From assembly GCF_018332695.1 (NCBI RefSeq), contig NZ_BOQN01000100.1, positions 1-64,000 on the forward strand: a DNA stretch of 64,000 bases. The letters run 5' to 3'. The notes beneath the pieces are model-generated. The model worked only from the letters and a program-made list of their open reading frames with translations, was not told the origin of the DNA and ran no database searches. A program made the position numbers and the translations under genes. Of this stretch, positions 1 through 64,000 are shown piece after piece (position 1 is the first letter of the stretch; each line of letters begins with the position of its first letter). The stretch comes from Paractinoplanes toevensis (lineage in GTDB: Bacteria > Actinomycetota > Actinomycetes > Mycobacteriales > Micromonosporaceae).

Positions 1-108
1 CTTCTTGGCCGGAGCCGCCTTGGTGGCGGTCGCGGTCTTCTTGGCCGGAGCCGTCTTGGTGGCGGTCGCGGTCTTCTTGGCCGGGGCCGTCTTGGTGGCG
101 GTCGCGGT
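1..108 (-). repeat. three tandem 36-bp repeats in the hupB tail
   Basis: Positions 1-36, 37-72 and 73-108 are near-identical 36-bp units differing by one or two bases. Each encodes a 12-residue Lys/Ala/Thr/Pro unit of the HupB tail. Degenerate versions continue to about 410. The array may extend left of the window. Confidence 0.85.
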
Positions 109-684
109 CTTGGCGGACGCAGTCTTGGCGGGCGCGGTCTTCTTGGCCGCGGTCGCCTTGGTCGCGGTCGCCTTGGTGGCGGTCGCCTTTGTCGCGGTCG
201 CCTTGGTGGCGGCGGCCTTGGTGGCGGTCGTCTTGGCGGGCGCGGTCTTCTTGGCCGCGGCCGTCTTGGTGGCGGTGGCCGTCTTCTTGGCCGGAGCCGC
301 CTTGGTGGCCGGCGCCGCCTTGGCGGCGGTGGTGGTCGCCTTCCGGGCCGTGGTGGCCTTGGTGGCGGCGGCGGTCGCGGTCTTCTTGGCGGGAGCGGCC
401 TTGGCGGCCTTCCCGTTCGCGACCATCTCCCGGAAAGCGGTACCGGGCCGGAACGCCGGCACCGATGTCTTCTTCACTTTCACCGCTTCGCCAGTCCTCG
501 GATTGCGCGCGGTGCGCGCATTGCGAACCCGCTTCTCGAAGGACCCGAAGCCGGTGATCGCGACCTTGTCGCCCTTGGTGACGGCGTTCTCGACCTCGGC
601 GATGACCGCATCCAATGCCGCCGTCGCCGTCTTCCGGTCTCCGAGTCGGGCGGCGAGCGCCTCGATGAGCTCGGCCTTGTTCAC
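1..684 (-). CDS. hupB: HU-family nucleoid protein with lysine/alanine-rich C-terminal tail (3' end outside window)
   Basis: DNA-bending nucleoid protein. The first ~95 residues are a canonical HU fold, beginning [16 protein letters not shown] and including [18 protein letters not shown], the DNA-binding beta-arm. After it comes a histone-H1-like tail built from repeats such as [10 protein letters not shown], the actinobacterial HupB architecture. The start is a GTG (682-684) with GGAGGA just upstream. No stop is reached, because the gene runs off the left edge and the true C-terminus is unseen. It lies alone downstream of the leuCD terminator. The HU domain is certain. Tail length is likely to vary between strains because its DNA is repetitive. 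Confidence 0.93.
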
Positions 685-882
685 GGTATTCCTCCCGAAC
701 GATGAGAATGAAGCGTGTTCGCGACCTACCTTGAGTCGCGTAGGTGGTCGACCGGTGCAGAAAGACCTCATCCGTCGCGAACAAGCCTCACGTGGCCCAA
801 TGCGAGCCATTCTGCGCGCACCGTATGCCCTCTGACCAGCAGACACAAACATTCGTGGCAAAAAAACCCTTGTGTTGCAACG

Positions 883-918
883 AATTCGCCCCCACCGGGG
901 ATCCGGTGGGGGCGAATT
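883..918 (-). terminator. terminator of the leuCD operon
   Basis: Perfect 16-bp inverted repeat (883-898 and 903-918) around a 4-nt loop, GC-rich with an AATT end on each side. It sits 26 bp beyond the leuD stop and before the hupB upstream region. It insulates hupB from leuCD read-through and is symmetric enough to work in both directions. Confidence 0.85.
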
Positions 919-944
919 TCCGTGTACTGACAGCGTTTTCCGCC

Positions 945-1532
945 TCAGGCGACGACCGGCTTGAAAGCAAGCCGCCGCTTCTCGTACTCGGTGATCGATT
1001 CGGAGTGGCGCAAGGTCAGTCCGATGTCGTCGAGCCCCTCCATCAGGCGCCAACGACTGAAATCATCGATAGGGAACGGCCAGGATGCGTCGTCCACGCG
1101 CACCTGACGCGCGCCGAGGTCCACGGTGATCTCTTTCTCCGGCTCGCTGTCGGCCATATCCCAGAGGGCTTCGATGGCTTTCTGGTCGAGCTGGACCGGC
1201 AGCAGACCCTCCTTGAGGGCGTTGCCACGGAAGATGTCGCCGAACCGGGAGGCGATGACCACCTTGAAGCCCCAGTCGCGCAACGCCCACACCGCGTGCT
1301 GCCGGGACGAGCCGGTGCCGAAGTTGGGGCCGGCCACCAGGATCGTGGCTCCGGCGTGGGCCGGGTTGTGCAGCACGAAGCCCGGGTCCTCGCGCCAGGC
1401 GCTGAACAGCCCGTCCTCGAAGCCGGTGCGGGTGACCCGCTTCAGGTAGACGGCCGGGATGATCTGGTCGGTGTCCACATCAGAACGGCGCAGCGGCATG
1501 ACCTTGCCGCTGTGGGTCTCGAATTTGTCCAT
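945..1532 (-). CDS. leuD: 3-isopropylmalate dehydratase small subunit
   Basis: Small (swivel-domain) subunit of isopropylmalate isomerase, which converts 2- to 3-isopropylmalate in leucine synthesis together with LeuC. 195 aa, the usual size. Visible family signatures are the N-terminal [18 protein letters not shown] and [18 protein letters not shown] start at ATG 1532, preceded by AGGAG, rather than at an in-frame codon 22 residues upstream that lies in the leuC 3' region. It follows leuC by 13 bp on the same strand, so the two are one operon ending at the hairpin 883-918. Confidence 0.96.
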
Positions 1533-1545
1533 CGGGAAACTCCTG

Positions 1546-2985
1546 TCACAGATCGGCGGGCGAGGCGAGGCGACCCACCACGGCCGTAGCGGCGGCAACC
1601 TGCGGGGAAACCAGATGCGTACGCCCGCCCTTGCCCTGCCGGCCCTCGAAGTTGCGGTTGGAAGTGGAGGCGGCGCGCTGGCCGGGGCTGAGCGTGTCGG
1701 GGTTCATGCCCAGGCACATCGAGCAGCCGGCGAAGCGCCACTCGGCACCCGCGGAGGTGAAGACCTTGTCGAGCCCCTCGGCCTCGGCGGCCTCGCGCAC
1801 CTGATAGGAACCCGGGACGATCATCATCCGGACGTCGTCGTGCACCTTGTGGCCGCGCAGCACGTCGGCCGCGGCGCGCAGGTCCTCGAGCCGGCCGTTG
1901 GTGCACGAGCCGACGAAGACCACGTCGACCGGGACCTCGCGGAACGGGGTGCCGGGCGTGAGGGCCATGTATTCCAGGGCACGCCGGGCCGCGTTGCGGT
2001 CGGTCTCCTCGATGAACTCGTCCGGGTCGGGCACCACGCTGTCGAGCGCCGCGCCCTGGCCCGGGTTGGTGCCCCAGGTGATGAACGGGCTGACCGCCGA
2101 GGCATCCAGGATGATCTCGGTGTCGAACTCGGCGCCCTCGTCGGTGACGAGGGTCTTCCAGTAGGCCACCGCGGCGTCCCACGCCTCGCCCTTGGGCGCG
2201 TGCTCGCGGCCTTCGAGGTAGGCGAACGTCGTCTCGTCCGGCGCGATCATGCCGGCCTTGGCACCCCACTCGATGCTCATGTTGCAGATGGTCATCCGGC
2301 CCTCCATGGAGAGCTTGCGGATGGCCTCGCCGCGGTACTCCACGATGTGGCCGTTGCCGCCGCCGGTGCCGGTCTGCGTGATGAGCGCGAGGATCAGGTC
2401 CTTCGCGGAGACGCCGGGCTGCAGCTCGCCGACCACGGTCACGGCCATCGTCTTGGGTTTGGCCTGGGGCAGCGTCTGGGTCGCCAGGACGTGCTCGACC
2501 TCGCTGGTGCCGATGCCGAAGGCCAGCGCGCCGAACGCGCCGTGGGTCGCGGTGTGCGAGTCGCCGCAGACGATGGTCAGGCCGGGCTGGGTCAGGCCGA
2601 GCTGCGGCCCGATCACGTGCACGATGCCCTGGTTCACGTCGCCGAGCGGGCGGATCTGCACACCGAACTCGGCGCAGTTCTTGCGCAGCGTCTCGATCTG
2701 CGTGCGAGAGACGGTGTCGACGATCGTGAAGAGCTCGCCGCGCTTGGTGTTGAACGAGGGATCGTCATACCCGGTCGGGGTGTTGTGATCCTCGGTCGCG
2801 AGGGTCAGGTCGGTGCGGCGCACCGGGCGACCGGCCAGGCGCAGTCCATCGAAGGCCTGCGGGCTGGTCACCTCGTGCAGCAGGTGCAGGTCGATGTAGA
2901 GCAGATCAGGCTCACCCTCGGCAGCACGCACGACATGGTCGTCCCAGACCTTTTCGGCCAGGGTCCTCGGAGTGACTCCCACCAT
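1546..2985 (-). CDS. leuC: 3-isopropylmalate dehydratase large subunit
   Basis: Aconitase-family large subunit carrying the [4Fe-4S] cluster. 479 aa. The cluster cysteines are visible in [11 protein letters not shown] and [11 protein letters not shown], and substrate-site segments include [12 protein letters not shown]. First gene of leuCD. A TAGGAT hexamer (minus strand, 2992-2997) ends 6 nt before the ATG, so the mRNA may be leaderless. The IclR-type regulator is transcribed divergently from a very short shared region, the arrangement known for NdgR/LtbR control of leuCD. Confidence 0.97.
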
Positions 2986-3034
2986 CTGGACATCCTAAAT
3001 TCTGGGAGGTATGTTTCGGCTTGTGGGACACAGT
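2986..3034. promoter_or_regulatory. compact divergent promoter region leuC / IclR regulator
   Basis: On the minus strand TAGGAT (2992-2997) is a plausible -10 for leuC. On the plus strand the overlapping TAAATT (2996-3001) could serve the regulator. Because the two -10 elements overlap, polymerase could serve only one direction at a time, and an IclR protein bound here would affect both. No convincing -35 boxes. A short palindromic operator is not obvious by eye. Confidence 0.5.
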
Positions 3035-3721
3035 ATGAGCGGTGTCGGCGTTCTCGACAAGGCGGTTGTCATCCTCGCCGCATGTGTCGACGGCGCCAGC
3101 CTGGCCGAGCTAGTAGACCGTACGAAGCTGCCCCGGGCGACCGCACATCGCCTGGCCCAAGCCCTGGAGATCCATCGGCTGCTGGTCCGGGACACCCAGG
3201 GAAGGTGGCGTCCGGGCCCCCGTCTGGGCGAGCTCGCGAACGCCGCTCCGGACGTTCTGCTGACCGCCGCCGAACCCCTGCTTTCCGCATTGCGGGACGC
3301 AACCGGGGAGAGCGCGCAGTTGTACTTGCGTCGTGCAGACGAGCGAATCTGTGTTGCCGCCGCGGAACGCGCGAGTGGCCTCCGAGACACCGTACCGGTC
3401 GGTTCGGTGCTGCCGATGACGGCCGGTTCGGCCGCCCAGATCCTGCTCGCCTGGGAGCCGCCCGAGGCGGTCATGCCGCTGCTGCCCCGCTGCAAGTTCA
3501 CCGGCCGCACGCTCGCCGAGGTGCGGCGCCGCGGCTGGGCGCAGAGCGTCGCCGAGCGCGAGCCGGGTGTGGCGAGTGTCTCGGCGCCGATCCGCGACCG
3601 GACGGGCCGGGTCATCGCGTCGATTTCGATAAGCGGTCCGATCGAGCGTCTGGGCCGCCGTCCCGGCGAGCGGCACGCGATGGCCGTCGTCCGCGCCGGG
3701 CAACGACTTTCCGGTTTGTAA
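3035..3721 (+). CDS. ndgR: IclR-family regulator of leucine/amino-acid genes (NdgR/LtbR-like)
   Basis: IclR-type repressor: an N-terminal winged helix (SLAELVDRTKLPRATAHRLA) followed by the ligand-binding domain (GSVLPMTAGSAAQILLAWEP). 228 aa. The family opening SGVGVLDKA matches NdgR/AreB/LtbR proteins, which bind the leuCD promoter in Streptomyces and Corynebacterium. The divergent position to leuC supports that role. I start at ATG 3035, the start seen in family members, with GTGGGA upstream. An alternative in-frame ATG at 3011 would add 8 residues. The symbol is by family and context; the regulated targets are inferred. Confidence 0.85.
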   Translation: MSGVGVLDKAVVILAACVDGASLAELVDRTKLPRATAHRLAQALEIHRLLVRDTQGRWRPGPRLGELANAAPDVLLTAAEPLLSALRDATGESAQLYLRRADERICVAAAERASGLRDTVPVGSVLPMTAGSAAQILLAWEPPEAVMPLLPRCKFTGRTLAEVRRRGWAQSVAEREPGVASVSAPIRDRTGRVIASISISGPIERLGRRPGERHAMAVVRAGQRLSGL

Positions 3722-3752
3722 TCACGTAACGACAGCTCGACAGGGTGCGCGC

Positions 3753-3932
3753 GTGCGGCTCTTCGGGCGAGAGTTGGAGTGCGCGTCCATCGACGCGCTT
3801 GTGCAGCAGGCGCGAGGTGGGCGCAGCGCGAGCTCGGTGCTGCGCGGCGAGGCCGGCGTCGGCAAGACCGCACTGCTTCGGTACGCCGAGAGCACTGCCA
3901 CCGACGCACTACGCGGGAGTTTGCACGACTGA
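3753..3932 (+). pseudogene. 5' fragment of a LuxR-family (LAL-type) ATPase regulator
   Basis: A GTG-initiated frame of 59 codons reads VRLFGRELECASIDAL, then an intact Walker A (GEAGVGKTALLRYAES), then stops at TGA 3930-3932. This is the N-terminal end of the large ATP-binding LuxR regulators (normally ~900 aa, with a C-terminal LuxR helix-turn-helix). Everything after the Walker A region is missing, and the next sequence is the unrelated hydrolase. It is probably the stump left by a deletion. Too short to be functional. Confidence 0.75.
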
Positions 3933-3984
3933 CTACGCGTCGCACGTGATTCGCCGATGGACGCGCTCCCACCACGATCGACGC

Positions 3985-4803
<819 letters not shown>

Positions 4804-4807
<4 letters not shown>

Positions 4808-5547
4808 ACATCACCCACATCGGCGGGCCGACCACGCTCCTGGAGATCGGCGGGGTGCGGCTGCTGGTCGACCCGACGTTCGACACCCCCGGCCGGCGGT
4901 ACTCGTTCGGCTGGGGCACGTCGTCCCGCAAGACCACCGGGCCGGCGATTCCGCTCGCCGAGATCGGGCCGGTCGACGCCGTTCTGGTGACCCACGACCA
5001 GCACGCCGACAACCTCGACGACTCGGGCCGGGCGCTCCTGCCGTCGGTGCCGACGATGATCACCACGACGGTGGGCGCGCGGCGGCTCGGCGGCAACGCC
5101 ACCGGCCTGAAACCGTGGGCGAGCACGCCCGTCGGCGAGCTGGAGATCACCGCGACACCGTCCCGGCACGGACCGGCCGTGCTGTTGCCGATCTTCGGAC
5201 CGAGCATCGGCTTCGCGCTGCGGCCGGCCGGCTCGGCCACCGTGGTGTGGATCTCCGGGGACACGGTGGTCTTCCCCGGCGTGCTGGAGGTGGCGTCCCG
5301 GTTCGACGTGGACACCGCCGTCCTGCACCTGGGGAAGGTGCAGTTCGGGCTCACCGGGCCCGCCCGGTACACGATGACCGGGCGGGACGCGGTGCGGCTG
5401 GCGGCCGCCATCAAGCCGCGGCAGATCGTGCCGGTGCACTACGAGGGCTGGTCGCACTTCCACGAGGGGCGGGCCGAGATCACGGCAGCCTTTCCTCAGG
5501 GTGCGCTCACCTGGCTCGAACCGGGGGTCCAGACCGCGTTGTCGTGA
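4804..5547 (+). CDS. MBL-fold metal-dependent hydrolase (UlaG-like)
   Basis: Metallo-beta-lactamase-fold protein of the UlaG/L-ascorbate-lactonase-like group, 247 aa. Visible are the opening MNITHIGGPTTLLEIGG, the metal motif VTHDQHADNLD in place of HxHxDH, GDTVVFPGV supplying the bridging Asp, and the late histidine in VPVHYEGWSHF. The start ATG overlaps the stop of the decayed hydrolase (ATGA), which fixes it at 4804. Its 3' end overlaps the opposite-strand MBL gene by 52 bp. The physiological substrate cannot be read from the sequence. Confidence 0.88.
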
Positions 5548-6191
5548 GCGAAGACGACCTGTTTCGGGTCGTGCGCCAGGATCCGGTGCAGCCAGGCCGG
5601 ATAGTGGCCGACCCCGGCCCGCTGGGCCAGGACGTCGCCGGTGAACAGGCTGGCGTTGTCGTGACTCTGGCCGGCCACGATCACGGTGCCGTCGCCGCGG
5701 GCCACCAGCACCGACTGGTGGCCCGCGGTGTGTCCGGGGGTCGGCAGGATCACCACGCCGGGCAGGATCTCGGTCTCGCCGTCCAGCTCCTCGTAGCGGG
5801 CACCGGGGTGATCGATCAGCGGCGGCAGCGTGTAGTCCGGCGTCGTCCGGGCCGAGGCCAGCTCGGCGCGCTGGGTGAAGACCGGGCGGCCGGCCAGCAG
5901 CGGGTTGCCGCCGCAGTGGTCGAAATGCAGGTGGCAGTTGACCACGTACCGCACGTCGTCGATCTTCGCGCCGGACGCTTTCAGCGCGGTGGCGAGCGGG
6001 ATCCGGCGCGGGTGGTACCACGCGTCCACCTCCGGATGGCTGCCCATGCCGGTGTCGACCAGGACGGTGCCGAGCTCGTGCTCGATCAGGTAGCCGAGGG
6101 TGGGCTCAACGCGGGGGTGCCCGGTGCCGGTTTCCGACGCGGGACGGACGAAATAGCCGAGATCGACTCGACGGACCACGGTGTCAGCCAT
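5496..6191 (-). CDS. MBL-fold hydrolase of the N-acyl-homoserine-lactonase-like family
   Basis: 231-aa metallo-beta-lactamase-fold protein with the full dinuclear metal site: VNCHLHFDHCGGNP (HxHxDH), PTPGHTAGHQSV, the bridging Asp in SLFTGDVL, and the final His in VVFAHDN. The pattern and size resemble AHL lactonases (AiiA/AttM) and related lactonases. Activity on homoserine lactones is a family-based guess. I start at the ATG giving MADTVVRRVDLGYF (6191) rather than 13 codons earlier, which would run into the tRNA terminator. Convergent with, and overlapping, the UlaG-like gene. The same fold on both strands suggests coincidence or local shuffling, not an operon. Confidence 0.85.
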   Translation of the reverse strand: MADTVVRRVDLGYFVRPASETGTGHPRVEPTLGYLIEHELGTVLVDTGMGSHPEVDAWYHPRRIPLATALKASGAKIDDVRYVVNCHLHFDHCGGNPLLAGRPVFTQRAELASARTTPDYTLPPLIDHPGARYEELDGETEILPGVVILPTPGHTAGHQSVLVARGDGTVIVAGQSHDNASLFTGDVLAQRAGVGHYPAWLHRILAHDPKQVVFAHDNAVWTPGSSQVSAP

Positions 6192-6219
6192 CCGGACATT
6201 ATTCCGGCTGAAACACAGA

Positions 6220-6251
6220 AGCGGCCTCACATCTTTCGATGTAAGGCCGCT
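6220..6251 (-). terminator. terminator of the tRNA-Gln/tRNA-Glu transcript
   Basis: Inverted repeat 6220-6233 and 6238-6251 around a TTTC loop gives a 14-bp stem (one G-U pair on the minus strand), 8 nt past the 3' end of tRNA-Glu and followed by a T-rich stretch. Confidence 0.8.
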
Positions 6252-6259
6252 ACGCTGTG

Positions 6260-6332
6260 TAGCCCCGAAGGGATTCGAACCCTCGCTACCGCCTTGAGAG
6301 GGCGGCGTCCTAGGCCGCTAGACGACGGGGCC
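6260..6332 (-). tRNA. tRNA-Glu (anticodon CTC)
   Basis: Full cloverleaf on the minus strand: acceptor GGCCCCG pairs with CGGGGCT (G-U at 1-72), the anticodon loop carries CTC, and the T-loop is TTCGAAT. Discriminator A. The 3' CCA is not encoded. 73 nt. Confidence 0.97.
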
Positions 6333-6422
6333 AGGACTTGCTTTGCTGCTGCGCTCTCGCTCAGCGGCGGGCCGAACTCTATCAGAAGTCCAGCTCCACC
6401 GGCCTTTGCGGGAACGGTAGCG

Positions 6423-6494
6423 CTGGGGTACCAGGACTCGAACCTAGACTAACTGAACCAGAATCAGTCGGGCTGCCAATTACCCCATACCCCA
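6423..6494 (-). tRNA. tRNA-Gln (anticodon CTG)
   Basis: Cloverleaf on the minus strand: acceptor TGGGGTA pairs with TACCCCA, the anticodon loop TTCTGGT carries CTG, the T-loop is TTCGAGT, discriminator G, and no encoded CCA. 72 nt. Upstream of tRNA-Glu in the same orientation. In a GatCAB organism this tRNA would be charged with Glu and amidated; gatCAB is in this window. Confidence 0.96.
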
Positions 6495-6557
6495 TTGGCC
6501 CGGTTTCCCGCGCCGAGAAGAAACTCTACCCGACCACCCCGGGCCTACCAAATCGGG

Positions 6558-7367
6558 TTACCGGTCCTCGAAGAGATCAGCGTTCCGGCGGGCCCACTCG
6601 AGAAACGTCGTCGCAGGTCGGCCCGTTATCTCGGCAACCGTCGGCACGGCCGGCTGGGGGTACTCAGCAAGCATCTCGAGGCCGTCGACGTACCAGGCGG
6701 CGTGCTCGCCCATGTCCGTCGCCAACTCCGCGACCGCCTCGTCGCGCGGTAACTCGACGTAACGAAGCTCACGGCCGAGCGCCTCCCCGATCAGCTCCAC
6801 CTTCCGGCGGCGGCTGAGCGTCTCCGGTCCGGTCAACTCCAGCGAGCGACCCACCAGGCCGTCGTCGAGGAGCGCGCGGGCGGCCACCGCCGCGATGTCC
6901 TCCTGGGCGATCGGTGCGTTGGCCGCGTCCCCGAAGGCATCGCGCACCTCGTCGCCGGCCCGGATCTGCCGGCTCCAGATCGCCGCGTTGGCCATGAACT
7001 CGCCCGGCTCGAGGTGGGTGAACGGCAGCCCGGCCGCCTCGACCGCGTCCTCGACGGCCTGCCAGTGCTCGCCCTTGGGCCCGGCCAGGTCGACGACCCG
7101 GGAGATGCCGGCCTCGGCGGCCAGCCGGCACGCCTCGGTCACGGTGGGCAGGTAGGGCGCGAGGTAGAGAACGTCCACCCCGGCGTACGCGGCGGGCAGC
7201 GTCGACGGCCGACCGAGGAAGCCGCGGGCGATCTCGACGCCGGCCGGCAGCGCGGCCCGCACCGGGTCGACGGTCAGGGCGCGTACGTCGTCGGCGCCCA
7301 GTGCGAGCAACTCGTCGACGACCATCCGCCCGATGTTGGTGGTGGCTCCGGTAACCAGGATCTTCAT
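6558..7367 (-). CDS. NAD(P)-binding NmrA-like protein
   Basis: 269-aa atypical short-chain dehydrogenase/NmrA-like protein. Its N-terminus MKILVTGATTNIGRMVVDEL holds the GxxxxxG dinucleotide motif (residues 7-13). Later parts include VVDLAGPKGEHW and the substrate-side segment HLEPGEFMANAAIWS. No Tyr-xxx-Lys catalytic pair is visible, as expected for NmrA/NAD-sensing or quinone-reductase-like members. Start ATG 7367 is preceded by GGGGG. Divergent from the SARP-type regulator across 110 bp, so that regulator may control it. Substrate unknown. Confidence 0.82.
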   Translation of the reverse strand: MKILVTGATTNIGRMVVDELLALGADDVRALTVDPVRAALPAGVEIARGFLGRPSTLPAAYAGVDVLYLAPYLPTVTEACRLAAEAGISRVVDLAGPKGEHWQAVEDAVEAAGLPFTHLEPGEFMANAAIWSRQIRAGDEVRDAFGDAANAPIAQEDIAAVAARALLDDGLVGRSLELTGPETLSRRRKVELIGEALGRELRYVELPRDEAVAELATDMGEHAAWYVDGLEMLAEYPQPAVPTVAEITGRPATTFLEWARRNADLFEDR

Positions 7368-7477
7368 CTCGATATCCCCCCACAGGACAGAATGCCGGAA
7401 CGCTGGGGTGGTGGCGACGCTGACTGCGCCCGCTAGCGTGAGTCCGGTCGCCAAACAAACGCTTAAGACGGAGACCG

Positions 7478-10075
7478 ATGCGCTTCGAGGTGCTGGGCCC
7501 GGTGCGGGTGGTGACCTCCGGCGGCGCCGTCGTGCCGCTCGCTCCCCGGCCGCGTGCCCTGCTCGCGGCGCTGCTCGCGGCGGACGGGCAGCTCGTCTCG
7601 GCCGAGAGGCTGATCGCCGAGCTGTGGCCCGAGGGTGCACCGGCCACCGCCGGGCCGGCCCTGCAGGTGCACGCGTCCGCTCTGCGCAAAGTGGTCGGTG
7701 ACCGGCTGCTTTCGACGGCCGGTGGCTACGCGTTGCGGGCCGGCGAGCTGGACGCGGCCGAGTTCGAGACGACCGGTGACCTCGGGCTGTGGCGTGGGCC
7801 GGCCTACGAGGCCGGCGGCGCTGGGCCGATCGTCGAGGCGGCCGCGGCCCGGCTGACCGAGTTGCTGCTCGCGCGGCGGCGCGACTGGGTCGATCGGGAA
7901 CTGGCCGCGGGCCGTCCGGTGCTGGCCGAGTTGAGTGCCTGGGTGGCCGCCGATCCGGTCGCCGAGCCGTTGGTCGAGCGCCTGATGCTGGTGCTGCATC
8001 GGGCCGGGCGGTCGGCCGAGGCACTGGAGGTCTTCGCCTCGGCGGCCACCGTGCTCCGGTCGTACGAAATGGAAGCCGGACCGAATCTCGCGGCCCTCGC
8101 CGCGGGTATTCGCCGGCGCGACCCGACGCTGGACCGTCCGGCGCCGGGTCTGCCCGGCTCGCGCAGCCGCTTCATCGGCCGCCGCGCCGAGCTGGACCGG
8201 GCGCACGCCCTGGCCGGCGAGACCCGGCTGCTCACCGTGACCGGGCCGGGCGGCTGCGGCAAGACCCGATTCGCGTACGAGCTGGCCCGCGAGGTCGCCG
8301 CCGAGTACGACCTGGTCCTGGTCGTCGAGCTGGCCGGTTACGCGTCGGCCGACGCGACCCGGTTCGCCGCCGCGGCGGGCGTGCGCGACGAACCGGGAGT
8401 GTCCGCGGTCGAGGCGTTCGCCCACCATGTCGGCGATCGCCGGGCGCTGCTCGTGGTGGACAACTGCGAGCACGTGCGGGCCGGCGCGGCGGCCACGGTG
8501 GACGATCTGATCCGGGCGGTGCCGAGCCTGCGGGTGCTGGCGACCAGCCGGGAGCCGTTGGGGATCCCCGGCGAGACACTCTGCCCGCTGCCCGGTCTGA
8601 CCGCGTCCGACGCCGTGCGGCTGTTCGCCGACCGGGTGGCCGCCGCCCGGGGCGGCACCGGCCTGCGGGCCGCCGAGCAGGAGCCCGCCGCCGAGCTGTG
8701 CCGGCGCCTCGACGGCCTGCCGCTCGCCCTGGAACTGGCCGCCGCCCGGCTGCGCTCGCTGCCGCTGGCCGCCGTCACCGGCCGTCTCGACCTGCTCATC
8801 GGCAACTCCCCGGTGGAACGGCACCGCACCATGCGGGCGGCCATCGACTGGGGGCACGACCTGCTCGACGAGGTTCAGCAGGGTTTGCTGGCCCGGCTCA
8901 GCCTGTTCGCCGGGCCGTTCGATCTCGACGCCGCCGGGCGGGTGCACGGCGCCGACGCGCTCGACCCGCTGACCCAGCTCACCGATCGTTCGATGGTCGA
9001 CTGGGACGGTTCTCGGTACCGGCTGATCGCGACGATCCGGGAGTACGCGGCCGAGCGCCTGCCCGCCGCCGACCCGGCCCGCCGCCGGTTCGTGGCGCTC
9101 TGGCTCGACCGGCTCGCCACCCCGCCCCCGCCGGACGGCCCGGCCCACACCGCCTGGCTGGCGTCGATGGACGCCGCGCACCCGAGCGTGCTGGCCGCGC
9201 TGGAGTGGTCGCTGACCGACGGCGACCCGGCCGACGGGCTGACCCTGGCCGCCGCGATGTGGTGGTACTGGTGGATCACCGGCCGGATGGCCGAGGGCCG
9301 TGGGTGGCTGCGGCACGCGCTCGACACCGCGCCGCCAGGTCCGTCGGTGGGCCGGGCCAAGGCGCTCCGGGCGGCAGCCGCACTCGCTCGTAACAGCGGT
9401 GACCTGAGCGAGGCACGACGGCTCGGTGAGCAGGGCCTGGCGACGTTCCGGCTGCTCGACGACCAGCCCGGGGTGCTGGCCGCGCTGAACAACCTGCTGA
9501 TCACCGCGCAGGGGCAGGGCGACTACGAGGCCTCGCTGGCCTACGGCTATGAAGCTCTGACGCTGGCCGAAAAGGCGGGCGATGCCCGGATGATCGCGGC
9601 CGGGCTGAACAACACGGCCGGGACGCTGCGCTGCCTGGATCGTCTCGACGAGGCCGGGCCGCTGTTCGAGCGAGCCCGGGTGGCGTTCCGAGCGATCGGC
9701 GAAAAACGCGGCGAGGCCGCCGCGCTGACGAACCTCGGGATCGTCGCTCGGCGTCTGCGGGATCCGGAAAAATCCGGCGGTCACCTGCGACAGGCGCTCG
9801 CCCTCTACACCGAGCTGGGCATCACCGAGGGTCAGCTCGACGCCGTCGAAGGACTGGCCCAGCTGGAGCCGCCCGAACGGGCGCTGACCCTGCTGGCCGT
9901 GGCCGAACGGGAGCGGTCGGCCCTCGGTTCGGCGATCTTCACCCCCGATGAGGTACGCGATCGGGACGCGGCCGAGAAAAATGCCCGGTCCGCCCTGACC
10001 ACCGATGAGGTGGCCCGGGCGTACCGGGCGGCGAGCGGCATGTCGTGGGCCGCGGCGGTCGCGCTATTCCAATGA
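7478..10075 (+). CDS. AfsR/SARP-family regulator with NB-ARC ATPase and TPR region
   Basis: 865-aa multidomain regulator. Residues ~1-90 form an OmpR-type winged helix (LVSAERLIAELWPEG), ~90-210 the bacterial transcriptional activation domain with helical repeats (LMLVLHRAGRSAEALEVF), and ~235-500 an NB-ARC/STAND ATPase with Walker A GPGGCGKTR and Walker B LLVVDNCEH. The C-terminal ~250 residues look like TPR helices (ALNNLLITAQGQGDYEASLA). Such proteins activate secondary-metabolite or stress genes in actinobacteria. No biosynthetic cluster is adjacent, so the target is likely the divergent NmrA-like gene or lies elsewhere. A TAGCGT hexamer at 7434-7439 could be its -10. Its last 12 bp overlap the convergent FAH gene. 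Confidence 0.87.
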   Translation: MRFEVLGPVRVVTSGGAVVPLAPRPRALLAALLAADGQLVSAERLIAELWPEGAPATAGPALQVHASALRKVVGDRLLSTAGGYALRAGELDAAEFETTGDLGLWRGPAYEAGGAGPIVEAAAARLTELLLARRRDWVDRELAAGRPVLAELSAWVAADPVAEPLVERLMLVLHRAGRSAEALEVFASAATVLRSYEMEAGPNLAALAAGIRRRDPTLDRPAPGLPGSRSRFIGRRAELDRAHALAGETRLLTVTGPGGCGKTRFAYELAREVAAEYDLVLVVELAGYASADATRFAAAAGVRDEPGVSAVEAFAHHVGDRRALLVVDNCEHVRAGAAATVDDLIRAVPSLRVLATSREPLGIPGETLCPLPGLTASDAVRLFADRVAAARGGTGLRAAEQEPAAELCRRLDGLPLALELAAARLRSLPLAAVTGRLDLLIGNSPVERHRTMRAAIDWGHDLLDEVQQGLLARLSLFAGPFDLDAAGRVHGADALDPLTQLTDRSMVDWDGSRYRLIATIREYAAERLPAADPARRRFVALWLDRLATPPPPDGPAHTAWLASMDAAHPSVLAALEWSLTDGDPADGLTLAAAMWWYWWITGRMAEGRGWLRHALDTAPPGPSVGRAKALRAAAALARNSGDLSEARRLGEQGLATFRLLDDQPGVLAALNNLLITAQGQGDYEASLAYGYEALTLAEKAGDARMIAAGLNNTAGTLRCLDRLDEAGPLFERARVAFRAIGEKRGEAAALTNLGIVARRLRDPEKSGGHLRQALALYTELGITEGQLDAVEGLAQLEPPERALTLLAVAERERSALGSAIFTPDEVRDRDAAEKNARSALTTDEVARAYRAASGMSWAAAVALFQ

Positions 10076-10858
10076 GACCACCGGGTTGCGCAGCTCCCCG
10101 ATGCCCTGCACGGTGATCGAGACGGTGTCGCCGGTGGTCAGCTCGCTGACCCCGGCCGGGGTGCCGGTCAGGATGATGTCGCCGGGCAGCAGCGTCATGA
10201 CGTGCGAGACGTACGACACCAGGGTGGGGACGTCGAAGACCATGTCCTTGGTGCGGCCGATCTGGCGCACCTCCATCGCGTCGGGGTTGCGACCGACCTC
10301 GCAGCGGATCTCGAGGTCGCTCACGTCGAGACCGGTGACGATCCACGGGCCGATCGGGCAGAACGAGTCGAAACCCTTGGCCCTGGTCCACTGCGGGTCG
10401 CTGCGCTGCAGGTCACGGGCGGTGACGTCGTTGCCGATGGTGTAGCCGAAGATCGCCGCCTCGGCGCCGGCCCGGTCGACCCGGCGGGCGCCGCTCGCGC
10501 CGATCACGACGGCCAGCTCGGCCTCCTCCTCGACCCGCTGCGACTGCGGTGGCAGCCGGATCGCGTCGTTCGGCCCGATCACCGAGGTGGACGGCTTCAG
10601 GAAGATCAACGGCTCTTTGGGTACGGCGTTGCCGAGCTCGGCGGCGTGGTCGGCGTAGTTGCGGCCGACTCCGATCACCTTGCTCGCGAAGATCGGGGCG
10701 AGCAGCCGGACGTCGGCGAGCGCCCAGCGCTGGCCGGTGAACTGCACCTTCGCGAACGGAATCGAGTCGATCTCGGCGATGGTCAGGCCTTCGCCCTCGG
10801 CGCCCTCGACGACACCGAACGAAACTCCACCAGCATGGACAAAGCGGGCGAAACGCAC
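10064..10858 (-). CDS. fumarylacetoacetate hydrolase family protein
   Basis: 264-aa FAH-fold enzyme. It has a short N-terminal domain, then IFASKVIGVGRNYADHAAEL, FLKPSTSVIGPNDAIRLP, and the metal ligands in VEEEAELAVVIG, and ends with LTGTPAGVSELTTGD. Members are 2-hydroxyhepta-2,4-diene-1,7-dioate isomerases, acylpyruvases or oxaloacetate decarboxylases; the sequence does not decide which. The start is GTG 10858 giving VRFARFVHAGGV, with AGGGA upstream. Extension further upstream would enter non-family sequence. Confidence 0.87.
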   Translation of the reverse strand: MRFARFVHAGGVSFGVVEGAEGEGLTIAEIDSIPFAKVQFTGQRWALADVRLLAPIFASKVIGVGRNYADHAAELGNAVPKEPLIFLKPSTSVIGPNDAIRLPPQSQRVEEEAELAVVIGASGARRVDRAGAEAAIFGYTIGNDVTARDLQRSDPQWTRAKGFDSFCPIGPWIVTGLDVSDLEIRCEVGRNPDAMEVRQIGRTKDMVFDVPTLVSYVSHVMTLLPGDIILTGTPAGVSELTTGDTVSITVQGIGELRNPVVSLE

Positions 10859-10895
10859 GAAGAATTCCCTATCTCTCGAGGCTCTCCCCCGAAAT

Positions 10896-11150
10896 CTACG
10901 CCGACCGGGCAGCTCCGTTGGACTCCGCGCCCAGCCGCGGGAACGGCTCGAGCGAGAACACCACCTCGACCGGCACCTCGAAGTAGGCGCAGATCCGCAG
11001 CGCCAGGTGCAGGCTCGGGCTGAACTCGCCGCGCTCCAGGTAGCCCACCGTCTGGTAGTGCACCCCGAGAGCGTCGGCGAGCTGCCGCCGCGAGATGCCG
11101 CGCTCGGCACGCAGCATCGCGATCCGGTTGTACGTGACCTCGCTGCTCAT
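10896..11150 (-). CDS. small XRE-family helix-turn-helix regulator
   Basis: 84-aa DNA-binding protein consisting almost only of a Cro/CI-type helix-turn-helix: AERGISRRQLADALGVHYQTVGYLERGEFSPS. It is the third gene of an ATPase-permease-regulator operon. Its start ATG overlaps the permease stop (ATGA). Small XRE proteins of this kind often control the ABC transporter they are encoded with. A candidate operator, a 7-bp-arm palindrome, lies in front of the operon. Confidence 0.85.
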   Translation of the reverse strand: MSSEVTYNRIAMLRAERGISRRQLADALGVHYQTVGYLERGEFSPSLHLALRICAYFEVPVEVVFSLEPFPRLGAESNGAARSA

Positions 11151-11989
11151 CGGCCGACGGTCGCCATTGCCCGCTGCCGCCGCGCCTCGACCGCCGAACC
11201 GGACTCCCGGCGCGCCATCCGCCGCAACACGGCCGGCGCCAGCCCGAGACCCACCACGGTCCACAGCGCGAGCACGCCGAACGTCTCCAGATGCCGCCAG
11301 GAGTGGGTCAACTCGACCAGGGCCATCGAATCGGGCAGGAACACCGAACGCATGCCCAACCCTAGCCAGTAGATCGGGAAGACCTGCCCGATGGCCTGCA
11401 GCCAGCCCGGGAAACCGGTGATCGGATAGAAGATGCCGGAGAGCGCGACCAGTCCGAAGATCGGCAGGGTCACCAGGGCCATGTTGCGCGGGTTGTCGAA
11501 GATCGAGCCGAGCACCGCGCCGAGCGGCATGGTCGCCAGGAACCCGAGCGGCACCAGCCACAGCAGGGTGAGCCAGCCGGTTGCGCTCACGTGCAGGCCC
11601 TCCACCAAGAACAGCCCCGGCACCAACTGGAGCAGCAGGCTCACCCCGGTCATGCCGCCGACCAGCACGGCCTTGCCGGCCAGGTATCCACCCATCCCGT
11701 TCGGCGTGGCCTTGGCTCGCAGCAGCGTGCCGTCCTCCCGCTCCACGGTCAGCAGCTGGGCGACCGTCAGCAGGCTGCCGAACGCGATGCCCATCCCGAA
11801 CACCCCGGGCAGCGTGCTCGCCCCGAGCGAGAAGGACGTGCCGGGCACGTGCGCGTCGCGCTGGAAGAAGATCGTGCCGAACAGGATGAGCGCCGGGATC
11901 AGGTACGACGACAGGTCGCTCGGCGTGGTCAGGGTCTGCTTCAACTCGATGCCACCGCGGGCCAGCCCGGCCCGGAGAGTCGAGATCAT
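11147..11989 (-). CDS. ABC-2 type transporter permease
   Basis: 280-aa membrane protein with about six hydrophobic segments (SYLIPALILFGTIFF, FGMGIAFGSLLTVAQLL, AVLVGGMTGVSLLLQLVPGL, LTLLWLVPLGFLATMPLG, and others) and the EDGTL motif (VEREDGTLLRAKATP) typical of ABC-2 permeases of the drug-export type. It would form the transmembrane half of an exporter with the ATPase encoded immediately upstream. Start and stop both overlap neighbours by 4 bp (ATGA), so the operon is tightly coupled. Exported substrate unknown. Confidence 0.9.
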   Translation of the reverse strand: MISTLRAGLARGGIELKQTLTTPSDLSSYLIPALILFGTIFFQRDAHVPGTSFSLGASTLPGVFGMGIAFGSLLTVAQLLTVEREDGTLLRAKATPNGMGGYLAGKAVLVGGMTGVSLLLQLVPGLFLVEGLHVSATGWLTLLWLVPLGFLATMPLGAVLGSIFDNPRNMALVTLPIFGLVALSGIFYPITGFPGWLQAIGQVFPIYWLGLGMRSVFLPDSMALVELTHSWRHLETFGVLALWTVVGLGLAPAVLRRMARRESGSAVEARRQRAMATVGR

Positions 11990-12930
11990 CGCTCGCCTCC
12001 CTCGGCGTCCAGCACCAGCTTCATGTACGTGTCTTCCAGACTGTTGCGACGCACTTCCAGGTCGGCGATGTCCTCGCCGTACTGCAGGAAGAGCTGCCGG
12101 ACGAACGCGGTCGCGTCTTCCGCCGCGTGGATGAACCGCTGGCCGTCACGGGTCCAGCGGACCTCGGTGAGGCCGGTCACCTGGCGGGACAACTGGTCGG
12201 CCGAGCCGTCCGCGATGATCAGGCCGTCGTTGAGGATCACGATGCGGTCGGCCAGTTTCTCGGCCTCGTCGAGGTCGTGGGTGGTCAGCAGGATGGTGGT
12301 TTCGTCCACATCGGTGAGCCGGTGCACCAGGTCATGGAACTCGCGGCGGGCGGCCGGGTCGAACCCGGTCGTCGGCTCGTCGAGGAACAGCAGCTCGGGC
12401 CGGCCCACGATGCCGATCGCCACGTCGAGACGGCGCCGCTGGCCGCCGGAGAGCCGCATGACCCGCTGATCGGCGTGCGCGGTGAGCCCGACCGCGTCGA
12501 GCAGGTCGTCGACCGGCCACGGCCGGCGGATCTCGTCGGTCGAGTAGGGCGCGTAATACGTACCCAAATGCTTGAGCAGCTCCCGGACCCGCCACTTGCC
12601 GTGGTCGCGCCAGGACTGCAGGACCACGCCGACGCGGGCCCGCCAGTGCTCGCCGGCGCCCGCCGGGTCGACGCCGAGCACCCGCACCTCGCCGGCCGAT
12701 CGCATGCGGAAACCCTCGAGGATCTCGATGGTCGTGGTCTTGCCCGCGCCGTTGGGCCCGAGCAGGGCCAGCACCTCACCACGCCGGGCCGTGAAGCTGA
12801 CGCCGGCCAGCACGTCCTTCGCGCCGTAACGCATGCGCAGGTCACGGACGTCGATGACCCGCTCGTCGACCGGCACGTCGAGGCCGGCGTCGAGCTCCCC
12901 CGTCAAAGTCATTCCTCCCATGTCCAGCAC
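11986..12930 (-). CDS. ABC transporter ATP-binding protein
   Basis: ATPase of an ABC-2 exporter, ~314 aa: Walker A GPNGAGKTTT, signature LSGGQRRRLDVAIGI, Walker B LLFLDEPTTGFDP, and the H-loop histidine in LLTTHDLDEAEKL. The N-terminus is uncertain. Candidates are GTG 12930 (MLDMGG), ATG 12921 and ATG 12912; GGAGG immediately before the last is too close to act as its ribosome site. Divergent from an alpha/beta hydrolase across a 38-bp region holding a palindrome. Confidence 0.93.
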   Translation of the reverse strand: MLDMGGMTLTGELDAGLDVPVDERVIDVRDLRMRYGAKDVLAGVSFTARRGEVLALLGPNGAGKTTTIEILEGFRMRSAGEVRVLGVDPAGAGEHWRARVGVVLQSWRDHGKWRVRELLKHLGTYYAPYSTDEIRRPWPVDDLLDAVGLTAHADQRVMRLSGGQRRRLDVAIGIVGRPELLFLDEPTTGFDPAARREFHDLVHRLTDVDETTILLTTHDLDEAEKLADRIVILNDGLIIADGSADQLSRQVTGLTEVRWTRDGQRFIHAAEDATAFVRQLFLQYGEDIADLEVRRNSLEDTYMKLVLDAEGGER

Positions 12931-12941
12931 AGTATCAAAAT

Positions 12942-12959
12942 TGTAGTAGGTGTACTACA
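12942..12959. promoter_or_regulatory. palindromic operator TGTAGTA-N4-TACTACA between divergent genes
   Basis: Perfect 7-bp inverted repeat with a 4-bp spacer, located between the ABC/XRE operon (minus) and the alpha/beta hydrolase (plus). It overlaps TACATT (12956-12961), a possible -10 that ends 7 nt before the hydrolase ATG, so binding here would block that promoter. The likely ligand is the XRE protein of the operon (inference). Confidence 0.65.
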
Positions 12960-12968
12960 TTCGAGAAC

Positions 12969-13730
12969 ATGTCTTCTGTCGATGTTGTGACCGTCGGTCA
13001 AGGGCCCGGGCTCGTCGTGCTCCCCGGTTCGACCCGGCGCGCCCGCCATTACGCCGCGCTGGCCGCCGCCCTGTCACCGGCGTACACCGTGCATGTGGTC
13101 GAACGGCGCGGCCGCGGCCGCAGCCCGGCCCAAGGCTCCTCCTACGGCCTGGACCAAGAGGTGTCCGACGCCCTCGAGGTGCTGTCGGAGACCGGGTCCC
13201 GGCAGCTCTTCGGGCACAGCTACGGCGGGCTGATCGCCCTGCACGCCGCGCTGCGCACCGATCTCGACCGGGTCATCGCCTACGAGCCCGGGGTGAGCAT
13301 CCACGGCGCGATGCCGTTCGACTGGATGCCCCGCTACGCGCAGCTGCTCGCCGCGGGCAAGCCCGCTCGAGCCCAGGTCCACTTCCTGCACTCGGTCGAC
13401 CTGATGCCGGGCGGGCCGGTCGTCACCGCAGCCGTCTGGGCGATGCAGCGGTTCACCACCGAGGGCCGGGCGGTGCGCGAACTGCTGCCGACGGTCACCC
13501 GGGAACTCGGGGAGATACGAGCGATGGACTCCGACGGAAGTCGCTATGCGGCGGTCACCGCGCCGGCTCTCCTGCTCGGCGGCGGCCGGTCCCCGGCGTA
13601 CATCCAGGAGGCTTTGCCGTTTCTTGCCGAGATCATGCCGAACGCCAAGGTCATCATGACGCCCGAATTTGACCATAATGCACCAGACTTGGGAGACCCG
13701 GCCGCCGTGGCGGACCTCATTCGCGCCTAA
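12969..13730 (+). CDS. alpha/beta hydrolase
   Basis: 253-aa alpha/beta-hydrolase-fold protein: oxyanion-side LVVLPGSTRRARHY, ERRGRGRSPAQG, nucleophile elbow LFGHSYGGLIAL (Ser ~98), and a late His in EFDHNAPD. The group contains esterases, lactonases and haloperoxidase-like enzymes; substrate unknown. ATG 12969 follows a TACATT hexamer by 7 nt, suggesting a leaderless transcript. The same short region controls the divergent ABC exporter, so hydrolysis and export of one compound may be co-regulated (inference). Confidence 0.85.
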   Translation: MSSVDVVTVGQGPGLVVLPGSTRRARHYAALAAALSPAYTVHVVERRGRGRSPAQGSSYGLDQEVSDALEVLSETGSRQLFGHSYGGLIALHAALRTDLDRVIAYEPGVSIHGAMPFDWMPRYAQLLAAGKPARAQVHFLHSVDLMPGGPVVTAAVWAMQRFTTEGRAVRELLPTVTRELGEIRAMDSDGSRYAAVTAPALLLGGGRSPAYIQEALPFLAEIMPNAKVIMTPEFDHNAPDLGDPAAVADLIRA

Positions 13731-13771
13731 CGGTGATCGTGTTGATCGCGTCGGCTGGATACGCTGATGCG

Positions 13772-14713
13772 ATGGGGATCAAGCAGGTGAGGGCGCTCAC
13801 CACCACGCTGCCCTCGGTCACCTGGATTCCCCTCGCCCGAGCCCACGCCGAGCGGGCCGACGAGATGACCGCGGGCCACCGCTCCCGTCGCGCCACCGGG
13901 GAAAAGCACGCGATCGAAGACTTCCTCTACGACTACTACGGCACCCGGCCGGCCCAGCTGCGCCGCTGGCACCCCGGCGTCGGCGCCGGCCTGGCGCCCG
14001 CCCCCGCCGGCCTGGCCGAGCAGGGCACGTGGAAGTTCTACATGACATTCCCCGACGGCGTGGTGACCCTCGACCAGGTCGCGTTCCTGCACGCCCGCGG
14101 CGAGAGCGTCCGCTACATCCACGGCCTGCTCACCGCGACCGCGTCCCGCCCGGTCTTCTCCGGCTGCTTCGGCCTGCACGAGTGGGCGATGGTCTACCGC
14201 GACCCCGACCACCGCCACCCCCTGCCGCTGCGTCTCGGCCAGGCCGAGACCGACCGGGTGGTAGAGCAGAACCCCATCCGGTGTACGCATTTCGACGCGT
14301 TCCGCTTCTTCACCCCCGAGGCCGTCGGCCTGAACCGGTTGCAGCCCACCCGGGCCACCCAGGTCGACCTGGACCAGCCCGGCTGCCTGCACGCCGCGAT
14401 GGACGTGCACAAGTGGGCACAGAAACTCGGCCCGGCCGTCCCCGGCGCGCTGGCCCTCGACTGCTTCGCCCTGGCCGGCGACATCCGGCTGCTCGACATG
14501 CAGGCCAGCCCCTACGACCTGACCTCCTACGGCCACGAACCGGTGAAAATCGAAACCCCGGAGGGCAAGGCGGAGTATGTGGCGCGCCAGCGCGAGTTCG
14601 CCCGGCGGGCGGCCGCCCTACGAGCCCGCCTGATCCGGGTGTGCGAGGAATTGATGGGCCCGGAGAACGCCGTCCGCAACCGCGAGGCGGTCGCGCCTTT
14701 CAACCACCGCTGA
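13772..14713 (+). CDS. conserved actinobacterial protein, often labelled 3-methyladenine DNA glycosylase
   Basis: 313 aa from MGIKQVRALTTTLP. I recall this family as a conserved actinobacterial protein that databases often call 3-methyladenine DNA glycosylase, but I see no helix-hairpin-helix or AlkA/Tag/Mpg motif to support that name. Recognisable conserved-looking stretches are EKHAIEDFLYDYY, GLHEWAMVYR, HFDAFRFFTPEA and LLDMQASPYDL. An in-frame codon at 13733 would add 13 residues. Convergent with and overlapping the GyrI-like gene by 14 bp. Function should be treated as unknown. Confidence 0.75.
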   Translation: MGIKQVRALTTTLPSVTWIPLARAHAERADEMTAGHRSRRATGEKHAIEDFLYDYYGTRPAQLRRWHPGVGAGLAPAPAGLAEQGTWKFYMTFPDGVVTLDQVAFLHARGESVRYIHGLLTATASRPVFSGCFGLHEWAMVYRDPDHRHPLPLRLGQAETDRVVEQNPIRCTHFDAFRFFTPEAVGLNRLQPTRATQVDLDQPGCLHAAMDVHKWAQKLGPAVPGALALDCFALAGDIRLLDMQASPYDLTSYGHEPVKIETPEGKAEYVARQREFARRAAALRARLIRVCEELMGPENAVRNREAVAPFNHR

Positions 14714-15290
14714 CCGGCTGCCGCAGAATGGTCCGGAGTTTTTCCGGGGCAGTCTTGCGGGCGTCGCTGAGGTAGATCTCGTGGTGCTTGCCGGTCATCC
14801 GGAGGCCGTTGGCCGGGATGAACTCGTGGTGCATCCGGGCCAGCGCCGGGGCCTCGTCGTCGTAGGAACCGACGTGCAGGGTCTGCACGCAGCTTCCCTC
14901 GGACAGCGACTCCAGACGGACGCCGGGCTTCTCCGCCGCGTCGGCGAACATGGCCTGGTCGATCCAGTCCGGGACCATGATCATGAGCGTCCAGTCCCAA
15001 CGTGACTTGTCGCGATCCCCGGTGAACGACTCCATGTCGTCGGCCCACCACAGGCCTTCCAGGGGCATCACGACGTAGTCGCGTCCCAGGATTTTCCTGC
15101 TGGCGAACTTCAGGCGGTAGGCCACCGGGTAGAGCGCCTCGGTGGCGGCGGCGAACTCCGCGCCGGTGTTGGGGTCGCCGTGGCCGTCGATCATGAGGTA
15201 CTGCAGGTCGGGCACGTCGACGATCTCGAACCGGGCCGCCCGCGCGCGGTAGGCGGCGATCTCGCGCTTGAAGTCGACCTTGCCCGTCAT
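14700..15290 (-). CDS. GyrI-like small-molecule-binding domain protein
   Basis: 196-aa stand-alone GyrI/AraC-effector-binding-like protein. Typical features are DVPDLQYLMIDGHGDPN at the N-terminus, MPLEGLWW near the middle, and VQTLHVGSYDDEAPALARM with MTGKHHEIYLSDARK near the end. Such proteins bind or hydrolyse small planar or cationic molecules and can act as toxin- or drug-binding factors. No DNA-binding domain is attached. It follows arfB by 2 bp on the same strand and is probably co-transcribed with it. Confidence 0.8.
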   Translation of the reverse strand: MTGKVDFKREIAAYRARAARFEIVDVPDLQYLMIDGHGDPNTGAEFAAATEALYPVAYRLKFASRKILGRDYVVMPLEGLWWADDMESFTGDRDKSRWDWTLMIMVPDWIDQAMFADAAEKPGVRLESLSEGSCVQTLHVGSYDDEAPALARMHHEFIPANGLRMTGKHHEIYLSDARKTAPEKLRTILRQPVSGG

Positions 15291-15292
15291 GA

Positions 15293-15733
15293 TCAGTCGG
15301 TGGGATAGGAGCGCCGGTTCTTCTTCGTCTCGCCGCGGCGTTTCTTGCCGGCGATGCGGCGCTCGACCGAGCCCCTGGTCGGGCGGGTGGCCCGCCGGGC
15401 CTGCGGCGGTGGGGCGACCGCCGAAGCGACGAGGGCGGCCAGCCGGGCCGCCGCTGCCTCGCGGTTGCGGAGCTGGGACCGGTGCTCGGAGGCGACGACG
15501 GTCAGCACGCCGTGCACCAGGCGCGACTCGAGACGCGCGAGCGCCCGCTCGCGCAGCGCGGTGGGCAGCAGCGGCGAGCCGGCCAGGTCCCAGGAAAGCT
15601 CTACCCGCGAGTCGGTGGTGTTGACCCCCTGGCCGCCGGGCCCGCCGGAGCGCGAGAAGCGCCAGGAGAGCTCGGCCGCCGGAATCGTCAGGCGGTCGTT
15701 GACCCGGACATCCTCAAGCACGCCGCCCAGCAT
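15293..15733 (-). CDS. arfB: ribosome-rescue peptidyl-tRNA hydrolase ArfB (YaeJ-like)
   Basis: 146-aa codon-independent release factor that frees ribosomes stalled on truncated mRNA. The catalytic GGQ loop is clear (SRSGGPGGQGVNTTDSR, residues ~27-43). The C-terminus is a basic tail (GKKRRGETKKNRRSY) that in ArfB enters the empty mRNA channel. The length is right for ArfB and far too short for RF1/RF2. First gene of a probable two-gene unit with the GyrI-like gene. Confidence 0.93.
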   Translation of the reverse strand: MLGGVLEDVRVNDRLTIPAAELSWRFSRSGGPGGQGVNTTDSRVELSWDLAGSPLLPTALRERALARLESRLVHGVLTVVASEHRSQLRNREAAAARLAALVASAVAPPPQARRATRPTRGSVERRIAGKKRRGETKKNRRSYPTD

Positions 15734-15811
15734 GGCACCCGATGCGGCGACGCCGCCACGCGGTTATCGATCAGGCGCGGCGACCGTTGACCTACGAGGC
15801 AGTATGGGTGG

Positions 15812-17137
15812 GTGACGTCCCCAAGTGCGCCGGTTGTCACCACCGGCTATCCGTGGCCTATTGAAACCACGCGACTGGACAACGGCCTTCGGGTTGTGGT
15901 CAGTGCGGACCGGAGCTCGCCGGTCGTCTGCGTCAACCTCTGGTACGACGTGGGCTCGCGGCATGAGCCGGCCGGGCAGACCGGCTTCGCGCATCTCTTC
16001 GAGCATCTGATGTTCGAGGGGTCGGTGCATGTCAAGAAGACCGAGCACATGCGTCTGGTGCAGGGGAACGGTGGGTCGCTGAACGCGACCACCAACCCGG
16101 ACCGCACCAACTACTTCGAGACCATGCCGTCCGAGCACCTCGAGTTGGCCCTGTGGCTGGAGGCCGACCGGATGGGCGGGCTGGTGCCGGCGCTCACCCA
16201 GGAGACCCTGGACAACCAGCGCGAGGTGGTGAAGAACGAGCGCCGCCAGCGCTACGAGAACGTGCCCTACGGGGACGCCTGGCTGCGGCTTCTCGAGCTG
16301 CTCTACCCGCCGGGGCATCCTTACCACCACGCCACGATCGGGTCGATGGAAGACCTGAACGCCGCGAGCCTGGACACCTTCAAGGCCTTCCACCAGCAGT
16401 ATTACGCGCCCAACAACTGTGTGCTGACGGTGGCCGGCGATGCCGAGGCGCAGACGGTGTTCGCGCTGGCGGAGAAGTATTTCGGGGCGCTCGCGCCGGT
16501 CGCCGGCATTCCGCCGGCGCCGCACGGCCACCTGACGGGGCCGGCGACCACGCCGGCCCGGGAGACGGTCACCGCGGCCGTTCCGGCTCCGCGGATCTAT
16601 CTTTCGCACCGTACGCATCCCTTCGGCACCAGGGGCTACGACGCGGTCACCGTGCTCGCCACGATCCTCGGTAACGGCCGGGGCAGTCGGCTCTACCAGC
16701 GGCTCGCCGACGGTAAGCGGATCGCCCAGCCCGACTACATCGGGTCGTACGGGGTGGATCTCGCGCACGCGGCGGCGCCGTTGATCATCACGGCTACCGC
16801 GAAGGACGGCGTGGACGTGGCCGAGCTGGAGGAGGGCCTCGCCGAGGTCGTCGGCAGCCTGGTCACCGAGCCGGTCACCGACGACGAGCTGTCCCGGGCG
16901 AAGGCGCTGCTGACCACCGCCTGGTGGCGCTCGCTGTCCACGGTGGGCGGCCGGGCCGACACCCTCGGCCGATATGCGACCCAGTTCGGCGACCCGGCCA
17001 CGGTGGCCTACCGGCTGCCGCAGTGGCTCGCGGTGACCGCCGACGACGTGACCGAGGCCGCCGCGTACGCCCTGAAGCCCGAGTCCCGGGTGACGCTGAC
17101 CTACCTGCCCGAGGAAAAGCCGGAGGAGAACGCATGA
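15812..17137 (+). CDS. M16 family metallopeptidase, catalytic-type subunit
   Basis: 441-aa pitrilysin/M16 zinc peptidase. The inverted zinc motif HxxEH is intact in FAHLFEHLMFEG (residues ~66-77), and the distal Glu is expected in the following helix (TLDNQREVVKNERRQ). The start is GTG giving VTSPSAPVVTTGYPWP. Its stop overlaps the start of a second M16 gene (ATGA). This is the usual pairing of an active and an inactive M16 subunit that together form the clam-shell peptidase. Likely cytoplasmic (no signal peptide); substrate unknown. Confidence 0.94.
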   Translation: MTSPSAPVVTTGYPWPIETTRLDNGLRVVVSADRSSPVVCVNLWYDVGSRHEPAGQTGFAHLFEHLMFEGSVHVKKTEHMRLVQGNGGSLNATTNPDRTNYFETMPSEHLELALWLEADRMGGLVPALTQETLDNQREVVKNERRQRYENVPYGDAWLRLLELLYPPGHPYHHATIGSMEDLNAASLDTFKAFHQQYYAPNNCVLTVAGDAEAQTVFALAEKYFGALAPVAGIPPAPHGHLTGPATTPARETVTAAVPAPRIYLSHRTHPFGTRGYDAVTVLATILGNGRGSRLYQRLADGKRIAQPDYIGSYGVDLAHAAAPLIITATAKDGVDVAELEEGLAEVVGSLVTEPVTDDELSRAKALLTTAWWRSLSTVGGRADTLGRYATQFGDPATVAYRLPQWLAVTADDVTEAAAYALKPESRVTLTYLPEEKPEENA

Positions 17138-18477
17138 CGCTCGTCGCCACCAGGCCGGGGACGGGCGAGGCCCGGCCGTACACCTTCCCGGAGATCCGGC
17201 GCGTCAGCGTCGGCGGCGGCACCGTGATCGCCGCCCACCTGCCGGGCCAGCTTCTGGCCAGCGCCATCCTGATGCTGGACGCGGGCGCCGCGCACGAGGC
17301 CGACGGCCGGGAGGGCACCGCCACGGTGCTGGCCAAGTCGCTCGAGGAGGGAACGAAGGCGCGCGACTCGGCGGCCTACGCGCTCGCGCTGGAGGGGCTG
17401 GGCGCCGAGCTGTCCCCGTCGGTGGACTGGGACTCGTTCCGGGTCGGTGTCTCGGCGCCGGTTCCGCTGCTGCTGGACGCGGTGCGGCTGGCCGCCGAGG
17501 CGATCCGCACGCCGCGGCTGGACGCCACCGATGTGCTGCGGGTGCGCGACGACGAGGTGACCGCGCTGCGGATGGACTGGGCGCAGCCGGGGCCGCGGGC
17601 CGACGCGACGCTGCGGGCCGACCTGTTCGGCACCGGACGGTACGGCCGTCCGCTGCACGGTGACCCGGCGTCGGTGGCCGCGGTGACGGTCGACGACGTG
17701 CTCGCGTTCCACCAGGCCTGGCTGCTGCGCCCGGGGGTGCTGCTGGTCGCCGGTGACCTGGACACGCTCGATCTGGCCGCGCTGGGTGAGGCCGCGTTCG
17801 GCGGCACTGCCGGCGAGGCGCACACCGGCGAGGGTCCGCTGCTCTGGTCGGTGCGCGACCACCGCCGGGTGATCCTGGTGGACCGGCCCGGTTCGGTGCA
17901 GTCGACGTTGCGTCTTGGCCACCGGTCGCCGGAGCGGGCCACCCCCGACTACGTGCCGATGACTCTCGCGGCGACGGTGCTGGGCGGGGCGTTCACGTCC
18001 CGGCTCAATCACCTGATCCGCGAGGTGAAGGGCTACACGTACGGCATTCGTGGCAGTTATGCGATGTCCCGGCGGTTCGGCCGGTTCGAGGTGGCCGCGG
18101 GGGTGCAGACCGCGGTGACCGTGCCGGCGATCGTGGACACGCTCGGCGAGATCGACCGCACCCAGCTGGACGGGGTGACCGAGGACGAGCTGGCGGTGGC
18201 CCGCTCGTGGCGGGCCGGTCAGTTGTCGGTGGAGATGCAGACGCCGGGTGCGATCGTGGGCGCGCTGAGCACCCTGGTGCTGCACGGCCTGCCGGACGAC
18301 TACTACCCGTCGCTGCGCAAGCAGTACCTGGAGGCGACCGTCGAGCAGGTGTCGGCGGCCGCGGCGGCGCAACTGCACCCGAAGGGGCTGACCCTGGTGG
18401 TGGAGGGCGACGCCGCCGCGATCCGCGACGAGCTGGTGGCGGCGAACATCGGCGACGTTCTCGACGCCGAGATCTGA
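17134..18477 (+). CDS. M16 family peptidase-like subunit without zinc motif
   Basis: 447-aa partner of the upstream peptidase. It has the M16 fold (for example LMLDAGAAHEADGREGTA and HLIREVKGYTYGIRGSYA, the Tyr/Arg substrate-binding region), but where the zinc site should be the sequence is EGTATVLAKSLEEGTK, with no HxxEH. It is therefore probably the non-catalytic half. ATG 17134 overlaps the previous stop and has GGAGGA before it. The gene ends before a hairpin shared with the convergent P1 peptidase gene. Confidence 0.92.
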   Translation: MTLVATRPGTGEARPYTFPEIRRVSVGGGTVIAAHLPGQLLASAILMLDAGAAHEADGREGTATVLAKSLEEGTKARDSAAYALALEGLGAELSPSVDWDSFRVGVSAPVPLLLDAVRLAAEAIRTPRLDATDVLRVRDDEVTALRMDWAQPGPRADATLRADLFGTGRYGRPLHGDPASVAAVTVDDVLAFHQAWLLRPGVLLVAGDLDTLDLAALGEAAFGGTAGEAHTGEGPLLWSVRDHRRVILVDRPGSVQSTLRLGHRSPERATPDYVPMTLAATVLGGAFTSRLNHLIREVKGYTYGIRGSYAMSRRFGRFEVAAGVQTAVTVPAIVDTLGEIDRTQLDGVTEDELAVARSWRAGQLSVEMQTPGAIVGALSTLVLHGLPDDYYPSLRKQYLEATVEQVSAAAAAQLHPKGLTLVVEGDAAAIRDELVAANIGDVLDAEI

Positions 18478-18486
18478 ACCGGGTTA

Positions 18487-18520
18487 CCGGGCCTATCGCG
18501 GCGGTTCGCGGTAGGCCCGG
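18487..18520. terminator. terminator between convergent M16 and P1 peptidase genes
   Basis: Inverted repeat CCGGGCCTA (18487-18495) and TAGGCCCGG (18512-18520) with a further CGCG pairing inside. It starts 10 bp after the M16 stop and covers the 3' end of the opposite gene, so it can stop transcription from the left and possibly both ways. Confidence 0.65.
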
Positions 18521-19479
18521 AGACCGCCGGCGCCGGTGGCGGCGAGCAGGCCGTGCACGATCGCCCGGCTGAACGTGTCGGCCGCGACCGTGAGCAGGGT
18601 GTTGAAGTCCTCCACGGCGAGCGGCAGGCCGTTCCCGGTGGCCAGCGCGAAGATCGTGTCGCCGTCGAACATGGAGTGTGCCGGCCGGATGGCCCGGGCC
18701 AGCCCGTCGTGCGCGACACCGGCGAGTTTCTGGCATTGCGCCTTGGTGAGGGCGGCGTCGGTGGCGACGACCCCGATCGTGGTGTGGAAGTCGGCGTCGG
18801 AAGCGCCGGGCGGGTCGTGCGGCCGGGGCGCGACCGCCGGGAACTCCCCGGCCAGGCCGTACGGCAGGCCGTAGAGCTCGCCGGTCGCCGGGTCCACGCC
18901 CGAACCGACCGCGTTGACCACGGCCAGCGCGCCGAGGGTCAGGCCGTCGACGACCGTGCTGGCCGAGCCGACCCCGCCCTTGAGGCCGCCCGCCTTGGCG
19001 CCGGCGCCGGCCCCGACCGTGCCCATCGGCACCGGACCGGACGAGGCCGCGTCGTGGGCGGCCGCCCCGAACGAGGCGTCCGGCACGGCCTGCCAGTCAC
19101 CGCCGCGACCGAGATCGAACAGCACCGCTGCGGGCACGATCGGCACGACCTGGCCGGGTGCGGCGCCGACCGGGAACCCGATCCCGGCGTCGGCGAGTCG
19201 CCGCATCACCCCGCCGGCGGCGTCCAGCCCGAACGCGCTTCCTCCGCCCAGCACCACCGCGTGCACCCGTTCCACCAGGTTGCGAGGGTCGAGCAGATCG
19301 GTCTCGCGAGTGCCGGGGCCGGCCCCGCGCACGTCCACCCCGCCGACCGCGCCGCCCGGCGGAGCCAGCACAACGGTGGTGCCGGTGAGCCAGCCGTCGC
19401 CGATTTTCTCGTAATGGCCGACCCGCACCCCGGTCACATCGGTGATGCCATTAAGCCGTCCGGGTCTGATTTCGGTCAC
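18493..19479 (-). CDS. P1 family (DmpA-like) self-processing aminopeptidase
   Basis: About 328 aa, N-terminal-nucleophile hydrolase of the DmpA/L-aminopeptidase D-esterase family. Visible signatures are LNGITDVTGVRVGHY, VVLGGGSAFGLDAAGG, and the autocleavage region GLKGGVGSAST, in which the Ser after Gly becomes the nucleophile, followed by ALAVVNAVGSGVDP. The start is uncertain: GTG 19479 (VTEIRPGRLNG) or GTG 19488, neither with a good ribosome site. Divergent from the first EEP gene across ~50 bp. Substrate not predictable beyond N-terminal peptide or amide bonds. Confidence 0.88.
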   Translation of the reverse strand: MTEIRPGRLNGITDVTGVRVGHYEKIGDGWLTGTTVVLAPPGGAVGGVDVRGAGPGTRETDLLDPRNLVERVHAVVLGGGSAFGLDAAGGVMRRLADAGIGFPVGAAPGQVVPIVPAAVLFDLGRGGDWQAVPDASFGAAAHDAASSGPVPMGTVGAGAGAKAGGLKGGVGSASTVVDGLTLGALAVVNAVGSGVDPATGELYGLPYGLAGEFPAVAPRPHDPPGASDADFHTTIGVVATDAALTKAQCQKLAGVAHDGLARAIRPAHSMFDGDTIFALATGNGLPLAVEDFNTLLTVAADTFSRAIVHGLLAATGAGGLRAYREPPR

Positions 19480-19530
19480 CCGAGTCACAGTAACCGTGTT
19501 CGGTAACCCACGGCCGATACGGTCCCCGGC

Positions 19531-20517
19531 ATGACGCTCACCAGCACGTCGGCCAGGGTAAAACCGGCGCGGCGGGCCACCCGTACGGCGCTGATGGCTT
19601 TTCTGGTCTTTCCCGGTCTGCTCTGGGCGCTCATCCGGTTGTTCGGCCAGGAACGCGGCCCGCTGGTGCAGTTGCTGGCCTACACGCCCTACGTGGCGGT
19701 GTGGGCGTGGGTGCCGGTGGTGATCGCGCTGCGGGCCCGGAAATGGCCGGTCGGCGCGGCCGCCGTGCTCGCCGCGCTGGTGCTGGCGGTGTGCGTGGTG
19801 CCGCGGGCCCTGCCGAATGCCGACCGCGGACCGGCCACCGGGGTCCGGGTGACCGTCATGACGATCAACATGTTCCTCGGCGACGCCGACCCGGCCGCGG
19901 TGGTCGAGCTGGTCCGGGACCACGACGTGGCCGTGCTGGCCGTGCAGGAGTTCTCGCCCGACGCCCGGAACGGCCTGACCGCGGCCGGCCTGGACACGCT
20001 GCTGCCCTATCACTCGCTCGCCGACGAGTGGGGCGCGACCGGGTCCGGCGTCTACTCCCGGTTCCCGGTCAGCGCGGCCGGTTCGACCCGGGCCAAGGGC
20101 AACAACCAGCAGGCGTACGCGACGGTGCAGCCACCCGGTGGCACGGCTCTGGCCGTGCAGTCGGCGCATCCGCTCGCGCCGTACGCCGTCTCGGCGCTCG
20201 GCGACTGGCGGGCGGACATCGAGGCGGAACCGGTCCCCGACGGCGGCCGGCCCCGCATCCTGCTCGGCGACTTCAACTCGACCCTCGACCACGCGCCGAT
20301 CCGCGACCTGATCGGGCGGGGCTACCGGGACGCCGCAGACACCGTCGGCAAAGGGCTGGTGCCCACCTGGGGGCCGTGGGAGCACCACCTGCCGCCGGTG
20401 ACGCTGGACCACGTGCTGGTCGACGAGCGGATCGGGGTGCGGGACGTGTCGGTACACGGCGTGACCGGGAGTGATCACCGGGCGGTGATCGCGACGCTGA
20501 CCGTGCCGACGGCGTGA
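19531..20517 (+). CDS. membrane-anchored endonuclease/exonuclease/phosphatase family protein (copy 1)
   Basis: 328 aa. Residues ~20-100 contain two or three hydrophobic segments (ALMAFLVFPGLLWALI, VLAALVLAVCVVPRAL). The rest is an EEP (DNase I-like) domain, with MTINMFLGDADP, the metal-binding Glu in LAVQEFSPDA, RILLGDFNSTLDHAP, and the C-terminal catalytic SDHRAVIATL. Members cleave phosphodiesters or phosphomonoesters outside the membrane. It is followed by a paralogue with the same layout, so the pair is a tandem duplication. Confidence 0.88.
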   Translation: MTLTSTSARVKPARRATRTALMAFLVFPGLLWALIRLFGQERGPLVQLLAYTPYVAVWAWVPVVIALRARKWPVGAAAVLAALVLAVCVVPRALPNADRGPATGVRVTVMTINMFLGDADPAAVVELVRDHDVAVLAVQEFSPDARNGLTAAGLDTLLPYHSLADEWGATGSGVYSRFPVSAAGSTRAKGNNQQAYATVQPPGGTALAVQSAHPLAPYAVSALGDWRADIEAEPVPDGGRPRILLGDFNSTLDHAPIRDLIGRGYRDAADTVGKGLVPTWGPWEHHLPPVTLDHVLVDERIGVRDVSVHGVTGSDHRAVIATLTVPTA

Positions 20518-20581
20518 CCGGGTTGTGCAGAACTCGTGATGACGGCTCGTAAGCTGGCCGAACGCGGCTAGCCTCGCCAAC

Positions 20582-21583
20582 ATGAAGATCATCGGCCAGG
20601 CGGCGGTCACTCAGCCTGAGGTCACACCGAAGCCGCGACGCAAAGTAGTAGGCGTGATGCTCTGGATTCTGGTGATACCGGCGGCGGTGTGGGCGGTGGC
20701 CCGGCTCAGCGGGTCGGAACGCGGGCCGCTGGTGCCGTTCATGGCCTTCACGCCGTACGTTGCCGGTTGGAGCCTGCTGCCCGCCGTGCTCGCCGTCGCC
20801 GGGCGGCGCTGGACCACCGCCGTGGCCGCGGCGATCGTGATGCTGGTTTTCGCGGCACTTGTCCTGCCCCGCGCCCGCACCGGTGATCAAGGGCCGTCCG
20901 CGGGCGTCGCGCTGCACGTGATGACCAGCAACATGCTCGCCGGCGGCGCCGACCCGGCCACCATCGTCCAGCTGGTCCGGGACAACGACGTGGCGGTGCT
21001 GGCCGTGCAGGAGTTCACCCCGGCCGCGCGACAGGCGCTGACCGGCGCCGGGCTCGATCAGCTCCTGCCCTATGCCTCGCTCGCCGACACGGTGGGGGTC
21101 GCCGGCTCCGGCCTCTACTCGCGCTTCCCGGTCACCGGGGCAGGCTGGAAACAGAACGGCGGCGGCTTCCGGCAGGCGTACGCGACGATCCAGCCGCCCG
21201 GCGCCGGACCATTGGTGATCGAGTCGGCGCACCCGGTGGCACCCTCATCCGCGGAGCGCATCCGGGCCTGGCGCGCCGACCTTGCCGCCGAACCCGAAGC
21301 CGACCCGAACGGCCCGCCCCGCATCCTGCTCGGCGACTTCAACTCCACCCTCGACCACCGCTCGCTGCGCGACCTGATCGCCACCGGCTATCGGGACGCC
21401 GCCGACGCGACCGGCAAGGGCCTGGTCACCACCTGGCCGTACTACGGGCCCCACATCCCCCGGGTGACCATCGACCACGTGCTGGTCGACCGCCGGATCG
21501 GCGTACGCGAAACAAGCGCGCACCGGATCCCCCGCAGCGACCACCGCGCCCTGATCGCCACCCTCACCGTGCCGGCGGCATGA
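20582..21583 (+). CDS. membrane-anchored endonuclease/exonuclease/phosphatase family protein (copy 2)
   Basis: 333-aa paralogue of the preceding protein. It has the same N-terminal membrane segments (VVGVMLWILVIPAAVWAV) and EEP motifs (MTSNMLAGGADPATI, LAVQEFTPAA, RILLGDFNSTLDHRS, SDHRALIATL). The copies align end to end and share many identical blocks, so they arose by tandem duplication. They have diverged in the loop after YSRFPV, where copy 2 is rich in Gly and Asn. The stop overlaps the start of the GNAT remnant (ATGA), so the lost acetyltransferase was once coupled to it. Confidence 0.88.
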   Translation: MKIIGQAAVTQPEVTPKPRRKVVGVMLWILVIPAAVWAVARLSGSERGPLVPFMAFTPYVAGWSLLPAVLAVAGRRWTTAVAAAIVMLVFAALVLPRARTGDQGPSAGVALHVMTSNMLAGGADPATIVQLVRDNDVAVLAVQEFTPAARQALTGAGLDQLLPYASLADTVGVAGSGLYSRFPVTGAGWKQNGGGFRQAYATIQPPGAGPLVIESAHPVAPSSAERIRAWRADLAAEPEADPNGPPRILLGDFNSTLDHRSLRDLIATGYRDAADATGKGLVTTWPYYGPHIPRVTIDHVLVDRRIGVRETSAHRIPRSDHRALIATLTVPAA

Positions 21584-21896
21584 TGACCGGCGTGACCACC
21601 CGCCTCGTCGCCGTCGGCGACGCCCCCGGGATGGCCGCGCTGCTGACCGCCAACCGCGACTTCCTGGCGCCGTGGGAACCGTTCCGCCCCGAGGATTACT
21701 TCACCGCCGACGGCCAGCACGGCTACCTGGAGGAGGCGTTGCGGCAGGCGGCGGCACGCTGCTGCACAACTCGGCCTCCCAGCGGGTGCTGCACCGAAAC
21801 GGCTTCCAGCGGTACGGGACGGCACCGCGCTACCTGCGCATCAACGGCGAGTGGCGCGACCACGCCCTGTTTCAGCTGCTCTCCGACGACGACTGA
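21580..21896 (+). pseudogene. GNAT (RimJ/RimL-type) acetyltransferase, internal deletion
   Basis: The start MMTGVTTRLVAVGDAPGMAALL and NRDFLAPWEPFRPEDYF are the N-terminus of a ribosomal-protein-type GNAT. After LEEALRQA (~21755) the frame shifts and resumes as HNSASQRVLHRNGFQRYGTA and YLRINGEWRDHALFQLL, the normal C-terminus. The central half of the domain, including the acetyl-CoA loop, is missing, so this is a deletion remnant of an enzyme normally ~170 aa long. Confidence 0.8.
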
Positions 21897-22174
21897 CCGG
21901 CCCGGTCGGTGTGCCCGAGGTCGCGGTCGGGCGCGACCCGGTCACGCACCTGGCGCTTGAGATCGGCCAGCTCGGGGAAGCCCTTCTGCTCCTTGCGCGA
22001 CCAGAGCGTCTCCCCGTCGAGCCGGATCTCGAAGACCCCGCCGATGCCCGGAACGAGCGCCACCTCGCCGAGATCCCGCGGAAAGGTGGTCAGCACCTCC
22101 TGCGCATACCAGGCCGCCCGCAGAAGCCAGCGACACTGCGTGCAGTACTCGATCTCCAACCGAGGCGTCGTCAC
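21872..22174 (-). CDS. SelT/SelW/SelH-family thioredoxin-like protein (Cys form)
   Basis: 100-aa protein of the Rdx family. It opens LEIEYCTQCRWLLRAAWYAQ with the redox CxxC (residues 10-13; both Cys, no selenocysteine), followed by VALVPGIGGVFEIRLDGETLWSRKEQKGFPE, of which the GGVFEI block is characteristic. Small, cytoplasmic, probably thiol-redox active; partner unknown. Its 3' end overlaps the GNAT remnant by 25 bp on the opposite strand. Confidence 0.86.
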   Translation of the reverse strand: MTTPRLEIEYCTQCRWLLRAAWYAQEVLTTFPRDLGEVALVPGIGGVFEIRLDGETLWSRKEQKGFPELADLKRQVRDRVAPDRDLGHTDRAGQSSSESS

Positions 22175-22198
22175 GGCCCCGAGTATGCCGCGCCCCCG

Positions 22199-22741
22199 TC
22201 AATCGGTCGTCCTGTACATGCCGATCCACTTCCGTAGGCGCTCCAGTACGAGCGGGTGGACCTCGACCATTTCAATGCGGTCCGCGATAGTCACCGGGTC
22301 GATGAGACCTTCGCGAATGAGGGCGTGAGCGAAGGCGTAATCCTTCTCTCGCCCGGCTACCAGCTTCGAGACCACGCAGTCATGCGGGTCGAGCGTGTAT
22401 CCGCGTCCGGGCCGAGTGCTCTGCGACTCGACGAGGACCAATCGATCCCGCCACCGGTCGGGCAGGGTCGCGGTGGTCACGCTGACTCCCTGGGCGTAGT
22501 AGCCGTTCATCTCGTGGAACGGCGACAGCTCGCCGATGGCGCCGTCGACCTGATCGGCCTTCCGGTCACCCGGATCGTCGAAGAAGGCCACATCGACCTC
22601 CATTGAAGCGGTGGCCTCCAGCGGCAGGCGTTCCTCAGGGATCGAGCCCAGCACCGACTGGCTGCCGATGACGAGCACGTTCGGGTCGTCGGCGATCTGG
22701 CATGCGGCTCGCAGTACATGCTCGAGCTGGTCACGCCTCAC
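22199..22741 (-). CDS. nucleotidyltransferase-like protein (DUF6036-type), second gene of a coupled pair
   Basis: 180 aa. The N-terminal half looks like a polymerase-beta-type nucleotidyltransferase core: VLVIGSQSVLGSIPEE supplies the GS motif, and ASMEVDVAFFDDP the acidic strand. Later come TLDPHDCVVSKLVAGREKDYAFAHALI and a C-terminal RLRKWIGMY. This layout resembles the DUF6036 family, often found next to small HTH genes and compared with nucleotidyltransferase toxins such as AbiEii or MNT. Start GTG overlaps the upstream stop by 4 bp (GTGA). Enzymatic activity and toxicity are unproven. Confidence 0.78.
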   Translation of the reverse strand: MRRDQLEHVLRAACQIADDPNVLVIGSQSVLGSIPEERLPLEATASMEVDVAFFDDPGDRKADQVDGAIGELSPFHEMNGYYAQGVSVTTATLPDRWRDRLVLVESQSTRPGRGYTLDPHDCVVSKLVAGREKDYAFAHALIREGLIDPVTIADRIEMVEVHPLVLERLRKWIGMYRTTD

Positions 22742-23238
22742 GCTGCCCGTCCCGCTCCGCTGTGTGCGAAGGCGGCAAGCACCTTTCGACGCTGCTCCTG
22801 AGGAAGCACCCCGGCGAACGGCGAATTCTGCCGGAGTTCGAGAGACTCGGGATCTTCGGAGGTAAGTGCCCTGAGGACAGCACCGGGGCCCTCATCGATC
22901 CTTTCCTGCCATCGCGTCAGCCAGACTTCAGCCATCGTGTTGCGGTGGAGCTGCAGAAGCCGATCCAGATTTTCGCTGGCTTTGGCCAACACAAGGTCGG
23001 GATCGGCGACCAGGTTGCCGGCCACTGCCTGATGCAGCCAGAGCGACTTGAGCTGGTCGCGCGTGAGTTTCGGCTGAGGGTGCAGGAACGCCTCCACCTG
23101 GCGCCGTTCAACTCGCCGATGCTTGCCGACTTTGACGAAGGGCAGGTCTCCACGCTCGCACAGGTTCACGACCTGCTGACGGGACACACCCAGCAGGTCG
23201 GCCACCTGGCCGGTAGTCAAGAACTGACCTGACGTCAC
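22738..23238 (-). CDS. excisionase-type helix-turn-helix protein, first gene of a coupled pair
   Basis: 166 aa. The N-terminal part is an excisionase/MerR-like winged helix: FLTTGQVADLLGVSRQQVVNLCERGDLPFVKVGKHRRV. The rest (~60-166) is helical and of unknown fold (KLTRDQLKSLWLHQAVAGNLV, RRKVLAAFAHSGAGRA). I start at GTG 23238 (VTSGQFL), just downstream of an AT-rich patch suited to a promoter. A longer reading is open but has no family-like sequence. With the nucleotidyltransferase it forms a two-gene operon, divergent from the threonine-leader/ThrRS gene. Antitoxin-like role inferred from architecture only. Confidence 0.78.
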   Translation of the reverse strand: MTSGQFLTTGQVADLLGVSRQQVVNLCERGDLPFVKVGKHRRVERRQVEAFLHPQPKLTRDQLKSLWLHQAVAGNLVADPDLVLAKASENLDRLLQLHRNTMAEVWLTRWQERIDEGPGAVLRALTSEDPESLELRQNSPFAGVLPQEQRRKVLAAFAHSGAGRAA

Positions 23239-23328
23239 GTTCGAACCGTAGATCGTAAACGCTAAAAACACAAACGGAAGTCGGCGGCGCCGTTGGTAAT
23301 TCGGATGCCTCGGTGGGGTGGGGATGCC

Positions 23329-23334
23329 TAGCAT
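23329..23334 (+). promoter_or_regulatory. -10 element for the leaderless threonine leader peptide
   Basis: TAGCAT lies exactly 7 nt before the leader ATG at 23342, the spacing expected when transcription starts at or next to the start codon. No good -35 is visible. Confidence 0.45.
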
Positions 23335-23341
23335 CGGGGGC

Positions 23342-23398
23342 ATGATGCGCAGGTTCGTGACGACGACGCCGGTTTTTCCCGGCGTTGATTCTCGCTGA
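23342..23398 (+). CDS. threonine-codon leader peptide upstream of the short ThrRS
   Basis: 18-codon frame MMRRFVTTTPVFPGVDSR, then TGA 23396-23398. Residues 7-9 are three consecutive ACG threonine codons (23360-23368). It precedes a threonyl-tRNA synthetase gene by 71 bp. A hairpin (CGCCGG 23367-23372 with CCGGCG 23379-23384) begins within the last Thr codon, and further competing hairpins lie between this stop and the synthetase start. A ribosome short of charged tRNA-Thr would pause here, as in classical amino-acid attenuators. Too short for similarity evidence; the support is codon content, position and RNA folding. Confidence 0.68.
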   Translation: MMRRFVTTTPVFPGVDSR

Positions 23399-23409
23399 CC
23401 TGACAGCGA

Positions 23410-23467
23410 CCACACCGGGCGAGATGCCCGGGTGTGGGGTCTCGCCCTCATTTCCCAGGGAGACCCC
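23410..23467 (+). promoter_or_regulatory. mutually exclusive leader hairpins controlling the short ThrRS
   Basis: Three pairings compete. A: 23410-23420 with 23426-23437 (CCACAC-CGGGC stem, one bulge). B: GGGGTCTC 23436-23443 with GAGACCCC 23460-23467, which buries the ribosome site AGGGAG (23457-23462). C: GGGCGAGA 23417-23424 with TCTCGCCC 23440-23447, incompatible with A and B. C would free the ribosome site. No U-run follows A, so control of translation looks likelier than transcription termination. Confidence 0.6.
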
Positions 23468-23469
23468 AG

Positions 23470-24672
23470 ATGTCTGTCGACCATCGCAAGCTCGGGCGTG
23501 AGCTCGACCTCTTCGACTCCGATCCGCTCATCGGCGCGGGGCTGCCGTTCTGGCTTCCGGCCGGGGCCGCCGCGCGCCACGCGGTCGAGTCCTACCTGTA
23601 CGAGTTGGAACGGCGCAACGGTTATCAGCACGTGCACTCCCCCGCCCTTGGCAAACGCCAGATGTACGAGATGTCGGGGCACTGGCAGAACTTCTCCGAG
23701 GACATGTTTCCGCCGATGCGGCTCGGTGGCGACGAGCTGGTGCTGCGGCCCAGCCAGTGTCCGCATCACGCGCTCATCTTCAAGGCGCGGCAACGGTCGT
23801 ACCGTGATTTGCCGTTGCGGATCGCCGAGGTCGGGCCGATGTACCGGGCCGAGCGCTCCGGTGTGCTCGGCGGGCTCGCCCGGGTGCGGTCGATTCAGCT
23901 CGACGACGCGCACAACTTCTGCGCCCTTGACCAGGTGGGCGACGAGGTTGCCGCGGTGCTGCGGTTGATGCGTGTCTCCCATGCCGCGCTCGGCTTCGAG
24001 CCGTCGTCTTTTCGGCTTTCGTTGCGCGGTGACAGCGGAAAGTATGCCGGTGGGGACGCCATGTGGGCACGGGCCGAAAGCCTCTTGCGGGGTGCTCTCG
24101 GCGCCGAGGGCATCGAGTTCGAGGCGGTGCCGGGCGAGGCCGCCTTCTACGGGCCGAAGATCGATGTGCAGATCGAGGACTCGGCCGGCCGGGAGTGGAG
24201 CCTCGCCACCATTCAGATCGACTTCCACCAGCCGGCCCAGTTCGACCTGTCCTACGCGGCGGCGGACGGCGGGCGGGAACGGCCGGTCATGGTGCACCAG
24301 AGCCTGATCGGCTCGATGGAACGGCTCTTCGGGCACCTGATCGAGGTGCACCAGGGCGCCTTCCCGGTCTGGTACGCGCCGGTGCAGATCGACGTGCTGC
24401 CGCTCGGCGCGGGCCAGGCCGACGCGGCGCGCGCCTTCGCCGCCGCGGCCGTCCGGGCCGGGCTCCGGGCCGAGGTGCACGAGGAGGGCTCGCTCGGCGC
24501 GCGCATCAGATCGGCGGCCGAGCGCAAAATCCCGTACGCCGGAATCGTCGGCGAGCGGGAGGTCGCGGACGGCCTGATCGCTCTCCGCCTGCGGGACGGA
24601 GGTCAGGTGCCGCCGATGCCGCAGGCAGAGGCGATCGCGATGATCGCCTCTGCCGGCCGGCCCGAGCTCTAG
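23470..24672 (+). CDS. thrS: short threonyl-tRNA synthetase lacking TGS and editing domains
   Basis: 400-aa class II synthetase, about 250 residues shorter than housekeeping ThrRS. It begins directly at the catalytic core, so the N-terminal TGS and editing domains are absent. The zinc ligands are kept: Cys97 in SQCPHHALIF, His148 in QLDDAHNFC, and the His in MVHQSLIGSMERLFGHL. Motif 2 (YRAERSGVLGGLARVR) and motif 3 regions and an anticodon-binding domain (EVHEEGSLGARIRSAAERK) follow. Start ATG 23470 has AGGGAG 7 nt upstream, inside a hairpin. Likely a second ThrRS; in other actinobacteria extra ThrRS copies confer resistance to ThrRS inhibitors or act under threonine stress (inference here). 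Its stop shares CTAG with the convergent cimA. Confidence 0.9.
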   Translation: MSVDHRKLGRELDLFDSDPLIGAGLPFWLPAGAAARHAVESYLYELERRNGYQHVHSPALGKRQMYEMSGHWQNFSEDMFPPMRLGGDELVLRPSQCPHHALIFKARQRSYRDLPLRIAEVGPMYRAERSGVLGGLARVRSIQLDDAHNFCALDQVGDEVAAVLRLMRVSHAALGFEPSSFRLSLRGDSGKYAGGDAMWARAESLLRGALGAEGIEFEAVPGEAAFYGPKIDVQIEDSAGREWSLATIQIDFHQPAQFDLSYAAADGGRERPVMVHQSLIGSMERLFGHLIEVHQGAFPVWYAPVQIDVLPLGAGQADAARAFAAAAVRAGLRAEVHEEGSLGARIRSAAERKIPYAGIVGEREVADGLIALRLRDGGQVPPMPQAEAIAMIASAGRPEL

Positions 24673-26255
24673 GCCGCCGCGGTCGTGCGGGCCAGGCCGT
24701 AGGTGAGGGCGTCCACCAGGGCGACCCAGCTGGCCTCGACGATGTTCTCGTGCACGCCGACGGTGGTCCAGTCGCGGTTGCCGTCGGCGCTCTCCAACAG
24801 CACCCGGGTGACCGCGTTGGTGCCGTGGCTGCCCTCCAGGATGCGCACCTTGTAGTCGGTCAGTTCGACGGTCTTGAGCTGCGGGTAGTGCTGCGACAGT
24901 GCTACCCGCAGGGCCTCATCGAGGGCGTTGACCGGGCCGTTGCCCTCGGCCGTCGCGATCACCCGCTCGCCGCGGACCCGCACCTTGACGGTCGCCTCGG
25001 AGACCACCGCGCCGTCCTCACGATGCTCGACCTGCACCCGGTAGGACTCGAGGTTGAACGGGCGGGCGTAGCCCTCGCCCGGCAGCTCGCCGCGCACCAG
25101 CAACTCGAACGAGGCGTCCGCGGCCTCGAACGACCAGCCGCCGGCCTCCAGCTCCTTGACCTTCCGGGTGACGGCCGAGACCGCGTCCGGGTGGCCGGCC
25201 AGGTCCAGGCCGAGCTCGCGACTCTTGAGCTCGATGCTGGCCCGGCCGGCCATCTCCGTCACCAGGATCCGCATGTCATTGCCGACAACCGACGGGTCGA
25301 CGTGGTTGTAGAGCAGCGGATCCACCTTGATCGCGCTCGCGTGCAACCCCGCCTTGTGAGCGAAAGCCGCGGCCCCGACGTAGGCCTGGTGGGTGTCGGG
25401 GGCGATGTTGGCGATCTCGGCGAGCGCGGTGGAAACCCGCGTCGCCTGTTCGAGGCAGCCGTCCGGTAGGACCTGAACCCCGAGCTTGAGCTGTACGTTG
25501 CTGACCGTGGCGAACAGGTCGGCGTTGCCGGGCCGCTCGCCGTACCCGTTGGCGGTGCACTGGAAGTGCTTCACGCCGGCCTCGACGGCCGCGATCGTGT
25601 TGGCGACCGCGCAGGACGTGTCGTTCTGGCAGTGGATGCCGAGCCGGTCGGCGCTGACGCCGGTGCGCGCGACAACCTCCTCGATCGCCTTGGTGATCAT
25701 CGACGGGAGCATGCCGCCGTTGGTGTCGCACATCACGACCCGCTCGGCGCCGGCTTCGAAAGCCGCCAACACCACCGAAGCGGTGTACGCCGGGTCGTAG
25801 CGGAAGCCGTCGAAGAAGTGCTCGCAGTCGACGAACGCGCGCCGGCCGTTCTCCTTCAGGAACCGGACGGTGTCCCGGACCATCGCCAGGTTCTCGTCGC
25901 CGGTGGTGCGCAGCGCCCGCTCCACGTGCCGGATGTCCGACTTGGCGACCACGCAGACAACCGGGGTCTCCGCGTCGAGCAACGCCTTGACCTGCTTGTC
26001 CTCCTCGACGGCGACGCCCGCCTTGCGGGTCGCGCCGAACGCCACGAGCAGCGCGTTCTTGAGGTCCAGCTCGGTTTTCGCCCGTTCGAAGAACTCGGTG
26101 TCCTTGGGCATGGCACCGGGCCACCCGCCCTCGATGAAGCCCACCCCGAACTCGTCCAGCAGCTTCGCGACCGCGAGCTTGTCGGCAACCGAGTAGCTGA
26201 TGCCCTCGCGCTGCCCGCCGTCGCGCAGCGTGGTGTCGAAAACCTGGTAGTCCAT
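24669..26255 (-). CDS. cimA: (R)-citramalate synthase
   Basis: 528-aa DRE-TIM metallolyase that condenses acetyl-CoA with pyruvate to citramalate, the threonine-independent entry to isoleucine. Visible: FDTTLRDGGQREGISYSV (metal-binding Asp and catalytic Arg), GIHCQNDTSCAVANT (HxN-type metal region), FQCTANGYGERPGNADL, and a C-terminal LeuA-type allosteric domain (RPFNLESYRVQVEHRE). The start ATG has GGGAG upstream, and an in-frame extension is unlike the family. LeuCD and LeuB in this window catalyse the next citramalate steps as well as the leucine ones. Upstream lies a leader peptide with a terminator. Isopropylmalate and homocitrate synthases are relatives, but the N-terminus fits the citramalate group best. 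Confidence 0.9.
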   Translation of the reverse strand: MDYQVFDTTLRDGGQREGISYSVADKLAVAKLLDEFGVGFIEGGWPGAMPKDTEFFERAKTELDLKNALLVAFGATRKAGVAVEEDKQVKALLDAETPVVCVVAKSDIRHVERALRTTGDENLAMVRDTVRFLKENGRRAFVDCEHFFDGFRYDPAYTASVVLAAFEAGAERVVMCDTNGGMLPSMITKAIEEVVARTGVSADRLGIHCQNDTSCAVANTIAAVEAGVKHFQCTANGYGERPGNADLFATVSNVQLKLGVQVLPDGCLEQATRVSTALAEIANIAPDTHQAYVGAAAFAHKAGLHASAIKVDPLLYNHVDPSVVGNDMRILVTEMAGRASIELKSRELGLDLAGHPDAVSAVTRKVKELEAGGWSFEAADASFELLVRGELPGEGYARPFNLESYRVQVEHREDGAVVSEATVKVRVRGERVIATAEGNGPVNALDEALRVALSQHYPQLKTVELTDYKVRILEGSHGTNAVTRVLLESADGNRDWTTVGVHENIVEASWVALVDALTYGLARTTAAA

Positions 26256-26295
26256 GGGGGAGCTCCCTTTCCGAGGATGGTTTGGCGGGCCCAAC

Positions 26296-26324
26296 AAAAA
26301 GACCCCCCGCGGATGCGGGAGGTC
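26296..26324 (-). terminator. attenuator terminator upstream of cimA
   Basis: Minus-strand hairpin 26301-26324: a 10-bp GC-rich stem with one G-U pair and an ATCC loop, followed by five T residues (26296-26300). It lies 41 nt before the cimA start and ~30 nt after the leader-peptide stop, where an attenuator should be. Confidence 0.85.
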
Positions 26325-26353
26325 TGCGCGTCGGCGTGTGGTCAGCCGGCGCG

Positions 26354-26398
26354 CTAGGTGCCAATAATCAGCACGGAGTGGGTCACGACATGAAGCAT
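26354..26398 (-). CDS. branched-chain leader peptide of cimA
   Basis: 14-codon frame MLHVVTHSVLIIGT, then TAG. It has three Val, two Leu and two adjacent Ile codons, the latter written ATT, a rare choice in this GC-rich genome. It is followed by a U-tailed hairpin before cimA. Pausing at the Ile-Ile or Val codons would favour an antiterminator, tying cimA expression to branched-chain aminoacyl-tRNA levels. Confidence 0.75.
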   Translation of the reverse strand: MLHVVTHSVLIIGT

Positions 26399-26455
26399 GC
26401 CACTCTCGGCTCTCGTGGGAAGCGTTGTTCCACCTTTCGAGACTAGGTTGGGAGC

Positions 26456-27196
26456 GTGGTGACCGACTCTTACCCCCGGAATCTCGGTTTCTCGAAGACC
26501 TACAACTTCCGCGACGTCGGTGGTTACGCCGGGCTCGACGGCCGCACCGTGCGCTGGCGGCGGCTCTTCCGGTCGGACGCGTTGCACCGCATCGGCGACG
26601 AGGACGCGTCGGCCTTCGCCGCCCTGGGCGTCCGCACCGTGATCGACCTGCGGCGGCCGCACGAGGTCGAGCGGTACGGCCGGGTGGCCGAACGGTACGG
26701 CCTCGACTACCGCAATCTCGTGCTCCAGCACGTCGACTGGGAAGAGGTAGCCCACCCCGACGACGTCGTGCACGAGCGCTGGCTGGCCGACCGCTACCTG
26801 AACTTCGCCGAGGACGGGCGCGAGGCGCTGCTCGCCTCCCTGCGGATCATCGCCGACCCGGAGCGGGCACCGGTGATCGTGCATTGCATGGCGGGCAAGG
26901 ACCGGACGGGCACGGTGTGCGCGCTGGCCTTGTCTCTGTTGGGGGTGTCCGACGAGGACATCGCGGCGGATTACGCCTTGACGACGTCATCGATGAAGCG
27001 CCTTACGGACTATTTGTTGGAGAACCATCCGTCGGCGGTTCTGGGCAATGAGCACATGTTCGATTCCCCGCCGGACGCCATGCTGATGTTTTTGTCCGAT
27101 TTGCGGGCTCTGCATGGGTCGGTTGAGAATTATGTTCGGGAGATCGGTCTGCTCGGGTCCGAGATCTCCGCTATGCGGGGGCATCTGCTTTCCTGA
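26456..27196 (+). CDS. tyrosine/serine phosphatase (PTP-like, IphP family)
   Basis: 246-aa dual-specificity-type phosphatase. The signature Cx5R loop is VIVHCMAGKDRTGTVCALAL (Cys ~144), preceded by NFRDVGGYAGLDGRTVRWRRLFRSDAL, the N-terminal block of the bacterial MptpB/LipA-like phosphatases, which can act on phosphotyrosine and phosphoinositides. Starts at one of two adjacent GTG codons. A TAGGTT hexamer 6 nt upstream could be the -10 of a leaderless transcript, and it overlaps the region controlling the divergent cimA leader. No signal peptide. Confidence 0.9.
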   Translation: MVTDSYPRNLGFSKTYNFRDVGGYAGLDGRTVRWRRLFRSDALHRIGDEDASAFAALGVRTVIDLRRPHEVERYGRVAERYGLDYRNLVLQHVDWEEVAHPDDVVHERWLADRYLNFAEDGREALLASLRIIADPERAPVIVHCMAGKDRTGTVCALALSLLGVSDEDIAADYALTTSSMKRLTDYLLENHPSAVLGNEHMFDSPPDAMLMFLSDLRALHGSVENYVREIGLLGSEISAMRGHLLS

Positions 27197-27215
27197 CGGA
27201 TTCTTGCGCTGGGAC

Positions 27216-27289
27216 GGTTGGGGGCCGGGAGTGACCATGCTGGGCGGTAAAGCATCTATGCCCTGCATGGCCACTCCCGGCCCCCAACC
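27216..27289. terminator. long hairpin in the left arm, probable terminator
   Basis: Arms 27216-27240 and 27265-27289 are 25 nt each with a single mismatch and a 24-nt loop, starting 19 bp after the phosphatase stop. It can fold from either strand. Confidence 0.65.
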
Positions 27290-27797
27290 TTGCATGGCAG
27301 CACCTGACGGCCGGGACTTTGGTCGCTCGCTGGCGAGGCTGGGCGACTCCCTCGCTCTAACTGGGGACTGGCTGCCGCGCTTGTGGTGACTCCGGGCGAT
27401 CTGCTCACGCCGGCCGCGCTGGGTGGTGGGCTAAGCGAACATTCCGCGCCCCTTACGGCCGTAGACGGGGAAACCCGGCGGTGGCTGGGGAAGCGGGCGG
27501 GCATCAGCTTTTAAAAGCTTGCGCGTTTATGTCGTTGAACAGTTGCTGGGTCGGGGGCGACGACGGGTTCGAAGTTGACTTTGCTGGTCACGTGGCGGGC
27601 AAGCCCGTTAGTGGGTCACCCAGCCTTACCCAACCCGTTCGCGTCTACGGTCGTCAGGGGCGCTGAATGTTCGCTTAGCCCACCACTCGGCGTGGCCGGC
27701 GCGAGCGATTCTCCCACCGCGGCCACAAGTGCGGCAGCAGTGCCCACCCGGGGTGACGGAGACGCTGAGCCCTCACCAACGGGTGACCGAGTCCTGG

Positions 27798-27859
27798 GGG
27801 CCGGGAGTGGCCATGCAGGGCATAGATGCTTTACCGCCCAGCATGGTCACTCCCGGCCC
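27798..27859. terminator. matching long hairpin in the right arm, probable ilvE terminator
   Basis: Arms 27798-27816 and 27841-27859 (19 nt each, one mismatch) are the inverted copy of the left hairpin, 30 bp beyond the ilvE stop on the minus strand. The loops of the two hairpins are complementary to each other. Confidence 0.62.
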
Positions 27860-27889
27860 ACAAGCGTCCTAGCGCAAGAAACAGACGGC

Positions 27890-28987
<1,098 letters not shown>

Positions 28988-29061
28988 GGTTCGGAGACCT
29001 GCTTTCTAGGCGTAAGAAAAGATGCACCTGAAGATACCCCGAACGCCCGTTAAGACAACGA

Positions 29062-30093
29062 TCAGAGCGCGGCGGCCACGCGATCGCCGACCTCGTCGGT
29101 GCGCAGCGACGCACCGGCGGTGCGGGACGCGACCTCGGCGGCGACCGCCTCGGACACCCGGCGGGCCTCGTCGTCGTGGCCCAGGTGCTCGAGCAGCAGC
29201 GAGGCGGAGAGGATCGCGGCGGCCGGGTCGGCGATGCCCTGGCCGGCGATGTCCGGTGCGGAGCCGTGCACCGGCTCGAACGTCGACGGGTACTTGCGCT
29301 CCGGGTTGACGGAGCCGCTGGCCGCCATGCCGATGCCGCCGGTCACGGCCGCGGCGATGTCGGTGATGATGTCACCGAAGAGGTTGTCGGTAACCACGAC
29401 GTCGAACCGCTGCGGGTTGCTGACCATGAACATGCTGGCCGCGTCGACGTGCTGGTATTCCGTGGTGACCTCGGGGAACTCGGCGGCGACGGCGGCGAAC
29501 GTGCGCGCCCAGAGGCTGCCGGCCTTGGTCAGGACGTTGGTCTTGTGCACCAGGGTGAGATGGCGGCGTTCGCGGCGCTGGGCGCGGGCGAACGCGTCGC
29601 GGATGACCCGCTCGACGCCGTACCGGGTGTTCAGACTTTCCTCGGTGGCGATCTCGGCGGGGGTGTCCTTGTGCAGGACGCCGCCGGCGCCGACGTAGAG
29701 GCCCTCGGTGCCCTCGCGGACCACGACCATGTCGATCTCGCCGGGCTTGATGCCGGCCAGCGGGCTGGTGGTGCCGGGCCAGAGCTTGGAGGGGCGCAGG
29801 TTTACGTACTGGTCGAAGTCGAACCGCAGTTTCAGCAGCAGGCCGCGCTCGAGGACGCCGGGCGGGACGCTGGGGTCGCCGATCGCGCCGAGCAGGATGG
29901 CGTCGTGGCGGGCCAGCTCCTCCTCGATGGCCTGGGGCAGGACCTCGCCGGTGCGGTTGTAGAAGCGGGCGCCGAGGTCGTAGTCGTTGAACTCGGTGTC
30001 GGGGAGCACGGCCTCGATGACCTTGCGGGCCTGCGCGGTCACCTCGGTTCCGATGCCGTCGCCGGCCACCACCGCGATCCGCGCCACGCTCAC
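29062..30093 (-). CDS. leuB: 3-isopropylmalate dehydrogenase
   Basis: 343-aa NAD-dependent beta-decarboxylating dehydrogenase, oxidising 3-isopropylmalate in leucine synthesis and probably 3-methylmalate in the citramalate route. Clear motifs: [31 protein letters not shown], metal-binding [18 protein letters not shown], and the NAD site [17 protein letters not shown]. It heads the leuB-ilvE pair. Its leader contains a strong hairpin. Confidence 0.96.
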
Positions 30094-30191
30094 GTCTGCT
30101 CCCTAATGTCGCACTCCAGAACGGGCCCAGGCTAGCGCCGTGGTCCCGCCCTACGGTAACGCCGTCCCAAGGTATGAAAGGCCCGGACACG

Positions 30192-30231
30192 AACAGCCCC
30201 CGGATCGCGGCAAACGATCACGGGGGCTGTT
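30192..30231 (-). terminator. strong hairpin in the leuB leader (candidate attenuator)
   Basis: AACAGCCCCCG (30192-30202) pairs with CGGGGGCTGTT (30221-30231), extended by GATCG/CGATC inside. It lies ~100 nt before the leuB start and downstream of a candidate promoter. No gene on this strand ends here, so it is more likely part of the leuB leader than another gene's terminator. The rest of this 342-bp gap (30094-30435) shows no further gene. Confidence 0.6.
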
Positions 30232-30338
30232 GCGACGATGACGCGTGGCTCGGTCCCGCCGGATTCCTGCCGCGCGGCTCGCGATGGCGGACACGTCACC
30301 CGAAGACAGGCCCACCCGCGTGCTGCACGGCACGGACA

Positions 30339-30368
30339 ACGCTAGCGATGCGGACTAATGACGCGCAA
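30339..30368 (-). promoter_or_regulatory. candidate leuB promoter
   Basis: Minus strand: TTGCGC, an 18-nt spacer, then TAGCGT. The -10 hexamer is the same as in the strong binding-protein promoter near 51.8 kb. It would give a leader of roughly 240 nt containing the hairpin at 30192-30231. Confidence 0.4.
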
Positions 30369-30435
30369 GACGCATCCCCCGCGTGTCGGCGGCGTAGTTC
30401 CGGCGTGTCGCCCGTCGTGATGGCACCATGCGCCG

Positions 30436-30804
30436 GTGAGTTTCGACCTAGTGGTGTGGGCGATGGACAAGTCGGACCCGCCGGACGCCGTGCGCGCCGC
30501 CAACGCGCGTTGTGCGCGCGGCGAGCATCCGCAACGCCCGGCCGACCCCCGTGTCGTCGCCTTCTACGACGCCCTGACCAGCGATTATCCCGACCGTGGC
30601 CCGCGCGCTTCGACGCCCGGTTCGCCGTGGGCGCACGCGCCGCTGCACGCCGCGGCCGACCACATCGAGATGCGGTTGCAGGAGGACTGCCCGGACGTGG
30701 TGCTGGAGACGATCGAGCGGCTGGCCGGCGAGCTCAACCTCGACCTTCTCGACCTGCAGGACGGCACGGTCTACCCGCCGCCGGCCCGCTCATTCGCTTC
30801 GTAG
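30436..30804 (+). CDS. conserved hypothetical protein
   Basis: 122-aa protein, GTG start giving VSFDLVVWAMDKSDPPDAV. Acidic, with no membrane or signal segment. Stretches such as SPWAHAPLHAAADHIEMRL and ETIERLAGELNLDLLDLQDGTVYPP suggest a small helical/strand domain of the kind found in uncharacterised actinobacterial proteins. Its last 15 bp overlap the convergent serA 3' end. I do not recognise a function. Confidence 0.68.
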   Translation: MSFDLVVWAMDKSDPPDAVRAANARCARGEHPQRPADPRVVAFYDALTSDYPDRGPRASTPGSPWAHAPLHAAADHIEMRLQEDCPDVVLETIERLAGELNLDLLDLQDGTVYPPPARSFAS

Positions 30805-32388
30805 GTCCACCAGGCTGCCCCGGGCCGAGCCGATCGCCGCGGCCACGGCCGAGAGCAGCTCGGCGTCGATCGAGGAGTCCAGCTTGAGGGTCATCAGCGC
30901 CTCGCCGCCGGCCTCCCGCCGGGCCACCTGCATGGCCGCGATGTTGACCCCCGACTCGCCCAGCTCGGTGCCGATCGCGCCGATCACGCCGGGCCGGTCG
31001 CTGTAGCGGAAGAACAGCAGCACCCCGTCGGCGATCAGGTCCAGGTCGAAGTCGTCGACGTGGGTCAGCTTGCTGATCTCCCGGGTGCTGGTCACGGTCA
31101 GGGTGCCGGAGACGCTCACCCGGCGCCCGTCGGGCAGCGCACCGCGTACGGTAACCAGATTTTGATGTTCGCAGGGCTCTTCGCTGACCGTGAGCTCGAC
31201 GTCGACACCGCGGTCGGCGGCGAGTTGCGGGGCGTTCACATATGTCACCCGCTCGTCCACCACCGAGGCGAACAGCCCTTTGGTGGCCGCGAGTTTCAGG
31301 ACGCCCACGTCGTGGGTGACGATCTCGCCGCGTACCTCCACCGTCACGCTGGCGGCGACGCCGCCGGCCACGGCGGTGAACACCCGGCCGAGTTTCTCGG
31401 CGAGCGACAGCATCGGGCGGACGTCCTCGTCCACCACCCCGCCGGCCTGCACGTTCACCGCGTCCGGCACAAATTCACCCTGGAGCGCGAGTTTCACGCT
31501 GCGCGCCACCGACAGGCCGGCCTTGTCCTGCGCCTCGGCGGTCGAGGCGCCCAGGTGCGGGGTGACCACCACGTTGTCGAAGGCGAACAGCGGCGATTCG
31601 GTGGTCGGCTCGGTGACGAACACGTCCAGACCGGCTCCGGCCACCCGGCCCTCGGCCAGCGCGACCGCGAGGGCCTGCTCGTCGATCAGGCCGCCGCGGG
31701 CCGCGTTGACGATCCGGACGCCCGGCTTGACCATGCCGAGCTCCTTCTCGCCGATCAGGCCGAACGTCTCCGGCGTGCGGGGCAGGTGCACCGAGATGAA
31801 GTCGCTCTCGCGCAGCAGTTCCTCGAGCCCGACCAGGCGTACGCCGAGCTGGGCAGCCCGGGCCGGCTGGATGTACGGGTCGTAGGCGATCAGCCGGGTG
31901 CCGAAGGACGCCATCCGCTGCGCGAACAGCACCCCGATCCGGCCCAGCCCGACCACGCCGACGGTTTTGCCCTGCACCTCGACCCCGGTGTAGCGGGCCC
32001 GCTTCCACTCGCCGCTCTTGAGCGACCGGCTGGCGCTCGCGGTGTTGCGGGCGACCGCGAGCAGCAGGGCGATGGCCTGCTCGGCGGCCGAGACGATGTT
32101 GCTGGTCGGCGCGTTGACCACCATCACGCCGCGGGCGGTGGCGGACACCACGTCGACGTTGTCGAGTCCGACGCCGGCCCGGGCGACCACCTTCAGCGAG
32201 TGACCGGCCGCGTACACCTCGGCGTCGACCGTGGTGGCGCTGCGCACGATCAGAGCGTCGGCCTCGGCGACGGCGGCGAGCAGGGCGGGGCGATCGGTGC
32301 CGTCGACATGCCGGACGTCGAAGTCGTAGGCAAGGACGTCGATGGCGGATGGGGCGAGTTCCTCAGCGATCAGAACGACGGGAGTCAA
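30790..32388 (-). CDS. serA: D-3-phosphoglycerate dehydrogenase (long form with ACT domain)
   Basis: 532-aa first enzyme of serine synthesis. NAD-binding GVVGLGRIGVLFAQRM, the catalytic RGGLIDEQAL region and TPHLGAST are present. The C-terminal ~220 residues form the extra substrate-binding plus ACT regulatory domain (DRPGVIGAIGTELGESGVN), the serine-inhibited long form seen in mycobacteria. The start is a TTG (32386-32388), 5 nt after GGAGG; no better start exists. A perfect CRP-type palindrome lies ~77 bp upstream. Confidence 0.95.
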   Translation of the reverse strand: MTPVVLIAEELAPSAIDVLAYDFDVRHVDGTDRPALLAAVAEADALIVRSATTVDAEVYAAGHSLKVVARAGVGLDNVDVVSATARGVMVVNAPTSNIVSAAEQAIALLLAVARNTASASRSLKSGEWKRARYTGVEVQGKTVGVVGLGRIGVLFAQRMASFGTRLIAYDPYIQPARAAQLGVRLVGLEELLRESDFISVHLPRTPETFGLIGEKELGMVKPGVRIVNAARGGLIDEQALAVALAEGRVAGAGLDVFVTEPTTESPLFAFDNVVVTPHLGASTAEAQDKAGLSVARSVKLALQGEFVPDAVNVQAGGVVDEDVRPMLSLAEKLGRVFTAVAGGVAASVTVEVRGEIVTHDVGVLKLAATKGLFASVVDERVTYVNAPQLAADRGVDVELTVSEEPCEHQNLVTVRGALPDGRRVSVSGTLTVTSTREISKLTHVDDFDLDLIADGVLLFFRYSDRPGVIGAIGTELGESGVNIAAMQVARREAGGEALMTLKLDSSIDAELLSAVAAAIGSARGSLVDLRSE

Positions 32389-32464
32389 AGCGCCTCCATC
32401 CGTTGGCGCGACGCGTGCCGCGCTACGTATGGTGCCGCCGACTCCCGCCGTCGCGTCACGTTTT

Positions 32465-32480
32465 TGTGACCGGCGTCACA
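32465..32480. promoter_or_regulatory. CRP/FNR-family binding site TGTGA-N6-TCACA upstream of serA
   Basis: Perfect palindrome, arms TGTGAC and GTCACA around CGGC, fitting the CRP/GlxR consensus exactly. It lies 77 bp upstream of the serA start and 10 bp upstream of where mpgS ends. In actinobacteria this motif is used by cAMP-dependent CRP/GlxR-type regulators. No other such perfect site was noticed in this window. Confidence 0.65.
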
Positions 32481-32489
32481 TTCTCGTAA

Positions 32490-33731
32490 TCAAGCCGCCC
32501 GGCGCGGAATGGCGGCCCGGTCGATCGGCGGCGCCGGCTTCAAACCGGTGGAGGCCAGGCCGTCCGGCTGCCGGAAGCTGAGCGCCTCGGCGTCCAGCGC
32601 GTCGTAGAGCAGATCCAGGTCGAGCGTGCCGACCGGCGGATAGGTCCGCTCGCGCGGCGGCTCCTGGCCGGGGCCGAGCGCGCCCTGCTCGATCATGAAC
32701 TCGAGAATGGCCTGCTTGACCGCGGGCAGCGTGACCGGCGAGTGATAGAGAACGTTGAGGGCCTGCATCCGCATGCCCTGCACGTGCTCCTCGCCCTTGT
32801 TGTCATGGAAGTGCGGGTTTCGGGTCTCGATCTGCAGCACCGGCACCGAATTGGCCATGACGTCGGCATTCGTGCTCTCCAGCACGCCGCCGAACTGCTC
32901 GAACAGGTCCATGTACTCGTACGGTTCGACCGCGAAACCGCCGGCAAGGCGCAGTTTGAGGCCGAGGTCGAGGGTCATCGCGTGCTCGCCCGCATTGCCG
33001 GTGGCGATCACCTCGGTGCCGAAGCCGGAGTATTCCGCGAGGAACCGGTTCAGCCACTCGTTGGTGATCTGCGAACTGCGGCCCTTACGGCTGAAGAACA
33101 GCCGGTTGTCCCGCAGCTTCGGCTTCGAGTGCCAGGAGATGCGGACCATCGAGTACGGCGACTCGGCCAGGTAGAGGCCCGCCGCGTAGACCTTGCAGTA
33201 CTCGTGGACCGAACCGGGCACGTAGTTGTCGGCATCCACGTATCCGATATATCGCCGCCCGGTCGTCGCGGCCAGTGCCATGCCGATCAGCATGGCCTCG
33301 CCCTTACCCGCCCGGACCAGGCCGTCGTCGTCGATCAGCTCGGGCATGCCGGCCGCCTTGAACGCTCCGGCCACCCCCGGATCGCGCTGATGCACGGTGA
33401 TCGCCGAGCGCCCGGCCAGCCGGCAGAACTGCTCGACGGTCTGCGCCTCGCTCTCGTACCGGTCGACCGGAGCGCGGTCGCTGTTCGAGACGAGAACTAT
33501 CAGGCAGTCGTGCGGAATGCCGGAGAGCACTCCCTCGATGACGCTTCGTGTCTCATTCATGCAGGGCACGACGATTACCATTTGCGATTCGACGGCGCGC
33601 AACGCATCCGCCGGCACGATACGACTGCCGGCAGCGGCCGACAGACCCGAGTCCAGCTCAATGACACGCTGCAGCTCGTGGATCCGAACCGCGCCGAAAC
33701 GCTCACTCCGGAAAGAATCAGCCAGTCGCAT
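32490..33731 (-). CDS. mpgS: mannosyl-3-phosphoglycerate synthase (GT55)
   Basis: 413-aa glycosyltransferase that joins GDP-mannose to 3-phosphoglycerate, the first step to the compatible solute mannosylglycerate. Family features: FGAVRIHELQRVIELDSG near the N-terminus, VVPCMNETRSVIEGVL, RAGKGEAMLIGM, and the metal motif IGYVDADNYVPGSVHEY. I start at ATG 33731 (MRLADSFRSERFG), which matches family N-termini; a GTG at 33758 with AGGAG would add 9 residues. No mannosyl-3-phosphoglycerate phosphatase gene is visible nearby. It shares the substrate 3-phosphoglycerate with the neighbour SerA. Confidence 0.87.
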   Translation of the reverse strand: MRLADSFRSERFGAVRIHELQRVIELDSGLSAAAGSRIVPADALRAVESQMVIVVPCMNETRSVIEGVLSGIPHDCLIVLVSNSDRAPVDRYESEAQTVEQFCRLAGRSAITVHQRDPGVAGAFKAAGMPELIDDDGLVRAGKGEAMLIGMALAATTGRRYIGYVDADNYVPGSVHEYCKVYAAGLYLAESPYSMVRISWHSKPKLRDNRLFFSRKGRSSQITNEWLNRFLAEYSGFGTEVIATGNAGEHAMTLDLGLKLRLAGGFAVEPYEYMDLFEQFGGVLESTNADVMANSVPVLQIETRNPHFHDNKGEEHVQGMRMQALNVLYHSPVTLPAVKQAILEFMIEQGALGPGQEPPRERTYPPVGTLDLDLLYDALDAEALSFRQPDGLASTGLKPAPPIDRAAIPRRAA

Positions 33732-33840
33732 GCGGGGAATGTACCCGCCGGGCACCACTCCTAAGTGCCTGAACAGCGCACAATTCTATTTCGGCGCCCG
33801 GAAGGTAAGCAGGACGTAACGTGGACGTTTCGAATATGCG

Positions 33841-33876
33841 TCGGCGCCCGCTTTCCCTGCGGAAAACGGGCGCCGA
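33841..33876 (-). terminator. terminator of the ilvBNC operon
   Basis: TCGGCGCCCG (33841-33850) pairs with CGGGCGCCGA (33867-33876), and inside it TTTCC pairs with GGAAA around CTGC. It starts 10 bp past the ilvC stop. A second partial copy of the arm (TTCGGCGCCCGG, ~33790) lies further down. Confidence 0.8.
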
Positions 33877-33885
33877 AGAGGAACG

Positions 33886-34902
<1,017 letters not shown>

Positions 34903-34916
34903 TTACCCTCTGTGAT

Positions 34917-35432
34917 TTAAGCGGCGCGGAGCGCCGGGCCGGTCGTGATGGAGCGCGAGCCGCGGCCGATGGCCACGAGGCCCGACTGCACCATCTCCTT
35001 GATGCCGTACGGCTCGAGATCGCGCAGCAACGCATCCAGTTTGTCGGGGTTACCAGTTGCCTCGATGGTGAGGGTGTCCGGGGCGACGTCGATCACCTTC
35101 GCCCGGAACAGCTCGACCGTCTCGAGGACCTGGCTTCGCTGCGCGCGATCGGCGCGCACCTTGACCAGCAGGAGCTCGCGCTGGACCGACTGCTGCGGGT
35201 CCAGCTCGACGATCTTCAGCACGTTCACCAGCTTGTTGAGCTGCTTGGTCACCTGCTCCAGGGGTGAGGAGTCGGCGTTGACCACGATCGTGATGCGGGA
35301 GACGTCCGGGTTCTCCGTCTCGCCCACCGCCAGGGAGTCGATGTTGAAGCTGCGCCGGGAGAAGAGGCCGCTGACCCGGGCGAGCACCCCAGGCTTGTTC
35401 TCGACCAGCACCGACAGCGTGTGCTTGTTCAT
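34917..35432 (-). CDS. ilvN: acetolactate synthase regulatory subunit
   Basis: 171-aa regulatory subunit giving valine feedback control to IlvB. Standard N-terminal ACT domain (HTLSVLVENKPGVLARVSGL, RRSFNIDSLAVGETEN) and the C-terminal ALS_ss region (ELLLVKVRADRAQRSQV). Its ATG overlaps the ilvB stop by one base (TAATG), so the two subunits are translationally coupled. Confidence 0.96.
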   Translation of the reverse strand: MNKHTLSVLVENKPGVLARVSGLFSRRSFNIDSLAVGETENPDVSRITIVVNADSSPLEQVTKQLNKLVNVLKIVELDPQQSVQRELLLVKVRADRAQRSQVLETVELFRAKVIDVAPDTLTIEATGNPDKLDALLRDLEPYGIKEMVQSGLVAIGRGSRSITTGPALRAA

Positions 35433-37258
35433 TACAGGTCGTCCTCTTCGAAGGTCGGGCGCACGTCCCGGGCGAACATGATTTCGTCATTGCTCGTGCC
35501 GGCCGCGACCATGGGCCACACCATGGCGTCCTTGCCGACGGTGAAGTCGATGACCACGGGGGCGTCGTTGATTTCCATGGCCTGCTTGATGATCTTGTCA
35601 ACATCGTCCTTGGACTCACACCGCAGCCCGATGCAGCCGAGCGCCTCGGCCAGCTTCACGAAGTCGGGGATGCGGTGCTTGTGCGTGCCCAGTTCGGTGT
35701 TGGAGTAGCGGCCGTCGTAGAACAGCGTCTGCCACTGCCGGACCATGCCCAGGTTGCCATTGTTGATCACGGCGATCTTGACCGGGATGCCCTCCAGGGC
35801 ACAGGTGGCCAGCTCCTGGTTGGTCATCTGGAAGCAGCCGTCACCGTCGATCGCCCAGACCGCCGTGTCCGGCCGGCCCACCTTGGCGCCCATCGCGGCC
35901 GGAACCGCGTAGCCCATGGTGCCGGCGCCGCCCGAGTTGAGCCAGGTGCCCGGCTTCTCGTACTTGATGAACTGCGACGCCCACATCTGGTGCTGCCCGA
36001 CTCCGGCCACGTAGATCGCGTCCGGGCCGACCAGCTCGCCGATCCGCTCGATCACGTATTGCGGGGCCAGGGTGCCGTCGGTCGGCTCGTCGTAGCCCAG
36101 CGGGTAACGCTCGCGCAGCTCGTTGAGGGTGGCCCACCACGACTCGTACTGTGCGGTGCCGCCGGCCGAGGCGGACACCGCGGCGATCAGCTCGTCGATG
36201 ACGTGCCGGGCGTCGCCCACGATCGGGACGTCGGCGTGCCGGTTCTTGCCGATCTCGGCCGGGTCGATGTCGGCGTGCACCACCTTGGCGTCCGGCGCGA
36301 ACGAGTCCAGCTTGCCGGTGACCCGGTCGTCGAAGCGGGCGCCCAGGGTGATCAGCAGGTCGGACTTCTGCAGCGCGTACACCGCCGGGACGGTGCCGTG
36401 CATGCCCGGCATGCCCAGGTGCTGAGGGTGCGAGTCGGGGAACGAGCCGAGCGCCATCAGCGTGGTGATGACCGGGATGCCGGTCAGCTCGGCCAGCTTG
36501 CGCAGCCCGTCGGTGGCACCGGCCTTGAGCACGCCGCCACCCACGTACAGCACCGGGCGCCGGGCCGCGGCGATCAGCCGGGCCGCCTCGCGGATCTGCT
36601 TGCCGTGCGGGTGCAGGGTGGGCCGGTAGCCGGGCAGGTCGAGGGTCGGCGGCCAGGTGAACGTGGTCGGTGCCTGCAGCACGTCCTTGGGGATGTCGAC
36701 CAGGACCGGGCCGGGCCGGCCGGTGGCGGCCAGGTGGAACGCCTCGGCCAGGATCCGCGGCAGCTCCTCGGGCGTCTGCACCAGGAAGTTGTGCTTGGTG
36801 ATCGGCAGCGTGATGCCCTGGATGTCGGCTTCCTGGAAGGCGTCCGTGCCGATCGACGGGCGGGCGACCTGGCCGGTGATCGCGACCATCGGCACCGAGT
36901 CCATGTAGGCGTCGGCGATCGGGGTGACCAGGTTGGTCGCGCCCGGGCCGCTGGTCGCGATGCAGACGCCGACCTTGCCGGTGGCCTGCGCGTAACCGGT
37001 GGCGGCGTGCCCGGCGCCCTGCTCGTGGCGCACCAGGATGTGCCGGACCTTCGAGTCGAAGAGCGGGTCGTACGCCGGCAGGATCGCCCCACCCGGGATG
37101 CCGAAGAGGACCTCGACCCCGAGCGCCTCGAGCGACCGAACTAGAGAGCCGGCTCCGGAGGTGGGCACCGGGGAGGCTACGGCCGGGGCCGGGCTGGCGG
37201 CCGCGACAGTGGCCGGATTGGCTCGGTGGGCGAGAGTCTCGGGAGTGGGTCTCGTCAT
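35432..37258 (-). CDS. ilvB: acetolactate synthase catalytic subunit
   Basis: 608-aa ThDP enzyme making acetolactate or acetohydroxybutyrate. Catalytic Glu region [23 protein letters not shown]-binding middle domain, and ThDP motif [20 protein letters not shown] ending at [12 protein letters not shown]. The first ~35 residues are an Ala/Pro-rich extension typical of actinobacterial IlvB. Expression is probably set by the leader peptide and attenuator immediately upstream. Confidence 0.97.
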
Positions 37259-37306
37259 GGCTATCGAACCTTCTCGGGATGGTCGTCCAGTCGTACTTTG
37301 AGCAAC

Positions 37307-37338
37307 AAAAAAGGCCCTCGTGCTGTAAGCACGGGACC
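37307..37338 (-). terminator. attenuator terminator upstream of ilvB
   Basis: Minus-strand GC-rich hairpin (37313-37338; one bulge, one G-U) followed by six T residues (37307-37312), 49 nt before the ilvB start and 40 nt after the leader-peptide stop. Confidence 0.85.
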
Positions 37339-37377
37339 TAGCGCACCCTCACCGCAGTTAGCTCGGCAGGAGTGCGC

Positions 37378-37407
37378 TCAACTAAGTACTCGGGACGCGA
37401 AGCACAT
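37378..37407 (-). CDS. ilvB leader peptide
   Basis: 9-codon frame MCFASRVLS, then TGA. Its Val (GTA) and Leu (CTT) codons are rare synonymous choices for this genome, which would make pausing sensitive to branched-chain tRNA charging. A terminator follows. The ATG lies 7 nt after a good -10, so the leader mRNA appears leaderless. An overlapping GTG frame (VLRVPST) is an alternative. Confidence 0.6.
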   Translation of the reverse strand: MCFASRVLS

Positions 37408-37411
37408 GGAC

Positions 37412-39775
37412 CTAACCTTGCCCCATCTCACTCGGCGAGTCAACTGATCCCACATTTTGATCACTCGCCATTGCCCCGAACGCGGGATCCGTCGGCAAAA
37501 CGGCCCTGAGCTGCTTCATTCCAGGCCCGAGCGACACCACCTGGCTGCGCGCGGCGGCGCCTTTCGGCGGCTCGTTGCGCGGTTGCGGCACCGGCCGGGT
37601 GCCGGTGCGCAGTCCGTCCAGCTGTGCCTCGAGGTGCTCGGCCGGCACGCCCCAGCCGAACAGCGACCCCTGCCCGAGCCGGCAGCCGGCCTCCACCACC
37701 GCGGCCCGCTGAGCCGGGGTGCCGATCCCCTCGGCCAGAACTTCGAGCCCGAGCCGGTGTCCGAGCCGGACCACCACGTCGACCAGTGGCGCGGCCTCGC
37801 CGGTGCGCGACTCGGGCTCGGCCACCAGCGCGTGGTCGATCTTGAGAATGTCCACCGGAAGAGTGCGCAGCTGGCCGAGCGACGAGTAGCCGGCGCCGAA
37901 GTCGTCGAGGGCGATCCGCACCCCGGTCGCGCGCAGCTCGGTCAGCCGGCCGATCAGCTCCTCCATGTCGGTGGCGACGGCGTGCTCGGTGACCTCCAGC
38001 ACCAGGCGCTGGGCGGGCACGCCGTGCTCGGCCAGCACGTCGGCGACCTGACCGGCGTAGTCGGCCGCGTGCAGCTCCTTGGGCGACAGGTTGACCGACA
38101 CCCAGACGTCGTGCCCCTTGGCGAGCCAGTCGGCGAGCTGCTTGCAGGCGTTGTCGAGCACCCACGAACCGATCCGGTTGATCAGCCCGGAGTCCTCGGC
38201 CACCGGGATGAACTCGTCCGGCCGCACCGCGCCGAGCGTGGGGTGGTGCCAGCGCAGCAGCGCCTCGGCGCCGACCGGCCGCATCGACGGCAGCGCCACC
38301 ACCGGCTGGAAGACCAGGCGCAGCTGCTCGCGGTCGATCGCGTGCCGCAGCTCGCTCTCCAGCGTGCCCCGGCGGCGCAGCAGCTCGTCGTAGCGGACCT
38401 GGTAGCGCTCGACGCGGTTCTTACCGCGCTGCTTGGCATAGCGCAGGGCGAGATCGGCGTCGCGGATCAGCTCGCCGGCCTCGGACAGGCCCTCGGCCAC
38501 CCCGAGGCTGGCGGACAGGAAGACCGAGATGCCGTCGACCTCGTAGGGCTCCCCCAGCACGGCCAGCAGCCGGTGCGCGGTGAGCGTCGCCTCGTCGGCC
38601 GTGCCGTGCATGAGGATCGCGAACTCGTCGCCGCCGAGCCGGGCCGCCACGTCACCGGCCAGCAGGTTGCGGCGCAGCCGCTCACCCACCTCGACCAGCA
38701 CCGCGTCGCCCACGTCGTGCCCGCGCATGTCGTTGACCGTCTTGAAGCCGTCGAGGTCGATGCCGACCAGCACCAGCGGCTGCTCGGGGCCGTGGCACTC
38801 CTTGAGCGCCCGCTGCAGGCCGCGCCGGTTGGCCAGGCCGGTGAGCGGATCGGTGTGCGCCAGCTCGCGGAAGTGCGCCTCGCTCTGCCGCAGCTTGAGG
38901 GTGTAGCGCCGGACGTCGCCGAGCGCGAGGTACTGCCGGGCGACCAGCGCGAAGCCCTCCACGCTTCCGCCCAGGAAGGCGTAGAAGCCGAACTTGCCGC
39001 CCTGGAAGAGGTGCCAGCCGAGGGCGGCCACCATGGCCATCATCGGGACCACCGCGTACGCCGTGCCGCGCTCGCTGACGTCGCCGACCACCTCGACCGG
39101 CCGGTCGGCCACCTTCACCGCCCGGGCGATCACGAACAGGCCGCCGGGCAGCAGCAGCGCGCCGCACAGCACGTCGACGTCGCGGTCCTGGCAGATGCCG
39201 CCGCCCAGGGCCACCGCCGCGGCGGCCACCAGGGTCACGCCGCCGGCCACCCGCACGGTGGTGAGGCGGGGCCGGTGCGCGTGCAGGGCCAGCACGATGG
39301 TCAGGCCCAGCGAGATGACCGCGAGCCCGGCCGGGACCAGGATCGACGGGCAGGCCATCGGGGTGGCGTCGCCGAGCAGGCGGGTGGGCTCGGTGAGCAG
39401 CACCCACCCGACGAACCAGAAGGCCGCCGCGATCACCACACCGTCGATCAGGTGGCGCAGGGCCGCGCCCGGGCTCTCCGCCGCGCCGGGCAGCACGGCC
39501 GTGCCGATGAGTAGAAGAAGCGTGCCGATCGCGGTGCCGAGCGCCACCGCCGAGCCGAGGCTGACCCGGGGCACCGGAGCGTCGGTGATCAGGGCGCTGA
39601 GCACCCCCGCGAGGGCCGCCGCGGTGGCCAGGGCCCCGCCGAGGGCCAATATGAGGTGTGCCCGGCGGGCTGCTCCGGTGTGCCGGCGGCCGGAATTGCC
39701 CAGCAGGGCAACGGCCGGGACGGCGATCAGGAGACCGGCCAGCCCGGCCAGCTCCACGCCGGACGGTGATTGCAC
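37412..39775 (-). CDS. membrane GGDEF-EAL protein (c-di-GMP turnover), copy 1
   Basis: 787 aa. The N-terminal ~290 residues carry seven or so hydrophobic segments. They are followed by a GGDEF domain with an intact signature (ARLGGDEFAIL, residues ~381-385) and an EAL domain (GAEALLRWHHPT, ~503; LDDFGAGYSSLGQLRTLPVD; LAEGIGTPAQ). Both active sites look complete, so it could make and/or break c-di-GMP, the signal controlling development in filamentous actinobacteria. The C-terminal ~60 residues are low-complexity. Its 3' end contains the ilvB promoter and stops 5 bp short of the ilvB leader peptide. Confidence 0.92.
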   Translation of the reverse strand: MQSPSGVELAGLAGLLIAVPAVALLGNSGRRHTGAARRAHLILALGGALATAAALAGVLSALITDAPVPRVSLGSAVALGTAIGTLLLLIGTAVLPGAAESPGAALRHLIDGVVIAAAFWFVGWVLLTEPTRLLGDATPMACPSILVPAGLAVISLGLTIVLALHAHRPRLTTVRVAGGVTLVAAAAVALGGGICQDRDVDVLCGALLLPGGLFVIARAVKVADRPVEVVGDVSERGTAYAVVPMMAMVAALGWHLFQGGKFGFYAFLGGSVEGFALVARQYLALGDVRRYTLKLRQSEAHFRELAHTDPLTGLANRRGLQRALKECHGPEQPLVLVGIDLDGFKTVNDMRGHDVGDAVLVEVGERLRRNLLAGDVAARLGGDEFAILMHGTADEATLTAHRLLAVLGEPYEVDGISVFLSASLGVAEGLSEAGELIRDADLALRYAKQRGKNRVERYQVRYDELLRRRGTLESELRHAIDREQLRLVFQPVVALPSMRPVGAEALLRWHHPTLGAVRPDEFIPVAEDSGLINRIGSWVLDNACKQLADWLAKGHDVWVSVNLSPKELHAADYAGQVADVLAEHGVPAQRLVLEVTEHAVATDMEELIGRLTELRATGVRIALDDFGAGYSSLGQLRTLPVDILKIDHALVAEPESRTGEAAPLVDVVVRLGHRLGLEVLAEGIGTPAQRAAVVEAGCRLGQGSLFGWGVPAEHLEAQLDGLRTGTRPVPQPRNEPPKGAAARSQVVSLGPGMKQLRAVLPTDPAFGAMASDQNVGSVDSPSEMGQG
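37415..37443 (-). promoter_or_regulatory. ilvB promoter inside the 3' end of the GGDEF-EAL gene
   Basis: Minus strand: -35 TTGACT (37438-37443), a 17-nt spacer, -10 CAAGGT (37415-37420), then 7 nt to the leader ATG. The -35 and -10 lie within the last codons of the upstream gene. Confidence 0.65.
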
Positions 39776-39876
39776 GGGAACACTGTGCCCGATCTCGCTC
39801 CGAATAGGGAGCCCCGAAATCCCGCGCAGTGGACGCGACTGGCATTTGACGGAGACGGCGGTGGCACACTGAGGGG

Positions 39877-41724
39877 ATGCCTGACCTGCGTTCCCGGACC
39901 TCGACCCACGGTCGCACCATGGCCGGCGCGCGTGCCCTGTGGCGCGCCACCGGGATGACCGACGACGACTTCGGCAAGCCCATCGTGGCGATTGCCAACA
40001 GCTACACCCAGTTCGTACCCGGGCACGTGCACCTCAAAGACATGGGTGGCATCGTCGCCGACGCCATCGCCGAGGCGGGCGGCGTCGGGCGCGAGTTCAA
40101 CACCATCGCCGTCGACGACGGCATCGCGATGGGCCACGGCGGCATGCTCTATTCGCTGCCCAGCCGTGAGCTGATCGCCGACGCGGTGGAGTACATGGTG
40201 AACGCGCACTGCGCCGACGCCCTGGTCTGCATCTCGAACTGCGACAAGATCACTCCCGGCATGCTGATCGCCGCCCTGCGGCTCAACATCCCGACGGTGT
40301 TCGTCTCCGGCGGCCCGATGGAGGCCGGCAAGACGGTCGCGATCGAGGGCATCGTGCACGAGAAACTCGACCTGATCGACGCCATGAGCGCGTCGGCCAA
40401 CGAGAACGTGACCGACGAGCAGCTCGGCACCATCGAGCGGTCGGCCTGCCCCACCTGCGGTTCCTGCTCCGGCATGTTCACCGCCAACTCGATGAACTGC
40501 CTCACCGAGGCGATCGGCCTGGCGCTGCCCGGCAACGGCTCGACGCTGGCCACGCACGCCTCCCGCCGGGCGCTCTTCGAGCGGGCCGGCGAGCTGATCG
40601 TCGACATCGCGAAGCAGTACTACGAGAACGACGACGAGAGCGTGCTCCCGCGCAACATCGCCAACCGCAGCGCCTTCGAGAACGCGGTGGCCCTCGACGT
40701 GGCGATGGGCGGCTCGACCAACACGGTGCTGCACCTGCTGGCCGCGGCCCGGGAGGCCGAGCTCGACTTCAGCGTGGCGGACATCGACGCGATCTCCCGC
40801 CGGGTGCCGTGTTTGTCCAAGGTTGCCCCGAACAGCGTGAAGTACCACATGGAGGACGTGCACCGGGCCGGCGGCATCCCGGCCCTGCTCGGTGAGCTCT
40901 ACCGCGGCGGCTCCCTCAAGACCGACGTGCGCAGCGTCCACTCGCCCGACCTGCCGAGCTGGCTCGACAAATGGGACATCCGCAGCGGAAACCCCAGCCC
41001 GGAAGCGCTCGAGCTGTTCCACGCGGCCCCCGGCGGCGTCCGCACCACCCAGCCGTTCAGCACGGAGAACCGCTGGGCGACGCTCGACACCGACAGTGAG
41101 AACGGCTGCATCCGCGCGGTCGACCACGCCTACACGGTCGACGGCGGCCTGGCCATCCTCTTCGGCAACCTCGCCCCCGACGGCTGCGTCGTCAAGACCG
41201 CCGGCGTCGACGAGAGCCTGTGGAAGTTCAGCGGCCCGGCCCGCGTCTTCGAGTCGCAGGACGCCGCGGTCGACGGCATCCTCGGCAAGCAGGTGGTCGA
41301 GGGCGACGTCGTGGTGATCCGCTACGAGGGCCCGCGCGGCGGCCCCGGCATGCAGGAGATGCTCTACCCCACGAGCTTCCTGAAGGGCCGCGGCCTCGGC
41401 AAGGCGTGCGCGCTGATCACCGACGGCCGCTTCTCCGGCGGCACGAGCGGCCTGTCCATCGGCCACGTCTCCCCCGAGGCGGCGTCCGGCGGCCTGATCT
41501 CCCTGGTGGAGACCGGCGACGAGATCACCATCGACATCCCGGGCCGGAGCATCTCGCTGCACGTCGACGACGAGACCCTGGCCCAGCGCCGGCACGAGCA
41601 GGAGCGTCGCCCGAAGCCGTACACCCCGGTCGACCGCACCCGCCCGGTCTCGGCGGCGCTGCGCGCCTACGCCTCGATGGCCACCAGCGCCAGCGACGGC
41701 GCCTACCGCCGCGTGCCCGAATAA
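39877..41724 (+). CDS. ilvD: dihydroxy-acid dehydratase
   Basis: 615-aa Fe-S dehydratase, third common enzyme of Ile/Val synthesis. Cluster cysteines are in [12 protein letters not shown] and [18 protein letters not shown]. Late motifs are [20 protein letters not shown] and [11 protein letters not shown]. Transcribed on its own, divergent from the GGDEF-EAL gene. A TTGACG lies upstream (~39847), and CACACT followed by AGGGG lies just before the ATG. Ends before a strong bidirectional hairpin. Confidence 0.96.
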
Positions 41725-41773
41725 AAACCATATAAATACGGGCATCGCCTCCCACAACCGCAAGACACCCGAA

Positions 41774-41808
41774 CCCGAGCCAGGCACCAGCAAGGTGCCT
41801 GGCTCGGG
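41774..41808. terminator. bidirectional terminator between ilvD and tetR-type gene
   Basis: Perfect 15-bp stem (41774-41788 with 41794-41808), loop AGCAA, between convergent genes, 50 bp past the ilvD stop. Confidence 0.88.
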
Positions 41809-41846
41809 CCGTCGGCAGCTTCCGGCCCGGCCCCGGTGGTCACCCC

Positions 41847-42413
41847 TCAGGGCGCCGCTACCTGCGGGAGGCGGGCCATCGTCGCGCGCATCAGGTCGCG
41901 CAGGGATGCTTCGGGCGGGCCGTTCAGCCACTGCTCGAAAGCGACCCGCAGCACCACGGCGCCGGCCTCGGCAGCCAGGCTCGCGTCACCGGCCGGAACG
42001 CCTCGCTTGCGCAGTTCGTCGGCCATGGCGGCGGCCAGCGTGGCCATCTTGATCAGCTCGCGCTCCATGAGTTCGGCGTTCGCGCTGATCACCGCACCTC
42101 GCGTGCGGGAGTGCGCGTGATCGCGGCCCAGGAGCACGGCCGAGGCGTCCAGCGCGGCCGCGACCGCCGCCATCGGGCCGGCCGCGGGCGGCACCGCGTC
42201 GAGGGCTTCGAGCATGCCGTCGCGCAGCCGCTCGGAGCCGGCGAAGAGCACCTCACGCTTGTCGGCGTAGTGCCGGAAGAACGTGCGGGCGGTCACCCCG
42301 GCCTCGCTCGCAATGTCGGCCACCGTCGTCTGCTCGTAGCCGCGCTCCGCATAGAGCCGTAGCGCCGCCTCCTGGAGACGACCCGCCGCGCCTTCCTGCC
42401 ACCTTGCCACCAC
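41847..42413 (-). CDS. TetR-family repressor
   Basis: 188 aa. The N-terminal TetR helix-turn-helix is LRLYAERGYEQTTVADIASEAGVTARTFFRHYADKREVLF. The C-terminal ligand domain is unique to the subfamily. Divergent from an NAD-dependent epimerase gene; two matching palindromes in the 80-bp gap are its probable operators, giving self-repression and control of the neighbour. Inducer unknown. Confidence 0.9.
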   Translation of the reverse strand: MVARWQEGAAGRLQEAALRLYAERGYEQTTVADIASEAGVTARTFFRHYADKREVLFAGSERLRDGMLEALDAVPPAAGPMAAVAAALDASAVLLGRDHAHSRTRGAVISANAELMERELIKMATLAAAMADELRKRGVPAGDASLAAEAGAVVLRVAFEQWLNGPPEASLRDLMRATMARLPQVAAP

Positions 42414-42425
42414 ATGATTCTAGTC

Positions 42426-42480
42426 ATGTCACCGGATGACATCACTCGTGCTAGCGTATTCGATGTCATCAAGTGACATC
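42426..42480. promoter_or_regulatory. paired TetR operators flanking a -10 element
   Basis: Operator 1: ATGTCA-N5-TGACAT (42426-42442). Operator 2: GATGTCA-N5-TGACATC (42462-42480). Same half-site and spacing. The TAGCGT hexamer at 42452-42457 lies between them, so repressor bound at either site would cover a promoter. Operator 2 ends 13 bp before the epimerase ATG. Confidence 0.8.
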
Positions 42481-42493
42481 ACTGGAGGTTGCA

Positions 42494-43375
42494 ATGCGCA
42501 TCTTCGTCACCGGCGCATCCGGCTGGATCGGCTCCGCCACCACCGCCGAGCTGCTCAAAGCCGGCCACCAGGTGGTCGGACTGGCCCGCTCGGACGAGTC
42601 CGCCGCCAAGCTCGAAGCCGCGGGCGCCGAGGTCCGCCGCGGCGATCTGGACGACCTCGACGGCCTGCGCGCCGCCGCCACCGAGGCGGACGGCGTGATC
42701 CATCTCGGCTACAAGCACGACTTCTCCCCGGCCGGCATCGCCGAGGGAGCCCGCGCCGACACCGCCGCGATCACCACGCTGGGCGACGCCCTCGAGGGCA
42801 CCGGCAAGCCGCTCGTGATCGCATCGGGCGTGGTCGGCCTCGCCACCGGCCGGTTCGCCACCGAACAGGACCAGCCCAACCCGGCCGCACACCCGCGGAG
42901 TGCCAACGCGGCGGCCACGCTCGCCTACGCCGACCGCGGCGTGCGCTCGGCGGTCGTCCGGTTCGCGCCCACCGTGCACGGCCGTGGCGACTACGGTTTC
43001 ATGGCCTTCCTCGTCGACATCGCCCGCCGCAACGGCGTCAGCGGTTACCCCGGCGACGGCAGCAACCGCTGGCCGGCCGTCCACGTGTCGGACGCCGCTG
43101 CCCTGGTCCGGCTCGTCGTCGAGCAGGCCCCGGCCGGCACGTCCTGGCACGCCGTCGCCGACGAGGGGGTGCCGACCCGGGAGATCGCCGAGGCGATCGG
43201 CCGGGCGCTCGATCTGCCGGTCAGGTCGGTGCCGGCCGAGCACTTCGAGTGGCTGGCCATGTTCATCGCCATGGACGCTCCGGTCACCAGCGAATACACC
43301 CAGCGCACGCTGGGCTGGAAGCCGACCGGGCCGAGCCTTCTGCAGGACCTCGACGCCGGGGCGTACACCGGCTGA
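42494..43375 (+). CDS. NAD-dependent epimerase/dehydratase family protein
   Basis: 293-aa extended short-chain dehydrogenase: MRIFVTGASGWIGSATTAEL holds the NAD motif GxxGxxG, followed by ARSDESAAKLEAAGAEVRRGDLDD. Active-site Ser/Tyr are not in a standard YxxxK arrangement, so the protein is of the uncharacterised epimerase-like group induced with TetR repressors. ATG 42494 has GGAGG at the right distance. Probably inducible via the divergent TetR protein. Confidence 0.86.
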   Translation: MRIFVTGASGWIGSATTAELLKAGHQVVGLARSDESAAKLEAAGAEVRRGDLDDLDGLRAAATEADGVIHLGYKHDFSPAGIAEGARADTAAITTLGDALEGTGKPLVIASGVVGLATGRFATEQDQPNPAAHPRSANAAATLAYADRGVRSAVVRFAPTVHGRGDYGFMAFLVDIARRNGVSGYPGDGSNRWPAVHVSDAAALVRLVVEQAPAGTSWHAVADEGVPTREIAEAIGRALDLPVRSVPAEHFEWLAMFIAMDAPVTSEYTQRTLGWKPTGPSLLQDLDAGAYTG

Positions 43376-43420
43376 GGCCCGGCCGGGCAACCTCCCGGCA
43401 CGATGCATCGTTGCGGAGTA

Positions 43421-46069
43421 GTGAGCGTTGATGAATCACCGCAGCTCGGTCATCGCCAGATCCTCGAGGTGCTCGCCGGCCTGATGCTCGGCATGTTCCT
43501 CGCGGCCCTCGACCAGACCATCGTGGCGTCGGCCATCCGCACCATCGGCGACGACCTGCACGGGCTGTCGATGCAGGCGTGGGTGACCACGGCGTACCTC
43601 ATCACCGCGACCATCTCCACCCCGCTGTACGGCAAGCTCTCCGACATCTACGGCCGTAAGCGCTTCTTCCTGGCCGCCATCACCATCTTCGTGATCGGCT
43701 CGGCGGCCTGCTCGTTCGCCACTTCGATGTACACGCTGGCCGGCTGCCGGGCCCTGCAGGGGCTCGGCGCCGGCGGCCTCTTCTCGCTGGCACTGGCGAT
43801 CATCGCGGACGTCGTGCCGGCCCGGGACCGCCCCCGCTACCAGGGCTACTTCCTCGGCGTCTTCGGCATGTCCAGCGTGCTCGGCCCGGTCGTCGGCGGT
43901 TTCTTCGCCGGCGCCGACGAGATCCTCGGCATCGCCGGCTGGCGCTGGGTCTTCCTGGTCAACGTGCCGATCGGCATCGTCGCCCTGCTGGTCGTCGCGC
44001 GCGTGCTGCGGCTGCCGCACAAGCGCCGCGACCACCGGATCGACTGGTGGGGCGCGGTCACCATCTGCGTCTGCCTGGTGCCCCTGCTCACGGTGGCCGA
44101 ACAGGGTCGTGCCTGGGGCTGGAACGACCTGCGCTCGGTCGCCTGCTTCGCCGTCGGCGGGGTCGGCCTGCTGGCGTTCCTGCTGGTCGAGGCCCAGATG
44201 AAGGAGGAGGCGCTGATCCCGCTGCGGTTCTTCACCAACCGCACCTTCGCGCTCACCTCGGCCGGCGGCTTCGTGATCGGCATGGGCATGTTCGGCGGGC
44301 TCGCCCTGCTGCCGCTCTACCTGCAGATCACCCGTGGCGCGACACCCACCGAGTCGGGCCTGCAGCTGCTGCCGCTGACCGCCGGCATCATGCTCGGCTC
44401 GCTCGTCTCCGGCCGGCTGATCAGCCGCACCGGCCGGTACAAGCCGTACCCCGTTCTCGGCGCGCTCCTGATGGTCGCCGGCCTGCTGCTGCTGGCGACG
44501 CTCGGCGTGGACACCCCGTACTGGCGTACCGGTCTCTTCATGGGGGTTTTCGGTCTGGGTCTGGGTTTCGTCCTGCAGCCGATCACCCTGGCCGTGCAGA
44601 ACGCGATGGCCCCGTCGGAGATCGGCGTGGCCACCGCGTCGGCGACGTTCTTCCGCCAGATGGGCGCGACCGCGGGCACCGCGGTGTTCCTCTCCATCCT
44701 GTTCGGCACGGTCGGCGATCGGATCGCGGAAGCCTTCGCCACCGACACCGCCCGCCGCGCGCTGGCCGATCCGGCGCTGGCCGCGCTGCCCGCCAACAGG
44801 CCACTGCTGGCCATGCTGCAGGGCAGTGGCACGGCCACCCTGGACGACACGTCGTTCCTGGCCAGGGCGTCGCCGGCGCTGACCCGCCCGTTCCAGTCCG
44901 GCTTCTCCACCGCGATGGACCACATCTTCCTGCTGGCCGCCGCGATCCTGGTCGTGGCGTTCGTCCTGTTCCTGTTTCTGCCCCAGGTCGCGCTGCCCGC
45001 CAAGTCCACCCCGGCCACCCGCTCCGCACCCGGCCCGGCGCCCGTCACCACGGCCGCACCCGCGGCCGGCCCCGAGCCGGCGTCTGGCAGCACGGCAGTC
45101 TCCGGTGCCGCAACCGCGTCCGGCGCCGCGCCCGCATCCACCGCCACGTCTCCCGTCGCGGCTGCCGCCGCGACTTCGTCCGCTGCCATGCCGGAGGCCG
45201 CCACGCCTGCGGCTGCCGGCTCGTCCTCCTCGGAGCCGACCGTTATGCCGACTCACGCCGAACACCGCTCTGCCTCCGCCGTCGTCGTCGGCGGGCGGAT
45301 CGACAGTGCCGAAGGCAGCGTCCTGGGCGGCGCCACGGTGACGGTCGCCGACTTCGAGGGCGGGCACGTGGCCCACGCCACCACCGGCGCGGACGGGGAG
45401 TTCCGGCTGTCGCTGCCGCGCGGTGGCACGTTCATGCTGATCTGCGCGGCGGAGGACCATCAGCCGGCCGCGGTCCTGATCAACGCCGGCTCCGGGGAGA
45501 TCCGCCGGGTGCTGTCGCTGGCCGCCGCGAGCCACGTCGACGGCCGCATCACCGACCGCCGGGACCGCCCGGTGGTCGGCGCCACGGTCACCCTGACCGA
45601 CCTGTCCGGCGCCGTGGTGGCCACCGCGACCACCGACACCGAGGGTCGCTACCGCCTGTCCGGCCTGGACGAGACGGACTACATGCTCACCGCCACCGCC
45701 GAGCACGCCCGTCCGGCCACCCGGATCATCTTCCCCGGCCGGTCCCGCCACGCCGACCTGGTCCTGACGATCGGCGGCACGCTCACCGGCATCGTGCGGG
45801 CCGCCTCCTCGGGCCGTGCGATCCCCGAGGCCTCGGTGGTGGCGGTCAACGAGTTGGGCGAGGTCTCCGCTTCCACGACGACCGACGGTGAGGGTCGCTA
45901 CGAGCTGCACGACCTCCCGCCGGGCGTCTACACGATCGCCGCGAGCGGCCACGCCCCGGTGGCGACCAGGGTGGAGATGACCGGCGACCACACCGACCAC
46001 GACATCCTGCTCGGCACCCCACGCGCGTACGCGGACGCGGCAGCTACGGGTGGAGTCAGAGGTCGGTGA
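43421..46069 (+). CDS. DHA2-type MFS exporter fused to carboxypeptidase-regulatory-like repeats
   Basis: 882 aa. Residues ~10-530 form a 14-helix drug:H+ antiporter (LAALDQTIVASAIRTIGDDL is the DHA2 motif; GKLSDIYGRKR the conserved loop 2-3; a large extracytoplasmic loop before the last helix). An Ala/Pro/Ser/Thr-rich linker of ~80 residues follows, then three repeats of the carboxypeptidase-regulatory/CnaB-like beta-sandwich (starting ~nt 45286, 45532 and 45772; for example DGRITDRRDRPVVGATVTL and TDTEGRYRLSGLD). Start chosen at GTG 43421 with GGAG upstream; ATG 43403 would add 6 residues. Ends overlapping the mannosidase gene by 14 bp. Substrate unknown. Confidence 0.88.
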   Translation: MSVDESPQLGHRQILEVLAGLMLGMFLAALDQTIVASAIRTIGDDLHGLSMQAWVTTAYLITATISTPLYGKLSDIYGRKRFFLAAITIFVIGSAACSFATSMYTLAGCRALQGLGAGGLFSLALAIIADVVPARDRPRYQGYFLGVFGMSSVLGPVVGGFFAGADEILGIAGWRWVFLVNVPIGIVALLVVARVLRLPHKRRDHRIDWWGAVTICVCLVPLLTVAEQGRAWGWNDLRSVACFAVGGVGLLAFLLVEAQMKEEALIPLRFFTNRTFALTSAGGFVIGMGMFGGLALLPLYLQITRGATPTESGLQLLPLTAGIMLGSLVSGRLISRTGRYKPYPVLGALLMVAGLLLLATLGVDTPYWRTGLFMGVFGLGLGFVLQPITLAVQNAMAPSEIGVATASATFFRQMGATAGTAVFLSILFGTVGDRIAEAFATDTARRALADPALAALPANRPLLAMLQGSGTATLDDTSFLARASPALTRPFQSGFSTAMDHIFLLAAAILVVAFVLFLFLPQVALPAKSTPATRSAPGPAPVTTAAPAAGPEPASGSTAVSGAATASGAAPASTATSPVAAAAATSSAAMPEAATPAAAGSSSSEPTVMPTHAEHRSASAVVVGGRIDSAEGSVLGGATVTVADFEGGHVAHATTGADGEFRLSLPRGGTFMLICAAEDHQPAAVLINAGSGEIRRVLSLAAASHVDGRITDRRDRPVVGATVTLTDLSGAVVATATTDTEGRYRLSGLDETDYMLTATAEHARPATRIIFPGRSRHADLVLTIGGTLTGIVRAASSGRAIPEASVVAVNELGEVSASTTTDGEGRYELHDLPPGVYTIAASGHAPVATRVEMTGDHTDHDILLGTPRAYADAAATGGVRGR

Positions 46070-48548
46070 TGTCGTTGACGCAGCGCAGGACCGGGCGGGT
46101 GGTGAGGGCCTTCTCGTCGAGTGGCTGGTCGGTGGTGACGGTGAAGGTGACGGTGTCGCCGGGGAGCAGGGTTACTCCGGATCTGTCGGTCTCGGCCGAC
46201 GGGTTCAGGCGGTCGGGGTAGAGGGTCAGTGCGCGCAGGATCGACCGTGCCGTCACGGTGACCTTTGTGGACTCGTCGTCCTGGGCCACCGACGTCTCGT
46301 AGGCCGGGGGCGGCCAGGTGATGTCCTTGTCCTCGGTGAAGAAGAACCACGCTCGGTCGTCGTCGGACTCGGCGAGCACCAGCTCCGTCGCGGGGTCGTT
46401 CGGCGTCGTGAGGTCGGCGGGGAGTGGGATGGTCACCGCGCTGCCCGGGGCGACCGTGGCGTTGAGGAAGGACGCGGCCAGGACGTCGCCGGAAAGGCTG
46501 CGGCGGGTCACGGTGGCGGCGACGGTCCACGGCTCGGCGCCGTCGTTGACCGCTACCAGGGCGGGGGCTCCCTCGGGGGTGAAGACCTCGCCGGTCGGGA
46601 CCGGGTCGGGGCCGCCGGGGACGGGGGCCGCCGCGGTGCGGGGCTGCAGCGTCAGCAGGTGGTCGGCGTATGCGTCGCGCATGGCGTACCACAGGGGTTT
46701 CTTGCGCGCGTCGCCGTCGACCGCGGCCCAGGATGTCACCGGCCAGCAGTCGTTGAGCTGCCACATGATGCTACCCATGCACAGTGGACGCAGCGAGCGG
46801 AAGTGCTCGATGCCGAAGGCGACCGCCCGGGCCTGGTTGAGCTGGGTCAGGTAGTGCCAGTCGTCGAAGTCGCGCGGGGCGGGCAGGTGGTTGGCCAGGC
46901 CGCGTTCGAGTTTCTGGTCGCCGCCGATGGCCTTCTGGTGGTGGGCCATGCCGGGTGAGTCGGGGGCCAGGGGCTGGTCGGACAGGGCGCGGCGAAGCGT
47001 CGCGTACGCCGGTGGGGCCTGGAAACCGAACTCGGCGACGAAGCGCGGGCGGTAGGCGGCGTACTTCGTGTAGTCGTCGGTGTTCCACACGTCCCAGATG
47101 TGGGTGGTGCCGGCCGCCGGATCGTTGGGGTGGCGGTTCGGAACGCCGGAGTACGGGCTGCCGGGCCAGTAGGGGCGGGACGGGTCGAGCTCGGCGACGA
47201 TGCGCGGGAGCAGTTTGAAGTAGTAGCCGGCGCCCCACGTGCGGCCGGCCAGCGGGGCTTTCCAGTCCCAGTCCTCGTGGCCCCAGATGTTCTCGTTGTT
47301 GCCGGTCCACAGGACGAGGCTGGGGTGCGAGCTGAGCCGGATCACGTTCTCCCGGGCCTCGGCCTCGACCTCGGCGGAAAGGGGCTCCTCCTCGGGGTAC
47401 GCGGCGCAGGCGAACAGGAAGTCCTGGCCGACCAGGAAGCCCATCTCGTCGGCCAGCTCGTAGAAGTCCTCGGACTCGTAGCGGCCGCCGCCCCACACCC
47501 GGAGGAAGTTGACGTTGGCGTCGGCCGCCTGGACGAAGCGGTCCCGGAGCCGCGCGCGGGTGATCCGGTCGGCGAACACGTCGTCGGGGATCCAGTTGAC
47601 CCCGCGCACGAAGATCGGTACGTCGTTGACGTGCAGGGTGAACGCGTCGCCGGCGGTGTCGACGCGCACCTTGCGAAAACCGACACGGCGGTGCCACGAG
47701 TCGAGCGTTTCGCCGCCGGCTTGAAGAGCGACATCGAGGTCGTAGAGAGGCTGCTCGCCGAAGCCGCGCGGCCACCACAGCGACGGCTCGTCGACGGTGA
47801 GGATGAGCAGCGCCTCGATGCCGTCGACGGTGGCCTGGGCGCGGCAGCCGGCGGCCTCGAAACGGGTTTGCATCGGTTTTCCGCCGCGGGTGAGCGCAGC
47901 GGTGATGGTCACCGGTTCCTCGGCCGCCCGCTCGAGTCGCACCCGCACCTCGACCCGGCCGGTTCCGTCCGGCGCCACCGTCACCTGCGGCCGCACCTCG
48001 GCGAGCCGGGCCACCGACCAGGGGTGCAGGCCGATCGGCTGCCAGATGCCGGACGTGACCAGGGTGGGACCCCAGTCCCAGCCGAAGTTGCAGGCCTGCT
48101 TGCGGATGAAGTTGAACGGCTCGGGGTACGCGTTCGGCCGGTCGCCCAGCTTTGCGCGCACTTCCTCGGCGTACGCGTAGGGGCTGTTGAATTTGATCTT
48201 CAGGGAGTTGGTGCCCGCCCGCACGAAGGGCCGGACGTCGAAGCGGTAGCCCCGGTGCATGTTGGCCGTCCGGCCGACCGGCTCGCCGTTCAGGAAGATC
48301 TCGGCGACCGTATCGAGGCCGGCGCAGACCAGGTCGAGCCGGGGTGCGCCGAGGTCGGCGGTGAAGGTCGTCGAGTAGGACCAGTCGGTGCGCCCGATCC
48401 AGGCCAGCTTCGTCTCGTTCTCGTCGAGGTACGGGTCGTCGATCCGGCCGGCGGCGAGCAGCGCGGTGTGCACGCATCCGGGCACGGTCGCCGGCAGATC
48501 GGTCACCTCACCGCCGGAGATCGTCCAGCCTTCGTGCAGGGGTTTCAC
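46056..48548 (-). CDS. beta-mannosidase (GH2)
   Basis: 830-aa glycoside hydrolase family 2 enzyme releasing mannose from beta-mannosides. N-terminal sugar-binding domain (GWTISGGEVTDLPATVPGCV), HRRVGFRKVRVD in the immunoglobulin-like domain, FLRVWGGGRYESEDFYELAD in the TIM barrel, acid/base Glu in LWTGNNENIWG, and nucleophile Glu in RFVAEFGFQAPP. GTG start with GGGAGC just upstream. No signal peptide, so it acts inside the cell on imported oligosaccharides. Last gene of the sugar ABC transporter operon, 22 bp after the second permease. Confidence 0.92.
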   Translation of the reverse strand: MKPLHEGWTISGGEVTDLPATVPGCVHTALLAAGRIDDPYLDENETKLAWIGRTDWSYSTTFTADLGAPRLDLVCAGLDTVAEIFLNGEPVGRTANMHRGYRFDVRPFVRAGTNSLKIKFNSPYAYAEEVRAKLGDRPNAYPEPFNFIRKQACNFGWDWGPTLVTSGIWQPIGLHPWSVARLAEVRPQVTVAPDGTGRVEVRVRLERAAEEPVTITAALTRGGKPMQTRFEAAGCRAQATVDGIEALLILTVDEPSLWWPRGFGEQPLYDLDVALQAGGETLDSWHRRVGFRKVRVDTAGDAFTLHVNDVPIFVRGVNWIPDDVFADRITRARLRDRFVQAADANVNFLRVWGGGRYESEDFYELADEMGFLVGQDFLFACAAYPEEEPLSAEVEAEARENVIRLSSHPSLVLWTGNNENIWGHEDWDWKAPLAGRTWGAGYYFKLLPRIVAELDPSRPYWPGSPYSGVPNRHPNDPAAGTTHIWDVWNTDDYTKYAAYRPRFVAEFGFQAPPAYATLRRALSDQPLAPDSPGMAHHQKAIGGDQKLERGLANHLPAPRDFDDWHYLTQLNQARAVAFGIEHFRSLRPLCMGSIMWQLNDCWPVTSWAAVDGDARKKPLWYAMRDAYADHLLTLQPRTAAAPVPGGPDPVPTGEVFTPEGAPALVAVNDGAEPWTVAATVTRRSLSGDVLAASFLNATVAPGSAVTIPLPADLTTPNDPATELVLAESDDDRAWFFFTEDKDITWPPPAYETSVAQDDESTKVTVTARSILRALTLYPDRLNPSAETDRSGVTLLPGDTVTFTVTTDQPLDEKALTTRPVLRCVNDITDL

Positions 48549-48570
48549 TGTGCTCCCTATAACGGAAAAA

Positions 48571-49425
48571 TCAGGACTTAACTGCGCCTTCCATGATCCC
48601 TCGAACGATCTGCCTACCACCGACGAGCAGCAGAACGATCAAGGGAACGGTAGCCACAAAGGCGCCGGCCAGCACCCGGCGGTAGATCACATAGTTGCCG
48701 CTGGCCAGGTCGCTGAGCGCGACCATCGAGGTGGGGAACTCGGTGCCGTTCAGCGTGATCAGCGGCCACTGGAAGTCGTTCCAGGCCATCACGAAGGTCA
48801 GCAGGCCGAGCACCGCGAGGGCCGGCCGGATCGCCGGCAGCACGATGCTCCAGTAGACCCGCATGGTCATCGCGCCGTCGATCCGGGCCGACTCGACCAG
48901 CTCGTCCGGCACCGCGTGCGCGATGAACTGCCGCATGTAGAAGACGCCGAACGCGCTGACCAGCCCGGGCGCGATGACCGCGAGCAGGGTGCCGTTCCAG
49001 CCGAGCTTGCCCATCAGGATGTAGAGGGCCACCACGCCGAGCTGGTTGGGCACGGTCAGGGTCAGGATCACCACGAACATCAGCGCGTTGCGGGCCGGGA
49101 AGCGCAGCTTCGCGAAGGCGAACCCGGCCAGCGAGCAGAAGAACAGCGTCGACGCGGTGATCACCGAGGACACGATGAAGCTGTTGATCAGCGAGGCGGT
49201 GAAGTAGACCTCGTTCATCGTGAAGACTTCGCGCAGGTTGTTCATCAGCTCGCCGCCGGGGATCACCGACGGCGGGATCTGCGTGACGGCCGCGTCGGTG
49301 CTCGTCGCGATGACGAGCATCCAATACACCGGAAAAGCCGAGAAGAGCAAAATCAGGACGAGACCGAGGTACGTCTTCCAACTGCCGCGAGTGTCCTGCG
49401 GCGCCCGGTTCACGAAGGTCGTCAC
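48571..49425 (-). CDS. carbohydrate ABC transporter permease (MalG type)
   Basis: 284-aa inner-membrane permease with about six membrane segments and the MalG EAA loop (DELVESARIDGAMTMRVYWSIVLPAIRPAL). GTG start 49425 overlaps the stop of the upstream permease gene (GTGA). Works with the MalF-type permease and binding protein of the same operon. No ATPase gene is in the operon, so a shared multi-sugar ATPase (MsiK-like), as usual in actinobacteria, probably energises it. Confidence 0.94.
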   Translation of the reverse strand: MTTFVNRAPQDTRGSWKTYLGLVLILLFSAFPVYWMLVIATSTDAAVTQIPPSVIPGGELMNNLREVFTMNEVYFTASLINSFIVSSVITASTLFFCSLAGFAFAKLRFPARNALMFVVILTLTVPNQLGVVALYILMGKLGWNGTLLAVIAPGLVSAFGVFYMRQFIAHAVPDELVESARIDGAMTMRVYWSIVLPAIRPALAVLGLLTFVMAWNDFQWPLITLNGTEFPTSMVALSDLASGNYVIYRRVLAGAFVATVPLIVLLLVGGRQIVRGIMEGAVKS

Positions 49426-50408
49426 CGGTCCCCTCCGATGCGCTTGGTGAGCGTGGCGTTGATGGCGGCGACGATCAGGATGAGCAGGAAGAGCGCCCAG
49501 GAGATCGCGGCCGCGTACCCGAGGTTGAGGTCCTTCCAGCCGACCTTGTAGATCATCACGGCGATGGTCTGGAACTGGTGGGCGGAACCGCCGCTGGCCG
49601 ACTGCGGGTTCTCGTCGAACATCATCGGCTCGTTGAACAGCTGCAGCCCGCCGATCGTCGACAGGATCACGGTGAACACCACGACCGGCTGGATCATCGG
49701 CACGGTGATCCGCCACAGCTGACGCCAGGGTCCGGCGCCGTCGACGGCCGCCGCCTCGTACACGTCCTTGGGAATCGCCTGCATCGCCGAGAGGTAGAGC
49801 AATGCGTTGTAGCCGATCCACTTCCAGTTGACCATCGTGGCGATGGCGATCCAGCTGCTCCACTTGTCGGCCCGCCAGTCGAGCGGCTGCTCCTGGCCAT
49901 AGCCGACGAGCGACAGGAACCAGTTCGCCATGCCGCTGTCGCGGGCGAAGAACACCGCGAAGACCAGCGTCGAGGCGACCACCGGGGTCAGGTAGGGCAG
50001 CAGGATGCCGATCCGCCAGAAGGTCTGCCCGCTCAGCTTACGGTTGAGCAGATTGGCCAGGATCAGCGCGAGGAGCAGCTGCGGCACCGTCGACAGGATG
50101 AAGATGCCGATCGTGTTGTACAGCGCGTTCCAGAAGTCGGAATCGGAAAGCAGCTTGCTGAAGTTGTCAAAGCCGGCCCAGCCGTCCTTGTCCGGGTCGT
50201 CCAGCCGCCAGGTCCGCAGCGAGACGATGGCGTTGAAGATGATCGGGAAGAGCCCGAAGATCGTGAAGATGATGAAGAACGGGGCGATGAAGATGTACGG
50301 CGTTGCCTTGGTGTCGAACCGGTAGAGCCAGAGCTTGGCCCGGTTCGGCTTGGGCGGCGGCGCCGCGTGCTGCGGCGACGGCCGGAGCTGGGTGAGGGAC
50401 ACGGCCAC
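49422..50408 (-). CDS. carbohydrate ABC transporter permease (MalF type)
   Basis: 328-aa permease: N-terminal cytoplasmic Pro-rich segment, then about six membrane helices (YIFIAPFFIIFTIFGLFPII, and others) with the EAA loop KDVYEAAAVDGAGPWRQLWRITVPM. Start GTG 50408. Downstream of the binding-protein gene, from which it is separated by a GC-rich hairpin likely to lower permease expression relative to the binding protein. Confidence 0.94.
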   Translation of the reverse strand: MAVSLTQLRPSPQHAAPPPKPNRAKLWLYRFDTKATPYIFIAPFFIIFTIFGLFPIIFNAIVSLRTWRLDDPDKDGWAGFDNFSKLLSDSDFWNALYNTIGIFILSTVPQLLLALILANLLNRKLSGQTFWRIGILLPYLTPVVASTLVFAVFFARDSGMANWFLSLVGYGQEQPLDWRADKWSSWIAIATMVNWKWIGYNALLYLSAMQAIPKDVYEAAAVDGAGPWRQLWRITVPMIQPVVVFTVILSTIGGLQLFNEPMMFDENPQSASGGSAHQFQTIAVMIYKVGWKDLNLGYAAAISWALFLLILIVAAINATLTKRIGGDR

Positions 50409-50421
50409 TCCTAGTGGGAAG

Positions 50422-50447
50422 GGCGGGGCGGCAGAAGCCGCCCCGCC
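50422..50447 (-). terminator. intra-operon hairpin between binding-protein and permease genes
   Basis: GGCGGGGCGGC (50422-50432) pairs with GCCGCCCCGCC (50437-50447), loop AGAA. No U-run, so it is likely a partial terminator or 3' stabiliser. Confidence 0.65.
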
Positions 50448-50465
50448 GCTATCAGAGGTTCAGAC

Positions 50466-51740
50466 TCAGGAGGTGGACGCCTTCTCGGCCTGCTTGACCG
50501 CCTCGGCCCAGGCGTTGGCCGACTTCAGCTTGCCCTGCTGGACCTGGGTGATCACGTTCTCCACGGCAACGCGGGTCGGGCCGTTCTTCTTGCCCAGGTA
50601 CTGCGGCTTCAGCTGCTCCGCGGTGGCCGCGAAGATCTGGCCGGTGGGCGCGTTGCTCATGAACTCCTTCTTGTAGTCCAGCACCGCCGCGTCCTTGTAG
50701 AGGGCCGGCTGCGAGGGCAGGTTGCCGACCGTCTTGAAGACCTCGATCTGCTGCTCCGGCGCGACGAGCCACTTCACGAAGTCGGCCGCGGCGTCGACGT
50801 TCTTGCCCTGGGACGGGATGGTCCACCACGAGCCACCCCAGTTACCGCCGCCGCCGGGGATCGCGGCGATGTCCCACTTGCCCTTCTGCTCGGGCGCGGT
50901 GTCCTGGATGTGGCCGAGCATCCAGGCCGGGCAGGCGAGGACGGCGAACTGGTCCTTCTTGAAGCCCTGGTCCCAGTTGGGCTGGAAGCTGGCGAGGTTG
51001 GCCGAGATGCCGGCGTCGACGGCCTTCATGCTGACGTCGAACGCGACCTTGGGGCCGCCCTCCATCTGCAGCTTCTCGCTCTCGTCGTAGAAGCCGACCG
51101 CCTGCTGGGAGAGCACCGGGTTGAACATGTTGGTGCCCGAGTCGATGAACTTCTTGCCGGTCTTCGCGGTGTACTGCTTGCCGACGTTGATGAAGTCGTC
51201 CCAGTTGGTCCAGAGCTTGCTGACCGCCTCGCGGTCGGTGGGCAGGCCGGCCTTCTGGAACAGGTCGGATCGGTAGCACATGGCCAGGCCGCCGACGTCG
51301 GTGCCGAGGCCGATCTGCTTGCCGTCGCTGGACAGCGACTGCTTCCACTTCCAGGGCAGGTACTTCGCCTCGTAGTCGGCGCCGCCCTTGTCCATGAAGT
51401 TCACGAACTTGTCGGCCTGGCTGCGGAACTGGACGATGAAGCCCTCGTCGATGGCCGAGATGTCCGGGGCGCCGGAGCCGGCCACCAGCTTCTTCTGCAG
51501 GTCCTCGTGCTGGGCGTTGTACTCGCCCGAGTTCAGCACGATCTTGACGTTCGGATGGGCCGCCTCGTACTGGGTCTTGAGTTTGTCGAGGCCCATGTCG
51601 CCCCAGAAGGCGATCTTGAGGGTCACCGCGCCCTCGGCCGCCTTGTCGTTGTTGCCCTCGAGGCTCTGCCCGCTGCATCCGGAAAGGAGCAGCGCTGCCG
51701 CGGCCGCTGCCGCCAGCCCACTCTTGCCAAGGTGTTTCAT
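50466..51740 (-). CDS. extracellular sugar-binding lipoprotein of an ABC transporter
   Basis: 424-aa solute-binding protein. Lipoprotein signal: basic start, hydrophobic Ala/Leu stretch and lipobox LLSGC (Cys ~22). The mature part is an extracellular binding-protein family 1 fold (TLKIAFWGDMGLDKLKTQYE, AMCYRSDLFQKAGLPTD, NWGGSWWTIPSQGKN). First gene of the operon binding protein - permease - permease - beta-mannosidase, which suggests beta-manno-oligosaccharides as ligand (inference). Strong promoter upstream; the LacI regulator is divergent. Confidence 0.94.
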   Translation of the reverse strand: MKHLGKSGLAAAAAAALLLSGCSGQSLEGNNDKAAEGAVTLKIAFWGDMGLDKLKTQYEAAHPNVKIVLNSGEYNAQHEDLQKKLVAGSGAPDISAIDEGFIVQFRSQADKFVNFMDKGGADYEAKYLPWKWKQSLSSDGKQIGLGTDVGGLAMCYRSDLFQKAGLPTDREAVSKLWTNWDDFINVGKQYTAKTGKKFIDSGTNMFNPVLSQQAVGFYDESEKLQMEGGPKVAFDVSMKAVDAGISANLASFQPNWDQGFKKDQFAVLACPAWMLGHIQDTAPEQKGKWDIAAIPGGGGNWGGSWWTIPSQGKNVDAAADFVKWLVAPEQQIEVFKTVGNLPSQPALYKDAAVLDYKKEFMSNAPTGQIFAATAEQLKPQYLGKKNGPTRVAVENVITQVQQGKLKSANAWAEAVKQAEKASTS

Positions 51741-51788
51741 TGCGCCTCCACAGAGGAGAGAATTTACTGAACCGGGTAAGTTGTGGAG

Positions 51789-51817
51789 ACGCTAAGCCTC
51801 ACCTCGATGACTGTCAA
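51789..51817 (-). promoter_or_regulatory. promoter of the sugar-transport operon
   Basis: Minus strand: consensus -35 TTGACA (51812-51817), a 17-nt spacer, -10 TAGCGT (51789-51794), then a ~50-nt 5' leader with GGAGG before the ATG. It lies in the 301-bp gap 51741-52041, which otherwise holds a GTGTTAC/GTAACAC pair (~51822 and ~51918) and the LacI-type site. Confidence 0.8.
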
Positions 51818-51980
51818 TAGCGTGTTACAGCGTTGATTTGCCATCGTTGTCAGTGAACGTTAAGTTGGGCGAATCGGACTTTTATGGCGATCGGCGTTTA
51901 CAAGCGGGCTTGTGTCCCGTAACACTTAACCGATCAAGCCGCTACCCCGTCGCTTGATCATCTGGCCGCGCGACCGCGTG

Positions 51981-51990
51981 AGAGCGCTCT
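51981..51990. promoter_or_regulatory. LacI-type operator AGAGCGCTCT
   Basis: Perfect 10-bp palindrome with the central CG typical of LacI-family operators, 51 bp upstream of the lacI-type gene. Suggests autoregulation. I found no second copy at the transport promoter. Confidence 0.6.
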
Positions 51991-52041
51991 ACCGATTTCA
52001 GTTGCCGGTAAGCTTCAGCCGGAAAGTCAGAGGGAGACCGA

Positions 52042-53052
52042 GTGAAGCGGCCCACGATCGCCGACATCGCGCGGCGGGCGGGCGTGTCCAAGGGTGCCGT
52101 CTCGTACGCGCTCAACGGACAGCCCGGAGTCTCCGAAGCGACCCGGCAGCGCATCGTTGCCATCGCCCAGGAAATCGGGTTCAACCCGAACAGTGCTGCC
52201 CGCGCGCTGTCCGGCGCCAGCGCGCGCGCCGTCGGACTGACGCTGTGCCGGCCGGCCCGCATCCTCGGCATCGAGCCCTGGTTCATGGGCCTGATCAGCG
52301 GTTTCGAGGCCGAGCTCTCGGCCCGGTCGTACGCCTTGACCCTCCAGGTCGTGGCCACGCCCGAGCTCGAGGTGGAGGTCTACCGCCGGTGGTGGGGCGA
52401 GCGCCGGATCGACGGCGTGATCGTCACCGACCTCCGAGAAAATGACATCCGCATCCCGGTCCTGCAACAGTTGCAGTTGCCCGCCGTGGTGATCGGTGGC
52501 CCCGGCGAGACCGGCAACATCGCCCAGATCTGGTCGGACGACGCCGGCGCGATCACCGAGGCGGTTCGCTACCTGGTCGCGCTCGGCCATCGGCGGATCG
52601 CCCGGGTCAGCGGCCTGCCCGGCCTGCTGCACACCCAGGCCCGCACCCGGGCGTTCAACGACATCTGCACATCGCTCGGGCTCGAGGCGACGACCGTGCC
52701 GTCCGACTACACCGGCGAGGAGGGCAGCCGGGCCACCCGCCGGCTGCTCATCGACACCGAGCGCCCGACCGCGATCATCTACGACAACGACGTGATGGCC
52801 GTGGCGGGTCTGGCCGTGGCGCAGGAGATGGGCCTGGCCGTTCCGGGCGATCTGTCCATCGTGGCCTGGGACGACTCGCCGCTGTGCAGTCTCGTGCACC
52901 CACCGCTGACCGCCCTGTCCCGCGACATCGCGGAGTACGGCGCGCACGCGGCCCGCGAGTTGCTCGCCACCATCGACGGCAAACAGGTCACCAATGTGGA
53001 GGCCGGCCCGGCCCAGCTGACCCCGCGCGGAAGCACCGCCCCGCCCCGCTAG
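52042..53052 (+). CDS. LacI-family transcriptional regulator
   Basis: 336 aa. LacI helix-turn-helix at the start (TIADIARRAGVSKGAVSYALNGQPGVS), hinge helix NPNSAARALSG, then a periplasmic-binding-protein-like sensor domain (VIYDNDV-type segment IIYDNDVMAVAGLAVAQEMG; LSIVAWDDSPLCSLVHPPLT). GTG start with GAGGGAG upstream. Divergent from the sugar ABC transporter/mannosidase operon and probably its repressor, with a mannoside as inducer (inference). Confidence 0.93.
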   Translation: MKRPTIADIARRAGVSKGAVSYALNGQPGVSEATRQRIVAIAQEIGFNPNSAARALSGASARAVGLTLCRPARILGIEPWFMGLISGFEAELSARSYALTLQVVATPELEVEVYRRWWGERRIDGVIVTDLRENDIRIPVLQQLQLPAVVIGGPGETGNIAQIWSDDAGAITEAVRYLVALGHRRIARVSGLPGLLHTQARTRAFNDICTSLGLEATTVPSDYTGEEGSRATRRLLIDTERPTAIIYDNDVMAVAGLAVAQEMGLAVPGDLSIVAWDDSPLCSLVHPPLTALSRDIAEYGAHAARELLATIDGKQVTNVEAGPAQLTPRGSTAPPR

Positions 53053-53055
53053 GCG

Positions 53056-55641
53056 CTAACCGCGGTGGCTCTCCAGGTAAGCCTCCATCCGCTCGGCCGG
53101 GGCCGGACGGGCCAGCCCGAAGCCCTGGCCGTACCGGCAGCCGGCCGCGGCGGCCCGCTCGGCCTGCCCGGACGCCTCCAGACCCTTCGCGACGATCTCC
53201 ATGCCGAGGCGGCGCCCCAGGCTCACCACCACGTCCATGACGGCCGGCGCACCGTCCACGGCCGGCGGAGCGGCCAGCGAGGCGTCCAGCTTCAGCATGT
53301 CGACCGGCAGGCGGCGCAGGTGGGACAGGGACGCCTGGCCGGCGCCGAAGTCGTCGAGTGCGGCCCGAACGCCCAACGTACGCAGCCCGGACAGAGCCGC
53401 CACGATCGACGGCAGGTCCTCGGCGATCCAGTCCTCGGCCACCTCGATCACCAGCCGCTCGGGAGCCAGCCCGCGCCGCCGCAGCGTCGCCGCCACCCGC
53501 TCGGGGAAACGAGCCGTGAGCAGCTCACGTGGCGACACGTTGACCGACAGCCAGAAACTCGTCGACCAACTCGCCACATGCTTGCAAGCCGCGTCCAGCA
53601 CCCACTCGTCCAGCTGCGCGGCGATGCCCACCGACCGGGCGATCGGCAGCAGCTCGGCCGGCAGGATCGTGCCGAGTTCCGGGTGCCGCCAGCGCAGCAG
53701 TGCCTCGACGCCGACCGGCCGGCCCGCCCGCAGGTCGATGACCGGCTGGAAGACCACGTCGAGTTCACCCCGCGCACCCGCCCCGATCACCTGCCGCTCC
53801 AGGTCCATCCAGCGGTTGAGCTGCCGTTCGACGTCCGGGTCGTACCACTCCACCCGGTCCCGGCCGATCTGCCGGGCCCGTTTGCGGGCCAGGTCGGCCT
53901 GGCGCAGCACCTCGTCGCAGTCACCGCCGCCGGCCAGCTCGGCCAGGCCGATGCTGGTGTGCACATCGACGATCACGCCGGGCAGCTGGTACGGCTCGGC
54001 CAGCACCGTGGCGATCCGGCAGGCCAGCGCGTACGCCAGCACCGCCCCGTCGGCACTGAGCACCGCGAAGTCGGCACCGCCGAGCCGGGCGGCCACATCA
54101 CCCTCGTGCAGCAGCGCCCGGATCCGGCGGCTCACCTCGATCAGCACCGCGTCGCCGACCTCCCGGCCGCGGGTGTCGTTGATCGTGGGCAGGCCGTGCA
54201 GATCGATCACCAGCAGGGTGCCCTGCTGACCGGCCCCGCGCCGGTAGGCGAGCAGGTCGCGCATCAGCGCACGCCGGTTGGCCAGGCCGGTGAGCTGGTC
54301 GGAGTACGACAGCTTGTGCAGCGTGCGCTCGAGATGCCGCCGCTCGCCGACGTCCCGCACATGCACCACCAGCGCCGCCACCTCGGGCACCGCCCGCTGG
54401 TCGGAGATGGTCGACTCGGTGTCCCGCCACAGCCGCGCACCGTCCCGCAGCCGGGCGTTGACCAGGGCCGGTGACCCGCCGTCGGGCCCGCCGGCCAGCA
54501 CCGAGTCGATCACCGCCTGGGCGCCGGCCACATCCTCGGGGTGGATCAGGTCACCGAAGGCGCGGCCCACCACCTCGTCGTCGGAGAGGCCGAACAGCCG
54601 GGACGCGGCCGGCGACTGCCAGCGGACCCGCAGCCGCTCGTCGAGCACCAGGGTCAGGTCGGTCGCACCGGCCACCAGCGAACGGAAGTGCGCCTCGGCG
54701 ACCTGGAGCTGACCGGCGTACCGCCGGATGTCCCGCACCACCAGCAGCTCGCGCATGGCCAGCACGGCCACCATGCCGATGCCGAGGATCACCCCGGTCG
54801 TGTCGAAGGTGCCGACCGTGATCAGGTGCCAGAGGGCGGCCACCACCCCCACCCCGGCCGGAACCGCGAGCAGCGGATAGCTGGCCAGGTACTGGTCCGG
54901 GTGGCGCGGCTCGAGCGGGGGCGGCGGCAGGCCGCGGCGACCGCCGGCGTCGGCCGCGACGGCCAGCCCGGCCACGATCGGCAGGCCGGTCAACGGCAGC
55001 GCGACGCCGCCCAGCCCCAGCGTGGTCAACGCGACCACCGTGCCGAGGGCCAGCAGGACGACGATCACGCCGACCCCGCAGCGCACCGACGACAGGCGGT
55101 GCGGGCGGCCGCGCAGGACCGCCACCACGGTGATCGAGATGCCGACCGCGCCGAGCAGGACCGCCGGCAGGATGGGCAGATGCGGGTGCCGGACGACGGG
55201 AATCAGGTAGCCCGCGAAGGCGAGACTCACCCCGAGACCGGTGCCGTCGAACGCCCGGCGGGCCAGGACCTGCCATCGGTCGGCCCAGCCGGGAAGGAAC
55301 AACACACCCGCCGAACAAAGGGCCACCACCACGGCGTACGCCGAAGTGGCCCAGACGCCCGCCGACGGCGGGCCCCAGAGCGGGACCATCGCGGTGAGGC
55401 CGGTGGCCAGAGCGCCGAGACCGACGAAGCCGGCGCCGCGACAGGCGACCGTGGTGCCGTCCCGATGGTGGGTCTCGAGCGCCGAACGGATCAGGTGAAG
55501 ACCGGCCCACAGGCCGGTACCGCCGATGCCGATGGCCAGCGCCACCGCGGGCGGCGTCCAGCCGAGAGCACCGGCAATGAGCACGGTCACGGCGACCAGC
55601 GGTACGCCGAGCCGGGCGTGCACGGGGGGTTGCACAGCCAT
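53056..55641 (-). CDS. membrane PAS-GGDEF-EAL protein with degenerate GGDEF motif, copy 2
   Basis: 861 aa. About eight hydrophobic segments (residues ~10-300), then a PAS domain (HFRSLVAGATDLTLVLDERL), a GGDEF domain whose signature is GGADF (ARLGGADFAVL, ~521-525), and an EAL domain with EAL (GVEALLRWRHPE, ~646) and LDDFGAGQASLSHLRRLPVD. The catalytic GGDEF glutamate is lost, so cyclase activity is unlikely; phosphodiesterase or c-di-GMP-sensing function is more plausible. ATG 55641 is the start; longer readings are upstream shadows. Confidence 0.9.
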   Translation of the reverse strand: MAVQPPVHARLGVPLVAVTVLIAGALGWTPPAVALAIGIGGTGLWAGLHLIRSALETHHRDGTTVACRGAGFVGLGALATGLTAMVPLWGPPSAGVWATSAYAVVVALCSAGVLFLPGWADRWQVLARRAFDGTGLGVSLAFAGYLIPVVRHPHLPILPAVLLGAVGISITVVAVLRGRPHRLSSVRCGVGVIVVLLALGTVVALTTLGLGGVALPLTGLPIVAGLAVAADAGGRRGLPPPPLEPRHPDQYLASYPLLAVPAGVGVVAALWHLITVGTFDTTGVILGIGMVAVLAMRELLVVRDIRRYAGQLQVAEAHFRSLVAGATDLTLVLDERLRVRWQSPAASRLFGLSDDEVVGRAFGDLIHPEDVAGAQAVIDSVLAGGPDGGSPALVNARLRDGARLWRDTESTISDQRAVPEVAALVVHVRDVGERRHLERTLHKLSYSDQLTGLANRRALMRDLLAYRRGAGQQGTLLVIDLHGLPTINDTRGREVGDAVLIEVSRRIRALLHEGDVAARLGGADFAVLSADGAVLAYALACRIATVLAEPYQLPGVIVDVHTSIGLAELAGGGDCDEVLRQADLARKRARQIGRDRVEWYDPDVERQLNRWMDLERQVIGAGARGELDVVFQPVIDLRAGRPVGVEALLRWRHPELGTILPAELLPIARSVGIAAQLDEWVLDAACKHVASWSTSFWLSVNVSPRELLTARFPERVAATLRRRGLAPERLVIEVAEDWIAEDLPSIVAALSGLRTLGVRAALDDFGAGQASLSHLRRLPVDMLKLDASLAAPPAVDGAPAVMDVVVSLGRRLGMEIVAKGLEASGQAERAAAAGCRYGQGFGLARPAPAERMEAYLESHRG

Positions 55642-55750
55642 GTCAGTAATCAACGACGATCGACCGAAGAGGTTACGGTCCGGAATCCGTCGCCTGTGGA
55701 CAACGGTCACCGGTCCCGGCCGCTCAGACGGCGGATGGGACAATGCCGGG

Positions 55751-56125
55751 GTGAGAAGAAAGCCCCTCCTTCGGGTCCGCAAGACCGGCGCGCTCCTGGT
55801 CGCCGCGGTCATCGCGTTCGTCGGCACGGTTCCGCTCGCCGGCGCCGGGTGGGAGTGGACCCCCGTGCTGCTGCTGCCGGCCGCCGCCTTCGTCTGGGCG
55901 TGGCGGGCCGGCACCGACGTCTACGCCGACGAACTGCGGGTCAGGGCCCTGGTCGGCAGCGTCAAGGTGCCCTGGCCGCGGATCGCCGAGCTCGCTCCCG
56001 ACCGGTCCGGTCAGATCTCCGCGCTGCTCGACAACGGCCACATGATCCGGCTGACCGGCGTCACGCAGGCCAATCTCCCCCGCGTCCTGGCGGCCGGCAA
56101 ACAGGAGATCACCAACCCGGAGTGA
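55751..56125 (+). CDS. small membrane protein with PH-like domain
   Basis: 124 aa, GTG start. Two hydrophobic segments near the N-terminus (GALLVAAVIAFVGTVPLAGA and PVLLLPAAAFVWAWRAG), then a bacterial PH-like domain (TDVYADELRVRALVGSVKVPWPRIAELAPD) resembling the actinobacterial DUF with PH fold. Likely membrane-anchored with a cytoplasmic domain; function unknown. It precedes the sorbosone-dehydrogenase-like gene by 59 bp on the same strand. Confidence 0.75.
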   Translation: MRRKPLLRVRKTGALLVAAVIAFVGTVPLAGAGWEWTPVLLLPAAAFVWAWRAGTDVYADELRVRALVGSVKVPWPRIAELAPDRSGQISALLDNGHMIRLTGVTQANLPRVLAAGKQEITNPE

Positions 56126-56184
56126 TCGCCCGGTGTTTCCAGGTGGCGCCGCTACCCTGGGGGGCGTCAAGTCGAGGAGGTTGC

Positions 56185-57351
56185 GTGATCGTGCGTTCCC
56201 GCCGGGCCCGGGCCATGGCCCTGTCGCTCGGCGCCGTACTGGCGCTGACCACGGCGTGCAGCTTCGGGCCACCCGATCCCGACGAGCAGGGCACCCCACC
56301 CAACCTGCCGAAACCTTCCGCCGCACTGCCCTCCGGCGAGTCCGGCGGCGACCAGGAGGTCGCCGTCACGGTGCTGGCGAAAAACCTGGAGATCCCGTGG
56401 GGCATGACCTTCCTGCCCGATGGCGCGGCCCTGGTCACCGAGCGTGACACCGGCCGCATCCTGCAGGTCGGACCGGAGTCGGATGCGAACGGACTGAAAG
56501 TCACCGAGGTGCAGCGGCTGGCCGAGGTGCAGGCCGCCGGCGACGGCGGCCTGCTGGGCATCGCCGTCTCCCCGAAATACCCGACCGACAAAACGATCTT
56601 CGTGTACTACTCGACCGCCAAGGACAACCGGATCGGCAAGCTGGTGCTCAAGGGCGCGCTCCAGCCGATCCTGACCGGCATCCCCCGCTCCCGCGACGAC
56701 AACGGCGGTGCGCTGGCGTTCGGCCCGGACGGCTACCTCTACGCCGGCACCGGCGACGCCACCGCCACCGGCACGCAGGCGCAGAACCCGAAGAGCCTGG
56801 CCGGCAAGATCCTCCGGATGACCACGGCGGGCAAGCCGGCGCCGGGTAACCCGGTCAAGGATTCGCTGGTCTGGAGCTCCGGCCACCGCAACGTGCAGGG
56901 CTTCGCCTGGGGCGGCGACCGCAAGATGTATGCGACGGAGAACGCCCAGCCCAAATTCGGCGAGCTCAACGTGATCGAGAAGGGCAAGAACTACGGCTGG
57001 GGCAAGGTCGACGGCACCGGCACCGACCCCACGTTCACCAACCCGCTGCGCACCTGGCCGATCGCCGAGTCCTACTGCGCGGGGGTGGCGCTCGTCGAGC
57101 AGTCGGTGGCCTCCGCCTGCCTCCTCGGCGAGCGGATCTGGATGCTGAGCGTCACCGGCAACGGCACCGTGCTGGGCACCCCGCAGGCCCTGCTGACCGG
57201 CGAGTACGGCCGGTTACGAGGCCTGGTCTCGGCCCCCGACGGCTCGCTGTGGGCCAGCACGTCGAACCAGGAGGACGGCGGCAAGCCGACCCCCGACGAC
57301 GACCGCATCGTCCGTCTCGTCTTCTCCGGCGGCGGCGCCGGCATCACCTGA
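56185..57351 (+). CDS. PQQ-dependent sugar dehydrogenase-like lipoprotein (sorbosone/glucose dehydrogenase family)
   Basis: 388 aa. Secretion signal with an atypical lipobox (LALTTACSF), then a six-bladed propeller of the soluble quinoprotein glucose/sorbosone dehydrogenase family: LEIPWGMTFLPDG, GGLLGIAVSPKYPTDKTIF, ALAFGPDGYLYAGTGD, SSGHRNVQGFAWG, KNYGWGKVDG. The enzyme would act outside the cell; actual quinone use is not certain in actinobacterial homologues. Start at GTG 56185, 4 nt after GAGGAGG; GTG 56191 is an alternative. Likely co-transcribed with the next gene. Confidence 0.87.
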   Translation: MIVRSRRARAMALSLGAVLALTTACSFGPPDPDEQGTPPNLPKPSAALPSGESGGDQEVAVTVLAKNLEIPWGMTFLPDGAALVTERDTGRILQVGPESDANGLKVTEVQRLAEVQAAGDGGLLGIAVSPKYPTDKTIFVYYSTAKDNRIGKLVLKGALQPILTGIPRSRDDNGGALAFGPDGYLYAGTGDATATGTQAQNPKSLAGKILRMTTAGKPAPGNPVKDSLVWSSGHRNVQGFAWGGDRKMYATENAQPKFGELNVIEKGKNYGWGKVDGTGTDPTFTNPLRTWPIAESYCAGVALVEQSVASACLLGERIWMLSVTGNGTVLGTPQALLTGEYGRLRGLVSAPDGSLWASTSNQEDGGKPTPDDDRIVRLVFSGGGAGIT

Positions 57352-57400
57352 CCTTCGGAGCCGTTTGATGACCGCCGGGATGGGGCAGGGTGATCCATCG

Positions 57401-59023
57401 ATGACCGATCACCACTGGCTGCACCGTGTCCGCCGCCGTTCCGGGTCGGTCGCCGCGGCCACCGGCCGGGTCTACCGCAACCGCTGGACCACCCGGGTGC
57501 GCATCGCGGCCGCGGTCGGCCTGGTCAGCATCGGCGGCGTGATCGTCGGCACGATGCTGTTCGGGCACGCCGGCCTCAACGTGGGCCCGTTCCGGGCCGA
57601 GATGTCGATCAGCCCGTCCATCCTGGGCGGCACCGAGGTGGACATCCCGCCGCTCGGCTCGCTGCACCTGGACAGCCACGACGGCCCGATCCACCTCAAG
57701 GTCAACCTCGGGTCGCTCGACCAGAGCCGCACCGAGGCCCTGATCGACGACCCGGCCGCGATCAGCTCGGCCGGCGAGAACGCGGTCGACGACGTGCGCT
57801 CCGGCGTCATCCGGCTGGGCGTGCGCACGCTCGGCATCGCGGTGCTGAGCGCGATGATCCTGGCCGCGCTGATCTTCCGGAACATGCGCCGAGTCGCCGG
57901 GGCCGGGGTGACCGCGCTGGTGGTGACGCTGGGCAGCGTCGGTCTCGCGGCCGGCACCCTGCGGCCCGACTCGATCGCCGAGCCACGCTACGAAGGCCTG
58001 CTGGTCAACGCGCCGGCCGTGGTGGGTGACGCCCGGCGGATCGCCGACAACTACGGACGGTACGCGGACCAGCTGCAACAGATCGTCAGCAACGTGAGCC
58101 GCCTCTACACGACGGTGTCGACGCTGCCGGTCTACCAGCCGGCCGGCAACACCACCCGCATCCTGCACGTCAGCGACCTGCACCTGAACCCGGCGTCGTT
58201 CGGGCTGATCCGCACGGTGGTGCAGACCTTCGACATCGACGCGGTGATCGACACCGGCGACATGGTCGACTGGGGTTCCAGCGCCGAGACCGGATATGCG
58301 AGCTCGATCCCGTCGGTCGGCGTGCCCTACATCTACGTGCGCGGCAACCACGACTCGGCCGCCATCCAGGACGCCGTGGCCCGCCAGAAGAACGCCGTCG
58401 TCCTCGACAACAAGATCACCACGGTGGACGGTCTGACCATCGCCGGCATCGGCGACCCCGAGTTCACTCCCGACAAGAGCGAAACGCCGGCCGGGGCCGG
58501 CCAGGACGCCTCCGACCCGCTGACGATCGCCGGCAACGAGCTCGCCGCGACGATCCGGAACTACGGCAAGCCGGTCGACATCGCGCTGGTGCACGACCCG
58601 GCCATGGCGCCGCCGCTGTCCGGCGAGGTGCCCCTGGTGCTGGCCGGCCACCTGCACAAGCGCGAGGTCTCGCTGCTGCCCGTTACGGTGCCGGAACCGG
58701 CCGCCTCGGACGCGTCAGCCTCCCCGGCCCCCACCCCGTCCGCGACCGCCACCCAGACGGTGATGCAGACCCGGCTGATGGTGGAGGGCTCGACCGGCGG
58801 CGCCGGGCTGCGCGGCCTGGAGAAGGAGGAGCCGACCCCGCTGAGCCTGTCGGTCCTCTACTTCGACGAAAACCACCAGCTCAAGGCGTACGACGACATC
58901 CAGCTGGGCGGCACCGGCCAATCCAACGTGGAGATGCAGCGAAACGTGATCGGCGCCAAGGAGGAGGAAGCGACCGAGTCGCCGTCCCCCTCCGGCCCGG
59001 TCGGAGCCGAGCCCAGCCGCTAG
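57401..59023 (+). CDS. membrane-anchored metallophosphoesterase
   Basis: 540 aa. N-terminal membrane segment (~36-56), an extracytoplasmic stretch, a second membrane pair (~140-190), then a calcineurin-like phosphoesterase domain with all metal motifs: [36 protein letters not shown] and AGHLHKREV. The tail is low-complexity Pro/Ser/Thr. Start ATG 57401 gives [13 protein letters not shown]; upstream in-frame codons are possible. The stop shares CTAG with convergent gatB. Substrate unknown; relatives act on lipids or nucleotides at the cell surface. Confidence 0.88.
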
Positions 59024-60513
59024 GAAAGACGCGCCAAGATCAGGTCGCGGACGGCCTTGGCGTCCGCCTGGCCTCGCGTGGTCTTCATGACCGCGCCGAC
59101 CAGCGCGCCCGCCGCTGCCACCTTGCCCTCGCGGATCTTCGCGGCGATGTCGGGGTTGGCCGCGATGGCCTCGTCGACGGCGGCGGTGAGCGCGCCCTCG
59201 TCGTTGACCACCTCGAGGCCGCGCGCGGCCATGACCGCGGCCGGGTCGCCCTCGCCGGCCACGACGCCCTCCAGCACCGAACGGGCCAGCTTGTCGTTGA
59301 GCTTGCCGGCGTCGACCAGTTTCTGCAGCTCGGCGACCTGGGCCGGGGTCGCGCCGATATCGGCCAGCTCGATGCCGGTCTCGTTGGCACGACGGGCCAG
59401 CTCGCCCATCCACCACTTGCGCGCGCCGGCCGGGGAGGCACCGGCCGCGATGGTCTCCTCGATCAGCTCGACCGCGCCCGCGTTGGCCACGGACTGCATG
59501 TCGATCTCGCTGATCCCCCACTCCTCGCGCAGCCGGGCCCGCTTGCTGCTCGGGCGCTCGGGCAGGGCCGCCTTGAGCTCGGCCACCCAGGCCGGGTCGG
59601 GGGCGATCGGCACCAGGTCGGGCTCGGGGAAGTAGCGGTAGTCGGTCGCCGTCTCCTTCGAGCGGCCGGGGCTGGTGTTGCCGCGGTCCTCGTGGAAGTG
59701 CCGGGTCTCCTGGATGATGCGGACGCCCTCGTCGAGCAGGCTCGCCTGCCGGATGATCTCGGAACGGACTGCGCGCTCGACCGAGCGCAGCGAGTTCACG
59801 TTCTTCGTCTCCGTCCGGGTGCCCCACTCCTCGCCCGGCTTGTTCAGCGACGTGTTGACGTCGCAGCGCAGCGAACCCTGCTCCATCCGCACGTCGGAGA
59901 CGCCGAGCGAGCGGATGATGTCGCGCAGCTCGGTGACGTAGGCCTTCGCGATCTCGGGGGCCAGCGCGCCGAGGCCGGGCACCGGCTTGGTGACGATCTC
60001 GACGAGCGGGATGCCGGCCCGGTTGTAGTCGACGAGCGACTCGGTGGCGCCCTGGATGCGACCGGTGGCCCCGCCGACGTGCAGCGTCTTGCCGGTGTCT
60101 TCCTCGAGGTGAACCCGCTCGATGCCGATGCGGTACTGCTTGCCCTCGAACTCGACGTCGACGTAGCCATCCGTGCAGAGCGGCTCGTCATACTGCGAAG
60201 TCTGGAAGTTCTTCGGCATGTCGGGGTAGAAGTAGTTCTTCCGGGCCATCCGGCACCAGGTGGCGATCTCGCAGTTCAGCGCGAGGCCGATGCGGATCGT
60301 CGCCTCGATGCCGGCACGGTTGGCCACCGGGAGGGCGCCCGGCAGGGCCAGGCAGACCGGGCAGACCTGGGTGTTGGGCTCCGCGCCGAACTCGGTGCGG
60401 CAGCCGCAGAACATCTTGGTCTGCGTGCCCAGCTCGACGTGCGTCTCCAGGCCGATGACCGGCTCGAAACGCGCGGTGGCGTCCTCATAAGTCGGCAGGG
60501 CGGTGGTCGTCAT
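59020..60513 (-). CDS. gatB: Asp-tRNA(Asn)/Glu-tRNA(Gln) amidotransferase subunit B
   Basis: 497-aa kinase/tRNA-binding subunit of GatCAB, which converts misacylated Glu-tRNA-Gln (and Asp-tRNA-Asn) to the correct amide. [20 protein letters not shown], zinc cysteines in MFCGCR and [25 protein letters not shown], and the YqeY-like tail domain ([18 protein letters not shown]). Separated from gatA by 89 bp holding a hairpin, so it may be expressed at a different level. Confidence 0.97.
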
Positions 60514-60569
60514 GCGGTGAACTCCCGATCTGGACCCGGTGATTTCGGATTAAAGACTAGTGGGCGGAT

Positions 60570-60594
60570 GCCGGAGCCCGGACCGGGCTCCGGC
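60570..60594 (-). terminator. hairpin between gatA and gatB
   Basis: Near-perfect palindrome GCCGGAGCCCGG (60570-60581) with CCGGGCTCCGGC (60583-60594). Only a few nt remain for the loop, and no U-run follows closely. It may partly terminate or process the gatCA transcript. Confidence 0.55.
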
Positions 60595-60602
60595 AACGAC
60601 GG

Positions 60603-62066
60603 TCACAGCGCGGGCGGGGTGAAGGTGCCGACCGCCGACTCGAGGGCCGCACCCACCCGGTACATCCGGTCGTCGGCCATGGTCGGTGCCATGATCTGGA
60701 AGCCGACCGGCAGCCCCTCGGACAGGCCGCACGGCACCGAGATCGCCGGACCGCCGTACAGGTTGGTCGGGATCGTGAAGAGGTCGGCCAGGTACATCTG
60801 GTAGGGGTCGGAGGTGCGCGACCCGAACGGGAACGCCACGAACGGCGTGGTCGGCGACACCAGCACGTCGACCTGCTCGAACGCCTTCTCGAAGTCCCGC
60901 GTGATCAGCGTGCGCACCTTCTGCGCCTGCCCGTAGTAGGCGTCGTAGTAGCCGCTGGACAACGCGTACGTCCCCAGGATGATGCGCCGCTTGACCTCCG
61001 GCCCGAAGCCGGCGTCGCGGGTGAGCGACATGACCTCCTCGAGCGACCGGTTGCCGTCGTCGCCGACCCGCAGGCCGTAGCGGACACCGTCGAACCGGGC
61101 CAGGTTGGAGGAGCACTCCGACGGCGCGATCAGGTAGTAGGCCGGAAGTGCGTACTGGAAGTTCGGGCAGGAGACCTCGACGACCTCGGCGCCCAGCTTG
61201 ACCAGCGCCTCGAGCGACTCGCGGAAGGCGGCGGTCACGCCGGCCTCCGAGCCGTCCCCGGCGAACTCCTTGACCAGGCCGAGCTTGACCCCGGTCAGGT
61301 CGCCGGTCGCACCCAGCCGCGCGGCGGCCACGACGTCCGGCACCGGCTGCGGGATGGAGGTGGAGTCGCGCACGTCGTGCCCGCCGATCACCGAGTGCAG
61401 CAGCGCGGCGTCCTCGACGTTGCGCGCGCAGGGGCCGGGCGTGTCCAGCGACGACGAGAAGGCGATCAGCCCGTACCGCGAGGTGCCGCCGTAGGTCGGC
61501 TTCGCCCCCACGGTGCCGGTGACCGCGCCCGGCTGCCGGATCGAGCCGCCGGTGTCCGTACCGATGGCAAGTGGGGCCTCGTAGGCGGCCAGGGCCGCCG
61601 CCGAGCCGCCGCCCGAACCGCCCGGAATGCGGCCGAGGTCCCACGGGTTGTTGGTCGGCCCGTAGGCCGAGTATTCGGTCGACGACCCCATGGCGAACTC
61701 GTCCATGTTGGTCTTGCCGAGCGGCACCGTACCGGCCGCCTGCAGCCGCTCGTAGATCGTCGCGCTGTAGGGCGGACGCCATCCCTCGAGGATCTTGGAG
61801 GCCGCGGTGGTGGGCACGCCCTTGGTGGCGATCACGTCCTTGACCGCGACGGGCACGCCCGCGAGCGGCCCGGTGACCTCGCCCTTGTCCACTCGCGCGG
61901 CGGCCGCCAGCGCACCCTCGGCGTCGACATGCAGGAACGCGTGCACGCGCTCGTCGACGGCCGAGATCCGATCGAGGTGAGCCTGCGCCACCTCGACCGC
62001 CGAGACCTGCTTGCTCTTGATCGCGCCGGCCAGCTCGACCGCCGACATCCTGGTCAGATCGGACAT
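60603..62066 (-). CDS. gatA: Asp-tRNA(Asn)/Glu-tRNA(Gln) amidotransferase subunit A
   Basis: 487-aa amidase subunit supplying ammonia from glutamine. Ser-cisSer-Lys triad visible: Lys in [12 protein letters not shown], the cis-Ser in [16 protein letters not shown], and nucleophile Ser in [17 protein letters not shown] choose ATG 62066 ([14 protein letters not shown]), 7 nt after GAGGAGG; a GTG at 62072 overlapping the gatC stop is possible but too close to that ribosome site. Confidence 0.96.
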
Positions 62067-62068
62067 CG

Positions 62069-62368
62069 TCACGCCTCCTCGTCCAGGATCCGCGGCACCC
62101 GGAACCGGCCGTCGAACGCGTCGGGCGCGCCGGAGAGCGCCTCGTCCTGCGTGAGGGACGGCTGCGGAACGTCATCGCGGTAAACATTGGTCAGCGGCAC
62201 GGAGTGCGAGGTGGGCGGAATGTCGTCCGCGGCCACCTCGCCGACCCGCGCGACCGACTGCAGGATCACGTCGAGCTGCCCCGCAAACTGATCCAGTTCC
62301 TGCTCGGTCACGGCGAGCCGCGACAGGCGCGCGAGATGCGCGACCTCTTCGCGGGAGATGGCGGCCAT
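62069..62368 (-). CDS. gatC: Asp-tRNA(Asn)/Glu-tRNA(Gln) amidotransferase subunit C
   Basis: 99-aa clamp subunit that holds GatA and GatB together. Family pattern: [30 protein letters not shown] at the N-terminus and FRVPRILDE at the end. ATG 62368 (MAAISREE) chosen over the adjacent ATG 62371 because AGGGG is then better spaced. First gene of gatC-gatA(-gatB). Confidence 0.93.
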
Positions 62369-62589
62369 CATGCCCCTACTTTCTCGAGTCCGAAGCTGAT
62401 CCGGCGAGTCTATTTCGCCCGCCCCGCGCCCCTCCCGCCGGGACAGCGACATCACCCTCCCCCCGCCCAACCAACAAGATCGAGTTCGTCAGACGTGACG
62501 GCCTGGCGTGGCACGGACCTGCTCCCGCCGAGGCCGGGCGGGGCCCAGCTGCGCCGGCCCTGCCCTTCATTCTGCGTAAGTGGCTGCGC

Positions 62590-64000
62590 CTACCCCAAAC
62601 CCGTAGGTAGTGCCAGGGGAGCCGGGCCGGGGCGGACGGGCCGGTAGCGGGAGAGCCAGATGGCCAGGTCGGCCGGGGGCATCGGGCGGGCGTGGAACCA
62701 GCCCTGGGCGGCGTGGCAACCGGCGGCGGCCAGCAGGCGCCAGGTGAGTTCGTCCTCCACCCCCTCGGCCACCGCGCGCAGGCCCATCGCCTCGGCCAGA
62801 TCGATCACCGAGCGGACGATGGCGGCGTCGCCCCGGTTGGTGGACATGCCCAGGACGAACGAGCGGTCGATCTTCACCTCGGCCAGCGGCAGACGGCGCA
62901 GGTGCTGCAGGGAGGAGTAGCCGGTGCCGAAGTCGTCGAGCGAGATGGCGATGCCCATCCGGTCCAGGCGGGTGATCGTGTTCAGGACGCGGTGCGGGTC
63001 GGCCATCAGGGCGCTCTCGGTGATCTCCAGTTGCAGCAGGTCGGCCGGCACGCCGTACTCGTGCAGCAGCTCTTCCACCCGGTCGGCGATGCCGCCCGCG
63101 TGCAGGTCGCGGGCGCTGACGTTGACCGCGGCGCGCAGCGGCGTGCCGGCCTCGCGCCAGGCGGCCAGCTGGGCCACCACGTTGTGCAGAACCCGGCCGG
63201 TGAGCAGGCGCATCACCGGCGTGGGCTCGACGACCCGGATCAGCTCCTCCGGCCCGACCAGGCCACGCTCGGGATGCTGCCAGCGCAGCAGCGCCTCGAC
63301 CCCGACCACCTCGCCGGTCGCGATGGCGATCTGCGGCTGGTAGAAGAGCATGATCCCGTCGTCGGGCGCGTCCTCGCGCAGCGCGCGGCGCAGGTCGGCC
63401 AGCAGGGCGAGCCGGTCCGGCGAGTGATGGGCGGCGTCCGGCCCGTAGACGGCCACCTGGTCCCCGCGCTGCTTGGCGTCGTACATGGCCACTTCGGCCT
63501 CGCGCAGCAGTGTGGCGCAGTCGGCGTCCGGGGCGTCCTGCAGAGCGATGCCGATCGAGGCGGTCACGTCGACCGGCAGCCCATCCATCGCGAACGGCCG
63601 GTTCAGCGCCTCGGCCAGGTGATAGGCGATCCGCCGGGCCTCCGGCGCCCCGTCCACCCGGTTGGCGAGCACCGCGAACTCGTCCCCGCCCAGCCGCACC
63701 ACCAGGTCGTGCGCCGGGACCACATCGGCGAGCCGCCGCCCCACCTCGACCAGCAACCGATCGCCGACCCGATGCCCGAGCGCGTCGTTCACGGCCCGGA
63801 ACCGATCGAGATCCAGCAACAGCAGCGCCCGCTCCCGCCCACCCTCACCGACCACCGACTGAAGGGCCCGACGGTTCGGCAGTCCCGTGAGCGAGTCCAC
63901 CCGGGCGGCCCGCTCCGACTCCCCGGTCGACCGAACCATCCGGTGCACCGCATGCAGCGCGAGCAGCACCAGCGGCACGAACGCCAACCCGACCTGCGCG
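62590..64000 (-). CDS. GGDEF-EAL protein, copy 3 (N-terminus outside window)
   Basis: At least 470 aa, open to the right edge. The visible start is a hydrophobic helix (LAFVPLVLLALHAVHRM), presumably the last of a membrane region. It is followed by a GGDEF domain with intact signature (VRLGGDEFAVL) and an EAL domain (GVEALLRWQHPE, ITESALMADP, LDDFGTGYSSLQHLRRLPL, VAEGVEDELTW). Both domains look catalytically complete. Third protein of this architecture in the window. Confidence 0.92.
   Translation of the reverse strand, partial: AQVGLAFVPLVLLALHAVHRMVRSTGESERAARVDSLTGLPNRRALQSVVGEGGRERALLLLDLDRFRAVNDALGHRVGDRLLVEVGRRLADVVPAHDLVVRLGGDEFAVLANRVDGAPEARRIAYHLAEALNRPFAMDGLPVDVTASIGIALQDAPDADCATLLREAEVAMYDAKQRGDQVAVYGPDAAHHSPDRLALLADLRRALREDAPDDGIMLFYQPQIAIATGEVVGVEALLRWQHPERGLVGPEELIRVVEPTPVMRLLTGRVLHNVVAQLAAWREAGTPLRAAVNVSARDLHAGGIADRVEELLHEYGVPADLLQLEITESALMADPHRVLNTITRLDRMGIAISLDDFGTGYSSLQHLRRLPLAEVKIDRSFVLGMSTNRGDAAIVRSVIDLAEAMGLRAVAEGVEDELTWRLLAAAGCHAAQGWFHARPMPPADLAIWLSRYRPVRPGPAPLALPTGLG

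Follow-up and report, generated by a model that had tools for sequence, protein, structure and literature searches.

A conserved threonine-codon leader with mutually exclusive downstream helices, a probable attenuator, in front of a short, editing-less threonyl-tRNA synthetase gene of actinobacteria

The short threonyl-tRNA synthetase (ThrRS) gene of Paractinoplanes toevensis is preceded by a small leader frame with three consecutive threonine codons, and sequence comparison shows that this leader element is strongly conserved and present in many soil actinobacteria. We consider it probable (roughly 0.8) that the element is a ribosome-mediated attenuator, through which expression of an auxiliary, editing-less ThrRS would follow the supply of charged Thr-tRNA. 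Control by Thr-tRNA is suggested by the conserved anatomy and by analogy. The comparison shows a conserved frame with conserved Thr codons, coevolution of two helices (P3 and P4) and a T-rich tail behind a third one (P2).

The window (the whole stretch of 64,000 nucleotides that was analysed) carries the leader frame MMRRFVTTTPVFPGVDSR at positions 23342-23398 of the forward strand (18 codons plus stop; the start is at 23342 or 23345), with three consecutive ACG codons at 23360-23368. A -10 hexamer, TAGCAT (23329-23334), ends 7 nt 5' of the first leader ATG, a distance suggesting that the leader mRNA is leaderless or nearly so. The Shine-Dalgarno (SD) sequence AGGGAG (23457-23462) and the short thrS gene (23470-24672, ATG at 23470) follow on the same strand. 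The frame with its ACG codons and the hexamer 7 nt before the ATG had been proposed in the initial annotation, and both were found in place. Among the 347 small ATG starts of the window (frames of 8-40 codons on both strands, nested starts counted) a run of three threonines occurred in three, all nested in the leader frame, and a TANNNT box at leaderless spacing in two, the Thr leader being one of them. The minimum free energy (MFE) of the segment 23340-23480 was -69.6 kcal/mol, compared with -51.95 (sd 4.23) for 200 shuffled sequences, none of which reached as low a value.

The 400 aa product of the short gene has catalytic and anticodon-binding domains only. Pfam detected just tRNA-synt_2b and HGTP_anticodon, that is, a class II core and an anticodon domain, the second additional (editing) domain being absent, in agreement with the earlier description of the enzyme as editing-less. 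The protein matched TIGR00418 (thrS) with 433.5 bits (cut-off 383.65). The other ThrRS of the genome is 659 aa long, has the tRNA_SAD (editing) domain and is 42% identical to the short form over the shared part. The closest named relatives of the short ThrRS are those of Paractinoplanes tereljensis (93%), P. durhamensis (89%) and P. ferrugineus (83%), and the genome belongs to the Actinoplanes group. Of 60 genomes sampled in the genus, 52 have the short gene (53 matches at E 1e-100, one of which, G049, was a full-length enzyme), and 182 of 250 genomes in the family sample had a match at 1e-110. In 77 short-ThrRS loci (three duplicates included) the protein measured 388-418 aa from the start of the match to the stop. 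The Cys and first His motifs, which we take to be zinc ligands, were present by pattern in every one of the 77 loci, the second His motif being recognized in 75; since these motifs are kept, the short ThrRS is probably active.

The surroundings of the gene in the window can be described as follows. On the reverse strand, divergent from the leader, a DUF6036 nucleotidyltransferase gene overlaps an excisionase-family HTH gene (22199-23238); the two look like a toxin-antitoxin-type or mobile pair. Inspection by eye suggests that L005 and L006, two close relatives, differ from the window in the region that precedes the leader. Downstream, a citramalate synthase gene (24669-26297, reverse strand) converges with thrS, with a 4-base overlap between the frames, and the 3' end of cimA also lies beside thrS in the genus loci L007, L010, L013, L014, L024, L026, L028 and L031. 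An ilvE gene is located at 27890-28987 (reverse strand). Two adjacent paralogous genes (19531-21583, forward strand) encode proteins of 328 and 333 aa, which by eye look like the endonuclease/exonuclease/phosphatase type; an NCBIfam scan of the second one (333 aa) gave no match.

The leaders of 105 upstream regions were read: 56 of the 57 genes of the window's genus (window included), 39 loci from other genera of the family, which are part of a longer list, and ten named loci (Kutzneria, Amycolatopsis, Nonomuraea, one Nocardia MAG and one Micromonosporaceae MAG). Three named Paractinoplanes loci were excluded as duplicates. Thr-Thr-Thr-Pro was present in 99 of the 105 leaders, in 98 by a core pattern and in L046, which the pattern misses though its leader reads TTTP. 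One leader (L052) has Thr-Thr-Ala; two consecutive Thr codons are present in L011, L012, L100 and L108, and a single one in L061. G015, a gene of the window's genus outside the 105, has MYSSAMTTTPGPPGVESR. The initial annotation had made its proposal depend on conservation of the small frame and its Thr codons in homologues; both are conserved, and a Thr-codon leader before a short ThrRS gene is the best reading of the region.

With 29 gene loci and 18 regions fetched after a search of the class the set grew to 152 regions. The last 18 were chosen where gene and element both matched, and are therefore not independent of the element search. The core pattern, which fixes the arms of the leader hairpin P1, was found in 151 regions (149 distinct cores); where it matched more than once (2 loci) the match with the most Thr codons was taken, so that the Thr counts are biased slightly upward. 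A TANNNT box lay 5-10 nt before an in-frame ATG or GTG in 143 of the 149 distinct cores, with three out of frame and three having none, and the spacer between box and start was 7 nt in 97 and 6 nt in 43 of the 146 cores with such a start. ATG triplets within 45 nt upstream were distributed 183/3/22 over frames 0/1/2, and all 149 cores had an in-frame stop within 60 nt. Thr was encoded at codon 1 in 145, at codon 2 in 149 and at codon 3 in 146 of the 149 cores (at all three in 143). At codons 1 and 2, 29 third-position changes were counted versus four changes away from Thr.

CCG follows codon 3 in every one of the 149 cores; codon 3 and this CCG lie inside P1 and are nearly invariant. Such near-invariance would also be expected if ACGACGACGCCGG were retained solely because it forms the 5' arm of P1, the frame being incidental, an explanation that we regard as very improbable: codons 1 and 2 vary mainly at their third positions, and start, -10 box and stop remain in frame despite varying distances. 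Third-base drift, an in-frame start and stop and the kept threonines together are what characterizes a translated frame under selection for threonine. As in attenuators, the 149 cores thus appear to offer a short upstream frame rich in codons for the amino acid of the gene product.

Element and gene were closely linked. In the class sample (296 genomes) there were 51 short thrS genes among the matches listed (56-100% identity, to about E 1e-98) and 52 strong elements, 51 of them at E 1e-6 or better and one (G441) at 3.3e-5. The element was located upstream on the same strand in 50 of the 51 short thrS genes among the matches listed, the distance from its end to the protein match being 31-361 nt in these 50 pairs; the 51st gene (G387), which has no element, is located at the end of a contig, where about 110 nt remain. 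Counted from the elements, a short thrS followed 50 of the 52 strong ones; of the other two, one (G473) preceded a full-length thrS and one (G466) lay at a contig end. In G466 (L126), near the contig end, what follows the element cannot be read as thrS and may be an insertion. In G473 (L171) the leader MARVFWSTTTPGISRRLSLAR precedes a full-length ThrRS gene with editing domain, and no short gene was found in this genome; in both G466 and G473 no ThrRS match at E 1e-20 was detected beyond the full-length one. The element scored 52.8 bits in the G473 region versus at best 12.9 bits (E 0.015) upstream of 20 full-length thrS genes, whose absence of the element is a sample rather than proof because the gene start was confidently readable in only part of them.

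This linkage bears on the idea that the signal sensed is an antibiotic or a general disturbance of translation, for example through chloramphenicol-type stalling after Thr, and not Thr-tRNA. Stalling by chloramphenicol is described as strongest after Ala, Ser or Thr codons in the available part of PMC12121999. With a short ThrRS gene behind 50 of the 52 strong elements and a full-length one behind one more, however, the match between codons and enzyme would have to be a coincidence, and we consider sensing of this kind improbable.

The element search used an RNA model that has ten pairs only, misplaces P2 and works mostly as a sequence profile. A phylum search gave a match at 1e-5 in 8 of 246 genomes. 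Five of these were already known; two (G574 and G689) were new, lie outside the class and have the element before a short thrS, and the candidate in G727 was rejected as false. The leader of G689 is MAHLVHVPTTTPERSGVHV, and the base of its P1 is paired with other letters. In the class sample five genomes with two or three ThrRS matches had no divergent short copy, all their matches being in frames of at least 642 aa. Weaker matches of the element, at E 1e-5 to 1e-3, also occurred in the class sample. Four genomes of one genus (G289, G396, G465 and G506) contain two or three ThrRS genes, all of them long, in place of a long-short pair; the weak element matches in these genomes are not located beside the genes.

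Four helices were delineated on the forward strand of the window, P1, P2 and P4 by MFE folding. P1 (23350-23402) is the hairpin of the leader frame, with a main helix of 23364-23372 paired with 23379-23387. The hairpin noted in the initial annotation thus exists, whereas its start had been put at the last Thr codon and falls, in the MFE structure, slightly earlier, inside the second ACG. The P1 segments ACGCCGG and CCCGGCG are conserved in homologues, and the stem base is re-paired with other letters in other groups. P2 (23411-23434; 23411-23413 with 23432-23434 and 23415-23420 with 23426-23431) is a GC-rich, terminator-like hairpin. P3 is formed by GGGCGAGA (23417-23424), which is part of an arm and the loop of P2, and TCTCGCCC (23440-23447), which lies in the linker and overlaps the 5' strand of P4. 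P4 (23435-23468; 23435-23442 with 23461-23468 and 23445-23448 with 23457-23460) buries the whole SD sequence. The competing hairpins said earlier to extend up to the ThrRS ribosome site could be recognized in the GGGCGAGA/TCTCGCCC helix and the SD-burying MFE helices. Because its strands overlap theirs, P3 cannot coexist with P4 or with the top of P2; the helices are thus mutually exclusive.

Compensated P3 pairs were seen in homologues (GGGCGAGTG/CACTCGCCC, GGGCGAGCG/CGCTCGCCT, GGCGACCCG/CGGGTCGCC and GGCAACCTG/CGGGTTGCC). When the strands of 134 sequences were paired with their own or with permuted partners, P3 gave -13.71 with its own partner versus -11.13 (sd 0.20) with permuted ones (z -13.0), and P4 gave -13.14 versus -11.10 (sd 0.20; z -10.1); none of 5000 permutations reached the real value in either case. 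Since relatedness inflates z, the test was repeated with 24 sequences below 70% identity, and z was still -4.9 for P3 and -4.2 for P4 (0 of 10000 permutations). Of the 152 rows, 18 had been dropped: 15 without an SD at the allowed distance from the picked P2, two without core and one duplicate. The window itself was among the dropped rows, probably since its P2, which has a bulge, escaped the selection; in an earlier P3 test its own linker had beaten every swapped linker. Earlier P3 tests with 102 and 101 sequences had given z of about -14. The scrambled control of P4 was flat (0.0 to -1.3, n=134). That of P3 was flat with 101 sequences (-2.0 to 0.4) but ranged from -2.4 to -4.0 in the test with 134, thus part of the P3 signal may be due to base composition. 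Taken across the compared sequences, these results indicate that P3 and P4 coevolve. The SD was at least half paired in 127 of the 134 real folds, versus 81% of folds with shuffled linkers; since shuffled linkers still pair the SD, its pairing as such is only mildly special.

The behaviour of P2 is relevant to the level at which control would be exerted. It is possible, if tentative, that control operates only at thrS translation, P4 hiding the SD and P3 uncovering it, with P2 as a scaffold (perhaps in a pseudoknot with P3) and not as a terminator. The coevolution of P4 agrees with this, as does a terminator scan of the window, which found no terminator-like site; moreover, thrL of Streptomyces lividans is without a clear terminator in the available part of PMC8079986, and the actinobacterial leuA and ileS leaders are described as pairing at the SD box in that of PMC1262725. 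Purely translational control is, however, at odds with the T-rich tail after P2 (on average 3.0 T per 9 nt versus 1.1 expected, 149 sequences). The presumed antiterminator, the 3' arm of the leader hairpin paired with the 5' arm of P2, showed no coevolution (z +0.8, n=134), both strands being nearly invariant. These arms are complementary, shuffling of the leader arm making their pairing 2.5 kcal/mol weaker, and the extra C of CCCGG is still C in 74 of the 75 sequences where it is unpaired in P1, which fits a second partner.

In the attenuator that we favour, the leaderless mRNA would start at or beside the leader ATG. With plentiful Thr-tRNA the ribosome would pass the Thr codons, P1 would re-form, and P2 would form and end part of the transcription; in read-through transcripts the linker would pair with the SD region (P4), and thrS translation would stay low. 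With Thr-tRNA in short supply the ribosome would stall on the ACG codons, which lie on the 5' side of P1, and block this hairpin. The freed 3' arm (CCCGG) would then disturb P2, and the loop strand of P2 could pair with the linker (P3), taking away the 5' strand of P4 and freeing the SD. Stalling on the Thr codons, service of P2 as a real terminator and an order of events that lets P3 win are the parts of this scheme that we infer.

A switch at equilibrium was considered and rejected. SD accessibility was computed for the free, stalled and stop-codon states and did not differ; opening of the SD cost 7.1 kcal/mol both with the ribosome stalled on the Thr codons and with the ribosome at the stop (equilibrium folding, means of 124). 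Loss of P2, modelled with soft penalties, cost 7.4 kcal/mol when the ribosome was stalled and 5.4 when it was at the stop; stalling lowered this cost by more than 2 kcal/mol in 16 of the 134 sequences and raised it in 58. P2 was thus favoured in all ribosome states and stalling gave no advantage. If the model is right, the decision would consequently be kinetic, made during transcription, or taken through a pseudoknot invisible to the program.

A more specific version of the attenuator is put forward tentatively, as a possibility that we hold with less than even confidence. P3 joins the loop of the terminator-like hairpin to the 5' strand of the SD hairpin, and a single stalled ribosome might thereby relieve both termination and the translation block of a spare ThrRS in many actinobacterial families. 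The element might also move with the job rather than with the gene, as it stands before full-length thrS in one genome where no short gene was found.

As to the enzyme, the likeliest role of the short ThrRS is that of an induced back-up under Thr-tRNA shortage. It might alternatively be a drug-resistant spare, induced when an inhibitor of the borrelidin or obafluorin type hits the housekeeping enzyme, much like the indolmycin-resistant TrpRS of Streptomyces; this would provide a reason for the attenuator and not another mechanism. The genome does contain two divergent ThrRS genes (42% identical), and precedents for SerRS, IleRS and TrpRS are mentioned in the available part of PMC9437257. A glycine has been linked to obafluorin and borrelidin sensitivity (PMC11252418, in part). 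Yet this glycine, which is changed in ObaO resistance, was kept, within AFYGPK, in all 77 short-ThrRS loci (three duplicates among them), and the second ObaO position (Leu489 of E. coli), counted from the glycine, is Q in both copies of the genome. The resistance signature was thus sought in the 77 loci and not found; resistance of the short ThrRS is possible, but we regard the drug-resistant spare as rather unlikely.

A second ThrRS without proofreading domain is kept by many actinomycetes, among which antibiotic producers are common. If this enzyme is switched on only at low Thr-tRNA, cells would give up accuracy in order to survive when threonine is short or ThrRS is inhibited, and the element, if the proposal is true, would be a ready-made reporter for ThrRS inhibitors.

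Among known systems, thrS and thrZ of Bacillus subtilis are two ThrRS genes under T-box control. They resemble the present pair in responding to tRNA-Thr charging, but a T-box binds the tRNA directly and needs no leader peptide. In the window no Rfam family, the T-box included, reached its gathering score except two tRNAs elsewhere, and up to E 5 the only hit was SorX (16.8 bits versus a threshold of 46.6). Judged by its title, a 2010 paper by Vecchione and Sello reportedly deals with an auxiliary, antibiotic-resistant TrpRS gene under ribosome-mediated transcriptional attenuation, said to be trpRS1 of Streptomyces coelicolor. That gene is likewise a spare synthetase gene under ribosome-mediated attenuation, with tryptophan there and threonine here; the TrpRS is antibiotic-resistant, whereas the short ThrRS lacks a resistance signature in the 77 loci.

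For trpS and leuS of Streptomyces, and for pheST of gamma-proteobacteria, classical attenuators upstream of the gene were described in 2005 (PMC1262725, available part). They have, as here, a leader peptide and alternative helices before a synthetase gene; their terminator and antiterminator are described, whereas P2 is only terminator-like. The same survey, in that part, reports no conserved structure for threonine operons. Its LEU element, located before actinobacterial leuA, shares a leader peptide, an alternative or pseudoknotted fold and pairing to the SD box, but in that element the SD box is paired by the amino-acid codons, and here by a separate linker (PMC1262725, available part). A histidine leader precedes hisS in bacilli (PMC2965389, in part), and Anabaena has a second ThrRS, impaired in proofreading, that is induced by low zinc (PMC4787780 and PMC9437257, both in part).

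The initial annotation knew of no described example, but relatives are in print: besides the trpS and leuS attenuators of Streptomyces (PMC1262725), thrL upstream of thrS was listed in 2021 for S. lividans TK24 (SLIV_19412/SLIV_19410; PMC8079986, Table 4). In the open-licence literature this was the only actinobacterial Thr leader before thrS that we found, and no account was found there of the shared architecture, the breadth, P3 or P4. S. lividans thrL, MKRVRPFLETTPGFVPAR, is reported as transcribed leaderless, with termination unclear (PMC8079986, available part). Like the element described here it is leaderless, has Thr-Thr-Pro, ends in VPAR* as many homologues do and stands before a ThrRS gene; it is very probably the same element, and from the likeness of the leaders SLIV_19410 would be the short form of ThrRS. 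The metL leader of S. lividans, assigned to a methionine importer in the same table, shares the TTTPG motif with the Thr leaders and may be misassigned or related to them. In the part of PMC8079986 available, the thrL listing is one row with two threonines, whereas conservation, alternative helices and the SD arm are added here. Already known, then, is the thrL-thrS listing of S. lividans, and added by the present analysis are the breadth of the element, the coevolution, the SD arm and one full-length thrS with the element; the coevolving P3 and P4 give exact pairings for a leader whose termination had been left open in print.
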